Source: Comamonas terrigena NBRC 13299
GTDB taxonomy: Bacteria; Pseudomonadota; Gammaproteobacteria; Burkholderiales; Burkholderiaceae_C
Assembly: GCF_006740045.1 (NCBI RefSeq)
Contig: NZ_AP019749.1
Span: 4,235,001-4,299,000 of the forward strand
Direction of reading: 5' to 3'
DNA length: 64,000 nucleotides
This document shows positions 1-64,000 of the stretch, piece by piece. How positions within the stretch are numbered: the stretch's first letter is position 1; each line of letters begins with the position of its first letter. The position numbers and the translations under genes are program-made. The notes beneath the pieces were generated by a model. That model was given only the letters and a program-made list of their open reading frames with translations. It ran no database searches and was not told the origin of the DNA.

Positions 1-64
1 GGGTCACCGATGCCGGTGCAGCCACCCGCACACCAACCCGCCGCCGCTCCCTTGCGGCAGCCAT

Positions 65-89
65 AAAAAAAGCGGCCCGGGCGGGCCGC
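65..89 (-). terminator. Rho-independent terminator of the acyl-CoA-binding protein gene
   Basis: On the minus strand a 7-bp stem (GCGGCCC/GGGCCGC, plus positions 72-78 and 83-89) with a 4-base loop runs straight into seven Ts (plus-strand A run 65-71). It lies about 40 bases after the stop codon of the small gene to its right. The first 64 bases of the window show nothing else I can identify. Confidence 0.75.
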
Positions 90-129
90 CTACCTTGAAG
101 CTGTGTGTGCGATGCAGAAACGCAGAGGC

Positions 130-384
130 TCAGCGCAGCGATTCGATCAGATCGATGTACTGCTGCTTGGCATCGTCCAGCGAAGTGTCCTTGAGCTTTT
201 CCCAGGCATCCCACTTGGCGCGGCCCACCATGTCGGAGAAGCTGGGCTTCTTGGCCTCGTTGTCGCCTTCGGTGGCCTGCTTGTACAGCGCGTAGATCTT
301 CAGCAGCGTGGCGTTGTCGGGACGCTCGCTCAGGGTCTTGGAATTGGCAACGGCGGCTTCGAACGTGGCGTTCAGATCGGACAT
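130..384 (-). CDS. Acyl-CoA-binding protein (ACBP), 84 aa
   Basis: Small cytosolic protein of the ACBP family, which binds medium- and long-chain acyl-CoA esters and buffers the acyl-CoA pool. The 84-residue length fits the family (about 86). The middle holds the family signature, tyrosine-lysine-x-alanine-threonine-x-glycine followed by the KPSF and KWDAWEKL stretches of helices 2-3. I chose the ATG at 384 because GAGGAG stands about ten bases ahead of it; an in-frame ATG nine bases earlier would sit directly on that ribosome site, and a still longer reading would add 16 unrelated residues. It is a single-gene unit with its own terminator. What is seen is strong; the exact acyl-chain preference is not readable. 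Confidence 0.9.
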   Translation of the reverse strand: MSDLNATFEAAVANSKTLSERPDNATLLKIYALYKQATEGDNEAKKPSFSDMVGRAKWDAWEKLKDTSLDDAKQQYIDLIESLR

Positions 385-419
385 GGAAGGCATCTCCTCG
401 CGGGTCATGGAATACCTGC

Positions 420-448
420 AGTGTAGCGACAAACCGGCTTAAAAAGCA
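420..448 (-). promoter_or_regulatory. Candidate sigma-70 promoter of the acyl-CoA-binding protein gene
   Basis: Minus strand: TGCTTT (443-448) and TACACT (420-425) are separated by exactly 17 bases, placing a start of transcription near 412 and leaving a leader of roughly 28 bases before the ATG at 384. Only hexamer similarity and spacing support it. Confidence 0.35.
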
Positions 449-554
449 CGATCGTTCGCATTCGCCATATCCGGCTTTACCCTAGGGTGCCCCGGCCACC
501 TCCGCCCCGCAAGACCGCCCACCGCCAGGGCAGATGGTCAGCCTGCGCCAGCGC

Positions 555-1763
555 TCAGCGTGTGGGCTGCTCCAGCCACTGCTGGGCCAGCAGCACCCAG
601 AACGCCGCACCGCGCGGGATCAGCGCATCGTTGAAGTCGTAGCTGGGGTTGTGCAAGGTGCACGGGCCGCCGCCGTGGCCCATGGCGCGGTGGTCGCCGT
701 CGCCATTGGCAATGAAGCAGTAGGCACCGGGCTTTTCCAGCAGCATGAAGGCAAAGTCCTCCGCGCCCATCGAAGGTTCCTGGGGCAGTGCATTGGCCTC
801 GCCCACCACCTGGGCCATCACGCGGCGGGCAAAGTCCGCCTCGGGCGCGGTGTTGATGGTCGGCGGGTAGTTGCGCACAAACTCGAACGTGCACTGCACG
901 CCATGGGCGGCGCAGGTGCCGCGCACCACCTCTTCCATGCGGCGCTCGATCAGGTCCAGCACCTCCAGCGTGAAGGTGCGCACAGTGCCCTGCAGCTCCA
1001 CGCTGTCGGGCACCACATTGGTGGCCTCGCCGGCGTGCACCATGGTGACCGACACCACGCCCGCCTCGATGGGCTTGACGTTGCGGCTGACGATGGTCTG
1101 CAGCGCGGTGATGATCTGTGCCGCCACCGGCACCGGGTCCAGCACCATGTGCGGCATGGCGGCATGCCCGCCCTTGCCGCGCACCACGATCTTGAATTCA
1201 TTGCTGGACGCCATGGCCGGGCCGGGGCCCACCGCCATCGTGCCTTCGCGCATGCCGGGCCAGTTGTGCATGCCGAACACGGCCTGCATCGGGAACTGGG
1301 TGAACAGCCCGTCCTTGACCATCTCGCGCGCGCCGCCACCGCCCTCTTCGGCCGGCTGGAAGATCAGGTACACCGTGCCGTCCAGGCTGTCGCGGTGGGC
1401 TGCCAGGTACTGGGCCGCCGCCAGCAGCATGGCGGTGTGGCCGTCATGGCCGCAGGCGTGCATCTTGCCGGCATGCTGGCTGGCGTGGGAAAAGGTGTTG
1501 AACTCCTGCATGGGCAGGGCATCCATGTCGGCGCGCAGGCCAATCGCCTTGCCGTTGGTGCCACCGTCCCGGCCGTGCAGAATGCCGACCACCCCGGTCG
1601 TGCCCAGGCCACGGTGCACGGGAATGCCCCACCCGGTCAGCGTGGCCGCCACCAGGTCGGCGGTACGCACTTCTTCGAAGCACAGCTCGGGGTGGGCGTG
1701 GAGGTCACGGCGGATGGCGGTGATCTGGGGGGCCTGGTCGGCCAGGAATGCGGTCAGGGACAT
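555..1763 (-). CDS. M20 family metallopeptidase / amidohydrolase (hippurate-hydrolase type), 402 aa
   Basis: Zinc- or manganese-dependent hydrolase of the M20D group (hippurate, N-acyl-amino-acid or IAA-amino-acid amidohydrolases), cleaving an N-acyl amide bond in the cytoplasm. Visible landmarks: the N-terminal RRDLHAHPEL stretch near residue 18, the metal-binding CGHDGH at 104-109 with C104 and H106, the catalytic/metal glutamates in PAEEGGGGA at 138-145, and H166 in GMHNWPG. The middle third is the lid/dimerisation domain. Start is the ATG at 1763; a longer open reading exists upstream but lacks family similarity. The gene stands alone between a small membrane ORF and the ACBP gene. The natural acyl-amino-acid substrate cannot be told from sequence. 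Confidence 0.88.
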   Translation of the reverse strand: MSLTAFLADQAPQITAIRRDLHAHPELCFEEVRTADLVAATLTGWGIPVHRGLGTTGVVGILHGRDGGTNGKAIGLRADMDALPMQEFNTFSHASQHAGKMHACGHDGHTAMLLAAAQYLAAHRDSLDGTVYLIFQPAEEGGGGAREMVKDGLFTQFPMQAVFGMHNWPGMREGTMAVGPGPAMASSNEFKIVVRGKGGHAAMPHMVLDPVPVAAQIITALQTIVSRNVKPIEAGVVSVTMVHAGEATNVVPDSVELQGTVRTFTLEVLDLIERRMEEVVRGTCAAHGVQCTFEFVRNYPPTINTAPEADFARRVMAQVVGEANALPQEPSMGAEDFAFMLLEKPGAYCFIANGDGDHRAMGHGGGPCTLHNPSYDFNDALIPRGAAFWVLLAQQWLEQPTR

Positions 1764-1922
1764 ACAGCGGTCTTTCCAAAAATCCAGGGCGGGCAGCGCT
1801 GGCACACAGCCAGGGCCTGCCACCCTCACAGCGGGCAGGCCCTGCGACAAAAAGCATAGCAGCACCCATTCACCCTGCGCGCGCTGCGTGCATATTTCAT
1901 GCCATCGTGCACCGTGCAACCG

Positions 1923-2003
1923 TCAGCGCACGCCGTAGCGGTACGCGAAATAGGCCGCCGCCAGCACGCCCAGCAGCGCCAGAATACGCATGGCTTTGCC
2001 CAT
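1923..2003 (-). CDS. Possible 26-residue single-pass membrane peptide
   Basis: A tiny reading frame begins with ATG at 2003 after a purine-rich GGGGAGTGGAGAG ribosome site and encodes about 20 hydrophobic residues (RILALLGVLAAAYFAYRYGV) ending in a positively charged tail. A leucine/alanine helix followed by YFAYRYGVR is typical of small inner-membrane proteins. It lies 160 bases ahead of the M20 gene on the same strand, and divergent to the molybdoenzyme. I do not recognise it; no function is proposed. It could be chance, but the ribosome site and the compact membrane helix argue for expression. Confidence 0.4.
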   Translation of the reverse strand: MGKAMRILALLGVLAAAYFAYRYGVR

Positions 2004-2143
2004 CTCTCCACTCCCCTGCGGAGGAACCGCCTCCGTTGCCGCACAGTATCGCCCCTTCCGCCGCCGCCCGGGCCGCAGCCCAAGCCCGGGAGCTGCGCGG
2101 CAGGCGGCCGGCCACGGCGGGAACGGCTGCGCACCGCGCCAGC

Positions 2144-2170
2144 CTGCTGCACTGCAGCAGATATGCATAT
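2144..2170. promoter_or_regulatory. Two abutting perfect palindromes upstream of the molybdopterin oxidoreductase
   Basis: CTGCTGCACTGCAGCAG (2144-2160, 8+1+8 bases, no mismatch) is followed at once by ATATGCATAT (2161-2170, perfect). They lie about 105 bases before the ATG at 2274 and between two divergent genes, the position expected of an operator. No regulator is encoded next to them. Function is inference. Confidence 0.4.
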
Positions 2171-2273
2171 GCACGGCGCACGGCACAGGACGTGGTGAAA
2201 TGCGCAAAAAACCTGTGCAGGGCCAAACCGCCCCGGTCTGCCCCGCCTCCTCCCCACGACCGCCCCCACCGCC

Positions 2274-4340
2274 ATGTCTGCTCTCCCCGACTCCGCTGTC
2301 ACCACCGTCACCGGCGCCTGCCCCCACGACTGTCCGGACACCTGCTCGCTGCGCACCACCGTGATCAACGGCGTGGCCACGCGCGTGCAGGGCAACGCGG
2401 ACCATCCGCACACCGGCGGCGTGCTCTGCGCCAAGGTCAGCAAGTACACGGAGCGCACCTACCACGCGGACCGGGTGCTCCAGCCGCTCAAGCGCAGCGG
2501 CCCCAAAGGCAGCGGCCAGTTCACCCCGGTCAGTTGGGACGAGGCCCTGGGCGACATCGCCCGGCGCCTGCACACGATTGCCCAGCGCAACCCCGAAGCC
2601 ATCCTGCCGTACAGCTACGCCGGTACCATGGGCCAGGTACAGGGCGAAAGCATGGACCGGCGCTTTTTCCACCAGCTGGGCGCCAGTCTGCTGGACCGCA
2701 CCATCTGCGCCAGTGCCGGCAGCGAGGCCCTGACCGCCACCTACGGCGGCAAGCTGGGCATGCGGGTGGAGTTCTTTGCCGAGAGCCAGCTGATCCTGAT
2801 CTGGGGCAGCAACGCCATCACCAGCAGCCTGCATTTCTGGCGCTATGCCCAGGAGGCCAAGCGCAACGGCGCCCGGCTGGTCTGCATCGACCCGCGCAAG
2901 AGCGAGACCGCCGACAAATGCCATGAGCACCTCCAGCTGCTGCCCGGCACCGATGCCGCGCTGGCCCTGGCGCTGATGCACGAGCTGATCCGCAACGACT
3001 GGCTGGACCACGACTACATCGCCCGGCACACCCTGGGCTGGGATGCGCTGAAGGCCCGGGCGCTGGAATGGCCGCCTGCACGTGCCGCCGCCGTCTGCGG
3101 GCTGCAGGAAGCACAGATCACGGCGCTGGCCCGCGCCTACGGCACCACCCGGCCCGCCGCCATCCGCCTGAACTACGGCATGCAGCGTGCGCGCGGGGGC
3201 GGCAATGCCGTGCGCGCCATCGCCTGCCTGCCGGCCCTGGTCGGTGCCTGGCGCCACCGTGCCGGCGGCCTGCTGCTGTCCAGCTCGGGCGTGTCCCCCT
3301 TCAACAAGGCGGCGCTGCAGCTGCCGCAGCTGCTGGGTGACCGCCGTCCGCGCACGCTGAACATGAGCACCATCGGCGATGTGCTGCTGCATCCCGGGGA
3401 CGCACACTGGGGCCCCCAGGTCGAGGCCGTGGTGGTCTACAACAGCAACCCCGTGGCCGTGGCCCCGGAGTCGGCCAAGGTGGCCGCCGGTTTTGCCCGC
3501 GAAGACCTGTTCACCGTGGTGCTGGAGCATTTCCTGACCGACACCGCCGACCATGCCGACTATGTGCTGCCCGCCACCACCCAGCTGGAACACTGGGACA
3601 TCCACGGCAGCTACGGCCACACCGATGTGCTGCTGAACCGCCCGGCCATTGCCCCCGAAGGCCAGGCGCGCAGCAATGCGCAGATCTTCAGCGCCCTTGC
3701 CGCGCACATGGCCCGGCTCGACCCGGCCTTTGCCGCCCCGCACTTTCAGGCCTCCGACGAGGCGCTGTGCCGCACGGCCGTCGCACAGACGGCGGTGGAT
3801 TTCGACGCCCTGCTGCAGCACGGCTTTGCCCGCATTCCGGTGGCCGATGCGCCGTTTGCCGAAGGCGGCTTTGCCACGCCATCTGGCAAGTGCGAATTCG
3901 ACAACCCGCTGCTCGCCCAGCGGGGCATCAACACCCTGCCGGACTACCTGCCCAACTACGAGACCCCGACCGCCGCCTACCCGCTGGCCATGATCTCGCC
4001 ACCGGCGCGCAACTTCCTGAACAGCAGCTTTGCGAATGTGGCCAGCCTGCAGCGCATGGAAGAGCGCCCGCTGCTGGAGCTGCACCCTGACGATGCCGCC
4101 ACGCGCGGCATTGCCGACGGTGATGCCCTGCGCGTCTTCAATGCCCGGGGCGAGCATGTCTGCCACGCCAGCCTGAACGGCCGCGCCCGTGCCGGCGTGG
4201 TGGTGGGGCTGGGCCTGTGGTGGCGCAAGCACGGCGCCAACGGCACGAATGTGAACGAGCTGACGCACCAGCAGCTGACCGACATCGGCCGTGCGCCCTG
4301 CTTCTACGACTGTGCTGTGCAGGTCGAACGGCTGGCGTAA
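2274..4340 (+). CDS. Molybdopterin-dependent oxidoreductase with N-terminal 4Fe-4S motif, 688 aa
   Basis: Member of the DMSO-reductase superfamily, enzymes that hold a bis-molybdopterin guanine dinucleotide cofactor and move oxygen atoms or electrons. An N-terminal iron-sulfur site is seen as C16-x3-C20-x3-C24-x27-C52. The long catalytic region follows (residues 60-560), and a C-terminal dinucleotide-binding domain covers about 570-688, starting near the PPARNFLNSSF stretch. No Tat signal peptide is visible, so a cytoplasmic location is likely. No electron-transfer or membrane-anchor subunit gene lies nearby, so it is a stand-alone enzyme. The substrate is unknown; the metal ligand residue cannot be assigned by eye. 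The ATG at 2274 is preceded by a weak ribosome site. Two perfect palindromes lie upstream. Confidence 0.88.
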   Translation: MSALPDSAVTTVTGACPHDCPDTCSLRTTVINGVATRVQGNADHPHTGGVLCAKVSKYTERTYHADRVLQPLKRSGPKGSGQFTPVSWDEALGDIARRLHTIAQRNPEAILPYSYAGTMGQVQGESMDRRFFHQLGASLLDRTICASAGSEALTATYGGKLGMRVEFFAESQLILIWGSNAITSSLHFWRYAQEAKRNGARLVCIDPRKSETADKCHEHLQLLPGTDAALALALMHELIRNDWLDHDYIARHTLGWDALKARALEWPPARAAAVCGLQEAQITALARAYGTTRPAAIRLNYGMQRARGGGNAVRAIACLPALVGAWRHRAGGLLLSSSGVSPFNKAALQLPQLLGDRRPRTLNMSTIGDVLLHPGDAHWGPQVEAVVVYNSNPVAVAPESAKVAAGFAREDLFTVVLEHFLTDTADHADYVLPATTQLEHWDIHGSYGHTDVLLNRPAIAPEGQARSNAQIFSALAAHMARLDPAFAAPHFQASDEALCRTAVAQTAVDFDALLQHGFARIPVADAPFAEGGFATPSGKCEFDNPLLAQRGINTLPDYLPNYETPTAAYPLAMISPPARNFLNSSFANVASLQRMEERPLLELHPDDAATRGIADGDALRVFNARGEHVCHASLNGRARAGVVVGLGLWWRKHGANGTNVNELTHQQLTDIGRAPCFYDCAVQVERLA

Positions 4341-4405
4341 CGCACCACGCCCGGCTCCGGCGCTTCGGCCTTGGCCCTCGCGCCACTGGGCGTGCGCCGC
4401 CGGCC

Positions 4406-5317
4406 TCAGTCCTCTTCCAGCGCCTGGAACTGCTGCACCAGAAAGTCCAGCAGCGCCCGCACCGCCGGCAGCTGGCCCCGGCGCGAGGCATAGACAGCGT
4501 GGATGATTTCCACACGCGGTGCCCACCCCGGCAGCACCTGCACCAGGGCGCCGCTGTCCAGCTCGGCCTGGATGAACATGCGGGGCAGCTGCACCACGCC
4601 CGCCCCCTGCAGGGCGGCATCGCGCAACGCCAGCATGGATTGGGTCACCAGCCGGGGCTGGTGGCGCACCTCGGCGCGCTCTCCCCCCGGCCCCAGCAGC
4701 ACCCAGCGGTGGGTCTCCTGGGGCAGCCCCATCTCCAGGCTGGGCCAGTGCGATAAATCCATGGGGCCCGCCGCCTGACCGCACTGCGCCAGCAGCGCCG
4801 GACTGGCCACCAGGCACTGGCCCCGCTCGGCCAGGGTGCGCAGCACCAGATCGCTGTCCTGCAGCGGGGGCGGGCGCACGCGGATGGCCAGGTCCAGCCC
4901 TTCGGCCACCACATCCACGCGGCGGTTGGTTTCATCCACCTGCAACTGCACGCGTGGATGCAGCACCATGAACGCGCCCAGCATCTTGCCCACCTGGGCC
5001 GCCAGCAGGGCCACCGGGCAGCTCATGCGCACCACACCGCAGGGCTCGGCATGGGTGATGGCCACGGATTCCTCGGCCGCCTCGGCCTCGGTCAGCATGG
5101 CGCGGCAGTGCTCGTGGTAGCGCTTGCCCACCTCGGTCACGGCAAAGCTGCGTGTGGAACGCAGCAGCAACTGGGCCCCCAGGCGCTCTTCCAGCTGGGC
5201 AATGCGGCGGCTGAGCTTGGATTTGGGGATGCCCAGGGCGCGGCTGGCAGGCGCAAAGCCGCCGTGCTCCACCACCAGGGCGAAGTAGTACAGGTCGTTG
5301 AGGTCGGGCAGTTTCAT
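4406..5317 (-). CDS. LysR-family transcriptional regulator next to pirin, 303 aa
   Basis: Typical LysR regulator: an N-terminal winged helix-turn-helix at residues 1-65 (alanine-rich helix ASRALGIPKSKLSRRIAQLE), a linker helix, and a substrate-binding effector domain from about 90 onward. The initiating MKLPDLNDLYYF matches the usual start of this subgroup, so the ATG at 5317 was preferred over one 24 codons upstream. It is transcribed away from the pirin gene with 134 bases between the starts. LysR regulators commonly control the divergent neighbour, so the pirin gene and perhaps the hydrolase after it are likely targets; the effector is not known. Confidence 0.88.
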   Translation of the reverse strand: MKLPDLNDLYYFALVVEHGGFAPASRALGIPKSKLSRRIAQLEERLGAQLLLRSTRSFAVTEVGKRYHEHCRAMLTEAEAAEESVAITHAEPCGVVRMSCPVALLAAQVGKMLGAFMVLHPRVQLQVDETNRRVDVVAEGLDLAIRVRPPPLQDSDLVLRTLAERGQCLVASPALLAQCGQAAGPMDLSHWPSLEMGLPQETHRWVLLGPGGERAEVRHQPRLVTQSMLALRDAALQGAGVVQLPRMFIQAELDSGALVQVLPGWAPRVEIIHAVYASRRGQLPAVRALLDFLVQQFQALEED

Positions 5318-5329
5318 TGTTTCAAAAAT

Positions 5330-5374
5330 AGAACGCTGCGGTGATTTTTTGCAGTCTACCGCGAACATCGTTCT
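5330..5374. promoter_or_regulatory. Nested inverted repeats between LysR gene and pirin gene
   Basis: AGAACG (5330-5335) pairs with CGTTCT (5369-5374), and inside it GCGGT (5338-5342) pairs with ACCGC (5358-5362); the two dyads share nearly the same centre. A dyad of this size in a divergent LysR promoter fits the recognition plus activation sites of a LysR tetramer. Also the region is T-rich (GTGATTTTTTGC) compared with its surroundings. Binding is inference. Confidence 0.4.
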
Positions 5375-5451
5375 GATTCCATACTTCATCCATGTTCAAC
5401 GCACCACTGACAGCCCCACACTGCAGCGGTACCGACCAAGGAGAGAGCGCC

Positions 5452-6354
5452 ATGCTGAAGAAGATTCTGGGTGTATACGACGGCCCCCGTCCCCACTGGG
5501 TGGGCAATGGCTTCCCGGTGCGCTCGCTGTTCAGCTACGGCGACCATGGCCGCGCCCTCAGCCCGTTTCTGCTGCTGGACCATGCCGGCCCGCACCAGTT
5601 CGCGCCCACCACCGGCCGCCGCGGCGTCGGCACCCACCCGCACCGGGGCTTCGAGACCGTGACCATCGTCTACGACGGTGAAGTCGCCCACCGCGACTCC
5701 ACCGGCGCAGGCGGCACCATCGGCCCCGGGGATGTGCAGTGGATGACAGCGGCCTCGGGCATCCTGCACGAGGAGTACCACTCCGAAGCCTATGCCGCAC
5801 AGGGCGGCGCCTTCGAGATGGTGCAGCTGTGGGTCAATCTGCCGGCCAAGGACAAGCTGTCCGCCCCCGGCTACCAGACCCTGCTGAACGCCGACATTCC
5901 CCGCGTGGCGCTGCCCGACGGCACCGGCTCGGTGCGTGTGATTGCCGGTGACTTTGCCGCCGCCCATGGCCCGGCCCGTACGTTCACTCCCATCAATGTG
6001 TGGGATGTGCGCCTGAATGCCGGTGCCAGCACGCAGCTGCATGCCAAGCCCGGCCACACGCTGGCTCTGGTGGTACTGCACGGCACGGTGATGGTCAACG
6101 GCCAGGACGTGGTGCGTGCCGGCCAGCTGGTTCACATGGACCGTGCCGGTGATGTGGTGGAGCTGGAGGCCAACAACGAAGTCACGCTGCTGTGGCTGTC
6201 GGGCGAGCCCATTGACGAGCCCGTGGTTGGCCATGGCCCGTTCGTGATGAACACCGAGGCCGAGATTGACCAGGCCCTGGACGACTTCCGCAGCGGCCGC
6301 TTCGGGCGCATGCCGGCAGCCGCACGCAGCCCCGGCGCCACCCTGGCCCATTGA
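5452..6354 (+). CDS. Pirin family protein (bicupin), 300 aa
   Basis: Pirins are two-cupin-domain proteins; some bacterial ones are quercetin dioxygenases, others act as redox or regulatory proteins. The N-terminal cupin keeps all four metal ligands at the family spacing: H62 and H64 (THPHRGF), H106 and E108 (GILHEEY). The C-terminal cupin covers about 170-270. The start at 5452 has AAGGAGAGAG nine bases ahead; an upstream in-frame ATG would add 20 residues without similarity. It is divergent from the LysR gene and 65 bases ahead of a cysteine hydrolase on the same strand, which suggests a two-gene unit. Metal binding is well supported, the substrate is not. Confidence 0.92.
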   Translation: MLKKILGVYDGPRPHWVGNGFPVRSLFSYGDHGRALSPFLLLDHAGPHQFAPTTGRRGVGTHPHRGFETVTIVYDGEVAHRDSTGAGGTIGPGDVQWMTAASGILHEEYHSEAYAAQGGAFEMVQLWVNLPAKDKLSAPGYQTLLNADIPRVALPDGTGSVRVIAGDFAAAHGPARTFTPINVWDVRLNAGASTQLHAKPGHTLALVVLHGTVMVNGQDVVRAGQLVHMDRAGDVVELEANNEVTLLWLSGEPIDEPVVGHGPFVMNTEAEIDQALDDFRSGRFGRMPAAARSPGATLAH

Positions 6355-6419
6355 CCATCCATTTTTCCTCCGGCGGGCCCGCCCGCCGGATTCTTCCCCC
6401 CGTTCCCAAGGAGACTCCC

Positions 6420-7049
6420 ATGAGCAAGAAGCCTTACGTTCGCCTCGACAAAGACAATGCCGCCGTGCTGCTGGTGGACCACCAGACCGGCCTGCTGTCC
6501 CTGGTGCGCGACATCGACCCGGACAAGTTCAAGAACAATGTCTTGGCCCTGGCCGACATGGCGGAATACTTCAAGCTGCCCACCATCCTGACCACCAGCT
6601 TTGAAACCGGCCCCAACGGCCCGCTGGTGCCCGAGCTGAAGGAAAAATTCCCCACCGCCCCCTACATTGCCCGCCCTGGCCAGATCAACGCCTGGGACAA
6701 CGAAGACTTCGTCAAGGCAGTCAAGGCCACCGGCAAGAAGCAGCTGATCATCGCCGGCGTGGTGACCGAAGTCTGTGTGGCCTTCCCGGTGCTGTCGGCC
6801 CTGGAAGAAGGTTTCGAGGTGTTCGTCATCGCCGATGCTTCGGGCACGTTCAACAGCATGACCCAGCAGGCCGCCTGGAGCCGCATGGAGCAGGCCGGAG
6901 CCCAGCTGATGACCTGGTTCGGCGCGGCCTGCGAACTGCACCGCGACTGGCGCAATGACATCGAGGGTCTGGGCCAGCTGTTCAGCAACCACATCCCCGA
7001 CTACCGCAACCTGATCCACAGCTACACCACGCTGACCGCGGGCAAGTAA
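6420..7049 (+). CDS. Isochorismatase-like cysteine hydrolase (YcaC type), 209 aa
   Basis: Isochorismatase-fold hydrolase. The catalytic triad is readable: D20 in LLVDHQTG, a lysine in the K/R-rich second element, and C119 in GVVTEVCVAFP. Length and the terminal part (LFSNHIPDYRNLIHSYTTL) resemble YcaC-like hydrolases of unknown substrate rather than true isochorismatase or nicotinamidase. The ATG at 6420 follows CCCAAGGAGACTCCC, a good ribosome site; a longer frame starting inside the pirin stop codon is less likely. Cotranscription with pirin is inferred from the 65-base spacing. A 12-bp hairpin follows the gene. Confidence 0.9.
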   Translation: MSKKPYVRLDKDNAAVLLVDHQTGLLSLVRDIDPDKFKNNVLALADMAEYFKLPTILTTSFETGPNGPLVPELKEKFPTAPYIARPGQINAWDNEDFVKAVKATGKKQLIIAGVVTEVCVAFPVLSALEEGFEVFVIADASGTFNSMTQQAAWSRMEQAGAQLMTWFGAACELHRDWRNDIEGLGQLFSNHIPDYRNLIHSYTTLTAGK

Positions 7050-7079
7050 GCCATGCCGCCGCCCCGGTGGCGGCCCAGC

Positions 7080-7111
7080 CAGCGCGCAGGAGCCAGCATT
7101 CCTGCGCGCTG
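7080..7111. terminator. Perfect 12-bp hairpin between convergent genes
   Basis: CAGCGCGCAGGA (7080-7091) and TCCTGCGCGCTG (7100-7111) form a perfect stem with an 8-base loop, midway between the stops of the hydrolase (+) and the HxlR regulator (-). There is no clear T run, so a shared terminator or RNA-end stabiliser is inferred from position and stem strength only. Confidence 0.5.
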
Positions 7112-7145
7112 GGCCCTGTTCCGCTGGCCGCTGGCCCTCTGGTGC

Positions 7146-7541
7146 CTATGCCGCGCGCTGCAGCGGCACGGCGGCCTCAGTGTCCATGGTGCAGTGCGCA
7201 GGGGCGGCATCTTCCTGCAGGTGCTCGCGCGCATAGGTCTCTCCCCAGTGGCGCATGGCCAGCAGCACCGGTTGCAGCGTCTGGCCCAGCGCGGTCAGCG
7301 CGTAGTCCACGCGGGGCGGCACTTCGGCGTGCACCGTGCGCTCCACAATCCCGGCCTCTTCCAGCTCGCGCAGCTGCAGCGTCAGCATGCGCTGGGTGAT
7401 GCCGCCGATCTGGCGGTCCAGCTCGCTGAAACGCTTTTTGCCATGCAGCAGATGGAACAGGATGATGGGCTTCCAGGTGCCGCCCATCACGGACAGCGTC
7501 ACCTCCACGGCGCAGCCGCTCTTGCGATTCAAACGTTTCAT
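7146..7541 (-). CDS. HxlR-family transcriptional regulator, 131 aa
   Basis: Small winged-helix regulator of the HxlR/YodB group (PF01638). The motif run CAVEVTLSVMGGTWKPIILFHL followed by KRFSELDRQIGGITQRMLTLQLRELEEAGIV is characteristic; the N-terminal cysteine (C10 here) is the residue that senses quinones or electrophiles in YodB-like members. Start is the ATG at 7541 by family alignment. It is divergent from an NAD(P)H:quinone-reductase-type gene, a pairing typical for this family, in which the regulator represses the reductase until a reactive electrophile arrives. That regulatory link is inference. Confidence 0.88.
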   Translation of the reverse strand: MKRLNRKSGCAVEVTLSVMGGTWKPIILFHLLHGKKRFSELDRQIGGITQRMLTLQLRELEEAGIVERTVHAEVPPRVDYALTALGQTLQPVLLAMRHWGETYAREHLQEDAAPAHCTMDTEAAVPLQRAA

Positions 7542-7594
7542 CACGGTCCTCCTGGGTGGTGCGGGGCAGGCATGCCGCAGCCCGGCAGCGTAGC

Positions 7595-7622
7595 GCAAAG
7601 CCTTTGCTGGCGCATTACTTAC
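7595..7622. promoter_or_regulatory. Candidate HxlR operator region
   Basis: A perfect 13-base palindrome GCAAAGCCTTTGC (7595-7607) lies next to TTACTTAC (7615-7622), a half-site like those of HxlR-family operators, in the 176-base divergent spacer between the HxlR and reductase genes. Weak evidence; position and symmetry only. Confidence 0.3.
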
Positions 7623-7717
7623 ATTTTTAATACTACCCCACAAATATGTCGGTTCTGGCGCTGCCAGCCGCTGCATTGCACCATACACCCCATCGTATTT
7701 CTCACCCAAGGATTGCC

Positions 7718-8725
7718 ATGAAAGCCATGCACATTGCCGCCCCCGGCGGCCTCGACCACCTGGTCCCCGTGGAACTGCCCGCCGCCGCTGCACCAGCCGC
7801 CGGCGAGATCCAGGTGCGCGTGCACGCCAGCTCGCTCAACTACCACGACCTGCTGGTCGCCAGCCGCCCCGGCGCCACGGCCGAAGGTCGCATCCCCATG
7901 GCCGACGGCGCGGGCATGGTCACCGCCGTGGGCACGGGCGTGACGGAGTTCGCCGTGGGCGATGCCGTGGTCTCCACCTTCTTCCCCCAATGGCTGGCCG
8001 GCCGCCATGTCCCGTCCGACTTCAAGCTGGTGCCCGGCGACGGCGTGGATGGCTTTGCACGCGAATCCGTCACCCTGCCGGCCACCGCCTTCACCCATGC
8101 CCCCCGCGGCTGGAGCCATGAAGAAGCGGCCACGCTGACCACGGCCGGCCTGACGGCCTGGCGCGCCCTGGTGGTGGACGGCGGCCTGCAAGCCGGTCAG
8201 ACCGTGCTGGTGCTGGGCACCGGCGGTGTCTCCATTTTTGCGCTGCAAATGGCCAAGAGCATGGGGGCGCGCGTGATTGCCACCACTTCCAGCCACGCCA
8301 AGGCCGAACAGCTCACGGCCCTGGGCGCCGACGTGGTCATCAACTACAAGGACCAGCCCGAATGGGGCAATGCCGTGCTGGCCGCCACCGGCGGGCGCGG
8401 TGCGGACATCGTGGTGGAAGTGGGCGGCCCCGGCACGCTGCCGCAGTCCATCCGCGCCTGTGCGCCCGGCGGCCACATCGCACTGATCGGTGTGCTCACC
8501 GGCTTTGCCGGCGCCGTGCCCACGGCGGAGATGATGGGCAAGCAGCAAACGCTCAAAGGCCTGATCGTGGGCAGCCGCGAACACCAGCAGGACATGGTGC
8601 GTGCGCTGGAGCAGTTTGCCTGGAAGCCGGTCATCGACAGCCGCTACCCGCTGGAGCAACTGCCCGCCGCCTTTGCCCACCAGCAGACCGGCCAACACTT
8701 CGGCAAGATCGTGGTGCACTACTGA
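7718..8725 (+). CDS. Zinc-type alcohol dehydrogenase / NAD(P)H:quinone oxidoreductase family protein, 335 aa
   Basis: Medium-chain dehydrogenase/reductase. The N-terminal GroES-like domain covers about residues 1-125 (SSLNYHDLLV, GMVTAVGTGV), the Rossmann domain about 130-260 with VLVLGTGGVSIFALQMAKSM and its glycine-rich turn near residue 165. The usual zinc-ligand cysteines of true alcohol dehydrogenases are absent from the catalytic stretch, favouring a zinc-free quinone- or enone-reductase-like activity. The ATG at 7718 has CAAGGATTGCC ahead. Divergent to the HxlR regulator, which supports an electrophile-detoxification role. The electron acceptor cannot be determined from sequence. Confidence 0.87.
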   Translation: MKAMHIAAPGGLDHLVPVELPAAAAPAAGEIQVRVHASSLNYHDLLVASRPGATAEGRIPMADGAGMVTAVGTGVTEFAVGDAVVSTFFPQWLAGRHVPSDFKLVPGDGVDGFARESVTLPATAFTHAPRGWSHEEAATLTTAGLTAWRALVVDGGLQAGQTVLVLGTGGVSIFALQMAKSMGARVIATTSSHAKAEQLTALGADVVINYKDQPEWGNAVLAATGGRGADIVVEVGGPGTLPQSIRACAPGGHIALIGVLTGFAGAVPTAEMMGKQQTLKGLIVGSREHQQDMVRALEQFAWKPVIDSRYPLEQLPAAFAHQQTGQHFGKIVVHY

Positions 8726-9089
8726 TCGGCAGCCCCTCCGGCATCTGCGGCGCGGGCGGCGGGTGCCGGGGTTCAGCCTGCGCTTTCTTTCACGACCTCA
8801 GACAGGGGTGCCCCTCGGCGGCAGGGCACATCCTGGCACGCTGGCCTGCGTGCGTACCTGCACGCATCGGCGCAGCACACCCGGCCGCGGCGCAATTCCG
8901 CACCGCCGTGGCGGCCAGCCTACAACGCTGGTCGCCGGTCCCACGCATAATCCGTTCATCGGCGGGGACTGCGTTCCGCAGACACGGCCCAGGTCGCTCC
9001 GCCCCCGCACACGCTGCATGCCGCAGCCTCCGTCTGGCTACCGGTTAGCCGCTTTTTGACGGGCAGGACCTCCGCCCTGTCCCTGCGCC
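8726..9089. other. Gene-free stretch with one hairpin
   Basis: No reading frame here has a ribosome site or recognisable product. The one structure seen is a perfect 7-bp hairpin, TGCGTGC (8847-8853) with GCACGCA (8860-8866), about 120 bases after the reductase stop; it lacks a T run. A GGGCAGG/CCTGTCC imperfect hairpin lies in the leader immediately before the diguanylate cyclase start. Confidence 0.5.
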
Positions 9090-10658
9090 ATGGACTTACG
9101 CCGCCTCATCCTGGGCCTGACACTGTGCAGCGCCCTCCTGCCGTTTGCCAACACCTTCTACGCGGGCTACACGGTGCAGCGCCAGCAGCTGATCGACACC
9201 ACCCAGGACAGCAACGCCGCCTACGCCCGCAAGCTGGCCAAAAGCACCGACGATTTCCTGCAGTCGGCACTGCAGCAGCTGGCGTACACCGCCAAGCTGC
9301 TGGCCGAGCACATGGAGGATGAGCACCAGTTGATGGAGGAAGCCACGCGCCTGCGCCTGCAGACCCAAAGCTTCAATTCCGTCACCATCTACAACCCGCT
9401 GGGCACGGTGCTGGCCACCTCGCCGGAGACCCTGCAGATCAAGGGCAGGACATTGACCAGCACCGCTGTGCAGGATTCGCTGCGCACGCAGGGCCCGGTG
9501 ATCAGCCAGGCTTTTATGTCCACGGCAGGCAATCTGATCATCTTTCTGTCCCAGCCCATTTTTTCCGCCCAGGGCGATTACCTGGGTGCCGTGGGTGGCA
9601 GCATCTACCTGAAGCAGGAAAGCATGCTGGACAAGCTGCTGGGCGAACATTTCTACGAGGACGGCTCCTACTTGTACGTGGTGGACAAGGCCAAGCGCAT
9701 CATCTACCACCCACAGAGCCAGCGCGTGGGGGATACGGTCACCGGCAACCAAGCCATCGACCAGGCGGTCAGCGGCCACTCGGGGCGCATCGCCATCACC
9801 AACAGCCAGGGCGTGCCCATGCTGGCCGGTTACGCCTTCGTGCCATCCGCGGGCTGGGGCATCGTGGCCCAGCGCCCGCAGAGCGCCACCCTGGCACCGC
9901 TGGATGCGCTGATGCGCACCATGCTCTACAAGACGCTGCCGCTGACCGTGCTGCTGCTGCTGCTGATCTGGTGGGGCGCACGCCGCATCGCCCAGCCGCT
10001 GCGCCAGCTGGCCAATGGCGCCCACACCATGGACCGCCCGGAGACGGCGCAGACCATCCAGTCCGTCCAGTCCTGGTACTACGAAGCGCAGGAGCTGAAG
10101 AAGGCCATGCTGGTCGGCCTGGGCCTGCTGCACAAGAACATCACCAAGCTGCGCCAGGATGTGCACACCGACCCGCTGACCGGCCTGGGCAACCGCCGCC
10201 ACCTGGATACCGCCCTGGCCAGCTTTGCCGCCAACCGCACGCCGTTTGCGGTGCTGGCCATCGACATTGACCACTTCAAGCGGGTGAACGACAGCTTCGG
10301 CCACGACGTGGGCGACACCGTGCTCAAGCACCTGGCCCTGCAGATGCGCGATGTCTCCCGCATCGACGATCTGCCCTGCCGCGTGGGCGGTGAAGAGTTC
10401 GTGATCCTGCTGCCCGGTGCGCCCCGCCACATTGCCGCCCAGGTGGCCGAACGCCTGCGCCTGCTGGTGGAGAGCACCGAGCTGCCCAACGTGGGCCACA
10501 TCACCATCTCGCAGGGCGTCTCCAGCTGGCCCGATGGCAGCAGCGACATGCCCACGGTCTTCAAGCAGGCCGACAACATGCTCTACGCCGCCAAGCGCGC
10601 CGGCCGCAACCGGGTGAAAGTCTTCACGCCGGGCAGGAAAGTGGCGGAGACCGTTTAG
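9090..10658 (+). CDS. Membrane diguanylate cyclase with periplasmic Cache-type sensor, 522 aa
   Basis: Makes cyclic di-GMP from two GTP. Layout: first membrane helix about 5-24, an extracytoplasmic double-Cache-like sensor about 30-275 (SQPIFSAQGDYLGAVGGSIYL, GYAFVPSAGWGIVAQ), second membrane helix about 277-295, a short HAMP-like/coiled linker, and a GGDEF domain about 355-515 starting at DPLTGLGNRRHL. The active site is intact as GGEEF at 433-437. The inhibitory I-site RxxD is present as RIDD at 424-427, exactly five residues before GGEEF, so product inhibition is expected. The ligand of the sensor is unknown. It is a single-gene unit, convergent with the binding-protein gene that follows. 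Confidence 0.93.
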   Translation: MDLRRLILGLTLCSALLPFANTFYAGYTVQRQQLIDTTQDSNAAYARKLAKSTDDFLQSALQQLAYTAKLLAEHMEDEHQLMEEATRLRLQTQSFNSVTIYNPLGTVLATSPETLQIKGRTLTSTAVQDSLRTQGPVISQAFMSTAGNLIIFLSQPIFSAQGDYLGAVGGSIYLKQESMLDKLLGEHFYEDGSYLYVVDKAKRIIYHPQSQRVGDTVTGNQAIDQAVSGHSGRIAITNSQGVPMLAGYAFVPSAGWGIVAQRPQSATLAPLDALMRTMLYKTLPLTVLLLLLIWWGARRIAQPLRQLANGAHTMDRPETAQTIQSVQSWYYEAQELKKAMLVGLGLLHKNITKLRQDVHTDPLTGLGNRRHLDTALASFAANRTPFAVLAIDIDHFKRVNDSFGHDVGDTVLKHLALQMRDVSRIDDLPCRVGGEEFVILLPGAPRHIAAQVAERLRLLVESTELPNVGHITISQGVSSWPDGSSDMPTVFKQADNMLYAAKRAGRNRVKVFTPGRKVAETV

Positions 10659-10722
10659 CTCGCGCGTCCAGGGTGCTGCGGGCTCCCGTACGCAGCGCCT
10701 GCGCCCTGCGGCGGTGTACCTA

Positions 10723-10814
10723 TTGAAAAACGCTTTGCAGCCCTGCCAGATCGGAGCATGCCCTCCCTGGCGCCACCGCCCATCTCTGGCCCGTGGCTGC
10801 AAAGAATTTTTCAA
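10723..10814. repeat. Long-range 20-base inverted repeat in a convergent spacer
   Basis: TTGAAAAACGCTTTGCAGCC (10723-10742) and GGCTGCAAAGAATTTTTCAA (10795-10814) are reverse complements at 18 of 20 positions, with 52 bases between. The arms have an A run on the left outside and a T run on the right outside, so the element could end transcription from both sides, though its loop is far larger than normal. GCCAGA-like bases just inside each arm extend the symmetry. It lies between the diguanylate cyclase (+) and the TctC-like gene (-). Confidence 0.55.
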
Positions 10815-10870
10815 CCATGGCCCAGCGCACGGCTGCACACTCCAGTGCCCATGGCGGCAGGCCTTACCCC

Positions 10871-11869
10871 TCAATCCAGCTGCACACCCGCCCGCTGGAT
10901 GATCTCGCCCCAGCGCCGCGCCTCTTCGCGCGCCTGGGTGTAGAACTGGGTGGGGCTGCCGGCCAGCGCATCCATGCCCAGTTCCTTGAGGCGCAGCGCC
11001 ACGGCGGGGCTGGCCAGGGCGCGGTTCAGCTCGGCATTGAGCCGCTCGACCACCGCCGTGGGAATGCCGGCCGGGCCCAGCACGCCCTGAAAGGCATAGA
11101 CCTCGGCACCGCTTACTCCCGCTTCGGCCAGCGTGGGCACCTGGGGCAGCGCGGCCAGGCGCTGGGCCGAGCCGCTGGCCAGCGGCCGCACCTTGCCGGT
11201 CTGCATCAGCGGCAGGCCGGCGGCCAGGTCCAGAAACATGCATGGCACCTGCCCGCCCATCACATCGGCCACGGCCGGTGCCGCGCCCTTGTAGGGCACA
11301 TGGGTCAGCTGTGCCCCGGTGCGCTGCTTGAACAGCTCCATGGCCAGGTGGTGGGGAGACCCATTGCCCGGTGAGGCGTAATGGATGCCGCCCGGCTGGG
11401 CCTGGGCCCGCTCCAGCAACTGGGCCACCGTCTGCACCGGAAAGGCCGGGTTCACCACCAACACCAGCGGAAAGCGGCTGATGCCGCCGATGTAGCTGAA
11501 GTCCCGGGCCGGCTCAAACGGCAGCTTGCGAAACAGGTGTTCGTTGAAGGCCAGCACGGCGTTGTCGGCGGACATCAGGGTGTAGCCGTCCGCCCGCGCC
11601 GTGGCCACCTGGTGGGCCGCGATATTGGTGGAGGCGCCAGGCTTGTTCTCGATCACGATGGGCTGGCCCAGTGCTGGGCGCATGGCCTCGGCCACGGTGC
11701 GGGCCAGCACATCGGTGCCACCGCCCGGCGGATAGGGCACCAGCCACCGGATGCTCTGGCGCGGCCAGCCGGCGAGGCCGGGGGCAGCGGTCTGCGCCAG
11801 CGCCCGTGTCCCCCAAAGTCCGCCGGCCGCCACCGCTGCGGTGCCGGCCAGCCACTGTCTGCGATCCAT
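10871..11869 (-). CDS. Bug/TctC-family periplasmic substrate-binding protein, 332 aa
   Basis: Extracytoplasmic receptor of the tripartite tricarboxylate transporter type (PF03401), hugely expanded in Burkholderiales; binds carboxylated small molecules. Signal sequence MDRRQWLAGTAAVAAGGLWG ends near ALA-Q at about residue 26 and has a twin-arginine-like RRQWL start. Family landmarks: RWLVPYPPGGGTDVLAR near residue 36, ENKPGASTNIAA, HVPYKGAAPAVADVMGGQV, and PTLAEAGVSGAEVYAFQGVLGPAGIP. The ATG at 11869 has GGAGG six bases ahead. No TctA/TctB membrane genes are nearby, as is usual for orphan Bug proteins. Ligand unknown. Confidence 0.92.
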   Translation of the reverse strand: MDRRQWLAGTAAVAAGGLWGTRALAQTAAPGLAGWPRQSIRWLVPYPPGGGTDVLARTVAEAMRPALGQPIVIENKPGASTNIAAHQVATARADGYTLMSADNAVLAFNEHLFRKLPFEPARDFSYIGGISRFPLVLVVNPAFPVQTVAQLLERAQAQPGGIHYASPGNGSPHHLAMELFKQRTGAQLTHVPYKGAAPAVADVMGGQVPCMFLDLAAGLPLMQTGKVRPLASGSAQRLAALPQVPTLAEAGVSGAEVYAFQGVLGPAGIPTAVVERLNAELNRALASPAVALRLKELGMDALAGSPTQFYTQAREEARRWGEIIQRAGVQLD

Positions 11870-11951
11870 GCTCTGCCTCCTGTGGGCGGCGGAAGCCGCT
11901 CTGGCCTCCATGCTGCCGCAATCCGCGCGGGTCCGTCGCCCGCGCTTGCCG

Positions 11952-13016
11952 CTATTGCGCGGGCGCCTTTTTTACGCCAGAAGTGCCCGCAGCGCCGCCC
12001 GGCGTCCTGCTGCCCCATGCCACCGGCTGCACGTCAAAGCCCTGCGCCGCCAGCAGCGCAGGCAGGCCTTGGGGACCGACCAGGTGCATGGCGCCCACGG
12101 CCACAAACAGGGTGTGGCCGGCACGCAGCTGCTCGGCAACGGCGCGGGCCATGCCCGGGTTGCGGCCGTCGATCAGGCGGGCGTAATCGGCGCGCTCCTC
12201 CGCCGTGTTCAGGCAGTTGCACCACTGCGGATAGCGTTCGAGCTGGCGCACATCGCCATCGGCCCAGGCCTGTACCAGGCGCGCCAGTTGCTGTGGCGCA
12301 TCCGCGCGCTCCAGCTGGCGCAAGCCGCTGTCCACGCTGCGCTGCACCTCGGCCGGGTCGTCGGACACCAGCTCACGCAGCTGTGTTTCCGGGGTTTCCA
12401 GCCCGATCACCGGCTTGCCCTGGGCATGGGCCGCACCGGCCAGCACCAGGTCCACCCCCAGCTGCGGATCCAGCCCCTGATGGCGCCCCACCATGGTCAG
12501 CAGCGTCACCAGCTGGGCCTCAGGCCGCAGCGGGGCCAGGGCCTCGGGCATGCAGGCGGCCTGCAACTGGCGGTCCAGGCGTTGCTGCAGCGCCGGCGGC
12601 AGCGGCGGTGCCCCCTTGCGAGCGCGCAGGCCTTCGGTCAAGGCCTGGAGCACGGCCGGGTCCAGCAGATTCAGTTCCAGCGCCAGGCGGTCCACGCCCA
12701 TCAGCGCCCGGATGGTGCGGGGTCCGGGCATCATCCATTCGAGCTTGTTGACGTGGATGGTGCCGTACAGCCAGCTGGTGCGGCCGCCATGCTCCAGCTT
12801 CCAGAGCATGCCGCGGTCGCGCGCATGGCGCTGCAACAGCACCAGCTCCTGCTGGCTGGGCGCCACCAGCGTGGGCGGGCAGCCCTGCGCCGCAGGGGCC
12901 GGTTTGCCGGACGGGGGCGCTGCAGCCTGTGCCAGCCCCCAGCCTGCGCCCCATGCCAGCAGCGCGGCCGCCATGCGGCGCTTCCAGGGAGACCGCATCG
13001 GGTTGCCGTGCTGCAT
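11952..13016 (-). CDS. TraB/GumN family protein, secreted, 354 aa
   Basis: Member of the TraB/GumN family (PF01963), proposed to be metal-dependent hydrolases related to the Tiki proteases. Landmarks: a signal peptide ending around residue 25 (ALLAWGAGWGLAQA), LWKLEHGGRTSWLYGTIHVNK with the GTIH motif near residue 70, ALELNLLDPA, and near the C-terminus the LFVAVGAMHLVGPQGLPALLAAQGF block with the conserved GxxH. The start at 13016 has AAAGGA about 12 bases ahead; other in-frame starts are possible. It follows the FAH-family gene on the same strand after 22 bases, so the two probably share a transcript. A link between their roles is not evident. Confidence 0.88.
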   Translation of the reverse strand: MQHGNPMRSPWKRRMAAALLAWGAGWGLAQAAAPPSGKPAPAAQGCPPTLVAPSQQELVLLQRHARDRGMLWKLEHGGRTSWLYGTIHVNKLEWMMPGPRTIRALMGVDRLALELNLLDPAVLQALTEGLRARKGAPPLPPALQQRLDRQLQAACMPEALAPLRPEAQLVTLLTMVGRHQGLDPQLGVDLVLAGAAHAQGKPVIGLETPETQLRELVSDDPAEVQRSVDSGLRQLERADAPQQLARLVQAWADGDVRQLERYPQWCNCLNTAEERADYARLIDGRNPGMARAVAEQLRAGHTLFVAVGAMHLVGPQGLPALLAAQGFDVQPVAWGSRTPGGAAGTSGVKKAPAQ

Positions 13017-13038
13017 GCGCTGTTGGTTCCTTTCTGGC

Positions 13039-14088
13039 TTATTCGTCATCGGCACCATCACCCCGATCGGCACCGGGCGGCACCACGTTCTGGTCGATGG
13101 CACCAAACAGGCTGGCCCCGTCCTTGCCCTTCATCTCGATGCGGATGGTGTCGCCAAACTTCATGAATTCGGTCTGCGGCGCCCCGTCCTGGATGGTTTC
13201 GATGCAGCGCTTCTCGGCAATGCAGCTATAGCCCTTGGGCCATTCCATGCGCTTGGCCTTGCCCTTGCCGGTTTCCACCCCGGGGTTGCTGACCGTGCCG
13301 CTGCCGATGATGGAGCCGGCCCGCACATTGCGCGTCTTGCAGATGTGGGCAATCAGCTGGCCGAAGTGGAAGGTCATGTCCTCACCGGCATCGCACATGC
13401 CCACCTTGCGGCCGTTCCAGGTGGATTGCAGCGTCAGGTGCAGGCGGCCGTTCTTCCAGCTGTCGCCCAGCTCGTCCAGCGTCACCGCCACCGGGCTGAA
13501 GGCCGTGGCCGGCTTGGCCTGGAAGAAACCGAAACCCTTGGCCAGCTCGTTGGGAATGAGGTTGCGCAAGCTGACATCGTTGGCCAGCATCACCAGGCGG
13601 ATACCGTCCAGCGCCTGGGCCGGCGTGCTGCCCATGGGCACATCGGTGGTGACCACGGCGATTTCGGCTTCGAAGTCGATGCCCATGGCCTCGCTGGGCA
13701 CCACGATGTCGTCGCACGGGCCGATGAAATCATCGCTGCCGCCCTGGTACATCAGCGGGTCGGTGTAGAAGTTGGCCGGCACCTCCGCATTGCGCGCCTT
13801 GCGCACCAGCTCCACATGGTTGATGTAGGCCGAGCCGTCGGCCCACTGGTAGGCGCGCGGCAGCGGCGCCATGCACTGCTGCGGGTCGAAAGGGAAGGCA
13901 TGCGGGGCCTTGCCGTGGTTGAGCTGGTGGTAGAGGTCCTGCAGCTGCGGGGCCAGAAAAGCCCAGTCATCGAGCACCTGCTGCATCCGGCTGGCGATGC
14001 CAGTCGCATAATGGGCCAGCCGCAGATCGCGCGAGACGACGACCAGTTGGCCGTCACGGGAACCATCTTTGTAGGTGGCGAGTTTCAT
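13039..14088 (-). CDS. Fumarylacetoacetate-hydrolase family enzyme, 349 aa
   Basis: FAH-superfamily hydrolase (PF01557) with an N-terminal extension domain, as in fumarylacetoacetase-like proteins of Burkholderiales. Catalytic and metal features: E/D cluster in MGIDFEAEIAVVTTDVPMG near residue 138, MLANDVSLRN near 170, KGFGFFQAKPATAFSPVAVT near 185, and IGSGTVSNPG near 260. The family cleaves C-C bonds of acyl-pyruvate-like acids in aromatic amino acid or aromatic ring degradation. The divergent IclR regulator 57-87 bases away is the usual partner of such catabolic genes. Exact substrate is inference only. Confidence 0.9.
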   Translation of the reverse strand: MKLATYKDGSRDGQLVVVSRDLRLAHYATGIASRMQQVLDDWAFLAPQLQDLYHQLNHGKAPHAFPFDPQQCMAPLPRAYQWADGSAYINHVELVRKARNAEVPANFYTDPLMYQGGSDDFIGPCDDIVVPSEAMGIDFEAEIAVVTTDVPMGSTPAQALDGIRLVMLANDVSLRNLIPNELAKGFGFFQAKPATAFSPVAVTLDELGDSWKNGRLHLTLQSTWNGRKVGMCDAGEDMTFHFGQLIAHICKTRNVRAGSIIGSGTVSNPGVETGKGKAKRMEWPKGYSCIAEKRCIETIQDGAPQTEFMKFGDTIRIEMKGKDGASLFGAIDQNVVPPGADRGDGADDE

Positions 14089-14107
14089 TGGCCTGTGCCT
14101 CCATGCC

Positions 14108-14126
14108 GCAGACCGCTGCGGTCTGC
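14108..14126. promoter_or_regulatory. 19-base perfect palindrome in the FAH/IclR divergent promoter
   Basis: GCAGACCGCTGCGGTCTGC: two 9-base arms around a single T with no mismatch. It is 20 bases upstream of the FAH-family start and 20-50 bases upstream of the IclR start, so binding would cover both promoters. IclR dimers use palindromes of about this size; autoregulation and control of the hydrolase are inferred. Confidence 0.55.
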
Positions 14127-14145
14127 CAGAATTACATTCAGTGAA

Positions 14146-14991
14146 ATGGATTTAACTAAACAAAATTCTAGTGCAATGGACAAGGAACGCGCGGGCATCC
14201 AATCGGTGGAAGTGGGCTTCACCCTGCTGCAGGCACTGGCCGGCGCAGGGCGCGCGCTGATGCTCAAGGACCTGGCAGGCACCGCTGGCATGAGTGCCGC
14301 CAAGGCCCACCGCTACCTGGTGAGCTTTTTGCGCCTGGACCTGGTGGTGCAGGACGCACGCGGCCGCTACGACCTGGGCCCGGCCGCCCTGCACCTGGGC
14401 CTGGCTACGCTGCAGCGCCAGGACCCGGTGCGCCTGGCCCGCGAACGCCTGCCGGCACTGCAGGCGCAGATTCCGCACACGCTGGCCCTGGCCGTCTGGG
14501 GCAACCGCGGCCCCACCCTGGTGCACTGGGAACCCAGCCCCCAGGCTGTGGTGGCCCATCTGCGCCTGGGCGATGTGATGCCCTTGCTCAGCTCTGCCAC
14601 CGGCCGCTGCTTTGCCGCCTGGATGCCGCCGGCACTCACCGCGCCGCTGCTGGCCGCTGAACTGCTGCAGGCCGGCAGCAGCGCACGCAGCGACCTCCCC
14701 CGCACCGATGCCGCACTGCAGCAGTTGCTGGCTGGCATACGCCAGCAGGGCTGCGCCCGCGTGATCGACACCCTGCTGCCGGGCACTGCGGCGTTCTGCG
14801 CCCCGGTGTTCAACGCCAGCGGCCACCTGGCACTGGGCATTCTCAGCCTGGGAGCGACGGCCGGTTTCGACACCGCCTGGGGCGGCAGCGTGCACACCCC
14901 GCTGCAGTCCATGGCGCAGCAGCTGTCGCACGACCTCGGCCACCGCGCCATGGTGTCGCCCGTGCAGCCCACGCCCACGGCGGCCGGTTGA
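14146..14991 (+). CDS. IclR-family transcriptional regulator, 281 aa (or 271 aa)
   Basis: An N-terminal winged helix-turn-helix is seen around GIQSVEVGFTLLQALA to AAKAHRYLVSFLRLDLVVQ (residues 18-80), followed by the IclR effector domain with RLGDVMPLLSSATGRCFAAWMP (about residue 143 on) and a C-terminal GHLALGILSLGAT stretch. Two ATG codons are possible, 14146 and 14176; neither has a clear ribosome site, and family members often start at the second (MDKERAGIQ). The start region is notably AT-rich (tttaactaaacaaaattcta). Divergent from the FAH-family gene, with a perfect palindrome between them. It ends just before the DUF3108 gene, 11 bases apart. Confidence 0.9.
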   Translation: MDLTKQNSSAMDKERAGIQSVEVGFTLLQALAGAGRALMLKDLAGTAGMSAAKAHRYLVSFLRLDLVVQDARGRYDLGPAALHLGLATLQRQDPVRLARERLPALQAQIPHTLALAVWGNRGPTLVHWEPSPQAVVAHLRLGDVMPLLSSATGRCFAAWMPPALTAPLLAAELLQAGSSARSDLPRTDAALQQLLAGIRQQGCARVIDTLLPGTAAFCAPVFNASGHLALGILSLGATAGFDTAWGGSVHTPLQSMAQQLSHDLGHRAMVSPVQPTPTAAG

Positions 14992-15002
14992 AAGGTCCGA
15001 GC

Positions 15003-16145
15003 ATGCGCCGCCGCATCCTGGTGATTCTGCTGCTGACCGTGGTGGTGGGCGCCGCCCACTGGTGGCTGCTAAACGATCTGCCCTGGGGACAGACCACCGC
15101 CAAAGCCCCTACAACCGACACTGCGCCGGTGTTTGACACCCGCAGCATTGCGCCGCCCCCGCCTCCACCACCTCCGCCGCCCCCCAAGCCCGCCCCGGCA
15201 CCCAAGCCACGCCCTCCGGCGCCAGCCCCCCAGCCCGCTCCACCGCCTGCGCCGGAACCCGTACCGGAGCCTGTGGCAGCGCCCGAACCGACGCCGGACG
15301 CCATGCCGGAGCCTGCGGGGAACAATGCCGCCGCCGGAGCCGCGCCGGTGCCTGCCGAAGCCGCACCGTCCACCACGCCCGCGCCAGCGGACGACGAAGA
15401 CGACGAGGACAGCGCAAGCTCCCCGCCGGGCAATGCCAATGCCCCGCCCCAGGGCATCAGCCTGCGCGCCGCCCCCGGCCAGCCACGGCAGACCGATCTG
15501 GCCTACCAGGCGCCACCGGCCCAACAGCTGGTGTTCCAGGTACAGGGCCAGGTCAAGGGCTTCAGCTACAGCGCCAGCGCCAGGCTGCGGTGGCAGCCCC
15601 AAGGCCCGTCCTACCAGGCCAGCCAGGAGATCAGTGCCTTCCTGCTGGGCACACGCTCCCAGGCCAGCCGCGGGCAGATCACCGCCAGCGGCCTGCAACC
15701 CGACCGCTTCGAAGACCGGGCGCGCAAAAAGCTGCGTGCAGCCAGCATGGACTGGGTCGCCGGCCTGGCACGTTTCGAGCCCGAGGCCCCGCTGGCCCGC
15801 ATCGCCCCCGGCACGCAGGACCGGCTCAGCGTGTTCCTGCAGCTGGCCGGCCTGCTGGCCGCCGCACCACAGCGCTACCCCGCCGGCGCTGAAATCACCC
15901 TGCCCACGGCCAGTACCAAGGCCGTGGAGCCCTGGACCTTCCAGATGCACGGCGCCGAGCCACTGGAGCTGCCGGGCGGCGCGCTGGACACGCTGCGCCT
16001 TGAACGCCTGCCGCGCAACGGCCGCGACCAGAAAGCCGAGCTCTGGTTGGCCCCGGCACTGGGCTATCTGCCGGTGCGCATCCGGTTGAGCGAAAGCAAC
16101 GGCGACTACGCGGACCTGCGGCTGCAATCCCACAGCAGCCCTTGA
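15003..16145 (+). CDS. DUF3108 protein with long proline-rich linker, 380 aa
   Basis: N-terminal membrane anchor (RRRILVILLLTVVVGAAHWWL, residues 2-22), then a low-complexity region rich in proline, alanine and glutamate (about residues 50-150) beginning with eleven consecutive prolines, an acidic patch (DDEDDED), and a globular C-terminal DUF3108 domain (about 165-380: YQAPPAQQLVFQVQGQVKGF and LWLAPALGYLPVRIRLSESNGD). The layout resembles TonB-like periplasm-spanning proteins, but no TonB C-terminal domain is present. Start at 15003 follows AAAGGTCCGAGC; a TTG at 14988 overlapping the IclR stop codon is an alternative. Function unknown; envelope-spanning role is inferred. Confidence 0.82.
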   Translation: MRRRILVILLLTVVVGAAHWWLLNDLPWGQTTAKAPTTDTAPVFDTRSIAPPPPPPPPPPPKPAPAPKPRPPAPAPQPAPPPAPEPVPEPVAAPEPTPDAMPEPAGNNAAAGAAPVPAEAAPSTTPAPADDEDDEDSASSPPGNANAPPQGISLRAAPGQPRQTDLAYQAPPAQQLVFQVQGQVKGFSYSASARLRWQPQGPSYQASQEISAFLLGTRSQASRGQITASGLQPDRFEDRARKKLRAASMDWVAGLARFEPEAPLARIAPGTQDRLSVFLQLAGLLAAAPQRYPAGAEITLPTASTKAVEPWTFQMHGAEPLELPGGALDTLRLERLPRNGRDQKAELWLAPALGYLPVRIRLSESNGDYADLRLQSHSSP

Positions 16146-16299
16146 ATACCGCCCACAAGGGTGTTGTGCAAGCATCCTGCGCACCAGGGCATTTCCATGG
16201 AATACTGGGACTGTGACGACCGGACCAAGGGACTCCCCCTTGAAACCGCCGCCACGGCGGCCATCTAGAGCCTGCAACAGGCAACAGGAGGTGCTATTT

Positions 16300-16596
16300 A
16301 TGCAAATGCTTTACGACTCGGATTCCTTTGTGGTCCTGCACATGCAGCCCGAGCTGGAGACACCCTCCGCCATCACCCTCGCCGACGGCAAGACCCCGGC
16401 ACCTCCCATGCCCCGCCACGGCTTCGAGATCGTGGACAAACGCTCGGGCAAAGAGGTCTACCTGGACGGCTCCTGGGCCGAGATGTTTCAGAAAGTCATC
16501 CTGGAGTGGCAGCGTGAATCGCCCACCCAGGAAGAAGTCGAGGACACGCTGGAGCTGTATTCCGGCCTGGCCCAGAACCCGGTGCTGGTGCACTGA
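16300..16596 (+). CDS. DUF3567 protein, 98 aa
   Basis: Small acidic cytosolic protein of the DUF3567 family, known almost only from betaproteobacteria. It begins MQMLYDSDSFVVLHM and has a GFEIVDKRSGKEVYLDGSWAEMFQ core typical of the family. AGGAGG stands eight bases before the ATG, a near-ideal ribosome site, suggesting high expression. It has its own strong terminator. Function is unknown. Confidence 0.88.
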   Translation: MQMLYDSDSFVVLHMQPELETPSAITLADGKTPAPPMPRHGFEIVDKRSGKEVYLDGSWAEMFQKVILEWQRESPTQEEVEDTLELYSGLAQNPVLVH

Positions 16597-16616
16597 CCCC
16601 TGATTCCACCTCCCCC

Positions 16617-16640
16617 AAGGCCGCACCAGCGGCCTTTTTT
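16617..16640 (+). terminator. Rho-independent terminator after the DUF3567 gene
   Basis: AAGGCCGC (16617-16624), loop ACCA, GCGGCCTT (16629-16636), then a T run to 16640. Perfect 8-bp stem, 20 bases after the stop codon. Confidence 0.9.
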
Positions 16641-16802
16641 ATGCCCGGCACCCGGCCTGCTGCCAAGGCACCGACCCTGTCCGCAACGCGTTTATCGCGG
16701 GCAACGTCTGCACACAAGACCAAGGGTTACTACCATGAAGGGAGCGGCAAGCGGCCCGCCTGGGGTTCGCAGGCATGGCGCGGTGCCCACCCTGACTCCC
16801 CC

Positions 16803-18956
16803 ATGCATCTCACCACGTCCCCCTCCCTGATTGCGGCAGCCTGCGCCCTGTGCTGTGCCGCTGCCTCCGCACAGACCCCGACCGCAGACGCGGTCATGGC
16901 CACCACCGAAGTGCGCTCTGCGGCCGGCAGCCCCAGCCTGCAGGCCCTGCCAACCTCCGCCACCGTGCTCGACGGCGAAGCCCTGCGCGACCGCCAGCTG
17001 CAGGTCAACCTGTCCGAAAGCCTGGCCAGTGTGCCCGGCCTGCAGATCAAGAACCGCCAGAACTACGCCCAGGATCTGCAGCTGTCCGTGCGCGGCTACG
17101 GTGCGCGCTCCACCTTCGGCCTGCGCGGCGTGCGCCTGTATGTGGACGGCATTCCCGCCACCATGCCAGACGGCCAGGGTTCGCTCTCGCACATCGACAT
17201 TGCCAGCCTGGAGCGCGTGGAAGTGCTGCGCGGCCCGTACTCGGCGCTGTATGGCAACTCGGCCGGCGGCGTGGTCAGCATGTACACCGAAACCCCGACC
17301 GGCGCCCCCAGCGTGGAAGGCGGCTTCGCCGTGGGCAGCAACGGCCAGAAGCGCCTGTCGGCCAAGGCCAGCGGCCAGACGGCCCAGGGCCTGAGCTATG
17401 TGCTCAGCGCCAGCCGCTTTCTCACCGACGGCTACCGCGACCACAGCGCTGCCGACCGCAACATCGCCAATGCCAAGCTGAGCACCGCCATCGGTGACGA
17501 TGCACAGCTGACCATCGTCGCCAACACCATGGAATCTGATGCGCAGGACCCGCAGGGCCTGACCTGGAAGCAATATCAAGCCAACCCGCGCCGGGCCTCT
17601 ATGGACTCAGACAACGGCAATGCCCCTGTCGCCGAGAGCTTCGACACCCGCAAGTCGCTCAAGCAGACCCAAATGGGCGCCACTTATGAGCGCAAATTCA
17701 ATGGCACCCACAGTGTGGCCTTGACTGCATACGCCGGGCACCGGTCTATGGAGCAGTACCAATCTATACCCTTGAAAAATAGCTCTGGCTATGCCATTCA
17801 AGAGAATGCAAAGCACGCGGGTGGTGTGATCGATATGTCCCGTGACTACGCCGGTGTCGATGCGCGTTGGACAGGAAAATTTAGCGATGCACCTATCCCC
17901 GTCACAGTGACAGCGGGCTTGGCCATGGACTACGTGCAAGAAGATCGCAAGGGCTATAAGAATTACACGGGCAATGTCAATGCGCCAACAGCCATTGGCG
18001 TAAAAGGCAATCTGAGCCGCGACGAAAAAAATACCATCACCAACATCGACCCCTATGTGCAAGCCACCTGGCAACTGGCTCCACGCTGGAGCTTGGACAC
18101 CGGATTGCGCTACAGCCGAGTCAAGTTTGAGATTGATGACCGCTTCATCCGCCCCGGCAACCCCGATGACTCCGACAGCACCAGCCAGCACAAAGCCCTG
18201 CCGGTGGTGTCGCTGGCCCACCAACTGAGCACCAACCAGACGCTGTACGCCAGCGCGGGCCGAGGCTTTGAGACGCCAACCCTCGCCGAGATGTCCTACC
18301 GCAACGACGGCAGCGGCATGAATACCGCACTGCAGCCCAGCGTGAGCTCCCAGTACGAAGTGGGCTACCGCCAGCGCCTGACCGGAGACGTGCGAGGCAG
18401 TTGGAGCGCCGCCATCTTTCGCTCCAATACCAGCGACGAGATTGTGAGCGACCTGAGCGCGGGAGGCCGCACCACCTACCGCAATGCCGGCGATACCCGC
18501 CGCCAGGGCGTGGAACTGCAGGGCGACCTGCGCCTGACGCCACAGCTGCAGCTGCAGGCCGCCTACACTTACCTGGACGCCACGTTCCGCCAGGCATCGG
18601 GCACTGCCGCGGCCGGCAATTTCCTGCCCGGCCTGGCCAAGCAGCACCTGTGGCTGGGGCTGGATTACCGCATTACCCCCGAGTGGACGGTGGGCGTGTC
18701 CGCCGAGCACATGGGCAAGGTGTTCGTGAACGACGCCAACAGCGAAGCCGCCCCCAGCTACACCGTGGCCGCCGCCAGCGTGGGCTACCGCAAGGTCATG
18801 GGCCCCTGGACCCTGCGTGCCTTTGCCCGCGTGGACAACCTGTTTGACCGCCAGTACGTGGGCTCGGTTATCGTCAACGACGGCAACAGCCGCTACTACG
18901 AAGGCGCCCCCGGCCGCAACTGGAGCACCGGCATGAACCTGGCCTACAGCTTCTGA
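16803..18956 (+). CDS. TonB-dependent outer membrane receptor, 717 aa
   Basis: Outer-membrane active transporter. Signal peptide about residues 1-24 (cleavage after ASA), plug domain with LPTSATVLDGEAL, VRGYGARSTFGLRGVRLYVDGI and the VEVLRGPYSALYGNSAGGV block, then a 22-strand barrel ending in the expected terminal phenylalanine (NLAYSF). The ATG at 16803 was taken from the signal peptide; its ribosome site is poor. It resembles generic iron-complex or dicitrate-type receptors but no ligand is readable and no uptake genes are adjacent. Roughly 17580-18130, inside the barrel, is visibly poorer in GC and uses more A/T-ending codons than both flanks, a sign of intragenic recombination. Confidence 0.92.
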   Translation: MHLTTSPSLIAAACALCCAAASAQTPTADAVMATTEVRSAAGSPSLQALPTSATVLDGEALRDRQLQVNLSESLASVPGLQIKNRQNYAQDLQLSVRGYGARSTFGLRGVRLYVDGIPATMPDGQGSLSHIDIASLERVEVLRGPYSALYGNSAGGVVSMYTETPTGAPSVEGGFAVGSNGQKRLSAKASGQTAQGLSYVLSASRFLTDGYRDHSAADRNIANAKLSTAIGDDAQLTIVANTMESDAQDPQGLTWKQYQANPRRASMDSDNGNAPVAESFDTRKSLKQTQMGATYERKFNGTHSVALTAYAGHRSMEQYQSIPLKNSSGYAIQENAKHAGGVIDMSRDYAGVDARWTGKFSDAPIPVTVTAGLAMDYVQEDRKGYKNYTGNVNAPTAIGVKGNLSRDEKNTITNIDPYVQATWQLAPRWSLDTGLRYSRVKFEIDDRFIRPGNPDDSDSTSQHKALPVVSLAHQLSTNQTLYASAGRGFETPTLAEMSYRNDGSGMNTALQPSVSSQYEVGYRQRLTGDVRGSWSAAIFRSNTSDEIVSDLSAGGRTTYRNAGDTRRQGVELQGDLRLTPQLQLQAAYTYLDATFRQASGTAAAGNFLPGLAKQHLWLGLDYRITPEWTVGVSAEHMGKVFVNDANSEAAPSYTVAAASVGYRKVMGPWTLRAFARVDNLFDRQYVGSVIVNDGNSRYYEGAPGRNWSTGMNLAYSF

Positions 18957-18986
18957 GCCTGGGCCACCGCCCAACCACAGCACATG

Positions 18987-19020
18987 GCCACAGTCCCGAT
19001 CCCGGGGCTGTGGCTTTTTT
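18987..19020 (+). terminator. Rho-independent terminator after the TonB receptor
   Basis: GCCACAG (18987-18993) pairs with CTGTGGC (19008-19014); the stem continues inward with CCCG/CGGG-type pairs, and a run of six Ts follows to 19020. Confidence 0.88.
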
Positions 19021-19479
19021 CATGGCGCCCGTATTTACCGAGATGCCGGTCGGCACACCCGTTCCCAATAATCATTGGGATATTCAAGCAGGCATTATTT
19101 ATTTTCTTAAACCAGAATAATTAACCACCCATTAAGCATGCAATTTTTCTGAGAATATCGCTGTGCCAATCGATTTATTCTCGCGCCGACTGCCGATAAT
19201 CGGGTGCAATACACCTTCACTCTTCATAGCACGCCAAGCACAACCCTGTTGCATCCGCACTGAATCCGGCGCCTCCAGCGCGCCCTCCGCAGCCACCCAC
19301 AGCACACCCTGCCACTAGCACGGCGAGGTGTTCATGCCCTGGGTGGCTGATTTTCATGGCACGTGGAAAATGCATTATTTGGCTGATGCACATCAACGCA
19401 GCAGCGCATGATTTTATTTTTATGACATGCAGTGAAGGCAATATCACCCCACCACCTTATCCCGTGTGGAGAAAATGGC
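19021..19479 (+). promoter_or_regulatory. AT-rich upstream region of the pentahaem cytochrome gene
   Basis: This 460-base stretch has no supportable gene. Its first half (about 19060-19250) is far richer in A and T than the rest of the window and contains a dyad CCCAATAATCATTGGG (19064-19079, 6-base arms). Its second half carries an ANR/FNR-like site. AT-rich upstream DNA in this background suggests a strong or silenced promoter, or a recently acquired segment. Confidence 0.5.
19383..19396 (+). promoter_or_regulatory. Candidate ANR/FNR-type site of the cytochrome promoter
   Basis: CTGATGCACATCAA matches the FNR/ANR/DNR consensus TTGAT-N4-ATCAA at 9 of 10 defined bases. TATGAC at 19421-19426 can serve as a -10 box, which would place the centre of the site about 42 bases upstream of transcription start, the standard activator position. 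Suggests oxygen- or nitric-oxide-responsive expression. Similarity only. Confidence 0.5.
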
Positions 19480-21657
19480 ATGAAAATCATCTACAAATAT
19501 GGCCTTGTCCCCCTGGCCGCCGTGCTGGGCGTGTGCTGGCACCTGGCCACCGCCGCCGTGCAGGAGCACGCCCCGGCCCCTGCACCCCAGGTCATTGACG
19601 ACCTGCCCGCCGATTACGCCGCCGACCTGACGGCCGAGCAGCGCACCCTGGTGGAGCGTGGCCGCTATGTGGCCCGTCTGGGCGACTGCGTGGCCTGCCA
19701 CACCGGCAGCAAGACCGCCCCCATGGCCGGCGGCCTGGCGCTGGAGACGCCTTTCGGCAAGCTCTACTCCACCAACATCACGCCCGACAAGGCCACCGGC
19801 ATGGGCGGCTACAGCTTTGCGCAGTTCGATCGTGCCATGCGCAAGGGCGTGGCGGCCGACGGCCGCAACCTCTACCCGGCCATGCCCTACCCCTCCTACG
19901 CCAAGATGACGGAGGACGACATGCAGGCCCTGTATGCCTACCTGATGCAGGGCGTGACGCCGGTGCAGGCGGTCAACCAGCCATCGGAGATGGGCTTCCC
20001 CTTCAACCAGCGCTGGGGCCTGTCACTGTGGAACTGGCTGTTCCTGGACGACACCCCCTTCCAGCCCCAGGCCGGCCAGAGCGCCGAATGGAACCGCGGC
20101 GCCTACCTGGTGCAGGGCCTGGGCCACTGCGGCGCCTGCCACACCCCGCGCGGCATCGCCTTCCAGGAAAAGACCATGACAAGCGAAGGCCCGAACGGCC
20201 CGCTGTTCCTGGCCGGTGAAACCGTGGAAGGCTGGCGCGCACTGAGCCTGCGCGACCTGTGGACGCCCCAGGAAACGGCCGAGCTGCTGAAGACCGGGCG
20301 CAACCGCCATGGCTCGGTCTCCGGCAACATGGTGGACGTGGTGCAGCACAGCACCCAGTACATGAGCGACGGCGATCTGCTGGCCATCGGCACCTACCTC
20401 AAGGCCCTGCCGGCCGGCAAGAACGACCTGCCCATGCAGGTGACCCAGGGCCCGGCGCCGGTGATCGCCATTCCCGCACGCAGCGTGGGCAGCACCGAGG
20501 CGCTGGCCACCACGGCCGCCGCGCACTACAACGTGCCGGCCGACCTGTACCGCACCCGCGGTGGCCTGGGCTATCTGCAGTTCTGCGCGGACTGCCACCG
20601 CTCGGACGGAGCAGGTGTGGACGGCATCTTCCCGCCGCTGGCCGGCAACCGCTCGCTGCAGTCAGACAACGCCAGCACGCTGATCCACATCATGCTGACC
20701 GGCTGGACCACCCCCGTGACCCAGGCCCACAGCCGCCCGCTGACCATGCCGGCCTTCGCCCAGCTGGGCAACCAGGAGATTGCCGACATCCTGAACTTCA
20801 CCCGCCGCAACTGGGGCCGCAAGGATGCGCCCGAGGTCCAGGCCCGGGATGTGCAATCGCTGCGCAAGACGCTGGACGCCAAGGGCGAAAACAGCCGCCC
20901 CTTCGAAACCCCGCGCCTGGCCCGCATGCTGGACGAGAAGAATGCCGACCAGCTGGTCTATGGCGCGCGCCTGAACATCGAAACGCGGGACCTGCTGCCC
21001 AAGAACGTGGGCAATGCGCTGAACTGCGCCAGCTGCCACCTGAACGCAGGCACCGTGGCCGACGGCTCGCCCTACATCGGCATCTCGGCCTTCTTCCCCA
21101 GCTACGCGCCGCGCGCCGGCCGGGTGATCACGCTGGAAGACCGCATCAACGGCTGTTTCCTGCGTTCCATGAACGGCAAGCCGCTGCCGCTGGATTCGGA
21201 CGAGATGAAGGCCATGGTCGCGCTGTTCGACTGGATGCGCAACGAGACCAAGCCCGAAGACAAGGTCGAAGGCCGGGGCGTGGGCAAGATCAGCCAGCAG
21301 ATCATTCCGAATGCGGAAAACGGCAAGCAGATCTACACCCAGCAGTGCGCGCTGTGCCATGGCGCTGACGGCGAAGGCATCAAGAACGCCAAGGGCCAGT
21401 GGGTCTATCCGCCGCTGTGGGGCGATGAGTCCTTCAACATCGGCGCCGGTCTGGCCCGCACCTATACCGCCGCCGCCTTTGTGAAGCGCAACATGCCTAT
21501 CGCCTTCCACGGTAACTTCCCGCTGGGCCAGGGCGGCCTCTCCGACCAGGACGCCGTGGACGTGGCCGAGTACTTCAGCCACCAGCCGCGCCCGGACTTT
21601 GCACCCAAGCTCAAGGACTGGCCCAACGGCAAGAAACCTGCCGATGCACGGTACTGA
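19480..21657 (+). CDS. Pentahaem cytochrome c: tri-haem dehydrogenase-subunit module fused to a TsdA-like di-haem module, 725 aa
   Basis: Periplasmic or membrane-anchored electron carrier with five CxxCH haem sites: C70-H74, C217-H221, C369-H373, C516-H520, C623-H627. Residues about 1-26 form a signal/anchor. Residues 45-445 match the three-haem subunit of membrane alcohol, aldehyde and gluconate dehydrogenases (RGRYVARLGDCVACH, YSTNITPD, GHCGACHTPR, FCADCHRSDGAG). Residues 475-705 match thiosulfate dehydrogenase TsdA: LNCASCHLNAG, FFPSYAPRAGRVITLEDRINGCFLRSMNG with C559, the cysteine expected to ligate the active-site haem, and CALCHGADGEG with M672 45 residues after H627. No catalytic dehydrogenase gene is adjacent. 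Ribosome site GGAG eight bases before ATG. Thiosulfate oxidation/tetrathionate reduction coupled to the tri-haem relay is inferred. Confidence 0.9.
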   Translation: MKIIYKYGLVPLAAVLGVCWHLATAAVQEHAPAPAPQVIDDLPADYAADLTAEQRTLVERGRYVARLGDCVACHTGSKTAPMAGGLALETPFGKLYSTNITPDKATGMGGYSFAQFDRAMRKGVAADGRNLYPAMPYPSYAKMTEDDMQALYAYLMQGVTPVQAVNQPSEMGFPFNQRWGLSLWNWLFLDDTPFQPQAGQSAEWNRGAYLVQGLGHCGACHTPRGIAFQEKTMTSEGPNGPLFLAGETVEGWRALSLRDLWTPQETAELLKTGRNRHGSVSGNMVDVVQHSTQYMSDGDLLAIGTYLKALPAGKNDLPMQVTQGPAPVIAIPARSVGSTEALATTAAAHYNVPADLYRTRGGLGYLQFCADCHRSDGAGVDGIFPPLAGNRSLQSDNASTLIHIMLTGWTTPVTQAHSRPLTMPAFAQLGNQEIADILNFTRRNWGRKDAPEVQARDVQSLRKTLDAKGENSRPFETPRLARMLDEKNADQLVYGARLNIETRDLLPKNVGNALNCASCHLNAGTVADGSPYIGISAFFPSYAPRAGRVITLEDRINGCFLRSMNGKPLPLDSDEMKAMVALFDWMRNETKPEDKVEGRGVGKISQQIIPNAENGKQIYTQQCALCHGADGEGIKNAKGQWVYPPLWGDESFNIGAGLARTYTAAAFVKRNMPIAFHGNFPLGQGGLSDQDAVDVAEYFSHQPRPDFAPKLKDWPNGKKPADARY

Positions 21658-21705
21658 TTAGCACATCGGACCCATCCGGTACCGCCCATGTCCGCATGGG
21701 CTTCC

Positions 21706-21739
21706 CGCCGCACAGCCTTCGGGCTGCTGCGGCTTTTTT
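21706..21739 (+). terminator. Rho-independent terminator after the cytochrome gene
   Basis: CCGCA-C-AGCC, TTCG tetraloop, GGCT-GC-TGCGG, followed by six Ts (21734-21739), about 50 bases after the stop. A UUCG loop is especially stable. Confidence 0.85.
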
Positions 21740-21805
21740 GCGCCGCGGGCGACGCCATGTCTCACCGTGCAGCGTGGTATTCAGCCCCGCGGAGCTGACA
21801 ACGCC

Positions 21806-22873
21806 TCAATGCTGCGGATACAGACGCCGGTACATCGGCGCCACCAGCAGCAGCACGGCAATCAGGCGGCACACCTGGAAGGCGGTCACCACCGGCACCC
21901 CCAGCTGCAGCACCTTGGCGGTGATGGCCATCTCGGCAATGCCGCCGGGGGAGGTGCCCAGCACCAGCGTGACCCAGGGCAGGCCCGTGGCCCAGTGCAG
22001 CAGCCAGGCAAAGCCGGCACACACCACCATCAGGCCCACCGTGCCCACGGCCACCGACCCCAGCCACTGTGGTGCCGCACGCAGGAATTCCCGCCGAAAG
22101 CGCACGCCCAGACTGACCCCGATCACCAACTGCGCCGCATTCACCCAACTGACCGGCAGCGCCGACAGCTGCACATCGGCCACCGTCAGCCCCACGGATA
22201 CGCCCAGCGCCCCCAGGAACCAGGGGTTGGGCCGGCCGGTGCGCTGCATCAGCGCCACCCCGCACAGCGTCAATCCCGCCAGCAGCGCCAGTCCCAGGGG
22301 TTGCACGGTGCGGATGGCGGCCGGCATCAAGTCGGGCAGTGGCTGCGCCCCCAGCCACTGCAAGGCAAACGGAATGCTGACCGTGACGATCACCAGCCGC
22401 AGACTGTGGCTGGCGGCCACCAGGTCGGTGCGGGCATGTTCGCGTTCGGCCAGCAAGGTCATCTCGGACGCCGCGCCAATGGCCCCGGCAAAGTAGGCCG
22501 TGGCGCGCAGCTGCGGCGCCGGCACCTGGGGCATGCGGGCGGCATTGTGCCGGTACAGCCAGGCGCTGAAAGCCCAGCCCAGCAGCAGCGCCCAGACAAT
22601 GCCCAGGCCGATGGCCCACCACAGGCTGCCCACCATGCGCGCCACCTGGGGCGTGAAGTACAGACCCAGCGCCGTGCCCATGGTCCACTGGCCCAGGTTG
22701 CGCAGCACGTTCCAGCTGACCGTGGGGGCGCCGGTCATGGAGCACAGGGCCGTGGCCAGCAGCGGCCCGATCATCCAGGGCAACGGGGTGTGCAGCGCCG
22801 TACACAGCAGTGCGGCGGCCCAGGCCAGGGCCAGGGTCAGCGCCGCGCGGGTCGCAAAATTCAGTCGGGGCAT
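21806..22873 (-). CDS. AbrB-family (PF05145) integral membrane protein, 355 aa
   Basis: Polytopic membrane protein of the family once named ammonia monooxygenase/AbrB and now seen as a putative transporter or regulator of unknown substrate. About ten hydrophobic helices are visible in two repeated halves; each half carries a PWMIGPLLATA- or PNPWFLGALGVSVGLT-like element and a GAIGAASEMTLLA or LGTSPGGIAEMAITAK element, the duplicated signature of the family. Start ATG at 22873. It is convergent with the cytochrome gene. No partner genes. Function not known. Confidence 0.88.
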   Translation of the reverse strand: MPRLNFATRAALTLALAWAAALLCTALHTPLPWMIGPLLATALCSMTGAPTVSWNVLRNLGQWTMGTALGLYFTPQVARMVGSLWWAIGLGIVWALLLGWAFSAWLYRHNAARMPQVPAPQLRATAYFAGAIGAASEMTLLAEREHARTDLVAASHSLRLVIVTVSIPFALQWLGAQPLPDLMPAAIRTVQPLGLALLAGLTLCGVALMQRTGRPNPWFLGALGVSVGLTVADVQLSALPVSWVNAAQLVIGVSLGVRFRREFLRAAPQWLGSVAVGTVGLMVVCAGFAWLLHWATGLPWVTLVLGTSPGGIAEMAITAKVLQLGVPVVTAFQVCRLIAVLLLVAPMYRRLYPQH

Positions 22874-23109
22874 GGAAGGTAGGCGGGGCGAAAAGCAGCC
22901 CCGGCGCAGGGCGTGCATGCCCAGGCATGCAGCGCGCGGGGTGGCGAAAGCAACAAAGCGCCCAGTATCACCGGCTTGTGCGCTGCAGCAAATTTTCCGC
23001 CGGATTGCTCTCTAGCGCCTGCACCCTGGTTACAAACCGCTCTCAAAACCAAAGTACGCGGTCCCTGCCCTGTCGCATGTGCATCAGGGCGGACCCTGCA
23101 TGGCGGGGC

Positions 23110-23655
23110 TCAGCCCCCGCGCCGCGCCGCCATTTCACGGCCCATGGCCTGCTGGCCCGCCGCGTCCACCAGCTGCCGGGCCGCGGGGTAGACCTGCCCT
23201 TCCTCGTGCCGGATGTGGTCGGCATACAGACCCGCAAAGCGCTGCAGCAGCGCCTGGTCCGCCGCCGAAAAAGCCTGTTGCCCCCCACCGGCCAGGGCCT
23301 GCAGCGGCACGCGGGCCTGGGCCCAGCAGGCGGCCATGGCCACATGGTCGCGCTGCAGCTGGCGCACCACGGCCTGGGTGCCGGCGTCGGTACCGGGCTG
23401 CAGCAAGGGCGGGAAGATGTGCAGCTCCTCGTCCTCATGGTGCAGGGGCGCGGCCACATCGAAATAGCGCAGTACGTCGCGCGCGGCCTGGCGGGCGCTG
23501 TCGTCCACGCCCTGTTCGGCCAGGTAGGTCTGCAGGCGCTGCAGCAGATCCAGGGTGCGCTGCACCCGCTCATGGCAGGCGCCCAGCATCTCGAACGGCT
23601 GGTCAAAGCCCGCACCGGGGGAGCGCAGGCCGGGCAGGGCCACACGGCTGGTCAT
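23110..23655 (-). CDS. Hemerythrin HHE-domain protein, 181 aa
   Basis: Two-iron oxygen- or NO-binding helical bundle. Histidines and acids of the HHE pattern are seen at MLGACHERVQRTLDLL (about residue 27), FDVAAPLHHEDEELHIFPPL (about 66-85), LQRDHVAMAACW (about 105) and ADHIRHEEGQVYPAARQL (about 145-160). AAGGA stands seven bases before the ATG at 23655. Such stand-alone cytosolic hemerythrins are linked to oxygen storage or nitrosative stress. It lies downstream of nrdJ on the same strand but separated by a terminator, so it is likely a separate unit. Confidence 0.9.
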   Translation of the reverse strand: MTSRVALPGLRSPGAGFDQPFEMLGACHERVQRTLDLLQRLQTYLAEQGVDDSARQAARDVLRYFDVAAPLHHEDEELHIFPPLLQPGTDAGTQAVVRQLQRDHVAMAACWAQARVPLQALAGGGQQAFSAADQALLQRFAGLYADHIRHEEGQVYPAARQLVDAAGQQAMGREMAARRGG

Positions 23656-23706
23656 GGTTTCATCCTTCGGGGCGGTTGCAATCCGCCGCTGTCCGCCATG
23701 GTGCAC

Positions 23707-23741
23707 AAAAAAACGGCGGCTGCATTGATGCAAGCCGCCGT
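23707..23741 (-). terminator. Rho-independent terminator after nrdJ
   Basis: Minus strand: ACGGCGGC plus TGCAT/ATGCA arms with a one-base bulge form a 13-bp stem, ending in a run of seven Ts (plus-strand A run 23707-23713). Confidence 0.9.
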
Positions 23742-23790
23742 TCGTGTCGACAAGCCCACTGCATGCAGGGGCTTCACCGCGGGTCTGGGC

Positions 23791-26271
23791 TTAGCCGCAG
23801 CTGCCCAGGTGACCGCAGGAGGTGCAGTACTCGCAGCCATCCTTGCGGATCATGGCATGGGCACCGCATTCGGGGCACTTCTTGCCGGCCATCAGCTGGG
23901 CGCCGGCCTTGTCACTGTGCTGCTCGTGCACGCTGGGGGTCACGGCTTCCTGCGCATCGGTCAGCGCCAGTTGCAGCTGCTCGGGCGAGCGGGCGCGCTC
24001 GGCCAGGATCTGCTGGATGGCGTAGGCGATGGCCGCCACTTCCGAGTCGTGCCACATGGGCACGCGGGCACCGTCGGGGCGCTCGAACGTGCCCAGACGC
24101 ACCGGGCCGCGATCCCAGACCACCTTGCGCATGTCTTCCAGCGCACGCTCCAGGAAACCGCCGCGTGCAGCCAGCGACAGCAGGCGCATGCTGGAGGTGA
24201 TCCACTGCTGCGATTCGCCGTTCTGGCCCACGGGCATGAAGAACTCGATGGCACGGTCCACAGTACCGCCTTCGGGGCGTTCCACGGGCAGGAAAGAGAC
24301 GATCAGGTACAGGCGCTTCTGGCCTTCCTGGGTCCAGTACTCGATCTTGTCAGTCACGGCCGACAGCGAACCCTTGGGACGGCTTTCGATCACCGTGCGC
24401 ATGGGGTCGACCACGGCCTGCACTTCTTCCTTGGCGGGAGCGGCAGCCGGCTTGGCTTCCTCCTTGGGCTTGGTGGTTTCCAGCACCGCACCCAGGATGG
24501 AGTTGGGACGGTAGGTGGCACAGCCCTTGAGGCCGGCTTTCCAGGCGCCCAGGTACAGGTTCTTGAAGTCCTCGAAGGGGTAGTCTTCGGGGATGTTCAC
24601 GGTCTTGGAGATCGAGGTGTCGATGAAGGGCTGCACCACCTGCATCATGGCGATGTGGTCGGCCGCGCTCATCTCCAGGGCCGAGACGAAGTACTCGGGC
24701 AGCTGGTTCACGTCACCGCCCATGGCCTTGTACAGGCGCCAGGCGTGGTCTTCCACCGTGTACTCGCTGGTGGAGCCGTCGGCCTCGCGCTTGCGGCGGG
24801 TGTAGGTCCAGGAGAACGGCGGCTCGATACCGTTGGAGGCATTGTCGGCAAAGGCCAGCGACACCGTGCCCGTGGGCGCGATGGACAGCAGGTGGCTGTT
24901 GCGGATGCCGTGCTTCTTGATGGCATCCTGCAGGGCCTTGGGCAGGCGGCTGGCGAACGTGCCGGCCTTCAGATAGCCCTTGGCGTCGAACTTGGGGAAC
25001 GCGCCCTTTTCCTTGGCCAGCTCCACCGAAGCGGCGTAGGCGGCGTTGCGCATCACTTCGGTGATGCGGGCGCCCATGTCGCGGCCTTCGGGGCTGTCAT
25101 AGCGCAGCTTCAGCATGCACAGGGTGTTGCCCATGCCGGTGAAGCCCACGCCGATGCGGCGCTTGGCCATGGCTTCGTCGCGCTGCTGGGGCAGCGGCCA
25201 GAAGGTGGCATCCAGCACGTTGTCCAGCATGCGCACTTCCGTCGCCACCACTTCTTCAAAGGCGGCGAAGTCGAACTCGGCCGTGCCGTGGATGCCGAAG
25301 GGGTTCTTGACGAAGCGCGTCAGGATGATGGGGCCCAGATCGCAGCAGCCGTAGGACGGCAGGGGCTGCTCGCCACAGGGATTGGTGGCATTGATGGTTT
25401 CGCAATACGACAGGTTGTTGTCGGTATTGATGTTGTCGATGAACAGGATGCCGGGTTCGGCGAAGTCGTAGGCCGACTTCATGATGCTGTCCCACATGGC
25501 GCGGGCCTTGACGGTCTTGTAGACCCACTGGCCGTCGGCACGCTGGTGGGCGCCCTTGGCGATCAGGCCGGCACCGGGCTTGGCGCCATGCACCAGTTCC
25601 CAGTCGGCGTCCTGTTCGACGGCCTGCATGAAGCCGCCGGTCACGCCCACGGACACGTTGAAGTTGTTCCAGCGGCCCGGGGTGCGCTTGGCCGTGATGA
25701 ATTCCTGCACATCGGGGTGGTCGATGCGCAGCACGCCCATCTGGGCTCCACGGCGGGCACCGGCCGACTCCACGGTGGAGCAGGACTGGTCGAACACATT
25801 GATGTAGCTGCAGGGGCCGGAAGCCATGGAGGCCGTGCCCTTCACCTCGGCACCACGGGGGCGGATGCGCGAGAAGTCATAGCCCACACCACCGCCGCGG
25901 CGCATGGTTTCGGCCGCTTCGCGCAGCGCTTCGTAGATGCCGGGGAAGCCTTCGTCGTCCACACCCTGGATGCAATCGCCCACGGGCTGCACGAAGCAGT
26001 TGATCAGCGTGGCCTGGATGTTGGTGCCCGCGGCACTCATGATGCGGCCGGCGCCGATGCCGCCGGCACGCAGGTTCTGCAGGAAACGGGCTTCCTGCGC
26101 GGCGCGCTGGTCTTCGTTCTCGACCGAGGCCAGCGAACGGGCCACACGGCGGAACAGGTCTTCCATGCCGGATTCACCGGCCTTGAGGTACTTTTCCTTC
26201 AGCACGTCCAGGCTGATGGGTTGTTCCGTCAAACCGTTTTGTGCAGCCACGTTCATGTCTTCGCGCTTCAT
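23791..26271 (-). CDS. nrdJ: Adenosylcobalamin-dependent (class II) ribonucleotide reductase, 826 aa
   Basis: Reduces ribonucleotides to deoxyribonucleotides with a radical generated from coenzyme B12, independent of oxygen. Sequence marks: N-terminal redox cysteine C92 in [27 protein letters not shown], the radical loop [18 protein letters not shown] with C299 and E301, the [12 protein letters not shown] region, and a C-terminal zinc-ribbon-like tail with paired cysteines ([21 protein letters not shown]) that probably reloads electrons. The ATG at 26271 is used; M6 at 26256 is an alternative. Single-gene operon with a strong terminator. I looked for a cobalamin riboswitch in the leader and saw none. 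Confidence 0.95.
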
Positions 26272-26662
26272 TGTTTTCCACACCCTTTAGGGGATCTGCA
26301 AGCCGGGGGGCCGCAGCCATTGCCAATCCAAAATAACCGTCAAATTCTGTCCATCATGCCCCAAGTTTTGGGCTCCTACATCTGCGAATCCATACAGGGC
26401 GCAGGGGCCGTTTCCGGTCGCCACGTACCATTTTTGCAACGCAGCGGCGCAGCCTGCTCACAGCGGAGCACGCGGGGCAAACAAGGGGGAATGAACGAGA
26501 AAAAGCCCTGCATCCGGCCTGCTGAAGGCAGCAGGGGGCAAGGCTTGAAATGAAGACGCTATTGTGCCGCTGTTTGACCTGCCGCGGGCCAGTGCCCCGG
26601 CATGTCCCGTGGAATGCGCGCGCATGTCGGCCGTCACATACGCGCGCCTCTTTTTCTGGTAT
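26272..26662 (-). promoter_or_regulatory. Leader and spacer between the GGDEF/EAL gene and nrdJ
   Basis: No gene is supported here. It holds the terminator of the upstream gene (26500-26539) and the nrdJ promoter region. GCCCCAAGTTTTGGGC (26358-26373) is a 12-of-16 symmetric site of the size of an NrdR box, upstream of a TTGACG (26338-26343, minus strand) that could be a -35 element. No second box at the usual 31-base spacing was found, so NrdR control is doubtful. Confidence 0.35.
26500..26539 (-). terminator. Terminator after the PAS/GGDEF/EAL gene
   Basis: Minus strand: outer arms GCCCCCTGC / GCAGGGC enclose an inner CTGCTG/CAGCAG hairpin, followed by five Ts. It lies about 120 bases after the stop of the gene it would serve. 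Confidence 0.5.
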
Positions 26663-29401
26663 TTACAGGCTGTCGGTGCCGGGATCATCGGCCGTCAGCG
26701 CCACCGGCTGGACGGCATGGCCGACCATCCGCGCCGTGCCCCCGCTGCCCGCCAGCAGCGCCGCAAACTCGGCCGCAGGCAAGGGTTTGCTGCACAGATA
26801 GCCCTGGAAGGCATCGCAGCCGTTGCTGCGCAGAAAGTCCAGCTGCTGCACGGTTTCCACCCCTTCGGCCAGCACCTGCAGGTCCAGGCTGCGGCCCATG
26901 GCGATGATGGCCCGGCTGATGGCCATGTCGTCGCCGTTGTGCGGGATGTCACGGATGAAACCCTGGTCGATCTTGAGCACATCGATGGGAAAGCGCTTGA
27001 GGTGGGCCAGCGACGAGTAACCGGTGCCGAAGTCATCGATCGCCAGGCGCACGCCCAGCTCGCGCAGCTTGCGCAGCACGGCCAGGGCTTCGTCCGGCCG
27101 CTCGGCCAGCGCGCTTTCGGTGATCTCCAGCTCCAGCGCCTGGGCGCTGTAGCCCGAGCTTTGCAGGGCCCGGGCGGTGCAGCCGGCCACATCGGTCAGC
27201 AGGAACTGGTGCGGCGACACGTTCACCGCCACCGACACCTCCGGCAGGCCCTGCATGCGCCAGGCCTGCGCCTGGCGGCAGGCTTCGTGGATCACCCACT
27301 CGCCCAGCGGACCGATCAGGCCCGAGCTTTCCGCCACCGGAATGAAGCGCGCCGGGGAGATGAAGCCTTCCTGCGGATCGTTCCAGCGCAGCAGGGCTTC
27401 GGCGCCCACGATGCGGCCGCTGGCAATGTCCACCTGCGGCTGGTAGTACAGCTGCATCTGCCCCAGGCCCATGGCAAGGCGCAGCTTGGCTTCCAGCGCA
27501 ATACGCTCGCGCGCGGAAGCGGTCATGCCTTCGTCGTAGAAGCACCAGGCACTGCTTTCGCCCCGCCCTTCCTTGGCGCCGTACACGGCGGCATGCGCCC
27601 CCTGAAGCAGGGAGGCCGTGGTGTCGGCATGTTCGGGGAACATGCAGATGCCGGCGCTGACGCTGACCACCACCGCAAAGCCGTCCGGGGAATGCCAGGG
27701 CTGAGCGGCGGCCCGGATCAGGCGCTCGGCAATTTCCTCCGCGTCGCCATGGCCATGCAGCTCGCGGGCCAGCACGATGATTTCATCGCCCGCCATGCGG
27801 CCGATCATGTCGCCGGGGCGCAGTGCGCCCTGCACCTGGCGGGCAATGTGCTTGAGCACTTCGTCCCCCACCAGATGGCCGTAGCTGTCATTCACATCCT
27901 TGAAACGATCCAGGTTCAGCAGCAGCACCGCCATCTGCTCGCTGCCCTGGCGGGCCTGCTGCACTGCACGCTCCAGTTCCTGGCCGAACCAGGAGCGGTT
28001 GGACAGGCCGGTCAGCGGGTCCTTGTGGGCCAGGAACTCCAGCCGCTGCTGCTGTGCCTTCTCCTCGGAGATGTCGGTGAACATGCAGACATAGTGGGTG
28101 ACGGCGCCCTGGGCATCGTATACGGCGCTCAGCGACATGCGCTCCGGGAAGATGTCGCCGTTCTTGCGGCGGTTCCAGATCTCGCCCCGCCAGTGGCCCG
28201 TCTGGTTGAGCGCCTGCCACATGCCCTGGTAGAACGCCTGGCCGTGGCGCCCGGACTTGAACGCGCGCGGCGTCCGTCCCAGCAGCTCTTGCTCCGTATA
28301 GCCCAGCAGGCGGGTGAACGCGGGGTTCACCGACAGGATGAGGCTTTGCGAGTCCGTCACCACCACGCCTTCCATGGTGTTGTCCACCACGGTGGCGGCC
28401 AGGCGCAGCCGATCCTGCTCCCGGCGGTGTTCGGTCTGGTCGGTGAAGATGCCGGAGAACCGCAGCACCCGGCCCTGGGCATCCAGGTGGCGTGTGCCGC
28501 GCGCCTGGAACCAGCGGTATTCGCCATCGAAGCAGCGCACCCGCGCCGTCACTTCGAACAGGGCGCCGGTCTGCAGCGCCTGGGCCACGGCACGGTGCAC
28601 CTGTTCGCGGTCCTCCGGGTGCAGCAGTTCCTTGAAGCGCACGTCATGCGCCAGGTCCTTGCCGGTGTAGCGCAGCATGGCCGCGACCCCGTCGGAGAAG
28701 GTGTAGCGGCGGCGTTCCATGTCCCAGTCCCACATGCCGCTGCCGCTGCCGTCCAGCGCCAGCCGCAACTGCTGGGTGCTGTAGTCCATGGCCTGGCGGG
28801 CGGCCTCGATCTCGCTCAGGTCCTGCAGCACATGCACCAGCATGGGCGTACCGTGGTTGTTGCGCACCACGGCCACCGTGCACAGCACCGTGGCACTGCG
28901 GCCGTTTTCGGCGTTGCGCACCGTGCGCTGGTTCTGGTAGTGGTCGATCTCGCCGTTCAGCAGGCGGCGCATCTGTTCCTGCGCTTCACCTTCATCGCGG
29001 GACGGCGCCAGCGCACGGAAGTCCCGCAGTGCCAGCTCCTGCAGTGTCAGGCCCAGCATGCGGCACAGCCGGCCGTTGGCCCACTGCACATGGCCGGTTC
29101 CAGGCTCCACGCGGGCAATGCCGACCGGCGCATGGCGCACGATGTGGAAAAACTCCTGCATGGTGGCCACGCGAGCGGCTTCGGCGCGCATCATGCGCCG
29201 CACCTGCCAGGCGGCCAGCAAACCGGTGATGAAGACAAAGATATAGGTCTTCCAGCGCAGCAGCCCCGGCAAAGCCACCGGGTCGTCCACCCAATGCGGA
29301 GCCAGCACCTCGGCAGCCCCAAACCAGAGCAGGCCGAATGCCACATAAAAAGCCATGGCCCGCCACGGGGCCAATTGCGGGACAGAGCCCTCTTGCTGCA
29401 T
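26663..29401 (-). CDS. Membrane PAS-PAS-PAS-GGDEF-EAL protein, 912 aa, with altered GGDEF
   Basis: Cyclic-di-GMP signalling protein. Two N-terminal membrane helices (about 14-34 and 48-65), three PAS domains (about 80-200, 205-330, 335-455), a GGDEF domain from DPLTGLSNRSWF (about 460) and an EAL domain (about 640-890). The cyclase signature reads AGDEI at 537-541 instead of GGDEF, so cyclase activity is doubtful. The phosphodiesterase side looks complete: QPQVD, EAL at 668-670, ITES, and DDFGTGYSS. Net activity is probably c-di-GMP breakdown, with GTP binding by the altered GGDEF as a possible activator. Divergent from purU with 52 bases between starts. Confidence 0.93.
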   Translation of the reverse strand: MQQEGSVPQLAPWRAMAFYVAFGLLWFGAAEVLAPHWVDDPVALPGLLRWKTYIFVFITGLLAAWQVRRMMRAEAARVATMQEFFHIVRHAPVGIARVEPGTGHVQWANGRLCRMLGLTLQELALRDFRALAPSRDEGEAQEQMRRLLNGEIDHYQNQRTVRNAENGRSATVLCTVAVVRNNHGTPMLVHVLQDLSEIEAARQAMDYSTQQLRLALDGSGSGMWDWDMERRRYTFSDGVAAMLRYTGKDLAHDVRFKELLHPEDREQVHRAVAQALQTGALFEVTARVRCFDGEYRWFQARGTRHLDAQGRVLRFSGIFTDQTEHRREQDRLRLAATVVDNTMEGVVVTDSQSLILSVNPAFTRLLGYTEQELLGRTPRAFKSGRHGQAFYQGMWQALNQTGHWRGEIWNRRKNGDIFPERMSLSAVYDAQGAVTHYVCMFTDISEEKAQQQRLEFLAHKDPLTGLSNRSWFGQELERAVQQARQGSEQMAVLLLNLDRFKDVNDSYGHLVGDEVLKHIARQVQGALRPGDMIGRMAGDEIIVLARELHGHGDAEEIAERLIRAAAQPWHSPDGFAVVVSVSAGICMFPEHADTTASLLQGAHAAVYGAKEGRGESSAWCFYDEGMTASARERIALEAKLRLAMGLGQMQLYYQPQVDIASGRIVGAEALLRWNDPQEGFISPARFIPVAESSGLIGPLGEWVIHEACRQAQAWRMQGLPEVSVAVNVSPHQFLLTDVAGCTARALQSSGYSAQALELEITESALAERPDEALAVLRKLRELGVRLAIDDFGTGYSSLAHLKRFPIDVLKIDQGFIRDIPHNGDDMAISRAIIAMGRSLDLQVLAEGVETVQQLDFLRSNGCDAFQGYLCSKPLPAAEFAALLAGSGGTARMVGHAVQPVALTADDPGTDSL

Positions 29402-29453
29402 GTATTACCTCAATCCCTGGCTTGCCCCAGCTTGCTGCGACAATTGCAGGGCT

Positions 29454-30302
29454 ATGACCCAAGCCTATATTCTTACTCTCTCGTGCCCTGACCGCCGCGG
29501 CCTGGTGCATGCTGTCTCCGGCTTTCTGCTGGAACAGGGCGCCAACATCGAAGAGGCTGCCCAGTACAACGACAACGCCACCGGGCTGTTTTTCATGCGC
29601 GTGCAATTCGCATGCGACAGCCAGGACATGCAGACGCTGAAGGCCGCCACCGCCGAAATGGCCGAGCCCTTCCAGATGCAATGGAGCCTGCACGCCCGCT
29701 CTGAAGCCATGAAAACCGTGATCATGGTCAGCAAGGAAGGCCACTGCCTGAACGACCTGCTGTTCCGCTGGAAGTCCGGCCTGCTGCCCGTGGACATCCG
29801 CGCCATCATCAGCAACCACCGCGAGTTCTACCAACTTGCAGCCAGTTACAACATTCCCTTCCACTACATCCCCGTGACCGCGGCCACCAAAGCCCAGGCC
29901 GAAGCACGCCAGATGGAAATTATCGAGGCGGAAGGCGCAGAACTGGTGGTGCTGGCACGATACATGCAAGTCCTGTCGGATAATTTGTGTCAAAAGTTGT
30001 CTGGCCGTGCTATCAACATCCACCACAGCTTCCTGCCCAGCTTCAAGGGAGCCAAGCCCTACTACCAGGCCCATGACCGGGGCGTGAAGCTGATCGGAGC
30101 CACCGCTCACTACGTGACGGCGCACCTGGATGAAGGCCCCATCATCGAGCAGGACGTGGCCCGTGCCGACCACACCGACACCGTGGAAGACCTGACCGCC
30201 CGCGGCCGCGACACCGAAAGCCAGGTGCTGGCCCGTGCCGTGAAGTGGCACAGCGAACACCGCGTGATCCTCAACGGCACCAAGACCGTCGTTTTCCGCT
30301 GA
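29454..30302 (+). CDS. purU: Formyltetrahydrofolate deformylase PurU, 282 aa
   Basis: Hydrolyses 10-formyl-tetrahydrofolate to formate and tetrahydrofolate, supplying formate and balancing one-carbon units. An ACT domain (residues 1-80: LTLSCPDRRGLVHAVSGFLLEQGANIEEA) precedes the formyltransferase-like catalytic domain (about 88-280). The catalytic Asn, His and Asp are seen in INIHHSFLPSFKGAKPY and TAHLDEGPIIEQDV. Length matches the family (about 280). The LysR gene starts 11 bases after the stop, so the two may be cotranscribed. Start at 29454 is followed directly by the conserved ACT strand. Confidence 0.95.
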   Translation: MTQAYILTLSCPDRRGLVHAVSGFLLEQGANIEEAAQYNDNATGLFFMRVQFACDSQDMQTLKAATAEMAEPFQMQWSLHARSEAMKTVIMVSKEGHCLNDLLFRWKSGLLPVDIRAIISNHREFYQLAASYNIPFHYIPVTAATKAQAEARQMEIIEAEGAELVVLARYMQVLSDNLCQKLSGRAINIHHSFLPSFKGAKPYYQAHDRGVKLIGATAHYVTAHLDEGPIIEQDVARADHTDTVEDLTARGRDTESQVLARAVKWHSEHRVILNGTKTVVFR

Positions 30303-30312
30303 CACCCGGCCC

Positions 30313-31251
30313 ATGGTCTCGCCCGCCTCGAAACCGCCGCAGCTGCCGGTGACCACGCCGCCGCAGGCCTTCTTCAACAGCAGTGCGGCGCGGCGGATTC
30401 CGCCCATCCAGTGCCTGCTGACCTTCGAGGCCCTGGCGCGCCTGCGCAGCGTGACCCAGACGGCCGAGGAGCTGTGCGTCACGCCCAGTGCCGTCAGCCA
30501 CCGCGTCAAGCAGCTGGAGCAGACCCTGGGCACCCGCCTGTTCGGGCGGGCCGACTTTTCCCTGACCACCGATGGCAGCGCCTACCTGGCCCAGGTGCGC
30601 GAAGGCCTGGGCGCGCTGCAGCGCTTTCCCGGCGCCAGCATGCCCACGGGGCGGCGGCGGCTCAAGCTGGCTGTCACGCCCACGTTTGCACGCTGCATCC
30701 TGATTCCCCGGCTGAGCCAGTTCACCGCGGCCTACCCCGAGATCGACCTGACCTTGCAGGTGGCCATCCCGCTGCTGGACGTGGTGGCCGAAGACGCCGA
30801 TCTGATGGTGCGCTACGGTCCCGGCCACTACGCTGACGTGGAGCACATGGAAATCGCCCGCGATGTGCTGACCCCGCTGGCCTCGCCCGCCTTCGTGCGC
30901 GATTACGGCCCCTTCGACACCCCGGCCGACCTGGAAAACGTGCCCCTGCTCCGCAGCCCGCTGGAGCCCTGGCGCACCTGGCTGGACGCCGCTGGCCTGG
31001 CCTGGCCCGAACCCTCCGAAGGCTCTCAGTTCAACGACATCGGCCTGCTGTGCGACGCTGCGGCGGCCGGCATGGGCGTGGCACCGGTACGGCTCAAGCT
31101 GGGCGCCCCCTGGCTGGACAACGGCGCGCTGGTGCGCCTCTTCGATCTGGAAGTGCCCAGTCCCCATGCCCACTACCTGTGCTGGCGCACCGGCACCATG
31201 GACCGCTGGGAATGTGCGGCCTTTGCCGAATGGGTCAGCAAGGCCATCTGA
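30313..31251 (+). CDS. LysR-family regulator, GcvA-like, 312 aa
   Basis: HTH domain around residues 30-90 with RLRSVTQTAEELCVTPSAVSHRVKQLEQTLG and LFGRADFSLTTDG; the TPSAVSHRVKQLE phrase is typical of the GcvA branch, which governs glycine cleavage or diverse catabolic genes. The effector domain covers 110-305. An N-terminal extension of about 28 residues precedes the HTH. It lies between purU (one-carbon metabolism) and a GlcD-type oxidase (glycolate/D-lactate), both plausible targets. The direct effector is unknown. Confidence 0.88.
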   Translation: MVSPASKPPQLPVTTPPQAFFNSSAARRIPPIQCLLTFEALARLRSVTQTAEELCVTPSAVSHRVKQLEQTLGTRLFGRADFSLTTDGSAYLAQVREGLGALQRFPGASMPTGRRRLKLAVTPTFARCILIPRLSQFTAAYPEIDLTLQVAIPLLDVVAEDADLMVRYGPGHYADVEHMEIARDVLTPLASPAFVRDYGPFDTPADLENVPLLRSPLEPWRTWLDAAGLAWPEPSEGSQFNDIGLLCDAAAAGMGVAPVRLKLGAPWLDNGALVRLFDLEVPSPHAHYLCWRTGTMDRWECAAFAEWVSKAI

Positions 31252-31431
31252 AAAGCTGCGCCACGCGGTGAAGCCGGCCTGCGGCCAGGCAGGCGCGGGG
31301 CACCGCCCTAGCGTGCTGCCGGCACGGACGCCCCCGCAAAAACAGTCGTCCTTGCCGCTCCGCACCATTTCACACGGGGCTGCAAGAAAACTCACGCACG
31401 GGCGGGCCGCCTTCCTCTACAGTGGCAGGCT

Positions 31432-32934
31432 ATGAGCTTAGCCAGCCCCACCCACACCCCGAGCGCGTCCGAGCGCGCCGCCCGCCAGGCCGAAGTGGTC
31501 GCCGCCCTGCGCGCCCATGTGCCCGAGCATGCCCTGCTCTACCAGAGCGAAGACACCACTCCCTACGAGTGCGACGGCCTGACCGCCTACCGCCAGCGTC
31601 CGCTGGTGGTCTGCCTGCCCGAGACCTATGCCCAGGTCCAGGCCGTGCTCAAGGCCTGCCACGCCGTGCAGGTGCCCGTGGTGGCACGCGGTGCGGGCAC
31701 GGGACTGTCCGGCGGCGCCATGCCTCATGCCATGGGCGTGACCCTGTCGCTGGCCAAGTTCAACAAGATTCTGAAGGTGGACGCTTTCAGCCGTACGGCC
31801 CTGGTGCAGTGCGGCGTGCGCAACCTGGCCATCAGCGAGGCGGCCGCGCCCTTCAACCTGTACTACGCCCCCGATCCCAGCAGCCAGATCGCCTGCACCA
31901 TCGGCGGCAATGTGGCCGAGAACTCCGGCGGCGTGCACTGCCTGAAATACGGACTGACCGTGCACAACGTGCTGAAGGTCAAGGGCTTCACCATCGAAGG
32001 CGAGCCGGTCGAGTTCGGCTCCGACGCGCTGGACGCCCCCGGCTACGACCTGCTGGCCGCCATGATCGGCAGCGAAGGCATGCTGGCCGTGGTGACGGAA
32101 GTGACCGTCAAGCTGGTGCCCAAGCCACAGCTGGCGCGCTGCATCATGGCCAGCTTCGACGATGTGCGCAAAGCCGGCGACGCCGTGGCCGCCGTGATTG
32201 CGGCGGGCATCATCCCGGCCGGTCTGGAGATGATGGACAAGCCCATGACGGCCGCCGTGGAAGACTTCGTCAAGGCCGGCTACGACCTGACGGCCGAAGC
32301 CATTCTGCTGTGCGAATCCGACGGCACGCCCGAAGAGGTGGAAGAGGAAATCGGCCGCATGAGCGCCGTGCTGCGCAATGCCGGCGCCACCGCCATCACC
32401 GTGAGCAACAGCGAAGAGGAGCGCATGCGCTTCTGGAGCGGCCGCAAGAACGCCTTCCCGGCATCGGGCCGCATCAGCCCCGACTACATGTGCATGGACT
32501 CCACCATTCCGCGCAAGCGCCTGGCCGACATCCTGCTGTCGATCCAGGAGATGGAGAAGAAGTACCAGCTGCGTTGCGCCAACGTGTTCCACGCCGGCGA
32601 CGGCAATCTGCACCCGCTGATTCTGTTCGATGCGAACGATCCGGACGAGCTGCACCGCTGCGAGCTGTTTGGTGCCGACATTCTGGAAACCAGCGTGGCC
32701 ATGGGCGGCACGGTGACGGGCGAGCATGGCGTGGGCCTGGAAAAGCTCAACAGCATGTGCACCCAGTTCACCACCGAGGAGAACCTGCAGATGTTTGCGC
32801 TGAAAGCCGCGTTCGATCCGGCCGGTCTGCTGAATCCCGGCAAGGTGATTCCCACCCACAACCGCTGCGCCGAATACGGCAAGATGCTGGTGCGTGGCGG
32901 GCAGATCAGCCACCCCGATCTGCCCCGATTCTGA
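31432..32934 (+). CDS. glcD: FAD-linked oxidase, glycolate oxidase GlcD / D-lactate dehydrogenase type, 500 aa
   Basis: FAD-binding type 4 (PCMH) flavoprotein oxidising 2-hydroxy acids. FAD-binding domain about residues 55-235 with the pyrophosphate loop VPVVARGAGTGLSGGAMPHAM and SQIACTIGGNVAENSGGVHCLKYGLT; the C-terminal FAD-oxidase domain (about 240-485) has CANVFHAGDGNLHPLILFD and GEHGVGLEKL, holding catalytic histidines. The family's subunits GlcE and GlcF are absent next to it, so it either pairs with subunits encoded elsewhere or acts alone as a D-2-hydroxyacid dehydrogenase. The gene symbol marks the family rather than a proven substrate. Confidence 0.85.
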   Translation: MSLASPTHTPSASERAARQAEVVAALRAHVPEHALLYQSEDTTPYECDGLTAYRQRPLVVCLPETYAQVQAVLKACHAVQVPVVARGAGTGLSGGAMPHAMGVTLSLAKFNKILKVDAFSRTALVQCGVRNLAISEAAAPFNLYYAPDPSSQIACTIGGNVAENSGGVHCLKYGLTVHNVLKVKGFTIEGEPVEFGSDALDAPGYDLLAAMIGSEGMLAVVTEVTVKLVPKPQLARCIMASFDDVRKAGDAVAAVIAAGIIPAGLEMMDKPMTAAVEDFVKAGYDLTAEAILLCESDGTPEEVEEEIGRMSAVLRNAGATAITVSNSEEERMRFWSGRKNAFPASGRISPDYMCMDSTIPRKRLADILLSIQEMEKKYQLRCANVFHAGDGNLHPLILFDANDPDELHRCELFGADILETSVAMGGTVTGEHGVGLEKLNSMCTQFTTEENLQMFALKAAFDPAGLLNPGKVIPTHNRCAEYGKMLVRGGQISHPDLPRF

Positions 32935-33196
32935 CGGCTGCCAGCCGCCTTGGGGCGCCCATGGCCTCATGGCCGCAGCGGGGGCCTTGGCGCAGCAGCC
33001 AGCCGCCCGCCCGGCCTGACATCCGGGTACAAAGCGTGGCCCGCGCCCCTGCGCCGAAGGCATCACCGCCAGGCACACCTGGCATAGGTTGCGCCAGCGC
33101 AGGCAAACTCTTTCGGGCCTGGTGCAAGATGGCGCTCAACCGCCTGCCGCCACCGGTGTGATCACCGGCTGCGGCGATTCCACCTGCGCACGCACC

Positions 33197-33817
33197 ATGC
33201 CCACCGCACCACGCCGCCAACGCCTGCCGACCGCTGTCCGCATTCAGCAGATCCTGGACGCCGCCCTTGCCGAGTTCTCGCGCCAGGGCTACACCGCGGC
33301 CCGCATGGAGGACATCGCCCAGGCGGCCCAGCTGTCCAAGGGCGGGCTGTACGCCCATTTCCCCAGCAAGGAGGCCCTGCTGCAGACCCTGCTGGAACGG
33401 CTGCTGGAACGCCCCCTGGTGGAACAGCAGGACTGGTGGCCCGATCATGTGCAGACCCTGGAGCAGCTGGTGAATGCCTTCGTGGACCACACGCTGCAAC
33501 GCCTGGCCGAGCCCACCACCCTGCCCGTGCTGCGCCTGCTGCTGGCCGAAAGCCCGCGCCTGCCACCTGCCATGCGGGACTGGCACCAGCGCATGCTGCA
33601 GCTGCATGCCCAGACCCACACACGCCTGATGCAGCGCGCCATCGACCAGGGCCTGCTGCCCGCCCACCCGGCACCGCTGGACTGCAGCCTGCTGCTGGTA
33701 CCGTTGCTGCACAGCGTGTTCATGATTTTGGCCAGCGGCCAGCCGCTGACGCCCTCCCAGCTGGACGCGCTGCGCCCCCAGCACCAGGCCCTGCTGCTGC
33801 GCCTGCTGCGTCCCTGA
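33197..33817 (+). CDS. TetR-family regulator of the following efflux operon, 206 aa
   Basis: N-terminal TetR DNA-binding domain (residues 10-60: QILDAALAEFSRQGYTAARMEDIAQAAQLSKGGLYAHFPSKEALL), then an all-helical ligand-binding domain of unknown specificity. The start at 33197 is chosen because MPTAPRRQRLP directly precedes the first helix; a longer frame adds 36 unrelated residues. It lies 186 bases ahead of the NodT-HlyD-RbbA-YhhJ operon on the same strand, with two palindromes in the spacer, so it is very likely the operon's repressor. The inducer is unknown. Confidence 0.9.
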   Translation: MPTAPRRQRLPTAVRIQQILDAALAEFSRQGYTAARMEDIAQAAQLSKGGLYAHFPSKEALLQTLLERLLERPLVEQQDWWPDHVQTLEQLVNAFVDHTLQRLAEPTTLPVLRLLLAESPRLPPAMRDWHQRMLQLHAQTHTRLMQRAIDQGLLPAHPAPLDCSLLLVPLLHSVFMILASGQPLTPSQLDALRPQHQALLLRLLRP

Positions 33818-33869
33818 CCGCACTGCACACGAACCCTCCATGCAGCACGCGATCGATGTGTCGCTAAAA

Positions 33870-33904
33870 ACCGACCAGTCGGTAGCGCGCTTGACTTAAC
33901 TCAA
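33870..33904. promoter_or_regulatory. Two adjacent palindromes before the efflux operon
   Basis: ACCGACCAGTCGGT (33870-33883) is a perfect 6+2+6 dyad. TTGACTTAACTCAA (33891-33904) is a second near-perfect dyad whose first six bases also read as a consensus -35 element. The first is of the size and type bound by TetR repressors; overlap with promoter elements suits repression. Direct binding is inferred. Confidence 0.6.
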
Positions 33905-34003
33905 GGCAGGCCCGAGGCTTGGCAATGACACTGTCAAGTAACAAGGGCCATGGTCCCGTGGCCCATGTGCCGGTCTTGAACTGGCCATACCGAGTGCCTT
34001 GCC

Positions 34004-35449
34004 ATGCAACCACCTGTATTTACGCCCCTCTTGGGTCGCCCCACCTGGGTCGCTGCCGTGCTGTGCACCGCCTTGCTCAGTGGCTGTGCCCCGGGTGCCC
34101 GGCCACTGGCCCAGCCCGACACGGCCCTGCCCGGCCAGTGGCCCACAGACAGTCCTGTCGGCAGCACCGCCGCTGCAGATGCCGTCCTGCCGGACTGGCG
34201 CGCCATGGTGCAGGATCCCACGCTGGCCCAGCTGCTGGAACAGAGCCTGGCCCACAACCACGATCTGCGTCTGGCCTTGCTGCGCGTGGAAGAGGCCCGT
34301 GCCGCCCATGGCATCCAGCGGGCCGACCGTTTTCCCACGCTGGCGGTGGGCAGCAGCCACGCCCGCGCCCGCGTGCCGGGTGACCTGAATGTCAGCGGCC
34401 GCCCGGTCACCGGCAGCGACCACGAGGTGTTCGTGGGCCTCAACAGTTGGGAGCTGGACCTGTGGGGCCGCGTGCGCAGCCTGGACGAAGCCGCCCTGCA
34501 GCAGTACCTGGCCACTGCCGCAGGCGCCCGGGCCACCCAGCTCAGCCTGCTGGGCCAGGTGGCGCGCAGCTACCTGGCGCTGCGCGAGCTGGACGAACGC
34601 CTGCGCCTGGCGCGCAGCACCGTCGAGAGCCGGGCAGAAACGCTGCGCATCTTCACCCGCCGCTATGAAGTGGGCAGCATCTCCAAGTACGCGCTGACCC
34701 AGGTGCAAAGCCTGCACAACCAGGCGCTGTCGCTGGCCGTCTCGCTGGAACAGGAACGTGCCCAGATCGCCCACAGCCTCGCGCAGCTGACGGGCCAGCC
34801 CACGGCCCAGCTGGCCGAACTGCCGGCCTTGCCTGCAGGGGCCTCCGTGTTCCGCGCCGTGCCGGTGGGCCTGCCCTCGGCCCTGCTGCAGGCCCGGCCG
34901 GACATCGTCGCGGCCGAGTACCAGCTGCAAGCAGCCCACGCCCAGGTGGCCGCCGCACGCGCCGCGTTCTTTCCGCGCATTGCACTGACCGGCAGCTTTG
35001 GTACGGCCAGCGCCCAGCTCGACGGGCTGTTCGGCTCCGGCAGCCAGGCCTGGACCTTTGCCCCCAGCATCTCGCTGCCGATCTTCGATGGCGGCCGCCG
35101 CAGCGCCAACCTGGACCTGGCGGCCGTGCGCCAGCACAGTGCCGTGGCCAGCTACGAGCGCAGCGTGCAGACCGCTTTCCGCGAAGTCTCCGATGCACTG
35201 TCCGCCCGCCACCACCTGGCCCGCCAGACCCAGGTGCAGCGCGACAACCTGCAGGTGCTGCAGGAACGCGCCCGCCTGGCCCAGCTGCGCTACGACAACG
35301 GCGCCTCGCCCTATCTGGATGTGCTGGATGCCCAGCGCGACCTGCTCACCGCCGCCCAGCAGGCGGTGCAGGCCCATTACGCGCTGCAGACCGCCCAGGT
35401 CAGCCTGTACACGGCCCTGGGTGGCGCACCGGCCCCCGTGAACCCCTAA
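34004..35449 (+). CDS. NodT-type outer membrane efflux lipoprotein, 481 aa
   Basis: Outer-membrane channel subunit of an export system (outer membrane factor, TolC/OprM class). Signal peptide with lipobox LLSGC, lipidated cysteine at C28. Two repeated OEP halves are seen, each with long alpha-helical stretches: residues about 60-260 and 270-475. Landmarks are LNSWELDLWGRVRS, RPDIVAAEYQLQAAHAQVAAARAAFFPRIALTGSFG and LPIFDGGRRSANLDLA. First gene of a tight operon: the adaptor gene starts 15 bases after its stop. It would connect the periplasmic adaptor to the outside. Confidence 0.93.
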   Translation: MQPPVFTPLLGRPTWVAAVLCTALLSGCAPGARPLAQPDTALPGQWPTDSPVGSTAAADAVLPDWRAMVQDPTLAQLLEQSLAHNHDLRLALLRVEEARAAHGIQRADRFPTLAVGSSHARARVPGDLNVSGRPVTGSDHEVFVGLNSWELDLWGRVRSLDEAALQQYLATAAGARATQLSLLGQVARSYLALRELDERLRLARSTVESRAETLRIFTRRYEVGSISKYALTQVQSLHNQALSLAVSLEQERAQIAHSLAQLTGQPTAQLAELPALPAGASVFRAVPVGLPSALLQARPDIVAAEYQLQAAHAQVAAARAAFFPRIALTGSFGTASAQLDGLFGSGSQAWTFAPSISLPIFDGGRRSANLDLAAVRQHSAVASYERSVQTAFREVSDALSARHHLARQTQVQRDNLQVLQERARLAQLRYDNGASPYLDVLDAQRDLLTAAQQAVQAHYALQTAQVSLYTALGGAPAPVNP

Positions 35450-35464
35450 CCAAAGTCCACCGCC

Positions 35465-36544
35465 ATGTCCCTGTCCCCCCGTACCCAGAAATCCCTGACC
35501 CTGGTGGCCGTGGCCGCCGCACTGGTGCTGGCCGGCGGCTACGCCTGGAAGCAATGGCAGGCCAGCCATGCCGATGCCGGCCTGGCCAGCGGTAACGGCC
35601 GCATCGAGGCCACCGAGATCGACGTGGCCACCAAGCTCGGCGGCCGGGTCGAAGAGATCCTGGTCACCGAAGGTGCGTTCGTGAAGGCCGGCGAACTGCT
35701 GGCACGCATGCAGATCCACACCCTGCAGGCCCAGCGCGCCGAAGCCGTGGCCGGCAAGGACCGTGCCGTGCACACCGTGGCCGCCGCCAAGGCCCAGGTG
35801 GCGCTGCGCGAAAGCGACCACGCCGCTGCACTGGCCATGGTGAGCCAGCGTGAAGCCGAGCTGGACGCGGCCCGCCGCCGCCTGGCCCGGTCCGAAACCC
35901 TGGCCACGGAAGGCGCCAGCGCCGTGCAGGAGCTGGACGATGACCGTGCCCGCGTGCGCGGCGCCGAAGCCGCACTCAAGGCCACCCAGGCCCAGGCCGC
36001 CGCCGCCAAGGCCGCCATCGAGGCGGCCCGTGCCGACGTCACCGGCTCGGACTCTGCCGTCAAGGCCGCGGCCGCCACCGTGCAGCGCGTCGATGCCGAA
36101 CTGGACGACAGCCAGCTCACCGCACCGCGCGATGCACGCGTGCAGTTCCGTCTGGCCCAGCCCGGCGAGGTGCTGGGTGCCGGCGGCAAGGTGCTGAACC
36201 TGGTGGACCTGTCGGACGTCTACATGGGCTTTTTCCTGCCCGAAACCGTGGCCGGCCGCGTGGCGCTGGGCTCGGAGGTGCGCATCGTGCTGGACGCCGC
36301 GCCGCAATGGGTAATTCCTGCCACCGTGAGCTTTGTGGCCAGCACGGCCCAGTTCACCCCCAAGACCGTGGAAACCGCCAGCGAGCGCCAGAAACTGATG
36401 TTCCGCGTCAGGGCCCAGATCGACCCCGAGCTGCTGCAGAAACACCTCAAGCAGGTCAAGACCGGCCTGCCCGGCCAGGCCTGGGTGCTGGCTGAACCCG
36501 GCGCCCAGTGGCCCGCCCACCTGCAGGTGAAGCTGCCGGAGTAA
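35465..36544 (+). CDS. HlyD-family periplasmic adaptor, YhiI-like, 359 aa
   Basis: Membrane-fusion protein linking inner-membrane ABC exporter and outer-membrane channel. One membrane helix (about 9-26), first biotinyl-lipoyl half near GNGRIEATEIDVATKLGGRVEEILVTEGAFVKAGELLARM, a long alanine-rich coiled coil (about 90-205), the second lipoyl half (about 210-235: LTAPRDARVQFRLAQPGEVLGAGGKVLNLVD) and a beta-barrel domain with the DLSDVYMGFFLPE start. Homologous by eye to E. coli YhiI. The next gene begins six bases after the stop, so translation is likely coupled. Confidence 0.92.
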   Translation: MSLSPRTQKSLTLVAVAAALVLAGGYAWKQWQASHADAGLASGNGRIEATEIDVATKLGGRVEEILVTEGAFVKAGELLARMQIHTLQAQRAEAVAGKDRAVHTVAAAKAQVALRESDHAAALAMVSQREAELDAARRRLARSETLATEGASAVQELDDDRARVRGAEAALKATQAQAAAAKAAIEAARADVTGSDSAVKAAAATVQRVDAELDDSQLTAPRDARVQFRLAQPGEVLGAGGKVLNLVDLSDVYMGFFLPETVAGRVALGSEVRIVLDAAPQWVIPATVSFVASTAQFTPKTVETASERQKLMFRVRAQIDPELLQKHLKQVKTGLPGQAWVLAEPGAQWPAHLQVKLPE

Positions 36545-36550
36545 GCGCGC

Positions 36551-39319
36551 ATGGCCATCTCCCTCTCCGCCCCGCCTGCGGCCCGGCTGCAGGATGTGCA
36601 CCTGCGCTATGGCGCCACCGAGGCGCTGCGCGGCATCACGCTGGACATTCCCGCGGGCGGCATGGTGGGCCTGATCGGCCCGGACGGCGTGGGCAAGTCC
36701 AGTCTGCTGTCGTTGCTGTCCGGCGCCCGCGCGGTGCAGCAGGGCGAAGTCTGGGCGCTGGGCGGCGACATGCGCAGCAAGGCGCACCGCGACCGCGTCT
36801 GCCCCCGCATCGCCTACATGCCCCAGGGCCTGGGCAAGAACCTGTACCCCACGCTGTCGGTGGAAGAGAACCTGCAGTTCTTCGGTCGCCTGTTCGGCCA
36901 CGATGCGGCCGAGCGCCGCGCCCGCATCGACGATCTGACGCAGAGCACCGGCCTGAAGAAATTCCTGCAGCGTCCGGCCGGCAAGCTCTCGGGCGGCATG
37001 AAGCAGAAGCTGGGGCTGTGCTGTGCACTGATCCACGATCCGGACCTGCTGATCCTGGACGAGCCCACCACCGGCGTCGACCCGCTGGCCCGCGCCCAGT
37101 TCTGGGATCTGATCCAGCGCATCCGCACCACCCGCCCGCAGATGAGCGTGCTGGTGGCCACGGCCTATATGGACGAGGCCCAGCGCTTTGACTGGCTGGT
37201 GGCCATGGACGACGGCCTGGTGCTGGACACCGGCACACCGGCCGAGCTGCTGGCACGCACCGCCACGCAGTCGCTGGAGGCGGCATTCATTGCCCTGCTG
37301 CCCGAAGCCAAGAAGCGCGGCCACGCCGAAGTGGTGATTCCCCCGCTGCCCGCCGGCACCGGCGGCGCGGAAGACATCGCCATCGAGGCCCAGGACCTGA
37401 CCATGCGCTTCGGCGATTTTGTCGCCGTGGACCATGTGAACTTCCGCATCCGCCGGGGCGAGATCTTTGGTTTTCTCGGCTCCAACGGCTGCGGCAAGTC
37501 CACCACCATGAAGATGCTGACCGGCCTGATGCCGGCCAGCGAAGGCCAGGCCTGGCTGTTCGGCAAGGCCGTGAATCCCAACGACATCGCCACGCGCAAG
37601 CGCGTGGGCTACATGTCGCAGGCGTTTTCGCTCTACGGCGAGCTGACGGTGGAACAGAACCTGGTGCTGCACGCCCGGCTGTTCCACGTACCCGAAGCCG
37701 ATGTGCCGGCACGCGTGCAGGAGATGCTGGAGCGTTTCGGCCTGACCGGAGAGCGCCAGGACCTGCCCGACAAGCTGCCCCTGGGCCTGCGCCAGCGCCT
37801 GTCGCTGGCCGTGGCCATGGTGCACCGGCCCGAACTGCTGATCCTGGACGAGCCCACCTCGGGCGTGGACCCGGTGGCGCGCGACCAGTTCTGGCGCCTG
37901 CTGGTGGAGCTGTCGCGCCGCGACCGCGTGACCATCTTCATCTCCACCCACTTCATGAACGAGGCCGCACGCTGCGACCGCATGTCGATGATGCACGCCG
38001 GCAAGGTGCTGGACAGCGACACGCCCGCCGCGCTCACCGCCAAGCGCGGCGCAGCCACCCTGGAAGAGGCCTTCATCGGCTATCTGGTCGAAGCCTCGGG
38101 CGAGGCGGCGCCGCAGCTCGATGCCCCCAAGGACGCCGCCCCCTCGACGGCCGCCCCTGCCGCCACGGCGCCGGATGCCGGCAAGGCCCCTGCCCGCTTC
38201 AGCCTGCAGCGCCTGTGGAGCTATCTGTGGCGCGAATCGCTGGAGCTGCAGCGCGACCCGGTGCGCGCCACGCTGGCCCTGGTCGGGTCGCTGGTGCTGA
38301 TGGTGGTGATCGGCTTTGGCATCAGCATGGATGTGGAGGACCTGAAATTCGCCGTGCTGGACCGCGACCAGAGCACGCTGAGCCAGAGCTACACGCAAAG
38401 CCTGTCGGGTTCGCGCTACTTCATCGAACAGCCTCCGCTGACCTCCTACGAGGACCTGGACCAGCGCATGCGCAGCGGGGCGATCGCGCTGGCCATCGAG
38501 ATCCCGCCGGGCTTTGGCCGCGACGTGCTGCGCGGCAGCCCGGTGGCCGTGGGCGCCTGGTTCGACGGCGCCATGCCCCAGCGTGGCGAGACCGTCAAAG
38601 GCTATGTGCAGGGCATGCACCAGCACTGGCTGGTCCAGCAGGTGCGCGAGCGCACGGGGGTCAGCATAGGCAGCCAGGTTTCCATCGAAACGCGCTTTCG
38701 CTACAACCCGGACGTGAAGAGCCTGCCGGCCATGGTGCCGGCCGTGATTCCCATGCTGCTGCTGATGTTCCCCGCCATGCTCACGGCCCTGGCCGTGGTG
38801 CGTGAAAAAGAGCTGGGCTCCATCGTCAACCTGTACGTGACGCCCGTGACCCGCACGGAATTCCTGCTGGGCAAACAGCTGCCCTATGTGGCCCTGGCGC
38901 TGCTGAACTACCTGCTGATGTGCGCCATGGCCGTGTTCGCCTTTGGCGTGCCCATGACCGGCAGCTTTGTGGCGCTGACGCTGGCCGCCGTGCTGTTTGC
39001 CATCATCGCCACCGGCATGGGGCTGCTGGCCTCGGCCGTCACGCGCAGCCAGATCGCCGCCCTGTTCTTCGCCATGCTGGGCACCCTGATTCCGGCCACA
39101 CAGTTTTCGGGCCTGACCGACCCGGTCAGCTCGCTGGAAGGCGCGGGCCGCTGGATTGGCGAGATCTACCCCGCCACCCACATGTTCGCCATCAGCCGGG
39201 GCGTGTTCAGCAAGGCCCTGGGCCTGCACGACCTGGGCAGCGCCTATGTGCCGCTGCTGCTGGCCATCCCCGTGATCATGGGCATTGCCATCTGGGCACT
39301 GCCCAAGCAGGAAAAATGA
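36551..39319 (+). CDS. rbbA: RbbA-type fused ABC transporter: two ATPase domains plus permease domain, 922 aa
   Basis: First ATPase (residues about 12-245) has Walker A GPDGVGKS 43-50, signature LSGGM 146-150 and Walker B LLILDE 166-171. The second (about 278-500) has Walker [10 protein letters not shown] 310-318 and Walker B LLILDE 429-434, but its signature reads LPLGLRQ instead of LSGGQ, a variant common in this drug-export subfamily, so the two ATP sites are unlikely to be equal. An alanine/proline linker (about 515-550) leads to an ABC-2 permease of six helices (about 565-920). Length matches E. coli RbbA (911 aa), which was named for ribosome association; as part of an export operon, transport is the more likely role here. 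Substrate unknown. Confidence 0.92.
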
Positions 39320-39540
39320 TGGAACACCGCCCTGCGTCGCTGCCCGCCTTCTCCCCACGCGCTCGCTGCGCGATGGCGGGGCGACGGCCACCTCGCGGCG
39401 GAGCGGCGCCGGCGCGCTGCCGTTGGTACAAGGGTGCCGGGCATGCGACCAGGGCCACCATCCCAGGCATCCCGCCTGCGGGCCCGCCGCCCCGCACGAA
39501 CCACCCAACCATGCAGGGGGAGCCATGCCATGCTGCATAG
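39316..39540 (+). CDS. Possible 74-residue coupled ORF between rbbA and yhhJ
   Basis: An ATG overlapping the rbbA stop codon (ATGA) after AGGAAAA opens a frame of 74 codons that ends 10 bases inside the next gene. The product would be rich in Pro, Arg and Ala, without domain or membrane helix, so it may merely be untranslated spacer in high-GC DNA. It is listed because a 210-base gap is odd in an otherwise tight operon and because both junctions look translationally coupled. I do not recognise it. Confidence 0.2.
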
Positions 39541-40657
39541 CCTGAAGAACATCTGGCGCCTGGGCGTCAAGGAACTGTGGAGCCTGTGGCGCGACCCGGT
39601 GATGCTGGTGCTCATCGTCTACACCTTCACCGCCTCGGTCTACACCTCCGCCTCGGCCATGCCCGAGACCTTGCACCACGCGCCCATCGCCATCGTGGAC
39701 CAGGACCAGTCGCCGCTGTCGGCCCGCATCAGTTCGGCCTTCTATCCGCCGCAGTTCATGCCGCCGCAGATGCTGGAATGGCAGCAGGTCGACCCCGGCA
39801 TGGATGCCGGCCGCTTCACCTTTGCCCTGACCATTCCCCCCGGGTTCCAGCGCGACGTGCTGGCCGGCAAGAAGGCCGAGCTGCAGCTGAATGTGGACGC
39901 CACCCGCATGAGCCAGGCGTTTTCGGGCAGCGGCTACATCCAGCAGATCGTCACAGCCGAAATCACTGAATTCACCCAGCGCCACCGCTCGGCCAGCGCG
40001 CTGCCGGTGGACCTGGAGCTGCGTGCGCGCTTCAACCCATCGCTGAACAAGGTCTGGTTCGGCGGGCTGATGCAGATCATCAACAACGTGACCATGCTGT
40101 CCATCATCCTGACCGGCGCGGCCCTGATCCGCGAGCGCGAGCACGGCACCATCGAACACCTGCTGGTGATGCCCGTCACCCCCACCGAGATCATGCTGGC
40201 CAAGGTCTGGTCCATGGGGGCGGTGGTGCTGGTGGCGGCCGGGGTGTCGCTCAATCTGGTGGTGCGCGGCTTTTTGCAGGTGCCGATCGAAGGCAGCATT
40301 CCGCTGTTCATGGCCGGCGCGGCGCTGTGCCTGTTTGCCACCACGGCCATGGGCATCTTCATGGCCACGGTGGCGCGTTCCATGCCCCAGTTCGGCCTGC
40401 TGATGGTGCTGACCCTGCTGCCGCTGCAGCTGCTGTCCGGCGGCATGACCCCACGTGAATCCATGCCCCAGCTGGTGCAGGACATCATGCTGCTGGCGCC
40501 CACCACGCACTTTGTGGAGCTGGGCCAGGCCATCCTCTACCGCGGCGCGGGCCTGGACGTGGTGTGGAAGCCGTTTGCCGCACTGGCCGTGATCGGCGCT
40601 GCCCTGTTCGCCCTGTCCCTCGCGCGTTTTCGAAAGACCATCAGCCAGATGGCCTGA
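39530..40657 (+). CDS. ABC-2 type permease, YhhJ-like, 375 aa
   Basis: Inner-membrane permease partner of RbbA. One N-terminal helix (about 22-42, DPVMLVLIVYTFTASVY), a large extracytoplasmic domain (about 45-175), then five helices in the C-terminal half, with the family phrase GAALIREREHGTIEHLLVMPVTPTEIMLAKVW near residue 195-225 and LLPLQLLSGGMTPRESMP. ATG at 39530 has GGGGGAG upstream. It is the last gene of the export operon, so the complete system (outer membrane factor, adaptor, ATPase/permease, second permease) lies within 6.7 kb. Confidence 0.93.
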   Translation: MLHSLKNIWRLGVKELWSLWRDPVMLVLIVYTFTASVYTSASAMPETLHHAPIAIVDQDQSPLSARISSAFYPPQFMPPQMLEWQQVDPGMDAGRFTFALTIPPGFQRDVLAGKKAELQLNVDATRMSQAFSGSGYIQQIVTAEITEFTQRHRSASALPVDLELRARFNPSLNKVWFGGLMQIINNVTMLSIILTGAALIREREHGTIEHLLVMPVTPTEIMLAKVWSMGAVVLVAAGVSLNLVVRGFLQVPIEGSIPLFMAGAALCLFATTAMGIFMATVARSMPQFGLLMVLTLLPLQLLSGGMTPRESMPQLVQDIMLLAPTTHFVELGQAILYRGAGLDVVWKPFAALAVIGAALFALSLARFRKTISQMA

Positions 40658-40671
40658 CCCGCTAGGCCGCC

Positions 40672-42003
40672 TTAGGGCGCCTTGCCGGAGCGCATCAGGT
40701 GCAGCGCCAGCGCATGGTAGGCCGGCAGCGAGGTGGCGTCGTTGGCCGCATTGCCGGCCACCGGGTGTGATGCAAACCGCGCAATCACCATCTCGGCCTG
40801 GGGATCGATGTAGAGGGTCTGGCCGTGCACGCCGCGCGCGGCAAAGGCACCGTGGGCGTTGTGCGTCACCCACCACATGTTCCGGTACGACCAGCCGGGC
40901 AGCTGGCGGTAGCCGGCCTGCGCAAAATCGGCCGGATTGCCGCCGCGGCGGATGTCGGCCACCGCAGCGGCCGGCAGAATGCGCCGGCCCTGGAACACCC
41001 CGCCATTGCGCAGCATCTCTCCGAACCGTGCCATGTCGCGCAGGCCCAGGTTCAGGCCGCCGCCGGCAAAAGGCGTACCGGTGGCATCCACCGTCATATA
41101 GGCATCCTGCTCGGTGCCCAGCCGGCTCCATATGCGGTCGGACAGCAGCTCGGCCACCGACTGCCCGGACACCCGCGCCAGCACCCAGCCCAGGGCATCG
41201 GTATTGGCCGTGCGGTAGCCAAAGGCCGCGCCATGCGTGCCCAGCGGCTGCACCGTCTGCAGAAACTCGTAATAGCTGCGCGGGCCGTTGTAGTCCGCCG
41301 GCTTGGGCAGCGGGTTGCCTGCGGCCGCATGGGCCCAGACTTCGGCCTTGGGATCGGCATAGTCTTCGCTGAAGCGGATGCCGGTGGTCATGTCCATCAC
41401 CTGGCGCACGGTGGCGCTGCCGAAGGCGGAAGCCGCCAGCTCCGGCACATAGTCGGCCACGCGGCGTGCCGGGTCCAGCCGGCCTTCGGCCACCAGCATG
41501 GCGGCCAGCGTGCCCACGAACGACTTGGTCACCGACATGGCCGCATGCTGGCCCTGGGGCTGCAGCGCGCCGAAGTAGCGCTCGTACACCACGCGGCCGC
41601 GGTGCAGCACCACGATCCCGTCGGTGTAATTGGCGGCCAGCGACTGCTCCCAGCTCATGGGCTGGTCGGACCTCAGGGGCAGGAACTGCAGCGCATCAAT
41701 ATCACGGCGCAACGCACGCGGCAGCGCCACAGGGGCTCCCAGCCCGCGCGACACACTCACCGTGGGCATCAGCTGGCGAAAATGGGCCACGCTCCAGCGC
41801 AGTGCCGGAAAGCGGAAGTACGAACCATCGTCAAAACGCAGCACGCGGTCGGCAGGCGGCGGCGACCCCACCATCCACCCCATGCGGACCGGGTCACTGG
41901 CCGCGGCATCGGGGTAGGCGGTCTGGACCTGGGCCTGCACCCCGGCCGATGCCAGAAGCAGCCATGCACAGGCGACGGAGGAAACACGGTGTGGCAATGT
42001 CAT
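40672..42003 (-). CDS. Serine hydrolase, class C beta-lactamase-like fold, 443 aa
   Basis: Secreted or periplasmic enzyme of the penicillin-binding/class C beta-lactamase superfamily (PF00144). Signal peptide about 1-24 (cleavage at VQA-QVQ). Catalytic motif S157-V-T-K160; a tyrosine motif in FGYRTANTDALGW serves the YxN role; the third motif region reads GVHGQTLYIDP rather than KTG. The arrangement, including YTDGIVVLHRGRVVYERYFG before the nucleophile, resembles 6-aminohexanoate-dimer hydrolase and esterase EstB-like members more than true beta-lactamases. Substrate cannot be assigned. Convergent with the export operon; 132 bases downstream of the sulfonate operon's last gene. Confidence 0.88.
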   Translation of the reverse strand: MTLPHRVSSVACAWLLLASAGVQAQVQTAYPDAAASDPVRMGWMVGSPPPADRVLRFDDGSYFRFPALRWSVAHFRQLMPTVSVSRGLGAPVALPRALRRDIDALQFLPLRSDQPMSWEQSLAANYTDGIVVLHRGRVVYERYFGALQPQGQHAAMSVTKSFVGTLAAMLVAEGRLDPARRVADYVPELAASAFGSATVRQVMDMTTGIRFSEDYADPKAEVWAHAAAGNPLPKPADYNGPRSYYEFLQTVQPLGTHGAAFGYRTANTDALGWVLARVSGQSVAELLSDRIWSRLGTEQDAYMTVDATGTPFAGGGLNLGLRDMARFGEMLRNGGVFQGRRILPAAAVADIRRGGNPADFAQAGYRQLPGWSYRNMWWVTHNAHGAFAARGVHGQTLYIDPQAEMVIARFASHPVAGNAANDATSLPAYHALALHLMRSGKAP

Positions 42004-42135
42004 GGCAGCAGGCTTTCAGAATACGGTGCCCCACAGCACCTCCCTGCATGCTGCCAGAACCTGCCGTCTACCGCCCCGGCAACACCCTTCGGCTCCGCAC
42101 CCAGGCGAACCGCGAGACCGGCGCCCAGGCAGTGC

Positions 42136-43041
42136 TCAGCGCTGCACGCCCCATTTGCGCACCGTCAGGCGCTCCAGCGTGTGAAAGCCCAGGGTCTCCA
42201 CCAGCAGGCCGATGGCGATCACGGTGAGCAGGCCGGCAAACACCTTGTCGGTGTAGAGCTCGTTGCGGTTCTGGAAGATGTACCAGCCCAGCCCGCCTTT
42301 GCCGGAGGAGGCACCGAACACCAGCTCGGCAGCAATCAGCGTGCGCCAGGCAAAGGCCCAGGCGATCTTCAGGCCCGACAGAATCGACGGCAGCGCGGCC
42401 GGAATCAGGATCTGCAGCACATAGCGCACACCGGACAGACCGTAGTTGCGCCCCGCCATGCGCAGCGTCTCGGGCACGGCCTGGAAGCCGGCATAGGTGT
42501 TCAGCGCCAGCGGCCACAGCACCGAATGCACCAGCACGAACAGCAGGCTGCCCTGGCCCAGACCGAACCACAGCAGCGCCAGCGGCAGCAACGCAATCGC
42601 AGGCAGCGGGTTGAACATGCTGGTCAGCGTGGTCAGCAGATCGCGCCCCAGCTGGGTGGACACCGCCAGCGTGGTCAGCACCAGCGCACCGACAATGCCC
42701 AGGGCATAGCCCTGCACCAGCACCACCAGCGAAGCCACGGCCTTGCCCAGCAGTTCGCCGCTGGCCCAGCCTTCCACCAGAGCGCGCACCGTGGCGGTGA
42801 ACGTGGGCAGCAGCAGATCGTTGTCCTGCCACAGCGCCAGCGCCTGCCACAGCGCTGCCAGCACGGCCAGGATCAGCCCCCGGCGCACGGCGGCCAGTCC
42901 CCACAGCCGGGCAAACCAGGACAGGGGCTGGGTGGGTGCGACCGTGCCCAGAGGCTCCAGCGCGCGTTCGTATTCCGGGCGCACCGGCGGCTGGGTGGCC
43001 GCCTGGGGGTTGAGGTCCGGGATGGCGGTGATCGTGCTCAT
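42136..43041 (-). CDS. ABC transporter permease, SsuC/TauC-like, 301 aa
   Basis: Binding-protein-dependent inner-membrane permease (PF00528) for a sulfonate, nitrate or taurine type importer. About six helices from residue 55 onward, and the EAA loop near the C-terminus ([55 protein letters not shown]). A 45-residue hydrophilic N-terminus precedes the first helix. It begins seven bases after the stop of the ATPase gene, so both are clearly cotranscribed. Last gene of the tauD-ssuABC-like unit. Confidence 0.92.
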
Positions 43042-43048
43042 GGCGTGC

Positions 43049-44182
43049 TCACAGGCTGACGGGCATGGTGGCCCAGGTGGGTTGCAGGCCGTCCGCCAGA
43101 TCGCGCGCCTCCCGCACGGGCGGGGCCGCCGACGGCGGCTGCGCACCGGGGGCAGCGGGCGAAGCGGCCACGGGCGGCGCCTCGAACAGCAGGCGGTGGA
43201 TGCGCTGGGCCGTGGCCTGGAAGGCTTCGCTGCCCTGGCTGGCCAGATCGAAGGCATGGCTGTTGACCTCGGCCCGCACCCGACCCGGATGGGGCGAGAG
43301 GATGGCAATCCGGTTGCCCACCACCAGCGCCTCTTCGATCGAGTGGGTGACAAACACCAGCGTGAATCGGAACTCCTCCCACAGCGCCAGCAGCTCCTCC
43401 TGCATGCGGCGGCGGGTCAGCGCATCCAGCGCGGCAAACGGCTCGTCCATCAGCAGCACGCGCGGCTGCATGGCCAGCGCACGGGCAATGGCCACGCGCT
43501 GCTTCATGCCTCCGGACAGCTGGTGCGGGTGCGCGTCGGCAAACTGCGTCAGGCCCACCTTGGCGATCACGGCATCGGCGCGCTCGCGTGCCGCTGCGCG
43601 TGGCAGCTGACCGGAGGCCAGCAGCGGGAACATCACGTTCTCGCGCACCGTCTTCCAGGGCGGCAGCTGGTCAAACTCCTGGAACACCACCACCCGGTCC
43701 GGGCCAGGTCCGTGCACCGGCTGGCCGTCCAGCAGGATCTGCCCTTCGGCCGGGGTGATGAAGCCGCCCAGCGCCTTGAGCAGGCTGCTCTTGCCGCAGC
43801 CCGAAGCGCCCAGCAGCACAAAGCGGTCGCCTTCGAACACGTCCAGGCTGACCCGGTGCGTGGCCCGCACCTGCTGCCGCGCCGTGGCGTAGACCAGGCT
43901 CACATCCTGCACCTGCAGCAGCGGCTGGGTGCCGTGCTCTGCGTGCGCCGACGCTTCGCCTGCGGCAGCGGCGGCAGGTGCAGCCGTCTCCTGCCCCACC
44001 GCCGTTCTGTGCACCGGCGCCGCGTGGGTCGGCCACGGCATGACGGCGGCGGGTACCGCTGCGGCTTCGGCCAGATCGGTGTGCCAATGGCCCCCGGCCA
44101 TCAGCCCGGCGGGGCCTTCCCATTCGGCTGCCAGTTGCTGCCAGAAGCGCTGGCGCACCGCTGCAAAGCGTGTCATCGTCAT
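43049..44182 (-). CDS. ABC transporter ATPase, SsuB/TauB-like, with unusual N- and C-terminal extensions, 377 aa
   Basis: Energising subunit of the sulfonate importer. Core ATPase spans about residues 87-310 with Walker [11 protein letters not shown]-loop [13 protein letters not shown] (typical of nitrate/taurine/sulfonate ATPases), signature LSGGMKQR and Walker [14 protein letters not shown]. The first 85 residues, tryptophan-containing then alanine-rich, and a C-terminal proline/alanine-rich tail of about 50 residues lie outside the usual 260-residue length. The two tandem ATG codons at 44182/44176 are the only sensible starts in range, so the extension seems genuine. The role of the extensions is not known. 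Confidence 0.92.
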
Positions 44183-44210
44183 TTCTCCCAAGCGGAAAAC
44201 CGGCGCCGCG

Positions 44211-45251
44211 TCAGTTGCCGCCCGCCACGCGGGGATCGTCAAAGAAGTAATCCGACAGCTGTGCCGGCGTGGCCTTGATGGCCCCCACACGCTGCAGGAA
44301 CTGGCCCAGCGCCAGCGTGCGCTGCGGCTGCACGGTGAACTGCACCTGCGGGCTGCGGATGACGTCCAGCACCAGCTTGCGGTCCTGCTTGCCGCCAGTG
44401 ACCTTCAGGTAGATGTCGGCCGCCTGCTCCGGGTTCTTCTGCACGAACTGCGCCGCCTCGTGCAGTGCATCCAGGAAGGCACGGTAGGTCTTGGGGCTGT
44501 CGTTGCGGAACTTCTCGGTGGCGTAGAGCACGGTGGATGAGGCCGGTCCGCCCTGCACGTCGTACGAGTTCAGCACCACGCGCGCCTGTGGGTTGGCGGC
44601 CAGCTCCTGCTCCTGGAACGGCGGGTTGCCGAAGTGGGCGGTGATTTCCGTGCCGCCCTTGATGATGGCCGCGGCTGCCTCGGGGTGGGGAATGGCTACC
44701 TGCAACCGGTCCAGCCTGTTGTACTGTGCGTCGCCCCATTGCTTGGCCGATGCCAGTTGCAGAATGCGCGACTGCACCGACACGCCCACCGCCGGCAGCG
44801 CAATGCGGTCCTTGTCGCTGAAATCGGCAATGGTCTTGACGGCCGGGTTGTTGCTCACCAGCAGGTAGGGGAAGTTGCCCAGCGAGGCCACGCCCTTGAC
44901 GTTCTGCTTGCCCTTGGTGCGGTCCCACAGCGTGAACAGCGGGCCCACGCCGGCGCCGGCGATGTCCACATTGCCGGACAGCAGGGCATCGTTGATGGCT
45001 GCGCCGCCGGAAAGCTGCAGAAAGTCCACCTTGATGTCCACGCCCCGGCTCTTGCCGTGCTTTTCGATCAGCTTCTGCTCCTGCGCCACGTTCAGCAGCA
45101 GGTAGACGATGCCGAACTGCTGGGCAATGCGCAGCTGGCCTTCCTTGGCATGGGCGGCAGGTGCGGCCATGGCGGCGGCCAGCACCGCAGTGGCGGCCAG
45201 GGTGCCGGTCACGGAACGGCGCAGCGCGGGGAGGTGAAAGAATTTTTTCAT
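44211..45251 (-). CDS. ABC transporter substrate-binding protein, SsuA/NMT1 family, 346 aa
   Basis: Periplasmic receptor of the importer. Signal peptide about 1-35 (cleavage after AHA), then LRIAQQFGIVYLLLNVAQEQKLIEKHGK at the mature N-terminus, LSGGAAINDALLSGNVDIAGAGVGPLFTLWD, and AHFGNPPFQEQELAANPQARVVLNSYDVQGG, the aliphatic-sulfonate/nitrate/taurine-type binding fold. It lies 28 bases ahead of the ATPase gene and 182 bases after the dioxygenase gene. Ligand class (taurine or an alkanesulfonate) is inferred from the neighbouring TauD-type enzyme. Confidence 0.9.
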   Translation of the reverse strand: MKKFFHLPALRRSVTGTLAATAVLAAAMAAPAAHAKEGQLRIAQQFGIVYLLLNVAQEQKLIEKHGKSRGVDIKVDFLQLSGGAAINDALLSGNVDIAGAGVGPLFTLWDRTKGKQNVKGVASLGNFPYLLVSNNPAVKTIADFSDKDRIALPAVGVSVQSRILQLASAKQWGDAQYNRLDRLQVAIPHPEAAAAIIKGGTEITAHFGNPPFQEQELAANPQARVVLNSYDVQGGPASSTVLYATEKFRNDSPKTYRAFLDALHEAAQFVQKNPEQAADIYLKVTGGKQDRKLVLDVIRSPQVQFTVQPQRTLALGQFLQRVGAIKATPAQLSDYFFDDPRVAGGN

Positions 45252-45433
45252 GGTGAAAGTGAAGTCCAGACGGAGGCTGCGGAGCAGTGTTAGCAGCAGC
45301 AACACCTGCTCCTGCAGCGTCAAAGCAACCCGTTCACGCCACGCAATGGCGCAGCATGGGCGGTGGAATCAAGAGTGCTCCCCGGCGGTGCGGCATCTGC
45401 AGCGTTGCGGGGCAGCACAGGCAGTGCGCGGCA

Positions 45434-46369
45434 TCAGGCCACGGGCGTATCGCCTTCCACCGTGGTGCGGTAGAGCTTGCGGCGCAGGTGTTCCGGTGTG
45501 CCGCTGGCCAGGTGCAGCACCGAACGGTTGTCCCAGAACACCAGGTCGTGCGGCTGCCACTGGTGGCGGTAGACAAACTGCGGCTGCACGCTGTGGGCAA
45601 ACAGCTGGTCCAGCAGATCGCGGCTTTCGTCATCCGTCAGGCCCAGCACGCGGCTGGTGAAATGCTCGCTGACGAACAGTGCCTTGCGGCCATTGCCGGG
45701 ATGGGTGTGGACCACGGGGTGGACGGCCGGCTTGACCTCATCGACCTGCGCCTGCGTCAGCGCCGGGCGCCAGGGGCTCTTGGCGCGCAGCGTTTCGTAG
45801 TGCAGCAGGTAGCTGTGTTCGGCCTGCAGCCCCTCCAGGCGCTGCTTGACGGCCTGCGGCAGCGCGTCATAGGCGGCATGCTGGTCCGCAAACAGGGTGT
45901 CCCCCCCTTCGCTGGGCAGTTCCTGCGCGTGCAGCAGGCTACCCAGAGAAGGCTTTTCCTTGTACGACAGATCGGAATGCCACAGCTGCCCGGCATCGCC
46001 CAGCCCCTCCGGCTGGCCCTGGGCATCACGGATGTTGGAGACCTGCAGGATTTCGGGGTGGCCCGCCAGCTGGAACTGGCGCAGCACATGGATCTGCAGC
46101 GGGCCCCAGCGGCGGCTGAAATCCACCTGCTGGGCCGGGGTGATGCGCTGGTCGCGGAACACCAGCACATGGTGCTGCCAGTGCGCCTGCTGCAGGCGTT
46201 CGAAGTCGGCATCCGACAGCGGACGGGACAGGTCCAGCCCGACCACTTCCGCCCCCAGATTGCCTGCGGCACCCGGGGCCGGCCGGATCACAAAATCCTG
46301 CGGCGGCACAGCCGCCTCCTGCAGGCGGGAGGGACGGGAGAAATCGTAGGTGGCGAGGACGGCAGACAT
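45434..46369 (-). CDS. TauD/TfdA-family 2-oxoglutarate-dependent dioxygenase, 311 aa
   Basis: Fe(II)/2-oxoglutarate dioxygenase that hydroxylates the carbon next to a sulfonate (taurine type) or ether oxygen (TfdA type), freeing sulfite or a phenol. Iron ligands are H131 and D133 in QLWHSDLSY and H286 in NRSVLHLA; the 2-oxoglutarate arginine lies in RRKLYRTT near residue 297-300. Length is slightly above taurine dioxygenase (283). As first gene of a unit with an SsuABC-type importer, it most likely cleaves an imported sulfonate for sulfur. The substrate could still be something else, since the family is broad. Confidence 0.9.
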   Translation of the reverse strand: MSAVLATYDFSRPSRLQEAAVPPQDFVIRPAPGAAGNLGAEVVGLDLSRPLSDADFERLQQAHWQHHVLVFRDQRITPAQQVDFSRRWGPLQIHVLRQFQLAGHPEILQVSNIRDAQGQPEGLGDAGQLWHSDLSYKEKPSLGSLLHAQELPSEGGDTLFADQHAAYDALPQAVKQRLEGLQAEHSYLLHYETLRAKSPWRPALTQAQVDEVKPAVHPVVHTHPGNGRKALFVSEHFTSRVLGLTDDESRDLLDQLFAHSVQPQFVYRHQWQPHDLVFWDNRSVLHLASGTPEHLRRKLYRTTVEGDTPVA

Positions 46370-46440
46370 GGCGGGCTTCCTTTTTCTGGCGGTCGGATGA
46401 CGTTGGAAGCCAGTCTAGAAAGCCGCCTTCATTCTGAAAA

Positions 46441-46469
46441 CGAATAAATTTCGACTTACTTATGAACAA
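46441..46469 (-). promoter_or_regulatory. Candidate promoter of the sulfonate operon
   Basis: Minus strand: TTGTTC (46464-46469) and TATTCG (46441-46446) with 17 bases between, inside an AT-rich island (46430-46485) that is out of character for this genome. Start of transcription near 46434 would leave a leader of about 65 bases. Sulfur-starvation activators of the CysB/SsuR type bind such AT-rich regions, but no specific site can be read. Confidence 0.4.
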
Positions 46470-46517
46470 ATCATCTTTATATGCCACAGCGCCCGCCGCC
46501 CGCAGACCCGGGCGGCC

Positions 46518-47063
46518 TCAGCCCAGCGCGACCTGGGTCGCCCCGGCATCGGACAGCCGCCACAGCAGCTCTTCCAGCGCCTCGGCCGGGGCAGAGCCCA
46601 GGTCGACCGCACTGCGCCAGCCTTCGCCGGCCGGCTGCAGGTCCGACAGAAAGTGCAGCACGCCATACAGGCCATCGGCCGCCAGGGCGTTCTGGTCTTC
46701 GGCGTCGAACCCCTGCCAGAACCAGTCCTGGAGCGTATGCGCCACCCGGTCCCGGCCCAGGCCCTGCACCTCCAACTGCAGCCAGTCCCAGGTGAACGGC
46801 ACCATGGTCACGGCTGTGCCAGCCAGTTGCAGCTGCACCGGATCGAACTGCAGACGGCTGCGCGCATCCACGGTCAGGCTGTTGCCGTCCTGCTGCACGA
46901 TGGCATCCAAGCGGCAAGGCAGGCCCAGTTCCCCTTCGGTGGCCAGCGCACCGTCCGCCGTGCGCAAGGCCGGCTCCACATGGCAGGCCTGCTGCTGCAC
47001 GGCCTGGGACAGGGTGTCGGTATAGGCGCCGCGCACGGCCTCCAGAAGTTCGCTGAATGTCAT
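46518..47063 (-). CDS. Hypothetical protein downstream of the copper receptor, 181 aa
   Basis: No family recognised. The protein is soluble, acidic and rich in Gln, Leu and Trp, begins MTFSELLEAVRGAYTDTLSQAV, and holds a WDWLQLEVQGL and a WFWQGFDAEDQNALAADGLYGVLHFLSDL stretch that suggests an alpha/beta fold. Codon use is like neighbouring genes and the frame is well bounded. A 7-bp GC hairpin (47085-47101) with a 3-base loop stands between it and the receptor gene, so it may be a separate or attenuated unit. The position suggests, but does not show, a link to copper. Confidence 0.7.
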   Translation of the reverse strand: MTFSELLEAVRGAYTDTLSQAVQQQACHVEPALRTADGALATEGELGLPCRLDAIVQQDGNSLTVDARSRLQFDPVQLQLAGTAVTMVPFTWDWLQLEVQGLGRDRVAHTLQDWFWQGFDAEDQNALAADGLYGVLHFLSDLQPAGEGWRSAVDLGSAPAEALEELLWRLSDAGATQVALG

Positions 47064-47213
47064 GGTGAAGTTTGCACACAGCCCCGCCCCATGGGCGGGA
47101 GCTGTCAGAGAGAAGGACGGCCGATCGTAACCCCGTGCAGCACGGCCACCGTGGGTCACCGCGGGCCACCGCGCGCACGCGGGGACCGCCTGGTGCCGTC
47201 CCTGCAGGCTGCG

Positions 47214-49364
47214 TCAGAACTTCATGTCGGCGCGCAACCACCAGGTGCGACCGGTCTCGTTGATGCGCGTGTTGCCGGGCAGACCGAAGCCGGCATTGCC
47301 CGCCAGGTTCAGGTGCTCGGCATAGGCCTTGTCGAACAGGTTGTCCACGCCCAGCAGCAGCTTGAGCTGGGGGTTCACGCGGTAGCTGGTGTTGAGCGAC
47401 AGCACGCCGAAGCCGGCACTGGCCCCCAGATCCTGCCCCACCACATTACCCTGCCCCTGTGCCACGCGGTGCTGGGCCGCCACCAGGCGCCACAGCGCCC
47501 CGGCGGTCCAGGGACCCTGGGCATAGTCCAGCCCCAGGCGCAGCTCCACCGGCGGCGTCTGCGGCAGTGGCCGGCCATCGCTGCGGTTCTGCGCCCAGGT
47601 GCCGGCCAGCGTGGCCTGCGCCGCCCAGGCGGTGCTCAGCTGGCGGCTGCCCCCCAGCTCCAGACCGGCACGGCGTGCGTCGACGTTGCGCACATTGGAG
47701 GCCATGCCCACATAGTCGAACAGGATGTAGTCCTGCACCACGGCGGCATAGCCCGATGCCCAGGCCTGCCAGCCCTCGCCCTTCCACTGCCCGCCCACAT
47801 CCAGCTGGGTGGTTCTTTCCGGCTTCAGGCTGGCAAAGGCATTGCCTGCCGTGGCGGCGCTGTTGCTGGGCGAGATCAGTTCCCAGTAATCCGGAAAGCG
47901 CTGCACATGGCCCAGGCCGGCATAGACCGTGGCGCCGGACGCCAGTTGCTGCTCCCAGCGCACAAACCCGCTGGGCATGGCGCTGCGGTCGCGGTCGTTG
48001 TCGGCCGTGGCAGCGGCCATACCGCCCATGCCCCCCATTCCACCCATGCCGCTGCTGCTGGTGGGATAGCGCCAGGCCTCGGACTGGTCCAGGCGCAGCC
48101 CGCCCACCCAGCGCGTGCGCTCGCTGGCCTGCCAGCCCAGCTCGGCAAACCAGCCCCAGTTGGCGAACTTGGCATCCCGCGTCCATGCCTGGGTGTCGTA
48201 GGACAGGCTGGGCGTGCCGCTGCGCTTGTCGTGCGGGCTGCGCTGGGCGTCAAAACCGGTGACCAGCTGCCAACCGTCAGCCGGCAGCAGCGTCGCCGCC
48301 ACCCGGCCTCCGGTGGTGGTGCGGCGCACATTGCTGGCCATGCCGCCCGCCATCATGCCGGTGGTGGGGGCCGTGCGCAGCGTGTAGTTGTCCATCACGT
48401 GGTCGGCCTGGTTGCGGTAGACCTGGGCCTCCAGCTTGGCCAGCCAGGGCGTGAGGTGCTGCTTTTCAAAGCGCAGGCCCCAGCTGTCGCGGCGGAACTG
48501 TGTGCCGTCCATGCTGCGGCCGCCGTAGCGTGCTTCACCATCGCCCGCGCCGGCGCTCAGCTCCAGCAGGGTGTGGGCGTCGGGGGTGAAACCCACGGCC
48601 ACATCGGTATTCCATTTGTCCCAGCCGGAAGGCACGCGGCGGCCGTTGCCGTCCTTGTAATCCTGCCCATGGGAATGGTTGGCGGTGGCACGCAGATAGA
48701 CCTGGGCGTTGCCGGCCTCCAGGTCCACGGTCTGGTCGTTCCGGCCACCGCTTGCACCCAGCAGGCTGGCAGACAGGCGGGCGCCGGGTTCGGTGAATTC
48801 GGGCGGCAGCCGGTCAAAGCGCACCACCCCGGCCGAGGCACCCGGTCCCCACACCACCGTCTGCGGGCCCTTGACCACCGTCAGCTGGTCATAGGTCTCC
48901 GGCGAAATATAGGAGCTGGGTGCATCCATGCGCGCCGGGCAGGCACCGATCAGGTTGGTGCCGTTGGTCAGCAGCGGCAGGCGCGATCCGAACTGGCCGC
49001 GGAACACCGGGTCGCTGTTCGACCCGCCGCTGCGCACGGCCGAAAAACCGGGAATGGTCTTGAGGTAGTCGGCCGCATCGCTGGCCGGAATCGGCTGGCG
49101 CGGCTGCTTGGGGTCGGCCACCACCTGCACGGGGGAATGGTCGTGCACCGCAGTGACCACCACCTCGCCCAGTGCGCGGCCGGGGGCGTCTGGTGTCGCT
49201 TGCGCCGTGTCGCTGGCGTTGGCGTTGGCCGCCACGGCGGCACTGGAGATGCCGATGGCTGGCAACCCGGCCAGCACACAGACCAGGGCGCAGGGCGACC
49301 AGCGGAAACGGAACTGCGGGGCACGCGCAGCGGCGGCCCGGGGAAAAACGGAATAAGTTGGCAT
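47214..49364 (-). CDS. oprC: TonB-dependent copper receptor, OprC/NosA-like, 716 aa
   Basis: Outer-membrane transporter for copper. Signal peptide to about residue 46 (AAVAA-N), plug with GEVVVTAVHDHSPVQVV, FRGQFGSRLPLLTNGTNLIG and TVVKGPQTVVWGPGASAGVV, then a barrel ending in phenylalanine (RADMKF). The copper site of OprC is a CxxxM motif and an HxM motif; both are present, C142-PAR-M146 and H322-V-M324, in nearly identical positions. Extra methionine-rich loops (TTGMMAGGM near 335 and SGMGGMGGMGGM near 430) would help capture Cu(I). It follows the His-rich DUF2946 gene by 124 bases on the same strand, a usual pairing in copper loci. Confidence 0.95.
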   Translation of the reverse strand: MPTYSVFPRAAAARAPQFRFRWSPCALVCVLAGLPAIGISSAAVAANANASDTAQATPDAPGRALGEVVVTAVHDHSPVQVVADPKQPRQPIPASDAADYLKTIPGFSAVRSGGSNSDPVFRGQFGSRLPLLTNGTNLIGACPARMDAPSSYISPETYDQLTVVKGPQTVVWGPGASAGVVRFDRLPPEFTEPGARLSASLLGASGGRNDQTVDLEAGNAQVYLRATANHSHGQDYKDGNGRRVPSGWDKWNTDVAVGFTPDAHTLLELSAGAGDGEARYGGRSMDGTQFRRDSWGLRFEKQHLTPWLAKLEAQVYRNQADHVMDNYTLRTAPTTGMMAGGMASNVRRTTTGGRVAATLLPADGWQLVTGFDAQRSPHDKRSGTPSLSYDTQAWTRDAKFANWGWFAELGWQASERTRWVGGLRLDQSEAWRYPTSSSGMGGMGGMGGMAAATADNDRDRSAMPSGFVRWEQQLASGATVYAGLGHVQRFPDYWELISPSNSAATAGNAFASLKPERTTQLDVGGQWKGEGWQAWASGYAAVVQDYILFDYVGMASNVRNVDARRAGLELGGSRQLSTAWAAQATLAGTWAQNRSDGRPLPQTPPVELRLGLDYAQGPWTAGALWRLVAAQHRVAQGQGNVVGQDLGASAGFGVLSLNTSYRVNPQLKLLLGVDNLFDKAYAEHLNLAGNAGFGLPGNTRINETGRTWWLRADMKF

Positions 49365-49488
49365 GCGAAATCCACGCCGCCGCCCACCGGCGCAGGCAGG
49401 CACAGGCCATGCGGCCTGCACCCTCCGCACGCGGTCGGCGGGGCTTCAAAACGGGGAAGTTCGCGGCATGCGCTACGGCATGCCGCAC

Positions 49489-49959
49489 TCAGGCGTGGAA
49501 GGCTGCGGGCGGACCGCGTGCCGGCAGCGGCGCAGCGGCCAGGCGCGAAAGCGGCGGCTGCGCCGGGGCGTGCCATCCCAGTCCCTGGCGTGGCACAGGC
49601 GGACGGTAGACGAGCACGGCCACCGCGGCCGGCGGGCTGAGGGCGATGCACAGCACGCAATCCGGACCATGGTGACCGCCGTGCTCATGCGCAGGTTCGG
49701 ATGCACTGCCTGCGTCCGGCTCCGCCGCACTGTGCCTATCGTGGCTGTCGTGGGTTTGCTGGGCACTATGGGAGCCGTGGGAGCCGCCGGTATGGCCAGT
49801 GCCATGGGCTTCGGCAAGGCTGGCAGGCGCCATGGCCGCCACCGGCCCTGGCATGGCGCGCACGCGCACCCCGGCCCACAGCGCCACCAGCCAGAGTGCA
49901 ACGCACAGCAGGAGCACCGTGGTGCCCAGGCGTCGGTTGCGTCGAATCTGCTCCAGCAT
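49489..49959 (-). CDS. DUF2946 histidine-rich membrane protein, 156 aa
   Basis: One N-terminal membrane helix (about 12-33), then an extracytoplasmic segment with many histidines (HGTGHTGGSHGSHSAQQTHDSHDRHS and HEHGGHHGPD), a CVLC motif near residue 101 and a second hydrophobic stretch. DUF2946 proteins are repeatedly found beside copper transporters and receptors and are thought to bind copper; the histidines and the CxxC fit this. Start ATG at 49959. Transcribed ahead of the copper receptor, probably as one unit. Binding is inferred from composition. Confidence 0.8.
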   Translation of the reverse strand: MLEQIRRNRRLGTTVLLLCVALWLVALWAGVRVRAMPGPVAAMAPASLAEAHGTGHTGGSHGSHSAQQTHDSHDRHSAAEPDAGSASEPAHEHGGHHGPDCVLCIALSPPAAVAVLVYRPPVPRQGLGWHAPAQPPLSRLAAAPLPARGPPAAFHA

Positions 49960-50117
49960 GCGGGCGATTATCTGGTTCCCTGCCTGCAGTGGTGAACGTT
50001 TGCGTGCACATGCTGCCTATCGGCCACAGCGGGGTGTCGCCTACATGCCAGATATCTGCGCTGCATCAAGTACGAACCAAGTCCCACGGCATGCCAAGGC
50101 AGGCGACAATGCCCCCC

Positions 50118-50579
50118 ATGTCTCAAGACAGTTACCGCCCCCATATGGAAGCAGGCAACGCGCTGGTGCGCGAGGCCCAGCACATTGCCACCGCCGATTT
50201 CACCCAGGCACGTGCCCTGTGGCAGGCCGCCGGCAAGGAGTTTTACCGCGCCCACCAGGCCGACCCCGAGCAGGCTGAGGCGGCTTTCCGCCTGGCCCAG
50301 GCCTGGATGGCCGAGGCCCATGCCCTGCAAAAGGACGAATCGCCCAACGCGCCCGTGATGTGGGCCAATGCCGCCGCCCAGTGCGAAAAGGCCTTCGACC
50401 TGGAGCCCAGCAACGGCCGCATCGCCATGACGGCCGCCAGCTGCCACCACTTTGCTGGCCAGCACGACGCCGCCAAGGCCTGGCGCCAGATCGGCGAACA
50501 CCTGCTGCATGGCGATGAAGCCGATGCCGGCCAGAGCCAGCACGGCAGCGGTGGCCCTGCAGAAGGCCGCGGCGGCTGA
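50118..50579 (+). CDS. TPR-like hypothetical protein, 153 aa
   Basis: Alpha-helical soluble protein with tetratricopeptide-like pairs: ARALWQAAGKEFYRAHQADPEQAEAAFRLAQAWMAEA and AAQCEKAFDLEPSNGRIAMTAASCHHFAGQHDAAKAWRQIGEHLL, matching the small/large residue rhythm of TPR helices and the 'DP/EPSN' turns. The glycine-rich last 18 residues look unstructured. ATG at 50118 is preceded by a weak site. The codon pattern argues for the plus strand over the overlapping minus-strand frame. No specific role; TPRs mediate protein contacts. It lies divergent from the DUF2946/copper unit. Confidence 0.7.
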   Translation: MSQDSYRPHMEAGNALVREAQHIATADFTQARALWQAAGKEFYRAHQADPEQAEAAFRLAQAWMAEAHALQKDESPNAPVMWANAAAQCEKAFDLEPSNGRIAMTAASCHHFAGQHDAAKAWRQIGEHLLHGDEADAGQSQHGSGGPAEGRGG

Positions 50580-50618
50580 CACTCCGGGCCGCCCCTTCCC
50601 GCCCCAGGTGACCTCCGC

Positions 50619-51602
50619 TTACCGGACGGCTGCCTGGTAGACCTGCTTGAGCTGGGCCACATTGCCCAGCAAGGCCGTGGGGCCGGTGCTGCCCATCAGA
50701 TACCAGCCCTTGGGGTCCAGAAACACCACCTGCCCTTTCTGGCCGGCCGCCGTGCCCTTGACCTGGGCGTTGTCGAACACCTGCTGCGACGGAATGATGG
50801 CGCCGCCGCCGGCCGCCTGCCCGGTGGCGGTGTTGCGGTCGATCACATACAGCCACTGCGGGTTGAGCCTGGCCACATCGTCAAAGGTATAGGCCGTGCC
50901 GCGCGCCGGCAACTGCTGTGCGGTGAGGGCCGACTGTGCGCCCAGCACATCGAACAGAAAGCCGAAACGTGAACCCGGCGCCTGGGGCATGATCTTGTCG
51001 TTCACCGCCATCAGCAGCAGCCCGGGCGCCGCCTGGCTGGAGAGCTGGCGCAACCCCGCCACCGCCTGCTGCATCCGGTCGACCAGCGCCTGGCCCTGGG
51101 CCTGCTTGCCATACAGGCTGGCGAGGGCCGTCACATTGCGCCCCATGTCCTGCAGCATCTGCTGGCCGTTGACCGAGAAGTCCACCGTGGGCGCGATCTT
51201 GCGCAGCAGCTCGTACTTGGCGGCGGAGCGGCCGCCCACAATGATCAGATCCGGCCGGATCCGGCTCAGCGCCTCGTAATCCGGCTCGAACAGGCTGCCT
51301 GCCACGGGATAGCGGGCAGCGGCATAGCCTTGCAGATAGTCCGGAAACTGCGCCTTGGGCACCCCGGCCACCGGCAGGCCCAGGGTGTGCATGGTGTCCA
51401 GCGCCCCCAGATCAAACACCACCACGCGCTGCGGTGCAGCAGGCACCCGGGTCACGCCCTTGGCATGCGCGATGGCAATGGGCGCCTGGGCCGCAGCGGG
51501 GCTGGCCGCCCAGGCTCCGGCAGCCATTCCCCAGCCGCAGGCCCCTGCCAGGGCAGCAGCCAACCAGTGGCGGCGCGACGGAGTCAGAGGGGTTCCAAGC
51601 AT
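50619..51602 (-). CDS. Iron-siderophore ABC transporter substrate-binding protein, 327 aa
   Basis: Periplasmic iron-complex binding protein (PF01497, FepB/FatB/YclQ type). Signal sequence with a twin arginine (SRRHWLAAALAGACGWG) ending near AWA at 32. Fold marks: PQRVVVFDLGALDTMHTLGLPVAGVPK near residue 57-83, FEPDYEALSRIRPDLIIVGGRSAAKYELL, and DDVARLNPQWLYVIDRN. Divergent from the FepA-type receptor with a Fur-like promoter between; together they would deliver a catecholate siderophore through outer membrane and periplasm. The ABC permease and ATPase are not in the window. Confidence 0.92.
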   Translation of the reverse strand: MLGTPLTPSRRHWLAAALAGACGWGMAAGAWAASPAAAQAPIAIAHAKGVTRVPAAPQRVVVFDLGALDTMHTLGLPVAGVPKAQFPDYLQGYAAARYPVAGSLFEPDYEALSRIRPDLIIVGGRSAAKYELLRKIAPTVDFSVNGQQMLQDMGRNVTALASLYGKQAQGQALVDRMQQAVAGLRQLSSQAAPGLLLMAVNDKIMPQAPGSRFGFLFDVLGAQSALTAQQLPARGTAYTFDDVARLNPQWLYVIDRNTATGQAAGGGAIIPSQQVFDNAQVKGTAAGQKGQVVFLDPKGWYLMGSTGPTALLGNVAQLKQVYQAAVR

Positions 51603-51706
51603 GGCATTCCTTTCAATGAAGTTGACTATTCACAACTTCTTGCAGCATCCATCGCTATTTAACACGCTTTTTTGAGCAAAAAACAACAATATGCAAACAA
51701 GAACAA

Positions 51707-51753
51707 TTCGCAATCGTACAGCATGTAACTACAATGTAATGAGAACGATTCCT
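51707..51753 (+). promoter_or_regulatory. Iron-regulated promoter of the siderophore receptor with Fur-like box
   Basis: TTCGCA (51707-51712) and TACAAT (51730-51735) are 17 bases apart, a good sigma-70 pair. TGTAATGAGAACGATTCCT (51735-51753) overlaps the start of transcription and matches 11 of 19 bases of the Fur consensus, with the strong AATGA core. The surrounding 51650-51770 is AT-rich, including a similar AACAAGAACAATTCG stretch upstream (51697-51710). Repression by Fur with iron is the expected behaviour. Confidence 0.55.
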
Positions 51754-51779
51754 GTTAACGAATTCTTTACTGCAGCTTC

Positions 51780-54002
51780 ATGTCCCGCTCACTGAATTTC
51801 CGCCTTTTTGCCCTCTCCGCCATTGCGATGGCCGCCCATCTGACCGCTGCCCAGGCCGCCACCGACACCGTGCTGGGTGAAACCACGGTCCGCGCCACCG
51901 CCGAAGAAGAACTCAAACAGGCCCTGGGCGTGTCCGTCATCACCCAGGAAGAGCTGACCGAACGCGCTCCCGCCAATGACATTTCCGAGCTGGTGCGCAC
52001 CATGCCGGGCGTCAACCTGACCGGCAACTCCGCTTCCGGCCAGTACGGCAACAACCGCCAGATCGACCTGCGCGGCATGGGCCCGGAAAACACGCTGATC
52101 CTGATCGACGGCAAGCCCGTGCAATCGCGCAATGGCGCCAAGATGGGCCGCAGCGGCGAGCGCGACACCCGTGGCGACTCCAACTGGGTCCCGGTGGAAG
52201 CCATCGAGCGCATCGAAGTCATCCGTGGCCCTGCGGCCGCACGCTACGGTTCGGGCGCCGCCGGTGGTGTGGTGAACATCATCACCAAGAAGCCCACCGA
52301 CAAGCTGCAAGGCTCGGTCACCGTCTACGGCAAGTTCCAGGAAGACTCCAAGGAAGGCGATACCAAGCGCAGCAGCTTCAACCTGTCCGGCCCGCTGGCA
52401 GAAAACCTGTCCTTCCGCCTGTTCGGCAACATGGCCCACAGCGATGCCGACAGCCCCGACCTGAACCGCACTGCCGCCACCACCACCGCCATGGCCCCCG
52501 CCGGCCGCGAAGGTGTGAAGAACAAGGACATCAACGCCCTGCTGCGTTGGGACCTGACGCCCCAGCAGGTGCTGGAGTTCGAGATGGGCGCCAGCCGCCA
52601 GACCAACGAATACGCCGGTGAAACCGCCGTCAGCATCGACGCCAATGCACCCATCCGCGAATCGCTGCTGGGCCAGGAAACCAACCGCACCAACCGCAAC
52701 ACCCTGGGTGTGACCCACCGCGGCAAATGGGACTGGGGCACCTCGCGCCTGATCTTCCAGTACGAAAACACCCGCCGCTGGCAAAACCCCGTGGCGCTGG
52801 CCGGTGGCCCCGAAGGCTCCATCAGCAGCACCACGGACAAAATCACTTCCAAGCTGGGCAACTACTTCCTGTCCGGGGAAGTGAACACCCCGCTGAAGCT
52901 GGGCGGCACCACGCACATGCTGACCACGGGCTTCGAGTACCGCAACGAGAAGCTGGACGATGCCGCAGCCATGAGCCTGACGACGGGCACGGGCGCCAAC
53001 AACGTCGGTGGCCTGGTGGGCAGCGCAGGCACCCGCAGCGGCAAGTCCGATGCACAGAACTTCGCGCTGTTCGTGGAAGACAACTTCGAGCCCATCCAGA
53101 ACCTGATCCTGACCCCGGGTGTGCGCTTTGACCACCACAGCCAGTCGGGCAACAACTGGAGCCCCAGCCTGAATGCCACCTACCAGCTGAACGACAGCTG
53201 GCAGGTCAAGGGCGGTATTGCCCGTGCCTTCAAGGCGCCCAATCTGTACCAGACCAACAACAACTACCTGTACTTCACCATGGGCAATGGCTGCCCGGTG
53301 AGTTCGCCCAGCCTGGGCGGTGGTTGCTACGTCGTGGGTAACCCCGATCTGCAGGCCGAAACCAGCATCAACAAGGAACTGGGGGTTGCGTACACCAACC
53401 ACAACGGTCTGGACGCCAGCCTGAGCTACTTCCAGAACGACTACAAGGACAAGATCTATGCCGAAATGAACGACGGCACGCCGGTCGTGGTCGGCACCTC
53501 CCAGGTCTACCAGTGGATGAATGCCAGCAAGGCCATCGTCAAGGGCTTCGAAGGCAATCTGACCGTGCCGCTGGATGGCAAGAACGGCAACACGCTGAAG
53601 CTGGTGAACAACTTCACCTACATGCTGAAGAACCACAACAAGGACAGCAACCAACCGCTGTCCGTGATTCCCAAGTACACCGTGAACTCCACACTGGACT
53701 GGACCATCAACGCCAACTGGTCGACCCAGCTGAACGCCACGTTCTACGGCCGCCAGGAACCCCGCACCATCCAGACCGGCGGTGCGGCCTCCACCGGTGC
53801 ACAGCTGCAGGAAGTGAGCTCCTACGCCCTGTACGGCATTGGCGCACAGTACAAGATCAACAAGTCTTATGCGCTGAACTTCGGCATCACCAACCTGGCG
53901 GACAAGCGCCTGTACCGCGAGTCCAACAACTCCGCCGCAGGCGCCTCCACCTACAACGAACTGGGACGCGCCTACTACGTGTCGCTGACCGGCCGCTTCT
54001 AA
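51780..54002 (+). CDS. TonB-dependent siderophore receptor, FepA/PfeA-like, 740 aa
   Basis: Outer-membrane receptor for ferric catecholate siderophores. Signal peptide to about residue 27 (AAQA-A). Plug (about 30-160): SVITQEELTERAPANDISELVRTMPGVNLTGNSASGQYGNNRQIDLRGMGPENTLILIDGKPV and ERIEVIRGPAAARYGSGAAGGVVNIITKKP, both typical of the FepA group. Barrel ends with the terminal phenylalanine (SLTGRF). A pair of cysteines in GNGCPVSSPSLGGGCYVVGNPDL forms the disulfide-stapled loop often seen in FepA proteins. ATG at 51780, with TTTACTGCAGCTTC ahead (weak ribosome site). Followed by a strong terminator. Confidence 0.95.
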   Translation: MSRSLNFRLFALSAIAMAAHLTAAQAATDTVLGETTVRATAEEELKQALGVSVITQEELTERAPANDISELVRTMPGVNLTGNSASGQYGNNRQIDLRGMGPENTLILIDGKPVQSRNGAKMGRSGERDTRGDSNWVPVEAIERIEVIRGPAAARYGSGAAGGVVNIITKKPTDKLQGSVTVYGKFQEDSKEGDTKRSSFNLSGPLAENLSFRLFGNMAHSDADSPDLNRTAATTTAMAPAGREGVKNKDINALLRWDLTPQQVLEFEMGASRQTNEYAGETAVSIDANAPIRESLLGQETNRTNRNTLGVTHRGKWDWGTSRLIFQYENTRRWQNPVALAGGPEGSISSTTDKITSKLGNYFLSGEVNTPLKLGGTTHMLTTGFEYRNEKLDDAAAMSLTTGTGANNVGGLVGSAGTRSGKSDAQNFALFVEDNFEPIQNLILTPGVRFDHHSQSGNNWSPSLNATYQLNDSWQVKGGIARAFKAPNLYQTNNNYLYFTMGNGCPVSSPSLGGGCYVVGNPDLQAETSINKELGVAYTNHNGLDASLSYFQNDYKDKIYAEMNDGTPVVVGTSQVYQWMNASKAIVKGFEGNLTVPLDGKNGNTLKLVNNFTYMLKNHNKDSNQPLSVIPKYTVNSTLDWTINANWSTQLNATFYGRQEPRTIQTGGAASTGAQLQEVSSYALYGIGAQYKINKSYALNFGITNLADKRLYRESNNSAAGASTYNELGRAYYVSLTGRF

Positions 54003-54136
54003 GCCGCGCGCCCCTGTGCCCGGTGCAGCCCCGGCGCTGTACCCGGCAGGGGCAACTTCCAGCGCTTGTCGCAGACTGCAGCACACGCGGACCTGCCCAC
54101 CCGGGCAGTCCGCGCACCCGCAGCTGTGACACCATC

Positions 54137-54164
54137 AAGCCTGCAGCTCTGGCTGCAGGCTTTT
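54137..54164 (+). terminator. Rho-independent terminator after the siderophore receptor
   Basis: AAGCCTGCAG (54137-54146), loop CTCTGG, CTGCAGGCTT (54153-54162) and Ts to 54164: a perfect 10-bp stem 135 bases after the stop and 27 bases before the next start. Confidence 0.88.
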
Positions 54165-54190
54165 GCATTGTTTCTTCCCCCTGCCGCCCC

Positions 54191-55576
54191 ATGACATCCC
54201 CTGCCGCGCACCTGGATGGCTACGTCACCGACGTGGCCTACCCCGACTACTTCCACCGCGAGCTCATGCCCGTCTGGCTGTGCAGCACCCTGCAGGCATT
54301 GGGGCGCCGCACACCCGATCTGCAGCAGCCCTACACCTGGCTGGAACTGGGCTGCGGCACAGGCATCAGCACGGTCATTGCGGCGGCCACCAACCCACGG
54401 GGACATTTCATCGGTCTGGACCTCAATCCGGATGCCATCGCCCAGGCACAGGCCCTGGCACAGGCGGTGGGCGTGGCCAATGTGCGCTTCGTGTGCCAGA
54501 GCTTTGAGGCCGCGCTGCACTCGACCGATGCCGCATTGCCCCCCTGTGATTTCATCGTCAGCCACGGGGTGTACTCCTGGATCAGCGCCAGCAACCGCGC
54601 CGCCCTGCGCCAGCTGCTGGAACGCCACCTGCAGCCCGGCGGTGTGCTGTACCTGGCCTATATGAGCCAGCCCGGCTCCGCCTCCATGGCCGCCGCGCAA
54701 AAACTGGCACACCTGACCACGCAGGGCATGGCCGGCGGCTCCACGGACAAGGCCGATGCCGGCCTGGCCCTGCTGCAGCAGATGACCGAAGCCGGCACCG
54801 GCTACTGCAGCGAACATCCGCGCATTGCGGCGGAACTGGGCCAGTTGCGCGGCATGGACCGCCGCTACATCGCCCATGAATTTCTGAACGCGCACTGGGA
54901 GTCCCTGCACGTGGCCGATGTCATGGCCGATCTCGCACGGGCCGGCTGTGATTACGCCGGCAGTGCCACGCTGCTGGAAAACATCGACGGTGCGTCGCTG
55001 CCCGAACAGTCCCTGCCGCTGCTGAACCGCCTGCGCCAGCAAGGCTGCAGCGTGGCCGCCCAGGAAACCTTCAAGGACATTGCCCGCAACCAGAACCAGC
55101 GCCGCGACCTCTACCAGTGCCAGCACCCCCAGGGCAATATGCTGTCCGCCGACGCACACCGCCACGCCTTGCTGTCGCAGCGCATCGCCCTGCTGCCTGC
55201 CGCACCCTCGCTGCAGGCGTCCTTGCCGGCCGCCTTCACGCTCGACACCCGCATCGGTCCGGTGCAGATGCCCATGGCCCATGTGGCCCCGCTGCTGGCG
55301 GCGCTGCAGAAGGGCCCGCAAAGCTATGCCCAGCTGGTGCAGCTGCCGCTGTATGCCCAGCAGCCCGGCGCGGTCAGCCAGTTGCTGCAGCTGCTGGCCT
55401 GGGTGGGCTGGGTGCAATTCGTGCGGCCGGACTGGCAGGCCGACGCATCCCTGGCCCCAGCCACATCAGCCATGCTGGAACGCTTGAATGCGGCGCTGGC
55501 CCTGCGCCCCTGCGGCCAGCCGGCCGTGCATTACCAGGCCCATGCGGCCGCGGGCAGCGCCATTCCGATGCCTTAA
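54191..55576 (+). CDS. SAM-dependent methyltransferase with methyltransferase regulatory domain, 461 aa
   Basis: Class I methyltransferase fold at residues about 40-160: motif I LELGCGTGISTVIAAA, GHFIGLDLNPDAIAQAQALA and FIVSHGVYSWIS. The middle (about 195-310) corresponds to the methyltransferase regulatory domain PF10119, seen with MDRRYIAHEFLNAHWESLHVADVMADLARAGCDYAGSA. The C-terminal region (about 370-440) looks like a winged-helix-type element (LLAALQKGPQSYAQLVQLPL). The family substrate is unknown; such genes sit in varied contexts. A single-gene unit bounded by terminators. Confidence 0.88.
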   Translation: MTSPAAHLDGYVTDVAYPDYFHRELMPVWLCSTLQALGRRTPDLQQPYTWLELGCGTGISTVIAAATNPRGHFIGLDLNPDAIAQAQALAQAVGVANVRFVCQSFEAALHSTDAALPPCDFIVSHGVYSWISASNRAALRQLLERHLQPGGVLYLAYMSQPGSASMAAAQKLAHLTTQGMAGGSTDKADAGLALLQQMTEAGTGYCSEHPRIAAELGQLRGMDRRYIAHEFLNAHWESLHVADVMADLARAGCDYAGSATLLENIDGASLPEQSLPLLNRLRQQGCSVAAQETFKDIARNQNQRRDLYQCQHPQGNMLSADAHRHALLSQRIALLPAAPSLQASLPAAFTLDTRIGPVQMPMAHVAPLLAALQKGPQSYAQLVQLPLYAQQPGAVSQLLQLLAWVGWVQFVRPDWQADASLAPATSAMLERLNAALALRPCGQPAVHYQAHAAAGSAIPMP

Positions 55577-55631
55577 GCGTGTGCCCCGCACCGCGCACCG
55601 CGTCGCGGGCTGGGGGCCGAAAACGGGAACA

Positions 55632-55662
55632 AAAAAGGGACGATAGTGCCCCTTTTTTTTAC
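55632..55662. terminator. Bidirectional terminator between methyltransferase and eptA genes
   Basis: AAAAAAGGG (55632-55640) faces CCCC followed by nine Ts (to 55662) across a short loop, so each strand reads a GC-capped hairpin followed by a U run. It stands between two convergent stop codons. Confidence 0.75.
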
Positions 55663-55687
55663 GCTGCACTGCAGTGCGGCAGCGGCG

Positions 55688-57406
55688 TCACGAACGGCAC
55701 GTGGCCAGCATGTCCAGCTCCGGCTTGTAGAGCGGGCTGCGCACATCCAGCATGCCCAGCACGGTGTGGAAGTAGTTGTCGTGGGTGATGCGCTGGTCCA
55801 CCCCGGAACGGGCGCAGGCCTCTTTCATGCCGGTGCGCGCCTGCAGGCTGCCCGGCCACAGCACCCAGGGCACATGCTTTTGCGTGTCGGGGGCAATCGC
55901 ATAGGGCAGGCCATGCAGATACAGGCCGTTCTCGCCCAGGGATTCTCCGTGGTCGGACACGTACATCAGTGCCGTCGCGTACTGGTCCTGCTTCTTCTGC
56001 AGCCAGTCGATGGTCCTGGCCAGAAACAGGTCGGTTTCGCGCATGCTGTTGTCATACACATTGACCAGTTCGGCATGGCTGCAGTCCGAGGTCACGTGCG
56101 TGGTGCACTCCGGCTTGAACTGCTTGGTCTGCGCACTGGAGCGGCGGTAGTAGGCCGGTCCGTGGCTGCCCATCTGGTGCAGCACCAGCACCGCGCCCTT
56201 GCTGCGTGCGGCTTCGGGCAGCGCCTGCAGGCGCTGGTCCAGCAGGCCCACCATCAGCTGGTCCAGGCACTCCCCGTCCTTGCACCATTGCTTGACCTCG
56301 GCCGGCGTGGCCACCTGGTCGGCCTGGGCGTGGGGAATGCGGTCGCACACGCCTTTGCAGCCGGCCTGGTTGTCCAGCCAGTCCACACCCAGACCGGCGG
56401 CCTGCAGCACGTCCATCAGACTGCCGTATTCGAACTTGCGGCCTTCATAGCCCGACTTACCCAGGTGCGAGAACATGCAGGGCACCGACGCCAGCGTGTT
56501 GGTTCCGCAGGACCAGGCCTGGCGCCAGTTGATGACCTGGCGCGCCGCCAGTTCGGGCGTGGTGTCACGCGGGTAGCCGTTCAGGCCGAAGTGGTCGGCG
56601 CGCGTGGTCTCTCCCACCACCAGCACCAGCAGCGGCGGCTTGTGCGTGGCGGCAGCAACGGCCGACGCAGCACCATAGCTGCTGCCCAGGGCAGCGCCCT
56701 CCGTGATGGCGCGGAACGGCCGGTTCGGCTTGAAAATGGGTTTGAGCGTGACCTGTGCGAACGACACCACCGTGGCCAGGGGGTTGATCAGAAAGCGGAT
56801 CTCCGTGTGGTTGCGGATCAGCGGCGCCAGCTGGCGGTACATGGCCACGCTGCCCCCCAGCAGGGTGCCCAGCGCCAGCAGCACCGCCAGGGCCGACAGG
56901 CCCCAGGCACGCCGCCCCCGGCTTTCCTGCCAGCGCACACCACGGTACAGCCACAGCACCGGCAGTCCGGCAAACACTGCCACATGCACCAGCATGAGCG
57001 GACTGAACAGCGCCATGCCCTCGGTGAAGTTGGTCTGCATCACATTGCGCACCATGCTGCTGTCCATCACCATGCCGTAGTGCAGCATGTAGTACTGCAC
57101 CACCGCGGACAGCACCAGGATGGCACTCCAGGCACCCCGGCGCAGGCGGGGCCAGGACCACAGCATGAACCACAGGTAGGTGGCACAGCCCACCAGCACC
57201 GCCATCACCGCCCGGCGCAGCATCCAGGGGTCCGAGAAATCGGCCAGCCCTGCCAGCTTGTGCCACAGGGCCTGGTTCAGCAGCAAGGTACACCACAGCA
57301 CCAGCACCCCGGCCACGGTGCGGGGCGAGAGCTGCAGCACGGGCCAGCGCCAGCGGCGGCCGGCATGCGGCGGCGCAGCATCGGCGGCAGAAACGGAATC
57401 GGACAT
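55688..57406 (-). CDS. eptA: Lipid A phosphoethanolamine transferase EptA, 572 aa
   Basis: Inner-membrane enzyme that moves phosphoethanolamine from phosphatidylethanolamine to lipid A, lowering negative charge and polymyxin binding. Five N-terminal helices (about 30-50, 66-83, 93-110, 133-152, 168-187) precede a periplasmic sulfatase-fold domain (about 240-572). Catalytic marks: zinc-ligand E266 in VVGETTRADHF, nucleophile T304 in SCGTNTLASVPCMF flanked by C300 and C310, and YVSDHGESLGENGLYLHG with Asp and His ligands. Start at 57406 taken; an in-frame ATG 54 bases earlier is possible. Divergent from a PmrAB-like system. Confidence 0.94.
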   Translation of the reverse strand: MSDSVSAADAAPPHAGRRWRWPVLQLSPRTVAGVLVLWCTLLLNQALWHKLAGLADFSDPWMLRRAVMAVLVGCATYLWFMLWSWPRLRRGAWSAILVLSAVVQYYMLHYGMVMDSSMVRNVMQTNFTEGMALFSPLMLVHVAVFAGLPVLWLYRGVRWQESRGRRAWGLSALAVLLALGTLLGGSVAMYRQLAPLIRNHTEIRFLINPLATVVSFAQVTLKPIFKPNRPFRAITEGAALGSSYGAASAVAAATHKPPLLVLVVGETTRADHFGLNGYPRDTTPELAARQVINWRQAWSCGTNTLASVPCMFSHLGKSGYEGRKFEYGSLMDVLQAAGLGVDWLDNQAGCKGVCDRIPHAQADQVATPAEVKQWCKDGECLDQLMVGLLDQRLQALPEAARSKGAVLVLHQMGSHGPAYYRRSSAQTKQFKPECTTHVTSDCSHAELVNVYDNSMRETDLFLARTIDWLQKKQDQYATALMYVSDHGESLGENGLYLHGLPYAIAPDTQKHVPWVLWPGSLQARTGMKEACARSGVDQRITHDNYFHTVLGMLDVRSPLYKPELDMLATCRS

Positions 57407-57507
57407 GGGGAGTGCCACCGCAGCGATGGCATCGCCGCGGCCGGGAAACATATTGTGCATGGGCCCGTACAGTAGGGCCCCAAGCTGAACCTGCAGTGAA
57501 CCCTCTG

Positions 57508-57523
57508 TTCAGACTCCATTCAG
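57508..57523 (+). promoter_or_regulatory. Direct repeat likely bound by the PmrA-like regulator
   Basis: TTCAG (57508-57512) and TTCAG (57519-57523) repeat with an 11-base period, the pattern bound by dimers of OmpR-family regulators. Downstream TCAACA (57546-57551) and TACACT (57569-57574) are spaced by 17 bases as a promoter for the regulator gene, whose ATG is at 57602. The site is in the 195-base spacer shared with eptA, so it could serve both. Binding is inferred. Confidence 0.45.
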
Positions 57524-57601
57524 CTCTCGTGCAAAGCCGCCTTTTTCAACACGGACTGCCAGCGTCTCTACACTGGTGTTTTCCGTTCATGATCCTGCAC
57601 C

Positions 57602-58261
57602 ATGCGAATACTGTTGGTGGAAGACGATGCAGCCCTGGCCCAGGCGGTGCTGGGCTATCTGCACAGCAAGCAATTCAAGGTGGATCTGGCACCCGACCTG
57701 ACGACTGCACGCGCCCTGGTGGCCGTGACCCACTACGCCACCATCCTGCTGGACCTGAACCTGCCTGACGGCGATGGACTGGAATTGCTGCAGCACCTGC
57801 CCCGGCGGGACGATGCCCCCACCGTGGTGGTGGTGACCGCTCGCGACCAGGTCAGCGACCGCATCCGCGGCCTGGACACCGGCGCGGACGACTACCTGGT
57901 CAAACCCTATGACCCCGAGGAGCTGTTGGCCCGGTTGCGCGCCATCGAACGCCGTCGCAGTGCCCAGGCCAGCCCGGTGCTGCAGCGGGGCCCCGTCAGC
58001 ATCGACCTGGCGCGCGAGGTGGTCAAGGTCGACAGCCTGCCGGTGGTGCTCACGCCCAAGGAATGGGCCCTGCTGCGGGTGCTGGCCAGCCGGCCGGAGC
58101 AGACCTTCACCCGCGAGCGGCTGCTGGAGGCGCTCTACCAATGGGACAGCACCTCGGACAGCAACACCCTGGAGGTGTTCATCAGCCGGCTGCGCCGCAA
58201 ACTGGGCAGCCCCCTGATACAGACCGTGCGCGGCACAGGCTACCGGCTGGCGGTGGCATGA
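57602..58261 (+). CDS. OmpR-family response regulator, PmrA/BasR/QseB-like, 219 aa
   Basis: Receiver domain residues 1-115: acidic pocket E7-D8-D9, phosphoacceptor D51 in ILLDLNLPDGDG, T/S switch in VVVTARD, and K103-P104 in YLVKPYDPEELL. A winged-helix output domain covers 125-217 with TPKEWALLRVLASRPEQTFTRERLLEALY and EVFISRLRRKLGSPLIQTVRGTGYRLA. Its stop codon overlaps the kinase start (ATGA), showing translational coupling. Being divergent from eptA makes lipid A modification its probable target, in the manner of PmrA in other bacteria. Confidence 0.93.
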   Translation: MRILLVEDDAALAQAVLGYLHSKQFKVDLAPDLTTARALVAVTHYATILLDLNLPDGDGLELLQHLPRRDDAPTVVVVTARDQVSDRIRGLDTGADDYLVKPYDPEELLARLRAIERRRSAQASPVLQRGPVSIDLAREVVKVDSLPVVLTPKEWALLRVLASRPEQTFTRERLLEALYQWDSTSDSNTLEVFISRLRRKLGSPLIQTVRGTGYRLAVA

Positions 58262-59667
58262 AGTCCGCCCCCGTCAGCCTGGCCCGCCGCCTGACCCGCC
58301 CGCTGGTGGTGGCGGTGATCACCGTCTGGGCACTGGGCACGGCCCTGGTCGCCTGGTATGTCGATGCCCAGATCCAGCACAACTTCGACACCGAACTGGT
58401 GGAGAGTGCCCACCGCCAGCTCTACCCGGCCCTGCTGGACGTGCGCCAGTCGCGCATCGACGCGGACACCCCGGACCAGGAGATACTGACCATGGGGGAG
58501 GTGCCCGGTGACGACCATCCGGAACCCTTGCTGCTGCAAGTGCGCACCCCCGACGGCAAGGTGCTGCTGCGCTCGCGCGGCGCCCCCATCACACCGTTCG
58601 ACGCCCCCTTGAAGCCGGGGTTTCACAACTCCATCGAACACCGCATCTACACGCTGTACACGCCGCAGGACGACCTGTGGCTGCAGCTGGCCGACCCGCT
58701 GGGCGAACGTGCCGAAATCCGCAGCGGCACACTGACTGGCCTGATCACCGTGTTGCTGCTGATGCTGCCGGTGCTGACCGGCCTGATCCGCCACATTGCC
58801 CGCAAGGAACTGCGCAGCGTGCAATGGCTGCAGCAGCAAATCACTGAGCGCAGCAGCAGCAATCTGCAGCCCCTGGTACTGCAGGACCTGCCGCTGGAGC
58901 TGCGCCAGGTGGGCGAAGGCGTGAACCAGCTGATGGACCGCCTGCACCAGGCCCTGGATGTGGAACGTGCTCTGGCCGCCAATGCCGCGCACGAGCTGCG
59001 CACCCCGCTGGCCTCCGTGCGGCTGCGGCTGCACACGGCGGTGGAGCAGGCCCAGCTGCAAGGCAGCACACAGATTGCCGTGGGCGAGGCGCAAACCGCC
59101 CTCACCGCCCTGGAAACCCTGAGCCACCGGACCGAGCGGCTGCTGCAGCTGTCACGTGCCGAAGCGGGGAACACCGCGCGCTTTCACACCATCGATCTGC
59201 TGCAGCTGGCCACCACCATGGCCCAGGAGTTCTGGCAGCACCCCCGCGCCCAGCGGCGACTGGACTGGGAGCCACCCGAGGATGCGGCACCGGTCTGGGT
59301 GCAGGGCGATATGGACACACTGGCCATTGCGCTGCGCAACCTGATCGACAACGCCCTCACCTATTCCGGCGGCGAGGTGGTGCTGACCGTGCTGCGCCAG
59401 CCACCGGCCCTGGTCGTACGCGACGACGGTCCTGGCCTGGATGCGACACAGCGCCTGCAGATCCAGGAGCGCCATGTGCGCGGTGACACCCGCCACATCG
59501 GCTACGGGCTGGGCATGTCGATTGTGCGCAGCATTGCCGACCGGCACAGCGCCCAGCTGGAGCTGCTGTCGCCTCCGCCCGGCAAGGCACAGGGGCTGGA
59601 AGTGCGGCTGGTGTTTGCCACCATCACCGAAGAGGATCTGGCATCAGCCCCCCAGCCGCTGACGTGA
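58258..59667 (+). CDS. Sensor histidine kinase, PmrB/QseC-like, 469 aa
   Basis: Membrane kinase paired with the preceding regulator. Helix 1 about residues 17-37, periplasmic sensor about 38-158, helix 2 about 160-180, no long HAMP, dimerisation helix with phospho-acceptor H245 in NAAHELRTPLASV, and ATPase with N-box NLIDNALTYS, G1 RDDGPGLD and G2 GYGLGMSIV. The periplasmic stretch starts with FDTELVESAH, in which ELVE is an ExxE pattern like the iron-sensing motif of PmrB, but one such match may be chance. Convergent with DUF445, eight bases between stops. Confidence 0.92.
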   Translation: MKSAPVSLARRLTRPLVVAVITVWALGTALVAWYVDAQIQHNFDTELVESAHRQLYPALLDVRQSRIDADTPDQEILTMGEVPGDDHPEPLLLQVRTPDGKVLLRSRGAPITPFDAPLKPGFHNSIEHRIYTLYTPQDDLWLQLADPLGERAEIRSGTLTGLITVLLLMLPVLTGLIRHIARKELRSVQWLQQQITERSSSNLQPLVLQDLPLELRQVGEGVNQLMDRLHQALDVERALAANAAHELRTPLASVRLRLHTAVEQAQLQGSTQIAVGEAQTALTALETLSHRTERLLQLSRAEAGNTARFHTIDLLQLATTMAQEFWQHPRAQRRLDWEPPEDAAPVWVQGDMDTLAIALRNLIDNALTYSGGEVVLTVLRQPPALVVRDDGPGLDATQRLQIQERHVRGDTRHIGYGLGMSIVRSIADRHSAQLELLSPPPGKAQGLEVRLVFATITEEDLASAPQPLT

Positions 59668-59674
59668 TGACCGT

Positions 59675-60958
59675 TCAGCGCGGTACGCTGCGCAGCAGCT
59701 CGGGCAGGTGGCTGAAGGCAAACAGCAGCAGACCGATGGCACCGCCCACCAGGGTGCCGTTGATGCGGATGAACTGCAGGTCCTTTCCGATGTGCTGCTC
59801 CACCAGGGCCGACAGCTCGCGCGCGTCCCAGCGCTGCACGGTTTCGCGGATGTGGCGGGCAATGAACTCCGACACCTCGGGCGCCAGCGCCTGCGCCCAG
59901 CGCTCCAGCCGTTCGTTCATGGAGCGGCGCAGCGCCGCATCCTGCGCCAGCGACAGGCCCAGCCAGCGCCCCAGACCGCCCAGCTTGCGCGCGATATGGG
60001 ATTTCGGGTTGTCCAGATCCGCCTCCAGGCGCTGGCGCATGCCGCTCCACAGGTCGCGCAGATAGGCGGCCAGCTTCTCGTCGTGCAGCAGATAGTGGCG
60101 CGCCTGCTCGGCGCGCGCGGCGTAGTCCGGGTCGTTCTGCAGCCGTACGATCAGCCGCTGCACGGCCGCATCGAAGGCCTCGCGCATGCGGTGCTGGGGG
60201 TTGTGGGCAATGTCGTCCAGCAGGCTTTCCAGCGCCTGGGCCACCAATTCGGCGCCCTTGTCGCCCAGCCAGTCGGTGGGCAGCATTTTTTCCTTCAACG
60301 GGTGCTCGCGCTTGAGCCACTGCACGATGGCCTCGGCAATGAAATGGTGCGTATCGGCCTGCTGCAGCACGCCGCCGATGCGGCGCAGCACATCGTCCAG
60401 CACCGCCTGGTGGCGCCCGCCTTGCGTCAATGCCCCCAGCACCGTGGCCAGCGAGCGTGACAGGTCCACCTGTGCCAGCACGCCACGCAGCGTCTGGGTC
60501 AGCAACCGCTCCACCTGGCGGTCCTGCACCATCTCCAGCCCGGCCTGGGCCAGGCGGGCCAGCTGGCGGCCCAGCAGCTGGCTGTTGCCGGGCGCGCCCA
60601 GCCAGTCGGCCAGCGACTGGGCGGCATCGTGGCGGCGCAGCAGTGCCACCAGCGAGGGCGCATCCAGGAATTTGTCGCGCACGAACACGGCCAGGTTCTC
60701 ACCGATACGGTCCTTGTTGCGCGGGATGATCGCCGTGTGCCGCTGCACCCAGGGAATGGGGATGTGGCGAAACAGGGCCGACACCGCAAACCAGTCGGCC
60801 AGCGCGCCCACCATGGCGGCTTCGGCCACGGATTGCAGGCAGCGCACCAGCAGCGTCTGGTGCAGAAAATGCGTGGCCACAAACACGGCCGTCACCAGAA
60901 GCAGCAAACCCAGCGCCAGGCGCTTGGCGCGTTGCAGTGCGGATGCAGTCGAAGTCAT
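59675..60958 (-). CDS. DUF445 membrane protein, YjiN-like, 427 aa
   Basis: Membrane protein of the DUF445 family. N-terminal helix (about 10-30, LALGLLLLVTAVFVATHFL), followed by the conserved SVAEAAMVGALADWFAVSALFRHIPIPWVQRHTAIIPRNKDRIGENLAVFVRDKFL stretch, a long helical, probably coiled middle (about 130-390), and a C-terminal helix near GTLVGGAIGLLLFAFSHLPELL. ATG at 60958; a GTG five codons upstream is an alternative with a closer ribosome site. Physiological role unknown; single-gene unit. Confidence 0.9.
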   Translation of the reverse strand: MTSTASALQRAKRLALGLLLLVTAVFVATHFLHQTLLVRCLQSVAEAAMVGALADWFAVSALFRHIPIPWVQRHTAIIPRNKDRIGENLAVFVRDKFLDAPSLVALLRRHDAAQSLADWLGAPGNSQLLGRQLARLAQAGLEMVQDRQVERLLTQTLRGVLAQVDLSRSLATVLGALTQGGRHQAVLDDVLRRIGGVLQQADTHHFIAEAIVQWLKREHPLKEKMLPTDWLGDKGAELVAQALESLLDDIAHNPQHRMREAFDAAVQRLIVRLQNDPDYAARAEQARHYLLHDEKLAAYLRDLWSGMRQRLEADLDNPKSHIARKLGGLGRWLGLSLAQDAALRRSMNERLERWAQALAPEVSEFIARHIRETVQRWDARELSALVEQHIGKDLQFIRINGTLVGGAIGLLLFAFSHLPELLRSVPR

Positions 60959-61142
60959 AGGCGTGCGGTTCACTCCGGCGCGCTGCAGCAGCCCATCTGC
61001 TCCAGCGGCGGTTTCAGCCTAGCACGCGTTGGTGGCTGCCCGGTGTAGGGCGCTCCCGCAGCCGCAGCACGGCAGCGGGCGCCAGGGCCAAGGCAAATCC
61101 CGGACAATCCGGGCATTCACAACTTTCTGACCGACCTGCACC

Positions 61143-61385
61143 ATGAGCGACACCCGCCCCGAACTGCCCGACCACCTGTCCATCGACCCGCGCAGCCCCC
61201 ACTATGTGGCCGCGATTTTTGAGCACGACATCGGCATCCGCTTCAACGGCAAGGAGCGTTTCGATGTGGAGGAATACTGCATCAGCGAAGGCTGGGTGCG
61301 TGTGCCTGCCGGCAAGACCGTGGACCGCAAGGGCTACCCGCTGCTGATCAAGCTCAAGGGCCCGGTCGAGGTGTTCTACAAGTAA
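61143..61385 (+). CDS. DUF3297 protein, 80 aa
   Basis: Small conserved protein of the DUF3297 family found in proteobacteria; nearly the whole sequence is family-like (LPDHLSIDPRSPHYV, GIRFNGKERFDVEEYCISEGWVRV, RKGYPLLIKLKGPVEVFYK). No signal peptide or membrane helix. Function unknown. It stands alone, divergent from DUF445 and convergent with the FKBP gene. Confidence 0.9.
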   Translation: MSDTRPELPDHLSIDPRSPHYVAAIFEHDIGIRFNGKERFDVEEYCISEGWVRVPAGKTVDRKGYPLLIKLKGPVEVFYK

Positions 61386-61578
61386 GCCCACGGGCGGGGC
61401 CTGCCGCAAGGCTGTCCCCGCCCCAGGCAGATGGACCGCGTGGGCGTGGGCGGGCCCGCGCATGCCCACTCCTCGCCAGCCTGTGCCACCGTGCCGCAGG
61501 CCATACCCCTGCACCCGATGCGCCCCGCAGCGCGGCATCGGGCGGAAGCGGCCGCCGACCGGCGGCACGCCGCGGCGC

Positions 61579-61995
61579 TTACTTACCGTTGATGCCCAGC
61601 AGCTCGACTTCAAACATCAGCGTGGCATTGGGCGGAATCACCCGGCCCGCACCACGGCTGCCATAGGCAATGCCCGGTGGGCAGGTCAGGCGCGCCTTGC
61701 CCCCCACCTTCATCTTCTGCACGCCTTCGGTCCAGCAGGGAATCACGCCGTTGAGCGGGAACTCGATCGGCTCGCCCCGGGTGATGGAGCTGTCGAAATC
61801 CGCGCCGGTCTGCGGAAAGTAGCCGCGGTAATGCACCTTCACCTTGTCCGTGGCCTTGGGGCTCGCGCCCGTGCCTTCCTTCAGGCTTTCATAGACCAGG
61901 CCGCTGGCCGAGGTCACCGGTTGCGACTGTGCCAGTGCGTGGCCGGCCAGCATCGCGCCCATCAGGCAGGCAGCGCCTGCAATGCGTACAAACAT
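61579..61995 (-). CDS. FKBP-type peptidyl-prolyl cis-trans isomerase, periplasmic, 138 aa
   Basis: Single FKBP domain after a signal peptide (residues 1-22, cleavage at ALA-Q). Active-site residues of the fold are visible: Y56 in KVHYRGYF, F66-D67 in GADFDSS, P78 with V84-I85 and W88 in IEFPLNGVIPCWTEGVQKMKVGG, Y110 in GIAYGSRG, and F127 in LMFEVELLGI. It would speed folding of secreted proteins at proline bonds in the periplasm. Start ATG at 61995 after GGAAAT-like bases. It follows the aminotransferase gene on the same strand by 146 bases. Confidence 0.93.
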   Translation of the reverse strand: MFVRIAGAACLMGAMLAGHALAQSQPVTSASGLVYESLKEGTGASPKATDKVKVHYRGYFPQTGADFDSSITRGEPIEFPLNGVIPCWTEGVQKMKVGGKARLTCPPGIAYGSRGAGRVIPPNATLMFEVELLGINGK

Positions 61996-62141
61996 GGGAA
62001 TTTCCTTTCACTGGGGCCGTGCCCGCGCATGCGCTGCACCGGAACGGCCCTTTCAACCATACAACAGGCCGGTGCACCGCGCTGGGGCTGCCCCTGCGGC
62101 GCCGCCGGAGCAGGGAAAGGCACACACCGACTCAGAGGGCA

Positions 62142-63278
62142 TCACACCCCGATGCGGTCCAGCGCATCGCGCAGATGGCCCACGGTGCGGTCCACGTTGT
62201 GCCACTTCTCCAGGCCAAACAGGCCGATCCGGAAAGTCTTGAAATCCGGACCTTCGTCGCACATCAGCGGCACACCCGAAGCGGTCTGCAGGCCCACATT
62301 CAGGAAGGCCTTGCCGCTCTGGATGTCGGGGTGGGTGGTGTAGCTCACCACCACACCCGGGGCCTTGAATCCGCCGGCCGCCACGCTGGGGAAACCGCGC
62401 GACTCCAGCAGCTTGCGCACCTGGTCGCCCAGGGCGATCTGTTCCTCGCGCACCTTCTCGAAGCCGTAGGCACGGGTTTCCAGCATCACGTCGCGCAGGC
62501 GCACCAGGGCGTCGGTGGGCATGGTGGTGTGGTAGGCGTGCTGGCCTTTTTCGTAGCCTTCGGCAATCTGCATCCACTTCTTCAGATCGCAGGAGAAGCT
62601 GGAGCTTTGCGTGTGTTCGATGGCTTCGCGTGCACGGGCCGAGAGCATCACCATGGCGCAGCAGGGCGAGCTGCTCCAGCCCTTTTGCGGCGCACTGATC
62701 AGCACGTCCACGCCCGTCTTTTCCATGTTGATCCACATGGCGCCGGAGGCCACGCAGTCCAGCACCATCAGCGCGCCCACATCATGGGCCGCATCGGCGA
62801 TGGTGCGGATGTAGTCGTCGGGCAGCATGATGCCGCTGGCCGTTTCGACATGGGGGGCAAACACCACCTTGGGGCGCTCGGCGCGGATGGTGTCGGCCAC
62901 GTCCTGTGCGGGGCAGGGTGTCCACGGATCCTGGCTGCCTTCGCCCTGCTTGCGCGCCTTGCAGACCACGGCACCGCCGCCCAGGCCAAAGTTGCCGGTG
63001 TCGAAGATCTGCGTCCAGCGGTAGCTGAACCAGCCGTTGCGCACGATCAGCACCTTCTCGCCATTGGCGAACTGGCGCGCCACGGCTTCCATGCCAAAGG
63101 TGCCGCTGCCAGGCACCAGCACGGCGGTGTGGGCGTGGTAGACCTCTTTGAGCGTCCCCAGAATGTCCTGCATCACGCCGGCAAAGCGCTTGGACATGTG
63201 GTTCAGGGCGCGGTCGGTGTAGACCACCGAGAATTCCAGCAGTCCATCGGGATCGATATCGGGCAACAGTCCGGGCAT
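62142..63278 (-). CDS. Class V aminotransferase (alanine/serine--glyoxylate aminotransferase type), 378 aa
   Basis: Fold type I PLP enzyme. Cofactor features: VPGSGTFGMEAVARQ near residue 55 (phosphate loop), ETASGIMLPDDYI, the DCVASGAMWINMEKTGVDVLISAPQKGWSS block with the PLP aspartate and the Schiff-base lysine in SAPQKGW (about residue 199). Family members convert glyoxylate to glycine or act on phosphonates. GGAG stands ten bases before the ATG. Its proximity to purU and GlcD-type genes in the same window is suggestive of glyoxylate/glycine metabolism, but they are 30 kb apart. Confidence 0.9.
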   Translation of the reverse strand: MPGLLPDIDPDGLLEFSVVYTDRALNHMSKRFAGVMQDILGTLKEVYHAHTAVLVPGSGTFGMEAVARQFANGEKVLIVRNGWFSYRWTQIFDTGNFGLGGGAVVCKARKQGEGSQDPWTPCPAQDVADTIRAERPKVVFAPHVETASGIMLPDDYIRTIADAAHDVGALMVLDCVASGAMWINMEKTGVDVLISAPQKGWSSSPCCAMVMLSARAREAIEHTQSSSFSCDLKKWMQIAEGYEKGQHAYHTTMPTDALVRLRDVMLETRAYGFEKVREEQIALGDQVRKLLESRGFPSVAAGGFKAPGVVVSYTTHPDIQSGKAFLNVGLQTASGVPLMCDEGPDFKTFRIGLFGLEKWHNVDRTVGHLRDALDRIGV

Positions 63279-63339
63279 GAAGGGGTATCTCCTTGAGCTA
63301 TGGATCAGGTCCGGCGGATGGCTCTGTGACCACCGGGTC

Positions 63340-63353
63340 GGACAGGTATGTCC
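63340..63353. promoter_or_regulatory. Dyad and direct repeats upstream of the aminotransferase gene
   Basis: GGACAGGTATGTCC (63340-63353) has 5-base arms around 4 bases. The element GT-x-TGTCCCC also occurs twice in the same orientation (63346-63355 and 63369-63378), flanking an AT-rich ATCTTAATATG that could be the promoter core on the minus strand. Candidate operator, no regulator adjacent. Confidence 0.3.
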
Positions 63354-63418
63354 CCATCTTAATATGCCGTCTGTCCCCCTTCGGCTGATCTGGCGCAGGC
63401 CATCACGGTGGCGCGCAC

Positions 63419-64000
63419 TCAGGCGACAGGCGCCGCCGGGTAGCTGCGGCGGCCAAAGATGCCGCTGCCCACGCGCACCAGGGTGCTGCCGGCCTGCACG
63501 GCCAGTTCCAGATCGTCGGTCATGCCCAGGCTCAGGGTGTCGAAGGCCTCCAGCCCCGGCAGGCCGCTGCCGCGGATCTGCGCAAACACGGCTGCCACGC
63601 GCTGGTGCACGGCCAGCATGGCCTCGGGGGTCGGCTGGGGGTCGGGAATGCTCATCACCCCTCGCAGCTGCAGCTGCGGCAAGGCGGCAATGGCCTGGGC
63701 CAGTGCCAGCGCCTCCTCCGGGCTGCAGCCGGATTTGGTCTCGCCTCCGTCCACATTCACCTGCAGACAGATCTGCAGCGGCGGCAGGCCGGCAGGCCGC
63801 TGGTCAGACAGTCGCTGGGCAATCTTCAGCCGGTCCACCGTGTGCACCCAGTCAAAGTGTTCGGCCACCAGCCGGGTCTTGTTGCTCTGGATCGGGCCTA
63901 TGCAGTGCCAGGTGAGCGGGGGCACATCGGCCATGGCACGCACCTGGGCGATCTTGTCCACCGCCTCCTGGATGTAGTTCTCGCCAAAGGCGCGCTGGCC
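63419..64000 (-). CDS. YggS/PLPBP-family pyridoxal phosphate homeostasis protein, partial (start beyond window)
   Basis: The frame stays open to the right edge, so the N-terminal part with the PLP lysine lies outside; about 193 residues are visible. It starts with GQRAFGENYIQEAVDK, then WHCIGPIQSNK, FDWVHTVDRLKIAQRLS, LQVNVDGGETKSGCSPEEA, LRGVMSIP and LSLGMTDDLELAVQAGSTLVRVGSGIFGRR, all standard for the YggS alanine-racemase-like single barrel that controls PLP supply. The strand and spacing (140 bases) are compatible with a shared region with the aminotransferase, but a promoter appears to lie between. Confidence 0.93.
   Translation of the reverse strand, partial: GQRAFGENYIQEAVDKIAQVRAMADVPPLTWHCIGPIQSNKTRLVAEHFDWVHTVDRLKIAQRLSDQRPAGLPPLQICLQVNVDGGETKSGCSPEEALALAQAIAALPQLQLRGVMSIPDPQPTPEAMLAVHQRVAAVFAQIRGSGLPGLEAFDTLSLGMTDDLELAVQAGSTLVRVGSGIFGRRSYPAAPVA

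What the first reader, a model, noticed from the sequence alone, without database searches (positions are those of the whole stretch)
19480..21657. Five-haem cytochrome c fusing a dehydrogenase tri-haem subunit with a TsdA-like di-haem domain
Seen: five CxxCH motifs (C70, C217, C369, C516, C623). The first three lie in a module like the cytochrome subunit of membrane alcohol/gluconate dehydrogenases; the last two in a module like thiosulfate dehydrogenase, with C559 placed as the unusual haem-ligating cysteine and M672 45 residues after H627. Known: these modules are normally separate proteins in different pathways. Inferred: a single-chain route that takes electrons from thiosulfate (or gives them to tetrathionate) and passes them through three more haems to or from the respiratory chain, without any dehydrogenase partner gene nearby.
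Basis: partly seen in the sequence, partly recalled or inferred. Interest (0 to 1): 0.8.

Follow-up and report, generated by a model that had tools for sequence, protein, structure and literature searches.

The report
Five-haem quinone-linked TsdA fusion cytochrome
A bacterial gene joins the enzyme that interconverts thiosulfate and tetrathionate to the three-haem electron wire of sugar and alcohol dehydrogenases, and the same joined protein recurs in many soil and water bacteria, often beside signs of anaerobic or tetrathionate-triggered control, so it is probably an unrecognised way of breathing tetrathionate.

Summary
The ORF at 19480-21657 encodes 725 residues with five CxxCH motifs. Residues 53-464 match the three-haem cytochrome subunits of membrane alcohol, glucose and fructose dehydrogenases; 478-710 match TsdA (thiosulfate dehydrogenase/tetrathionate reductase), with C559 and M672 on its haem-ligand positions. 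It is no one-off: one scan found 36 fused loci, and Achromobacter, Psychrobacter and Paracoccus carry the two modules as adjacent genes. In 49 distinct fusions all five haem motifs, C559, K669, N671 and M672 are kept (one has an assembly gap). No published description was found, but the key paper on TsdA electron acceptors was not held.

New evidence favours anaerobic tetrathionate reduction. A TtrSR-like two-component system lies near 11 of 57 loci; a strong FNR/ANR-like box lies upstream of 21 of 55 (7 of 477 control upstream regions), including the window's; no locus has both. The window's genome also holds a conventional tsdBA pair.

Best reading: a single-chain, quinol-linked, reversible tetrathionate reductase. 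Architecture and conservation are shown; TsdA chemistry is strongly implied; quinol as partner and the reductive direction are inferred. It is a new variant of the TsdA kind; the known TsdBA fusion is the nearest precedent.

The parts
19480..21657 (+). Gene for the 725-residue five-haem cytochrome c (three-haem module plus TsdA module)
19480..19557 (+). N-terminal hydrophobic stretch, residues 1-26, read by eye as a signal peptide (no predictor was run)
   Evidence: sequence
19627..20874 (+). Three-haem module, residues about 50-465, like the cytochrome subunit of alcohol, gluconate and fructose dehydrogenases
19687..19701 (+). Haem motif 1, C70VACH
   Evidence: kept in 49 of 49 distinct fused ORFs
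20128..20142 (+). Haem motif 2, C217GACH
   Evidence: 49 of 49
20584..20598 (+). Haem motif 3, C369ADCH
   Evidence: 49 of 49
20899..21609 (+). TsdA module, residues about 474-710
21025..21039 (+). Haem motif 4, C516ASCH (active-site haem 1 of TsdA)
   Evidence: 48 of 49; the other has an assembly gap here
21154..21156 (+). C559, aligned with the cysteine in the matching position of A. vinosum TsdA
   Evidence: 48 of 49; the other has an assembly gap here; distance to haem not measured
21346..21360 (+). Haem motif 5, C623ALCH (electron-transfer haem 2 of TsdA)
   Evidence: 49 of 49
21484..21495 (+). K669-R-N671-M672, the haem 2 ligand region, of the K-x-N-M type described for C. jejuni TsdA
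   Evidence: K, N and M in 49 of 49
19383..19396 (.). FNR/ANR-like box CTGATGCACATCAA (9 of 10 specified bases), starting 97 bases before the ATG; one of two such sites in the 64 kb window

Best explanation
The gene encodes a periplasmic, single-chain, five-haem enzyme that interconverts tetrathionate and thiosulfate. The C-terminal di-haem TsdA module does the sulfur chemistry at the cysteine-ligated haem. The N-terminal three-haem module, of the kind found in the cytochrome subunits of quinone-linked dehydrogenases, takes the place of the usual partner TsdB and connects the active site to the quinone pool. The most likely physiological direction is quinol to tetrathionate (anaerobic respiration or disposal of reductant), switched on without oxygen through FNR/ANR or, in other lineages, by a TtrSR-like sensor. 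Shown: the modules, the conserved ligand residues, the recurrence, the two-gene version, and the regulatory associations. Inferred: enzymatic activity, haem-to-haem transfer, quinol as electron partner, and the reductive direction.
Against: No activity data. TtrS-like matches are below the NCBIfam cut-off (223-325 against 750 bits), and the two response regulators tested match FixJ better than TtrR. The window's own genome has no TtrS-like sensor domain. FNR-type control does not prove reduction: thiosulfate oxidation can also be anaerobic. In V. parahaemolyticus TtrRS controls a tsdBA that oxidises thiosulfate (PMC11293645, passages). Asn at the haem 2 position is also found in M. purpuratum TsdBA, so it does not fix the direction. 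The box is absent at the 9-of-10 level from 34 of 55 loci, among them the Delftia-like relatives L012-L014. No quinone site was tested. The AF2 model is of middling confidence (mean pLDDT 68.3).
Confidence: 0.5

Rival explanations
1. A thiosulfate dehydrogenase with a longer wire: the TsdA module oxidises thiosulfate and the three extra haems pass electrons to the quinone pool or to soluble cytochrome c and an oxidase or denitrification enzymes.
For: TsdA works in both directions (PMC6879331, abstract in the listing). In TsdBA the TsdB part is the electron-accepting unit (PMC9774590, passages). V. parahaemolyticus TsdBA under TtrRS oxidises thiosulfate (PMC11293645, passages). Several hosts are denitrifiers or sulfur oxidisers by genus (recalled).
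Against: A conventional tsdBA already exists in the window's genome, no SoxB was found there (a noisy search), and FNR/ANR-like boxes lie before many fusions but before none of 9 conventional tsdBA pairs. Thiosulfate to ubiquinone is uphill by about 0.1 V (potential of ubiquinone recalled).
Confidence: 0.33
2. The catalytic substrate is another sulfur oxyanion or thiol (for example sulfite or an organic thiosulfonate) and the family has left thiosulfate/tetrathionate chemistry.
For: In the structure comparison the module is only 36-39% identical to A. vinosum TsdA, and it stands apart from conventional TsdA in the tree.
Against: The TsdA ligand positions are kept, and TtrSR-like sensors recur near it and beside another tsdA clade.
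Confidence: 0.1
3. The three-haem module still serves an unlinked dehydrogenase, and the TsdA module is an extra electron sink.
For: The three-haem family normally serves dehydrogenases; cytochrome genes of this kind stand directly behind a GMC-like gene in 3 of 4 paralogous loci read (L080, L081, L083, not seen in L082; GMC read by eye from the protein start). FAD-linked oxidase genes occur in 6 of 42 fusion neighbourhoods: one type upstream in three Thauera loci, and a type only about 27% identical to it downstream in three Ralstonia loci.
Against: No GMC gene in the window; the genome's three GMC matches are elsewhere. The FAD-linked oxidases belong to two genera only and are not a type known to use these cytochromes (recalled). 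Not all neighbour clusters were annotated.
Confidence: 0.05

Closest known systems
TsdBA fusion of Marichromatium purpuratum (PDB 5lo9)
   Same: TsdA catalytic module at the C-terminus fused behind a multi-haem cytochrome; the last haem domain before TsdA occupies a comparable place
   Different: Its N-terminal part is the di-haem TsdB; here it is a three-haem dehydrogenase-type subunit, giving five haems and a presumed quinone link
TsdA of Allochromatium vinosum and Campylobacter jejuni
   Same: Two haems, cysteine on the active-site haem, Met at haem 2; K-x-N-M as described for C. jejuni
   Different: Separate di-haem proteins; C. jejuni TsdA is thought to exchange electrons with soluble cytochromes c (PMC5146829, passages)
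Cytochrome c subunit (subunit II) of membrane alcohol, gluconate, fructose and glucose dehydrogenases (8gy2_B, 8hdd_B, 7w2j_C)
   Same: Three-haem sequence and fold; reduces ubiquinone in alcohol dehydrogenase (PMC9171043, passages)
   Different: Serves a sugar or alcohol dehydrogenase subunit; here a TsdA module is fused at its C-terminus
TtrABC tetrathionate reductase with TtrSR
   Same: Quinol-linked tetrathionate reduction under a tetrathionate-sensing two-component system is the proposed role
   Different: Molybdenum/iron-sulfur enzyme with an integral membrane quinol-oxidising subunit (PMC9774590, passages); not a cytochrome

Membership tests
TsdA thiosulfate dehydrogenase/tetrathionate reductase | SoxA/TsdA-type di-haem domain pair | tested here: met
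TsdA thiosulfate dehydrogenase/tetrathionate reductase | Cysteine sixth ligand of the active-site haem | tested here: met
   By position only: C559 aligns with the TsdA cysteine and is kept in 48 of 49 fused ORFs, the other having an assembly gap; distance to haem not measured
TsdA thiosulfate dehydrogenase/tetrathionate reductase | Met ligand at haem 2 | tested here: met
   By position only: M672 aligns with the TsdA Met and is kept in 49 of 49
TsdA thiosulfate dehydrogenase/tetrathionate reductase | Interconverts thiosulfate and tetrathionate | not testable with these tools
   needs an assay
Three-haem cytochrome subunit of quinone-linked dehydrogenases | Three haem domains of this sequence family | tested here: met
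   (53-464 to 8gy2_B, E 4.5e-95)
Three-haem cytochrome subunit of quinone-linked dehydrogenases | Partner dehydrogenase gene beside it | tested here: inconclusive
   No GMC match in the window, three elsewhere in the genome; PQQ and Mo types not searched; in relatives FAD-linked oxidase genes only in Thauera and Ralstonia neighbourhoods
Three-haem cytochrome subunit of quinone-linked dehydrogenases | Quinone reaction site | not tested
   site residues not mapped; coordinates not available
TsdBA fusion | TsdB di-haem half before TsdA | tested here: not met
   the N-terminal half is the three-haem dehydrogenase type; only its last domain overlays TsdB
TtrSR (neighbouring regulators in relatives) | NCBIfam TtrS model at its cut-off | tested here: not met
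   best match in three of three kinases tested, but 223-325 bits against 750 (L009's was a partial reading); PhnD-like sensor and HisKA in all three, HATPase in the two longer ones

The most novel reading that the evidence does not exclude
A further biochemical type of tetrathionate respiration: a molybdenum-free, single-chain, five-haem quinol:tetrathionate oxidoreductase, made by fusing TsdA to the quinone-reactive cytochrome of sugar and alcohol dehydrogenases, spread patchily among Proteobacteria on chromosomes and plasmids and wired in different lineages either to FNR/ANR or to a TtrSR-like sensor.
Probability: 0.42. Interest if true: 0.75.

Novelty: new variant of a known kind. Interest (0 to 1): 0.62.

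Why it matters
If true, many common heterotrophs (Comamonas, Acidovorax, Delftia, Thauera, Herbaspirillum, Ralstonia, Cupriavidus, Pseudomonas and others) would have an overlooked quinone-coupled route for tetrathionate respiration; the annotated plasmid records call the protein only 'c-type cytochrome' or 'cytochrome C'. It would also show that the quinone-reactive three-haem unit is a reusable electron module, not bound to carbohydrate and alcohol oxidation, and would give a single-chain system for studying electron flow from quinol to a cysteine-ligated haem.

Tried and rejected
Considered and dropped: (1) frameshift or chimaeric assembly joining two genes: rejected because the same fusion recurs in independent genomes. 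(2) Fused plus two-gene lineages as one clade of the three-haem module: a first test gave p 3e-50, but that counted L038, a fusion cut by a contig end, as an outsider; with L038 and the long-branched L078 left out the clade is neither shown nor rejected (p-AU 0.208). So one or two recruitments of the three-haem unit remain open. (3) The apparent loss of about 70 residues after 503 in Burkholderia multivorans L041 lies at a short run of unknown bases, not a shown deletion. (4) A Herbaspirillum gene for cytochrome b561 before the fusion might be a quinol donor, but it was seen in that genus only; the window's genome has four such matches, none in the window. (5) Promoter scan: no sigma-70-like site found. 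(6) SoxB in the genome: none found, but the same search rang below cut-off in 10 of 14 control genomes, so it was noisy. (7) FAD-linked oxidase genes near the fusion in Thauera and Ralstonia: weighed under the third rival.

The AF2 model is of middling confidence and its coordinates could not be read, so the C559-to-haem distance was not measured. The foremost paper on TsdA electron acceptors (Kurth et al. 2016, PMC5122753) is not held; it may discuss other fusions. Statements that no description is in print rest on the search listings only, and most listed papers were not opened.

Full report
What is there. Window 19480-21657 (+) is an open frame of 725 residues with CxxCH at 70, 217, 369, 516 and 623, further cysteines C19 and C559, and M672. 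Pfam finds cytochrome c domains and the SoxA/TsdA domain. Against solved structures, residues 53-464 match the cytochrome subunit of membrane alcohol dehydrogenase (8gy2_B, E 4.5e-95), with glucose (8hdd_B) and fructose (7w2j_C) dehydrogenase subunits over similar ranges, and residues 478-710 match A. vinosum TsdA (4wqc_A, E 1.4e-48) and, more weakly, M. purpuratum TsdBA (5lo9_A). In the window the next genes are a TonB-dependent receptor upstream and an AbrB-family protein on the other strand downstream; neither has a known sulfur link.

Ligands. In the alignment to TsdA, C559 falls on the TsdA cysteine, and K669-R-N671-M672 falls on the haem 2 ligand stretch. A. vinosum TsdA uses Lys208/Met209 there; C. 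jejuni TsdA has Met255 as ligand, with Asn254 and Lys252 beside it (PMC5146829, passages). The fusion is of the C. jejuni pattern, but M. purpuratum TsdBA also has Asn-Met, so this does not settle the direction. In an alignment of 35 fusions these residues and all five haem motifs are invariant; those 35 are P0001, 28 of the 41 loci, one genome search locus and five plasmid loci (left out of the 41: five fused loci to save rows, two cut by contig ends, one with unknown bases, five two-gene loci). A later check over 49 distinct fused ORFs among the loci fetched found every one of these residues kept, except in L041, which has an assembly gap over haem 4 and C559.

Spread. One scan of genome contigs gave 41 loci: 36 fused, including two cut by contig ends and one with unknown bases, and 5 two-gene loci. 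Whole-genome searches found the full-length fusion in 11 of 53 genomes of the genus, 12 of 299 drawn from the family and 1 of 274 drawn from the class, the window's own (the last two at E up to 1e-150). Of 754 plasmid records with any match, 11 cover at least 80% of the query: nine with the fusion (three of them C. metallidurans records) and two Paracoccus plasmids with the two-gene form. On C. metallidurans pMOL30 the fusion follows an integrase gene and lies near czc metal-resistance genes. The distribution is patchy, as for a mobile trait.

Two-gene version. In Achromobacter, Psychrobacter and two Paracoccus plasmids (7 loci) the three-haem protein and a TsdA-like protein are separate neighbouring genes; with the starts I chose, the second overlaps the end of the first by 4-8 bases in the three loci checked (L042, L045, L071). 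Their TsdA parts are about 51-57% identical to the fused module. In the TsdA tree the 49 fused rows are one group (support 97) and the 7 two-gene rows another (87), apart from conventional TsdA; fused plus two-gene rows against all 12 others have support 76 only. With the long-branched L086-L087 rows left out, fused plus two-gene rows separate from the remaining TsdA at 100, but the two-gene rows then fall inside the fused ones, so whether fusion or splitting came later is open. For the three-haem module, whether fused and two-gene forms share one origin is also open (p-AU 0.208; see Tried and rejected). A gene pair in one lineage and a fusion in another argues that the two modules work together.

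Regulation by TtrSR-like systems. In three annotated plasmids the fusion is followed by a sensor kinase with a PhnD-like binding domain and a response regulator. The kinases' best NCBIfam match is TtrS, the tetrathionate sensor, but below its cut-off (325, 302 and 223 bits against 750); the two regulators tested score better against FixJ than TtrR. Such a system lies near 11 of 57 distinct loci: ten by the sensor domain and L008, whose sensor is cut by the contig end but whose kinase part and regulator are present. Gene order differs: same strand directly downstream in Ideonella, Rhizobium, Thioclava and two family members, opposite strand downstream in Acidovorax and Thauera, and in Azospira L028 about 6 kb upstream with room for other genes between, so there it is near, not adjacent. 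In the window's genus the sensor domain occurs in 3 of 53 genomes and each time beside a tsdA-family gene of another clade. The window's genome has none.

Regulation by FNR/ANR. A box matching TTGATNNNNATCAA in at least 9 of 10 places lies upstream in 16 of 39 loci against 7 of 477 upstream regions of other ORFs in the same loci; a first, cruder run gave 16 of 47 against 56 of 2000 random pieces. In the wider set it is 21 of 57; two of those 57 (L035, L046) have no real upstream sequence, so 21 of 55. No locus has both the box and the sensor (0 of 11 against 21 of 44, Fisher p 0.004; the raw table gives 0.009). The pattern was noticed after the fact, loci are related to each other and some flanks are only about 1.5 kb (longer stretches of most of these showed no sensor), so these p-values are indicative. 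In the window the box is CTGATGCACATCAA at 19383-19396, one of two such sites in 64 kb; several genus relatives keep the half-sites at 96-99 bases before the start while the middle four bases change, but the Delftia-like relatives L012-L014 lack it. The genome encodes a CRP/FNR-type protein with FNR's N-terminal cysteine pattern (L129; pattern recalled). Nine conventional tsdBA pairs of the genus, including the window genome's own (L079), have no such box (0 of 9; some tsdB starts approximated).

How it probably works. TsdA chemistry runs through a cysteine S-thiosulfonate intermediate (PMC4423706, abstract in the listing), and the couple lies at +198 mV (PMC9562282 abstract). The three-haem subunit reduces ubiquinone in alcohol dehydrogenase (PMC9171043, passages); that the same enzyme can also oxidise ubiquinol is recalled, and one search found no held paper on it. 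Joined, they would move electrons between quinol and tetrathionate in one chain, downhill towards tetrathionate. FNR/ANR-like or TtrSR-like control fits an anaerobic role. The opposite direction, thiosulfate oxidation, is the main rival and cannot be excluded: TtrRS in V. parahaemolyticus drives a tsdBA that oxidises thiosulfate (PMC11293645, passages). A third possibility, service to an unlinked dehydrogenase, has little support: no GMC gene in the window, and FAD-linked oxidase genes near the fusion only in three Thauera and three Ralstonia loci of 42.

Literature. Full-text searches gave no paper whose listing describes such a fusion; most listed papers were not opened, and the key paper by Kurth et al. 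2016 is not held. Annotated plasmid records call the protein 'c-type cytochrome' or 'cytochrome C'.

Verdict. Real, conserved and interesting; a new variant of the TsdA kind with a dehydrogenase-type electron wire. Function and direction need the bench.

Noticed in passing
L086, L087, L088 (three genus relatives): A second, distinct tsdA clade sits beside a TtrSR-like two-component system, with no three-haem gene seen in the 8-9 kb stretches read; these are the only such sensor domains found in 53 genomes of the genus. L088's tsdA reading is incomplete.
   Followed up: partly
L079:4902-6693 (window genome, about 2.259 Mb): Conventional tsdB-tsdA pair in the same genome as the fusion.
   Followed up: partly
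L026, L027, L029, L033 (Herbaspirillum): A cytochrome b561 gene lies directly upstream of the fusion on the same strand, with an OmpR-type regulator and sensor kinase upstream of it in L026, L029 and L033; a possible quinol donor.
   Followed up: partly
L028 (Azospira oryzae) 10887-11873: A second, conventional-looking TsdA (about 35% identical to the fusion's module) is encoded just after the fusion.
   Followed up: no
L066 (C. metallidurans pMOL30): The fusion lies after a tyrosine recombinase gene and before a merT-like gene, near czc metal-resistance genes.
   Followed up: no
L023, L032, L040 (Thauera) and L018, L031, L034 (Ralstonia): FAD-linked oxidase genes lie in the neighbourhood of the fusion: one type with iron-sulfur domains upstream in Thauera, a type about 27% identical to it downstream in Ralstonia.
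   Followed up: partly
window 23791-26283 (-): Ribonucleotide reductase of the large-subunit barrel type with a zinc-ribbon-like C-terminus (ending read by eye), perhaps a vitamin B12 type (recalled).
   Followed up: no
L041 (Burkholderia multivorans): About 70 residues of the fusion after residue 503 are missing at a short run of unknown bases, an assembly gap.
   Followed up: yes
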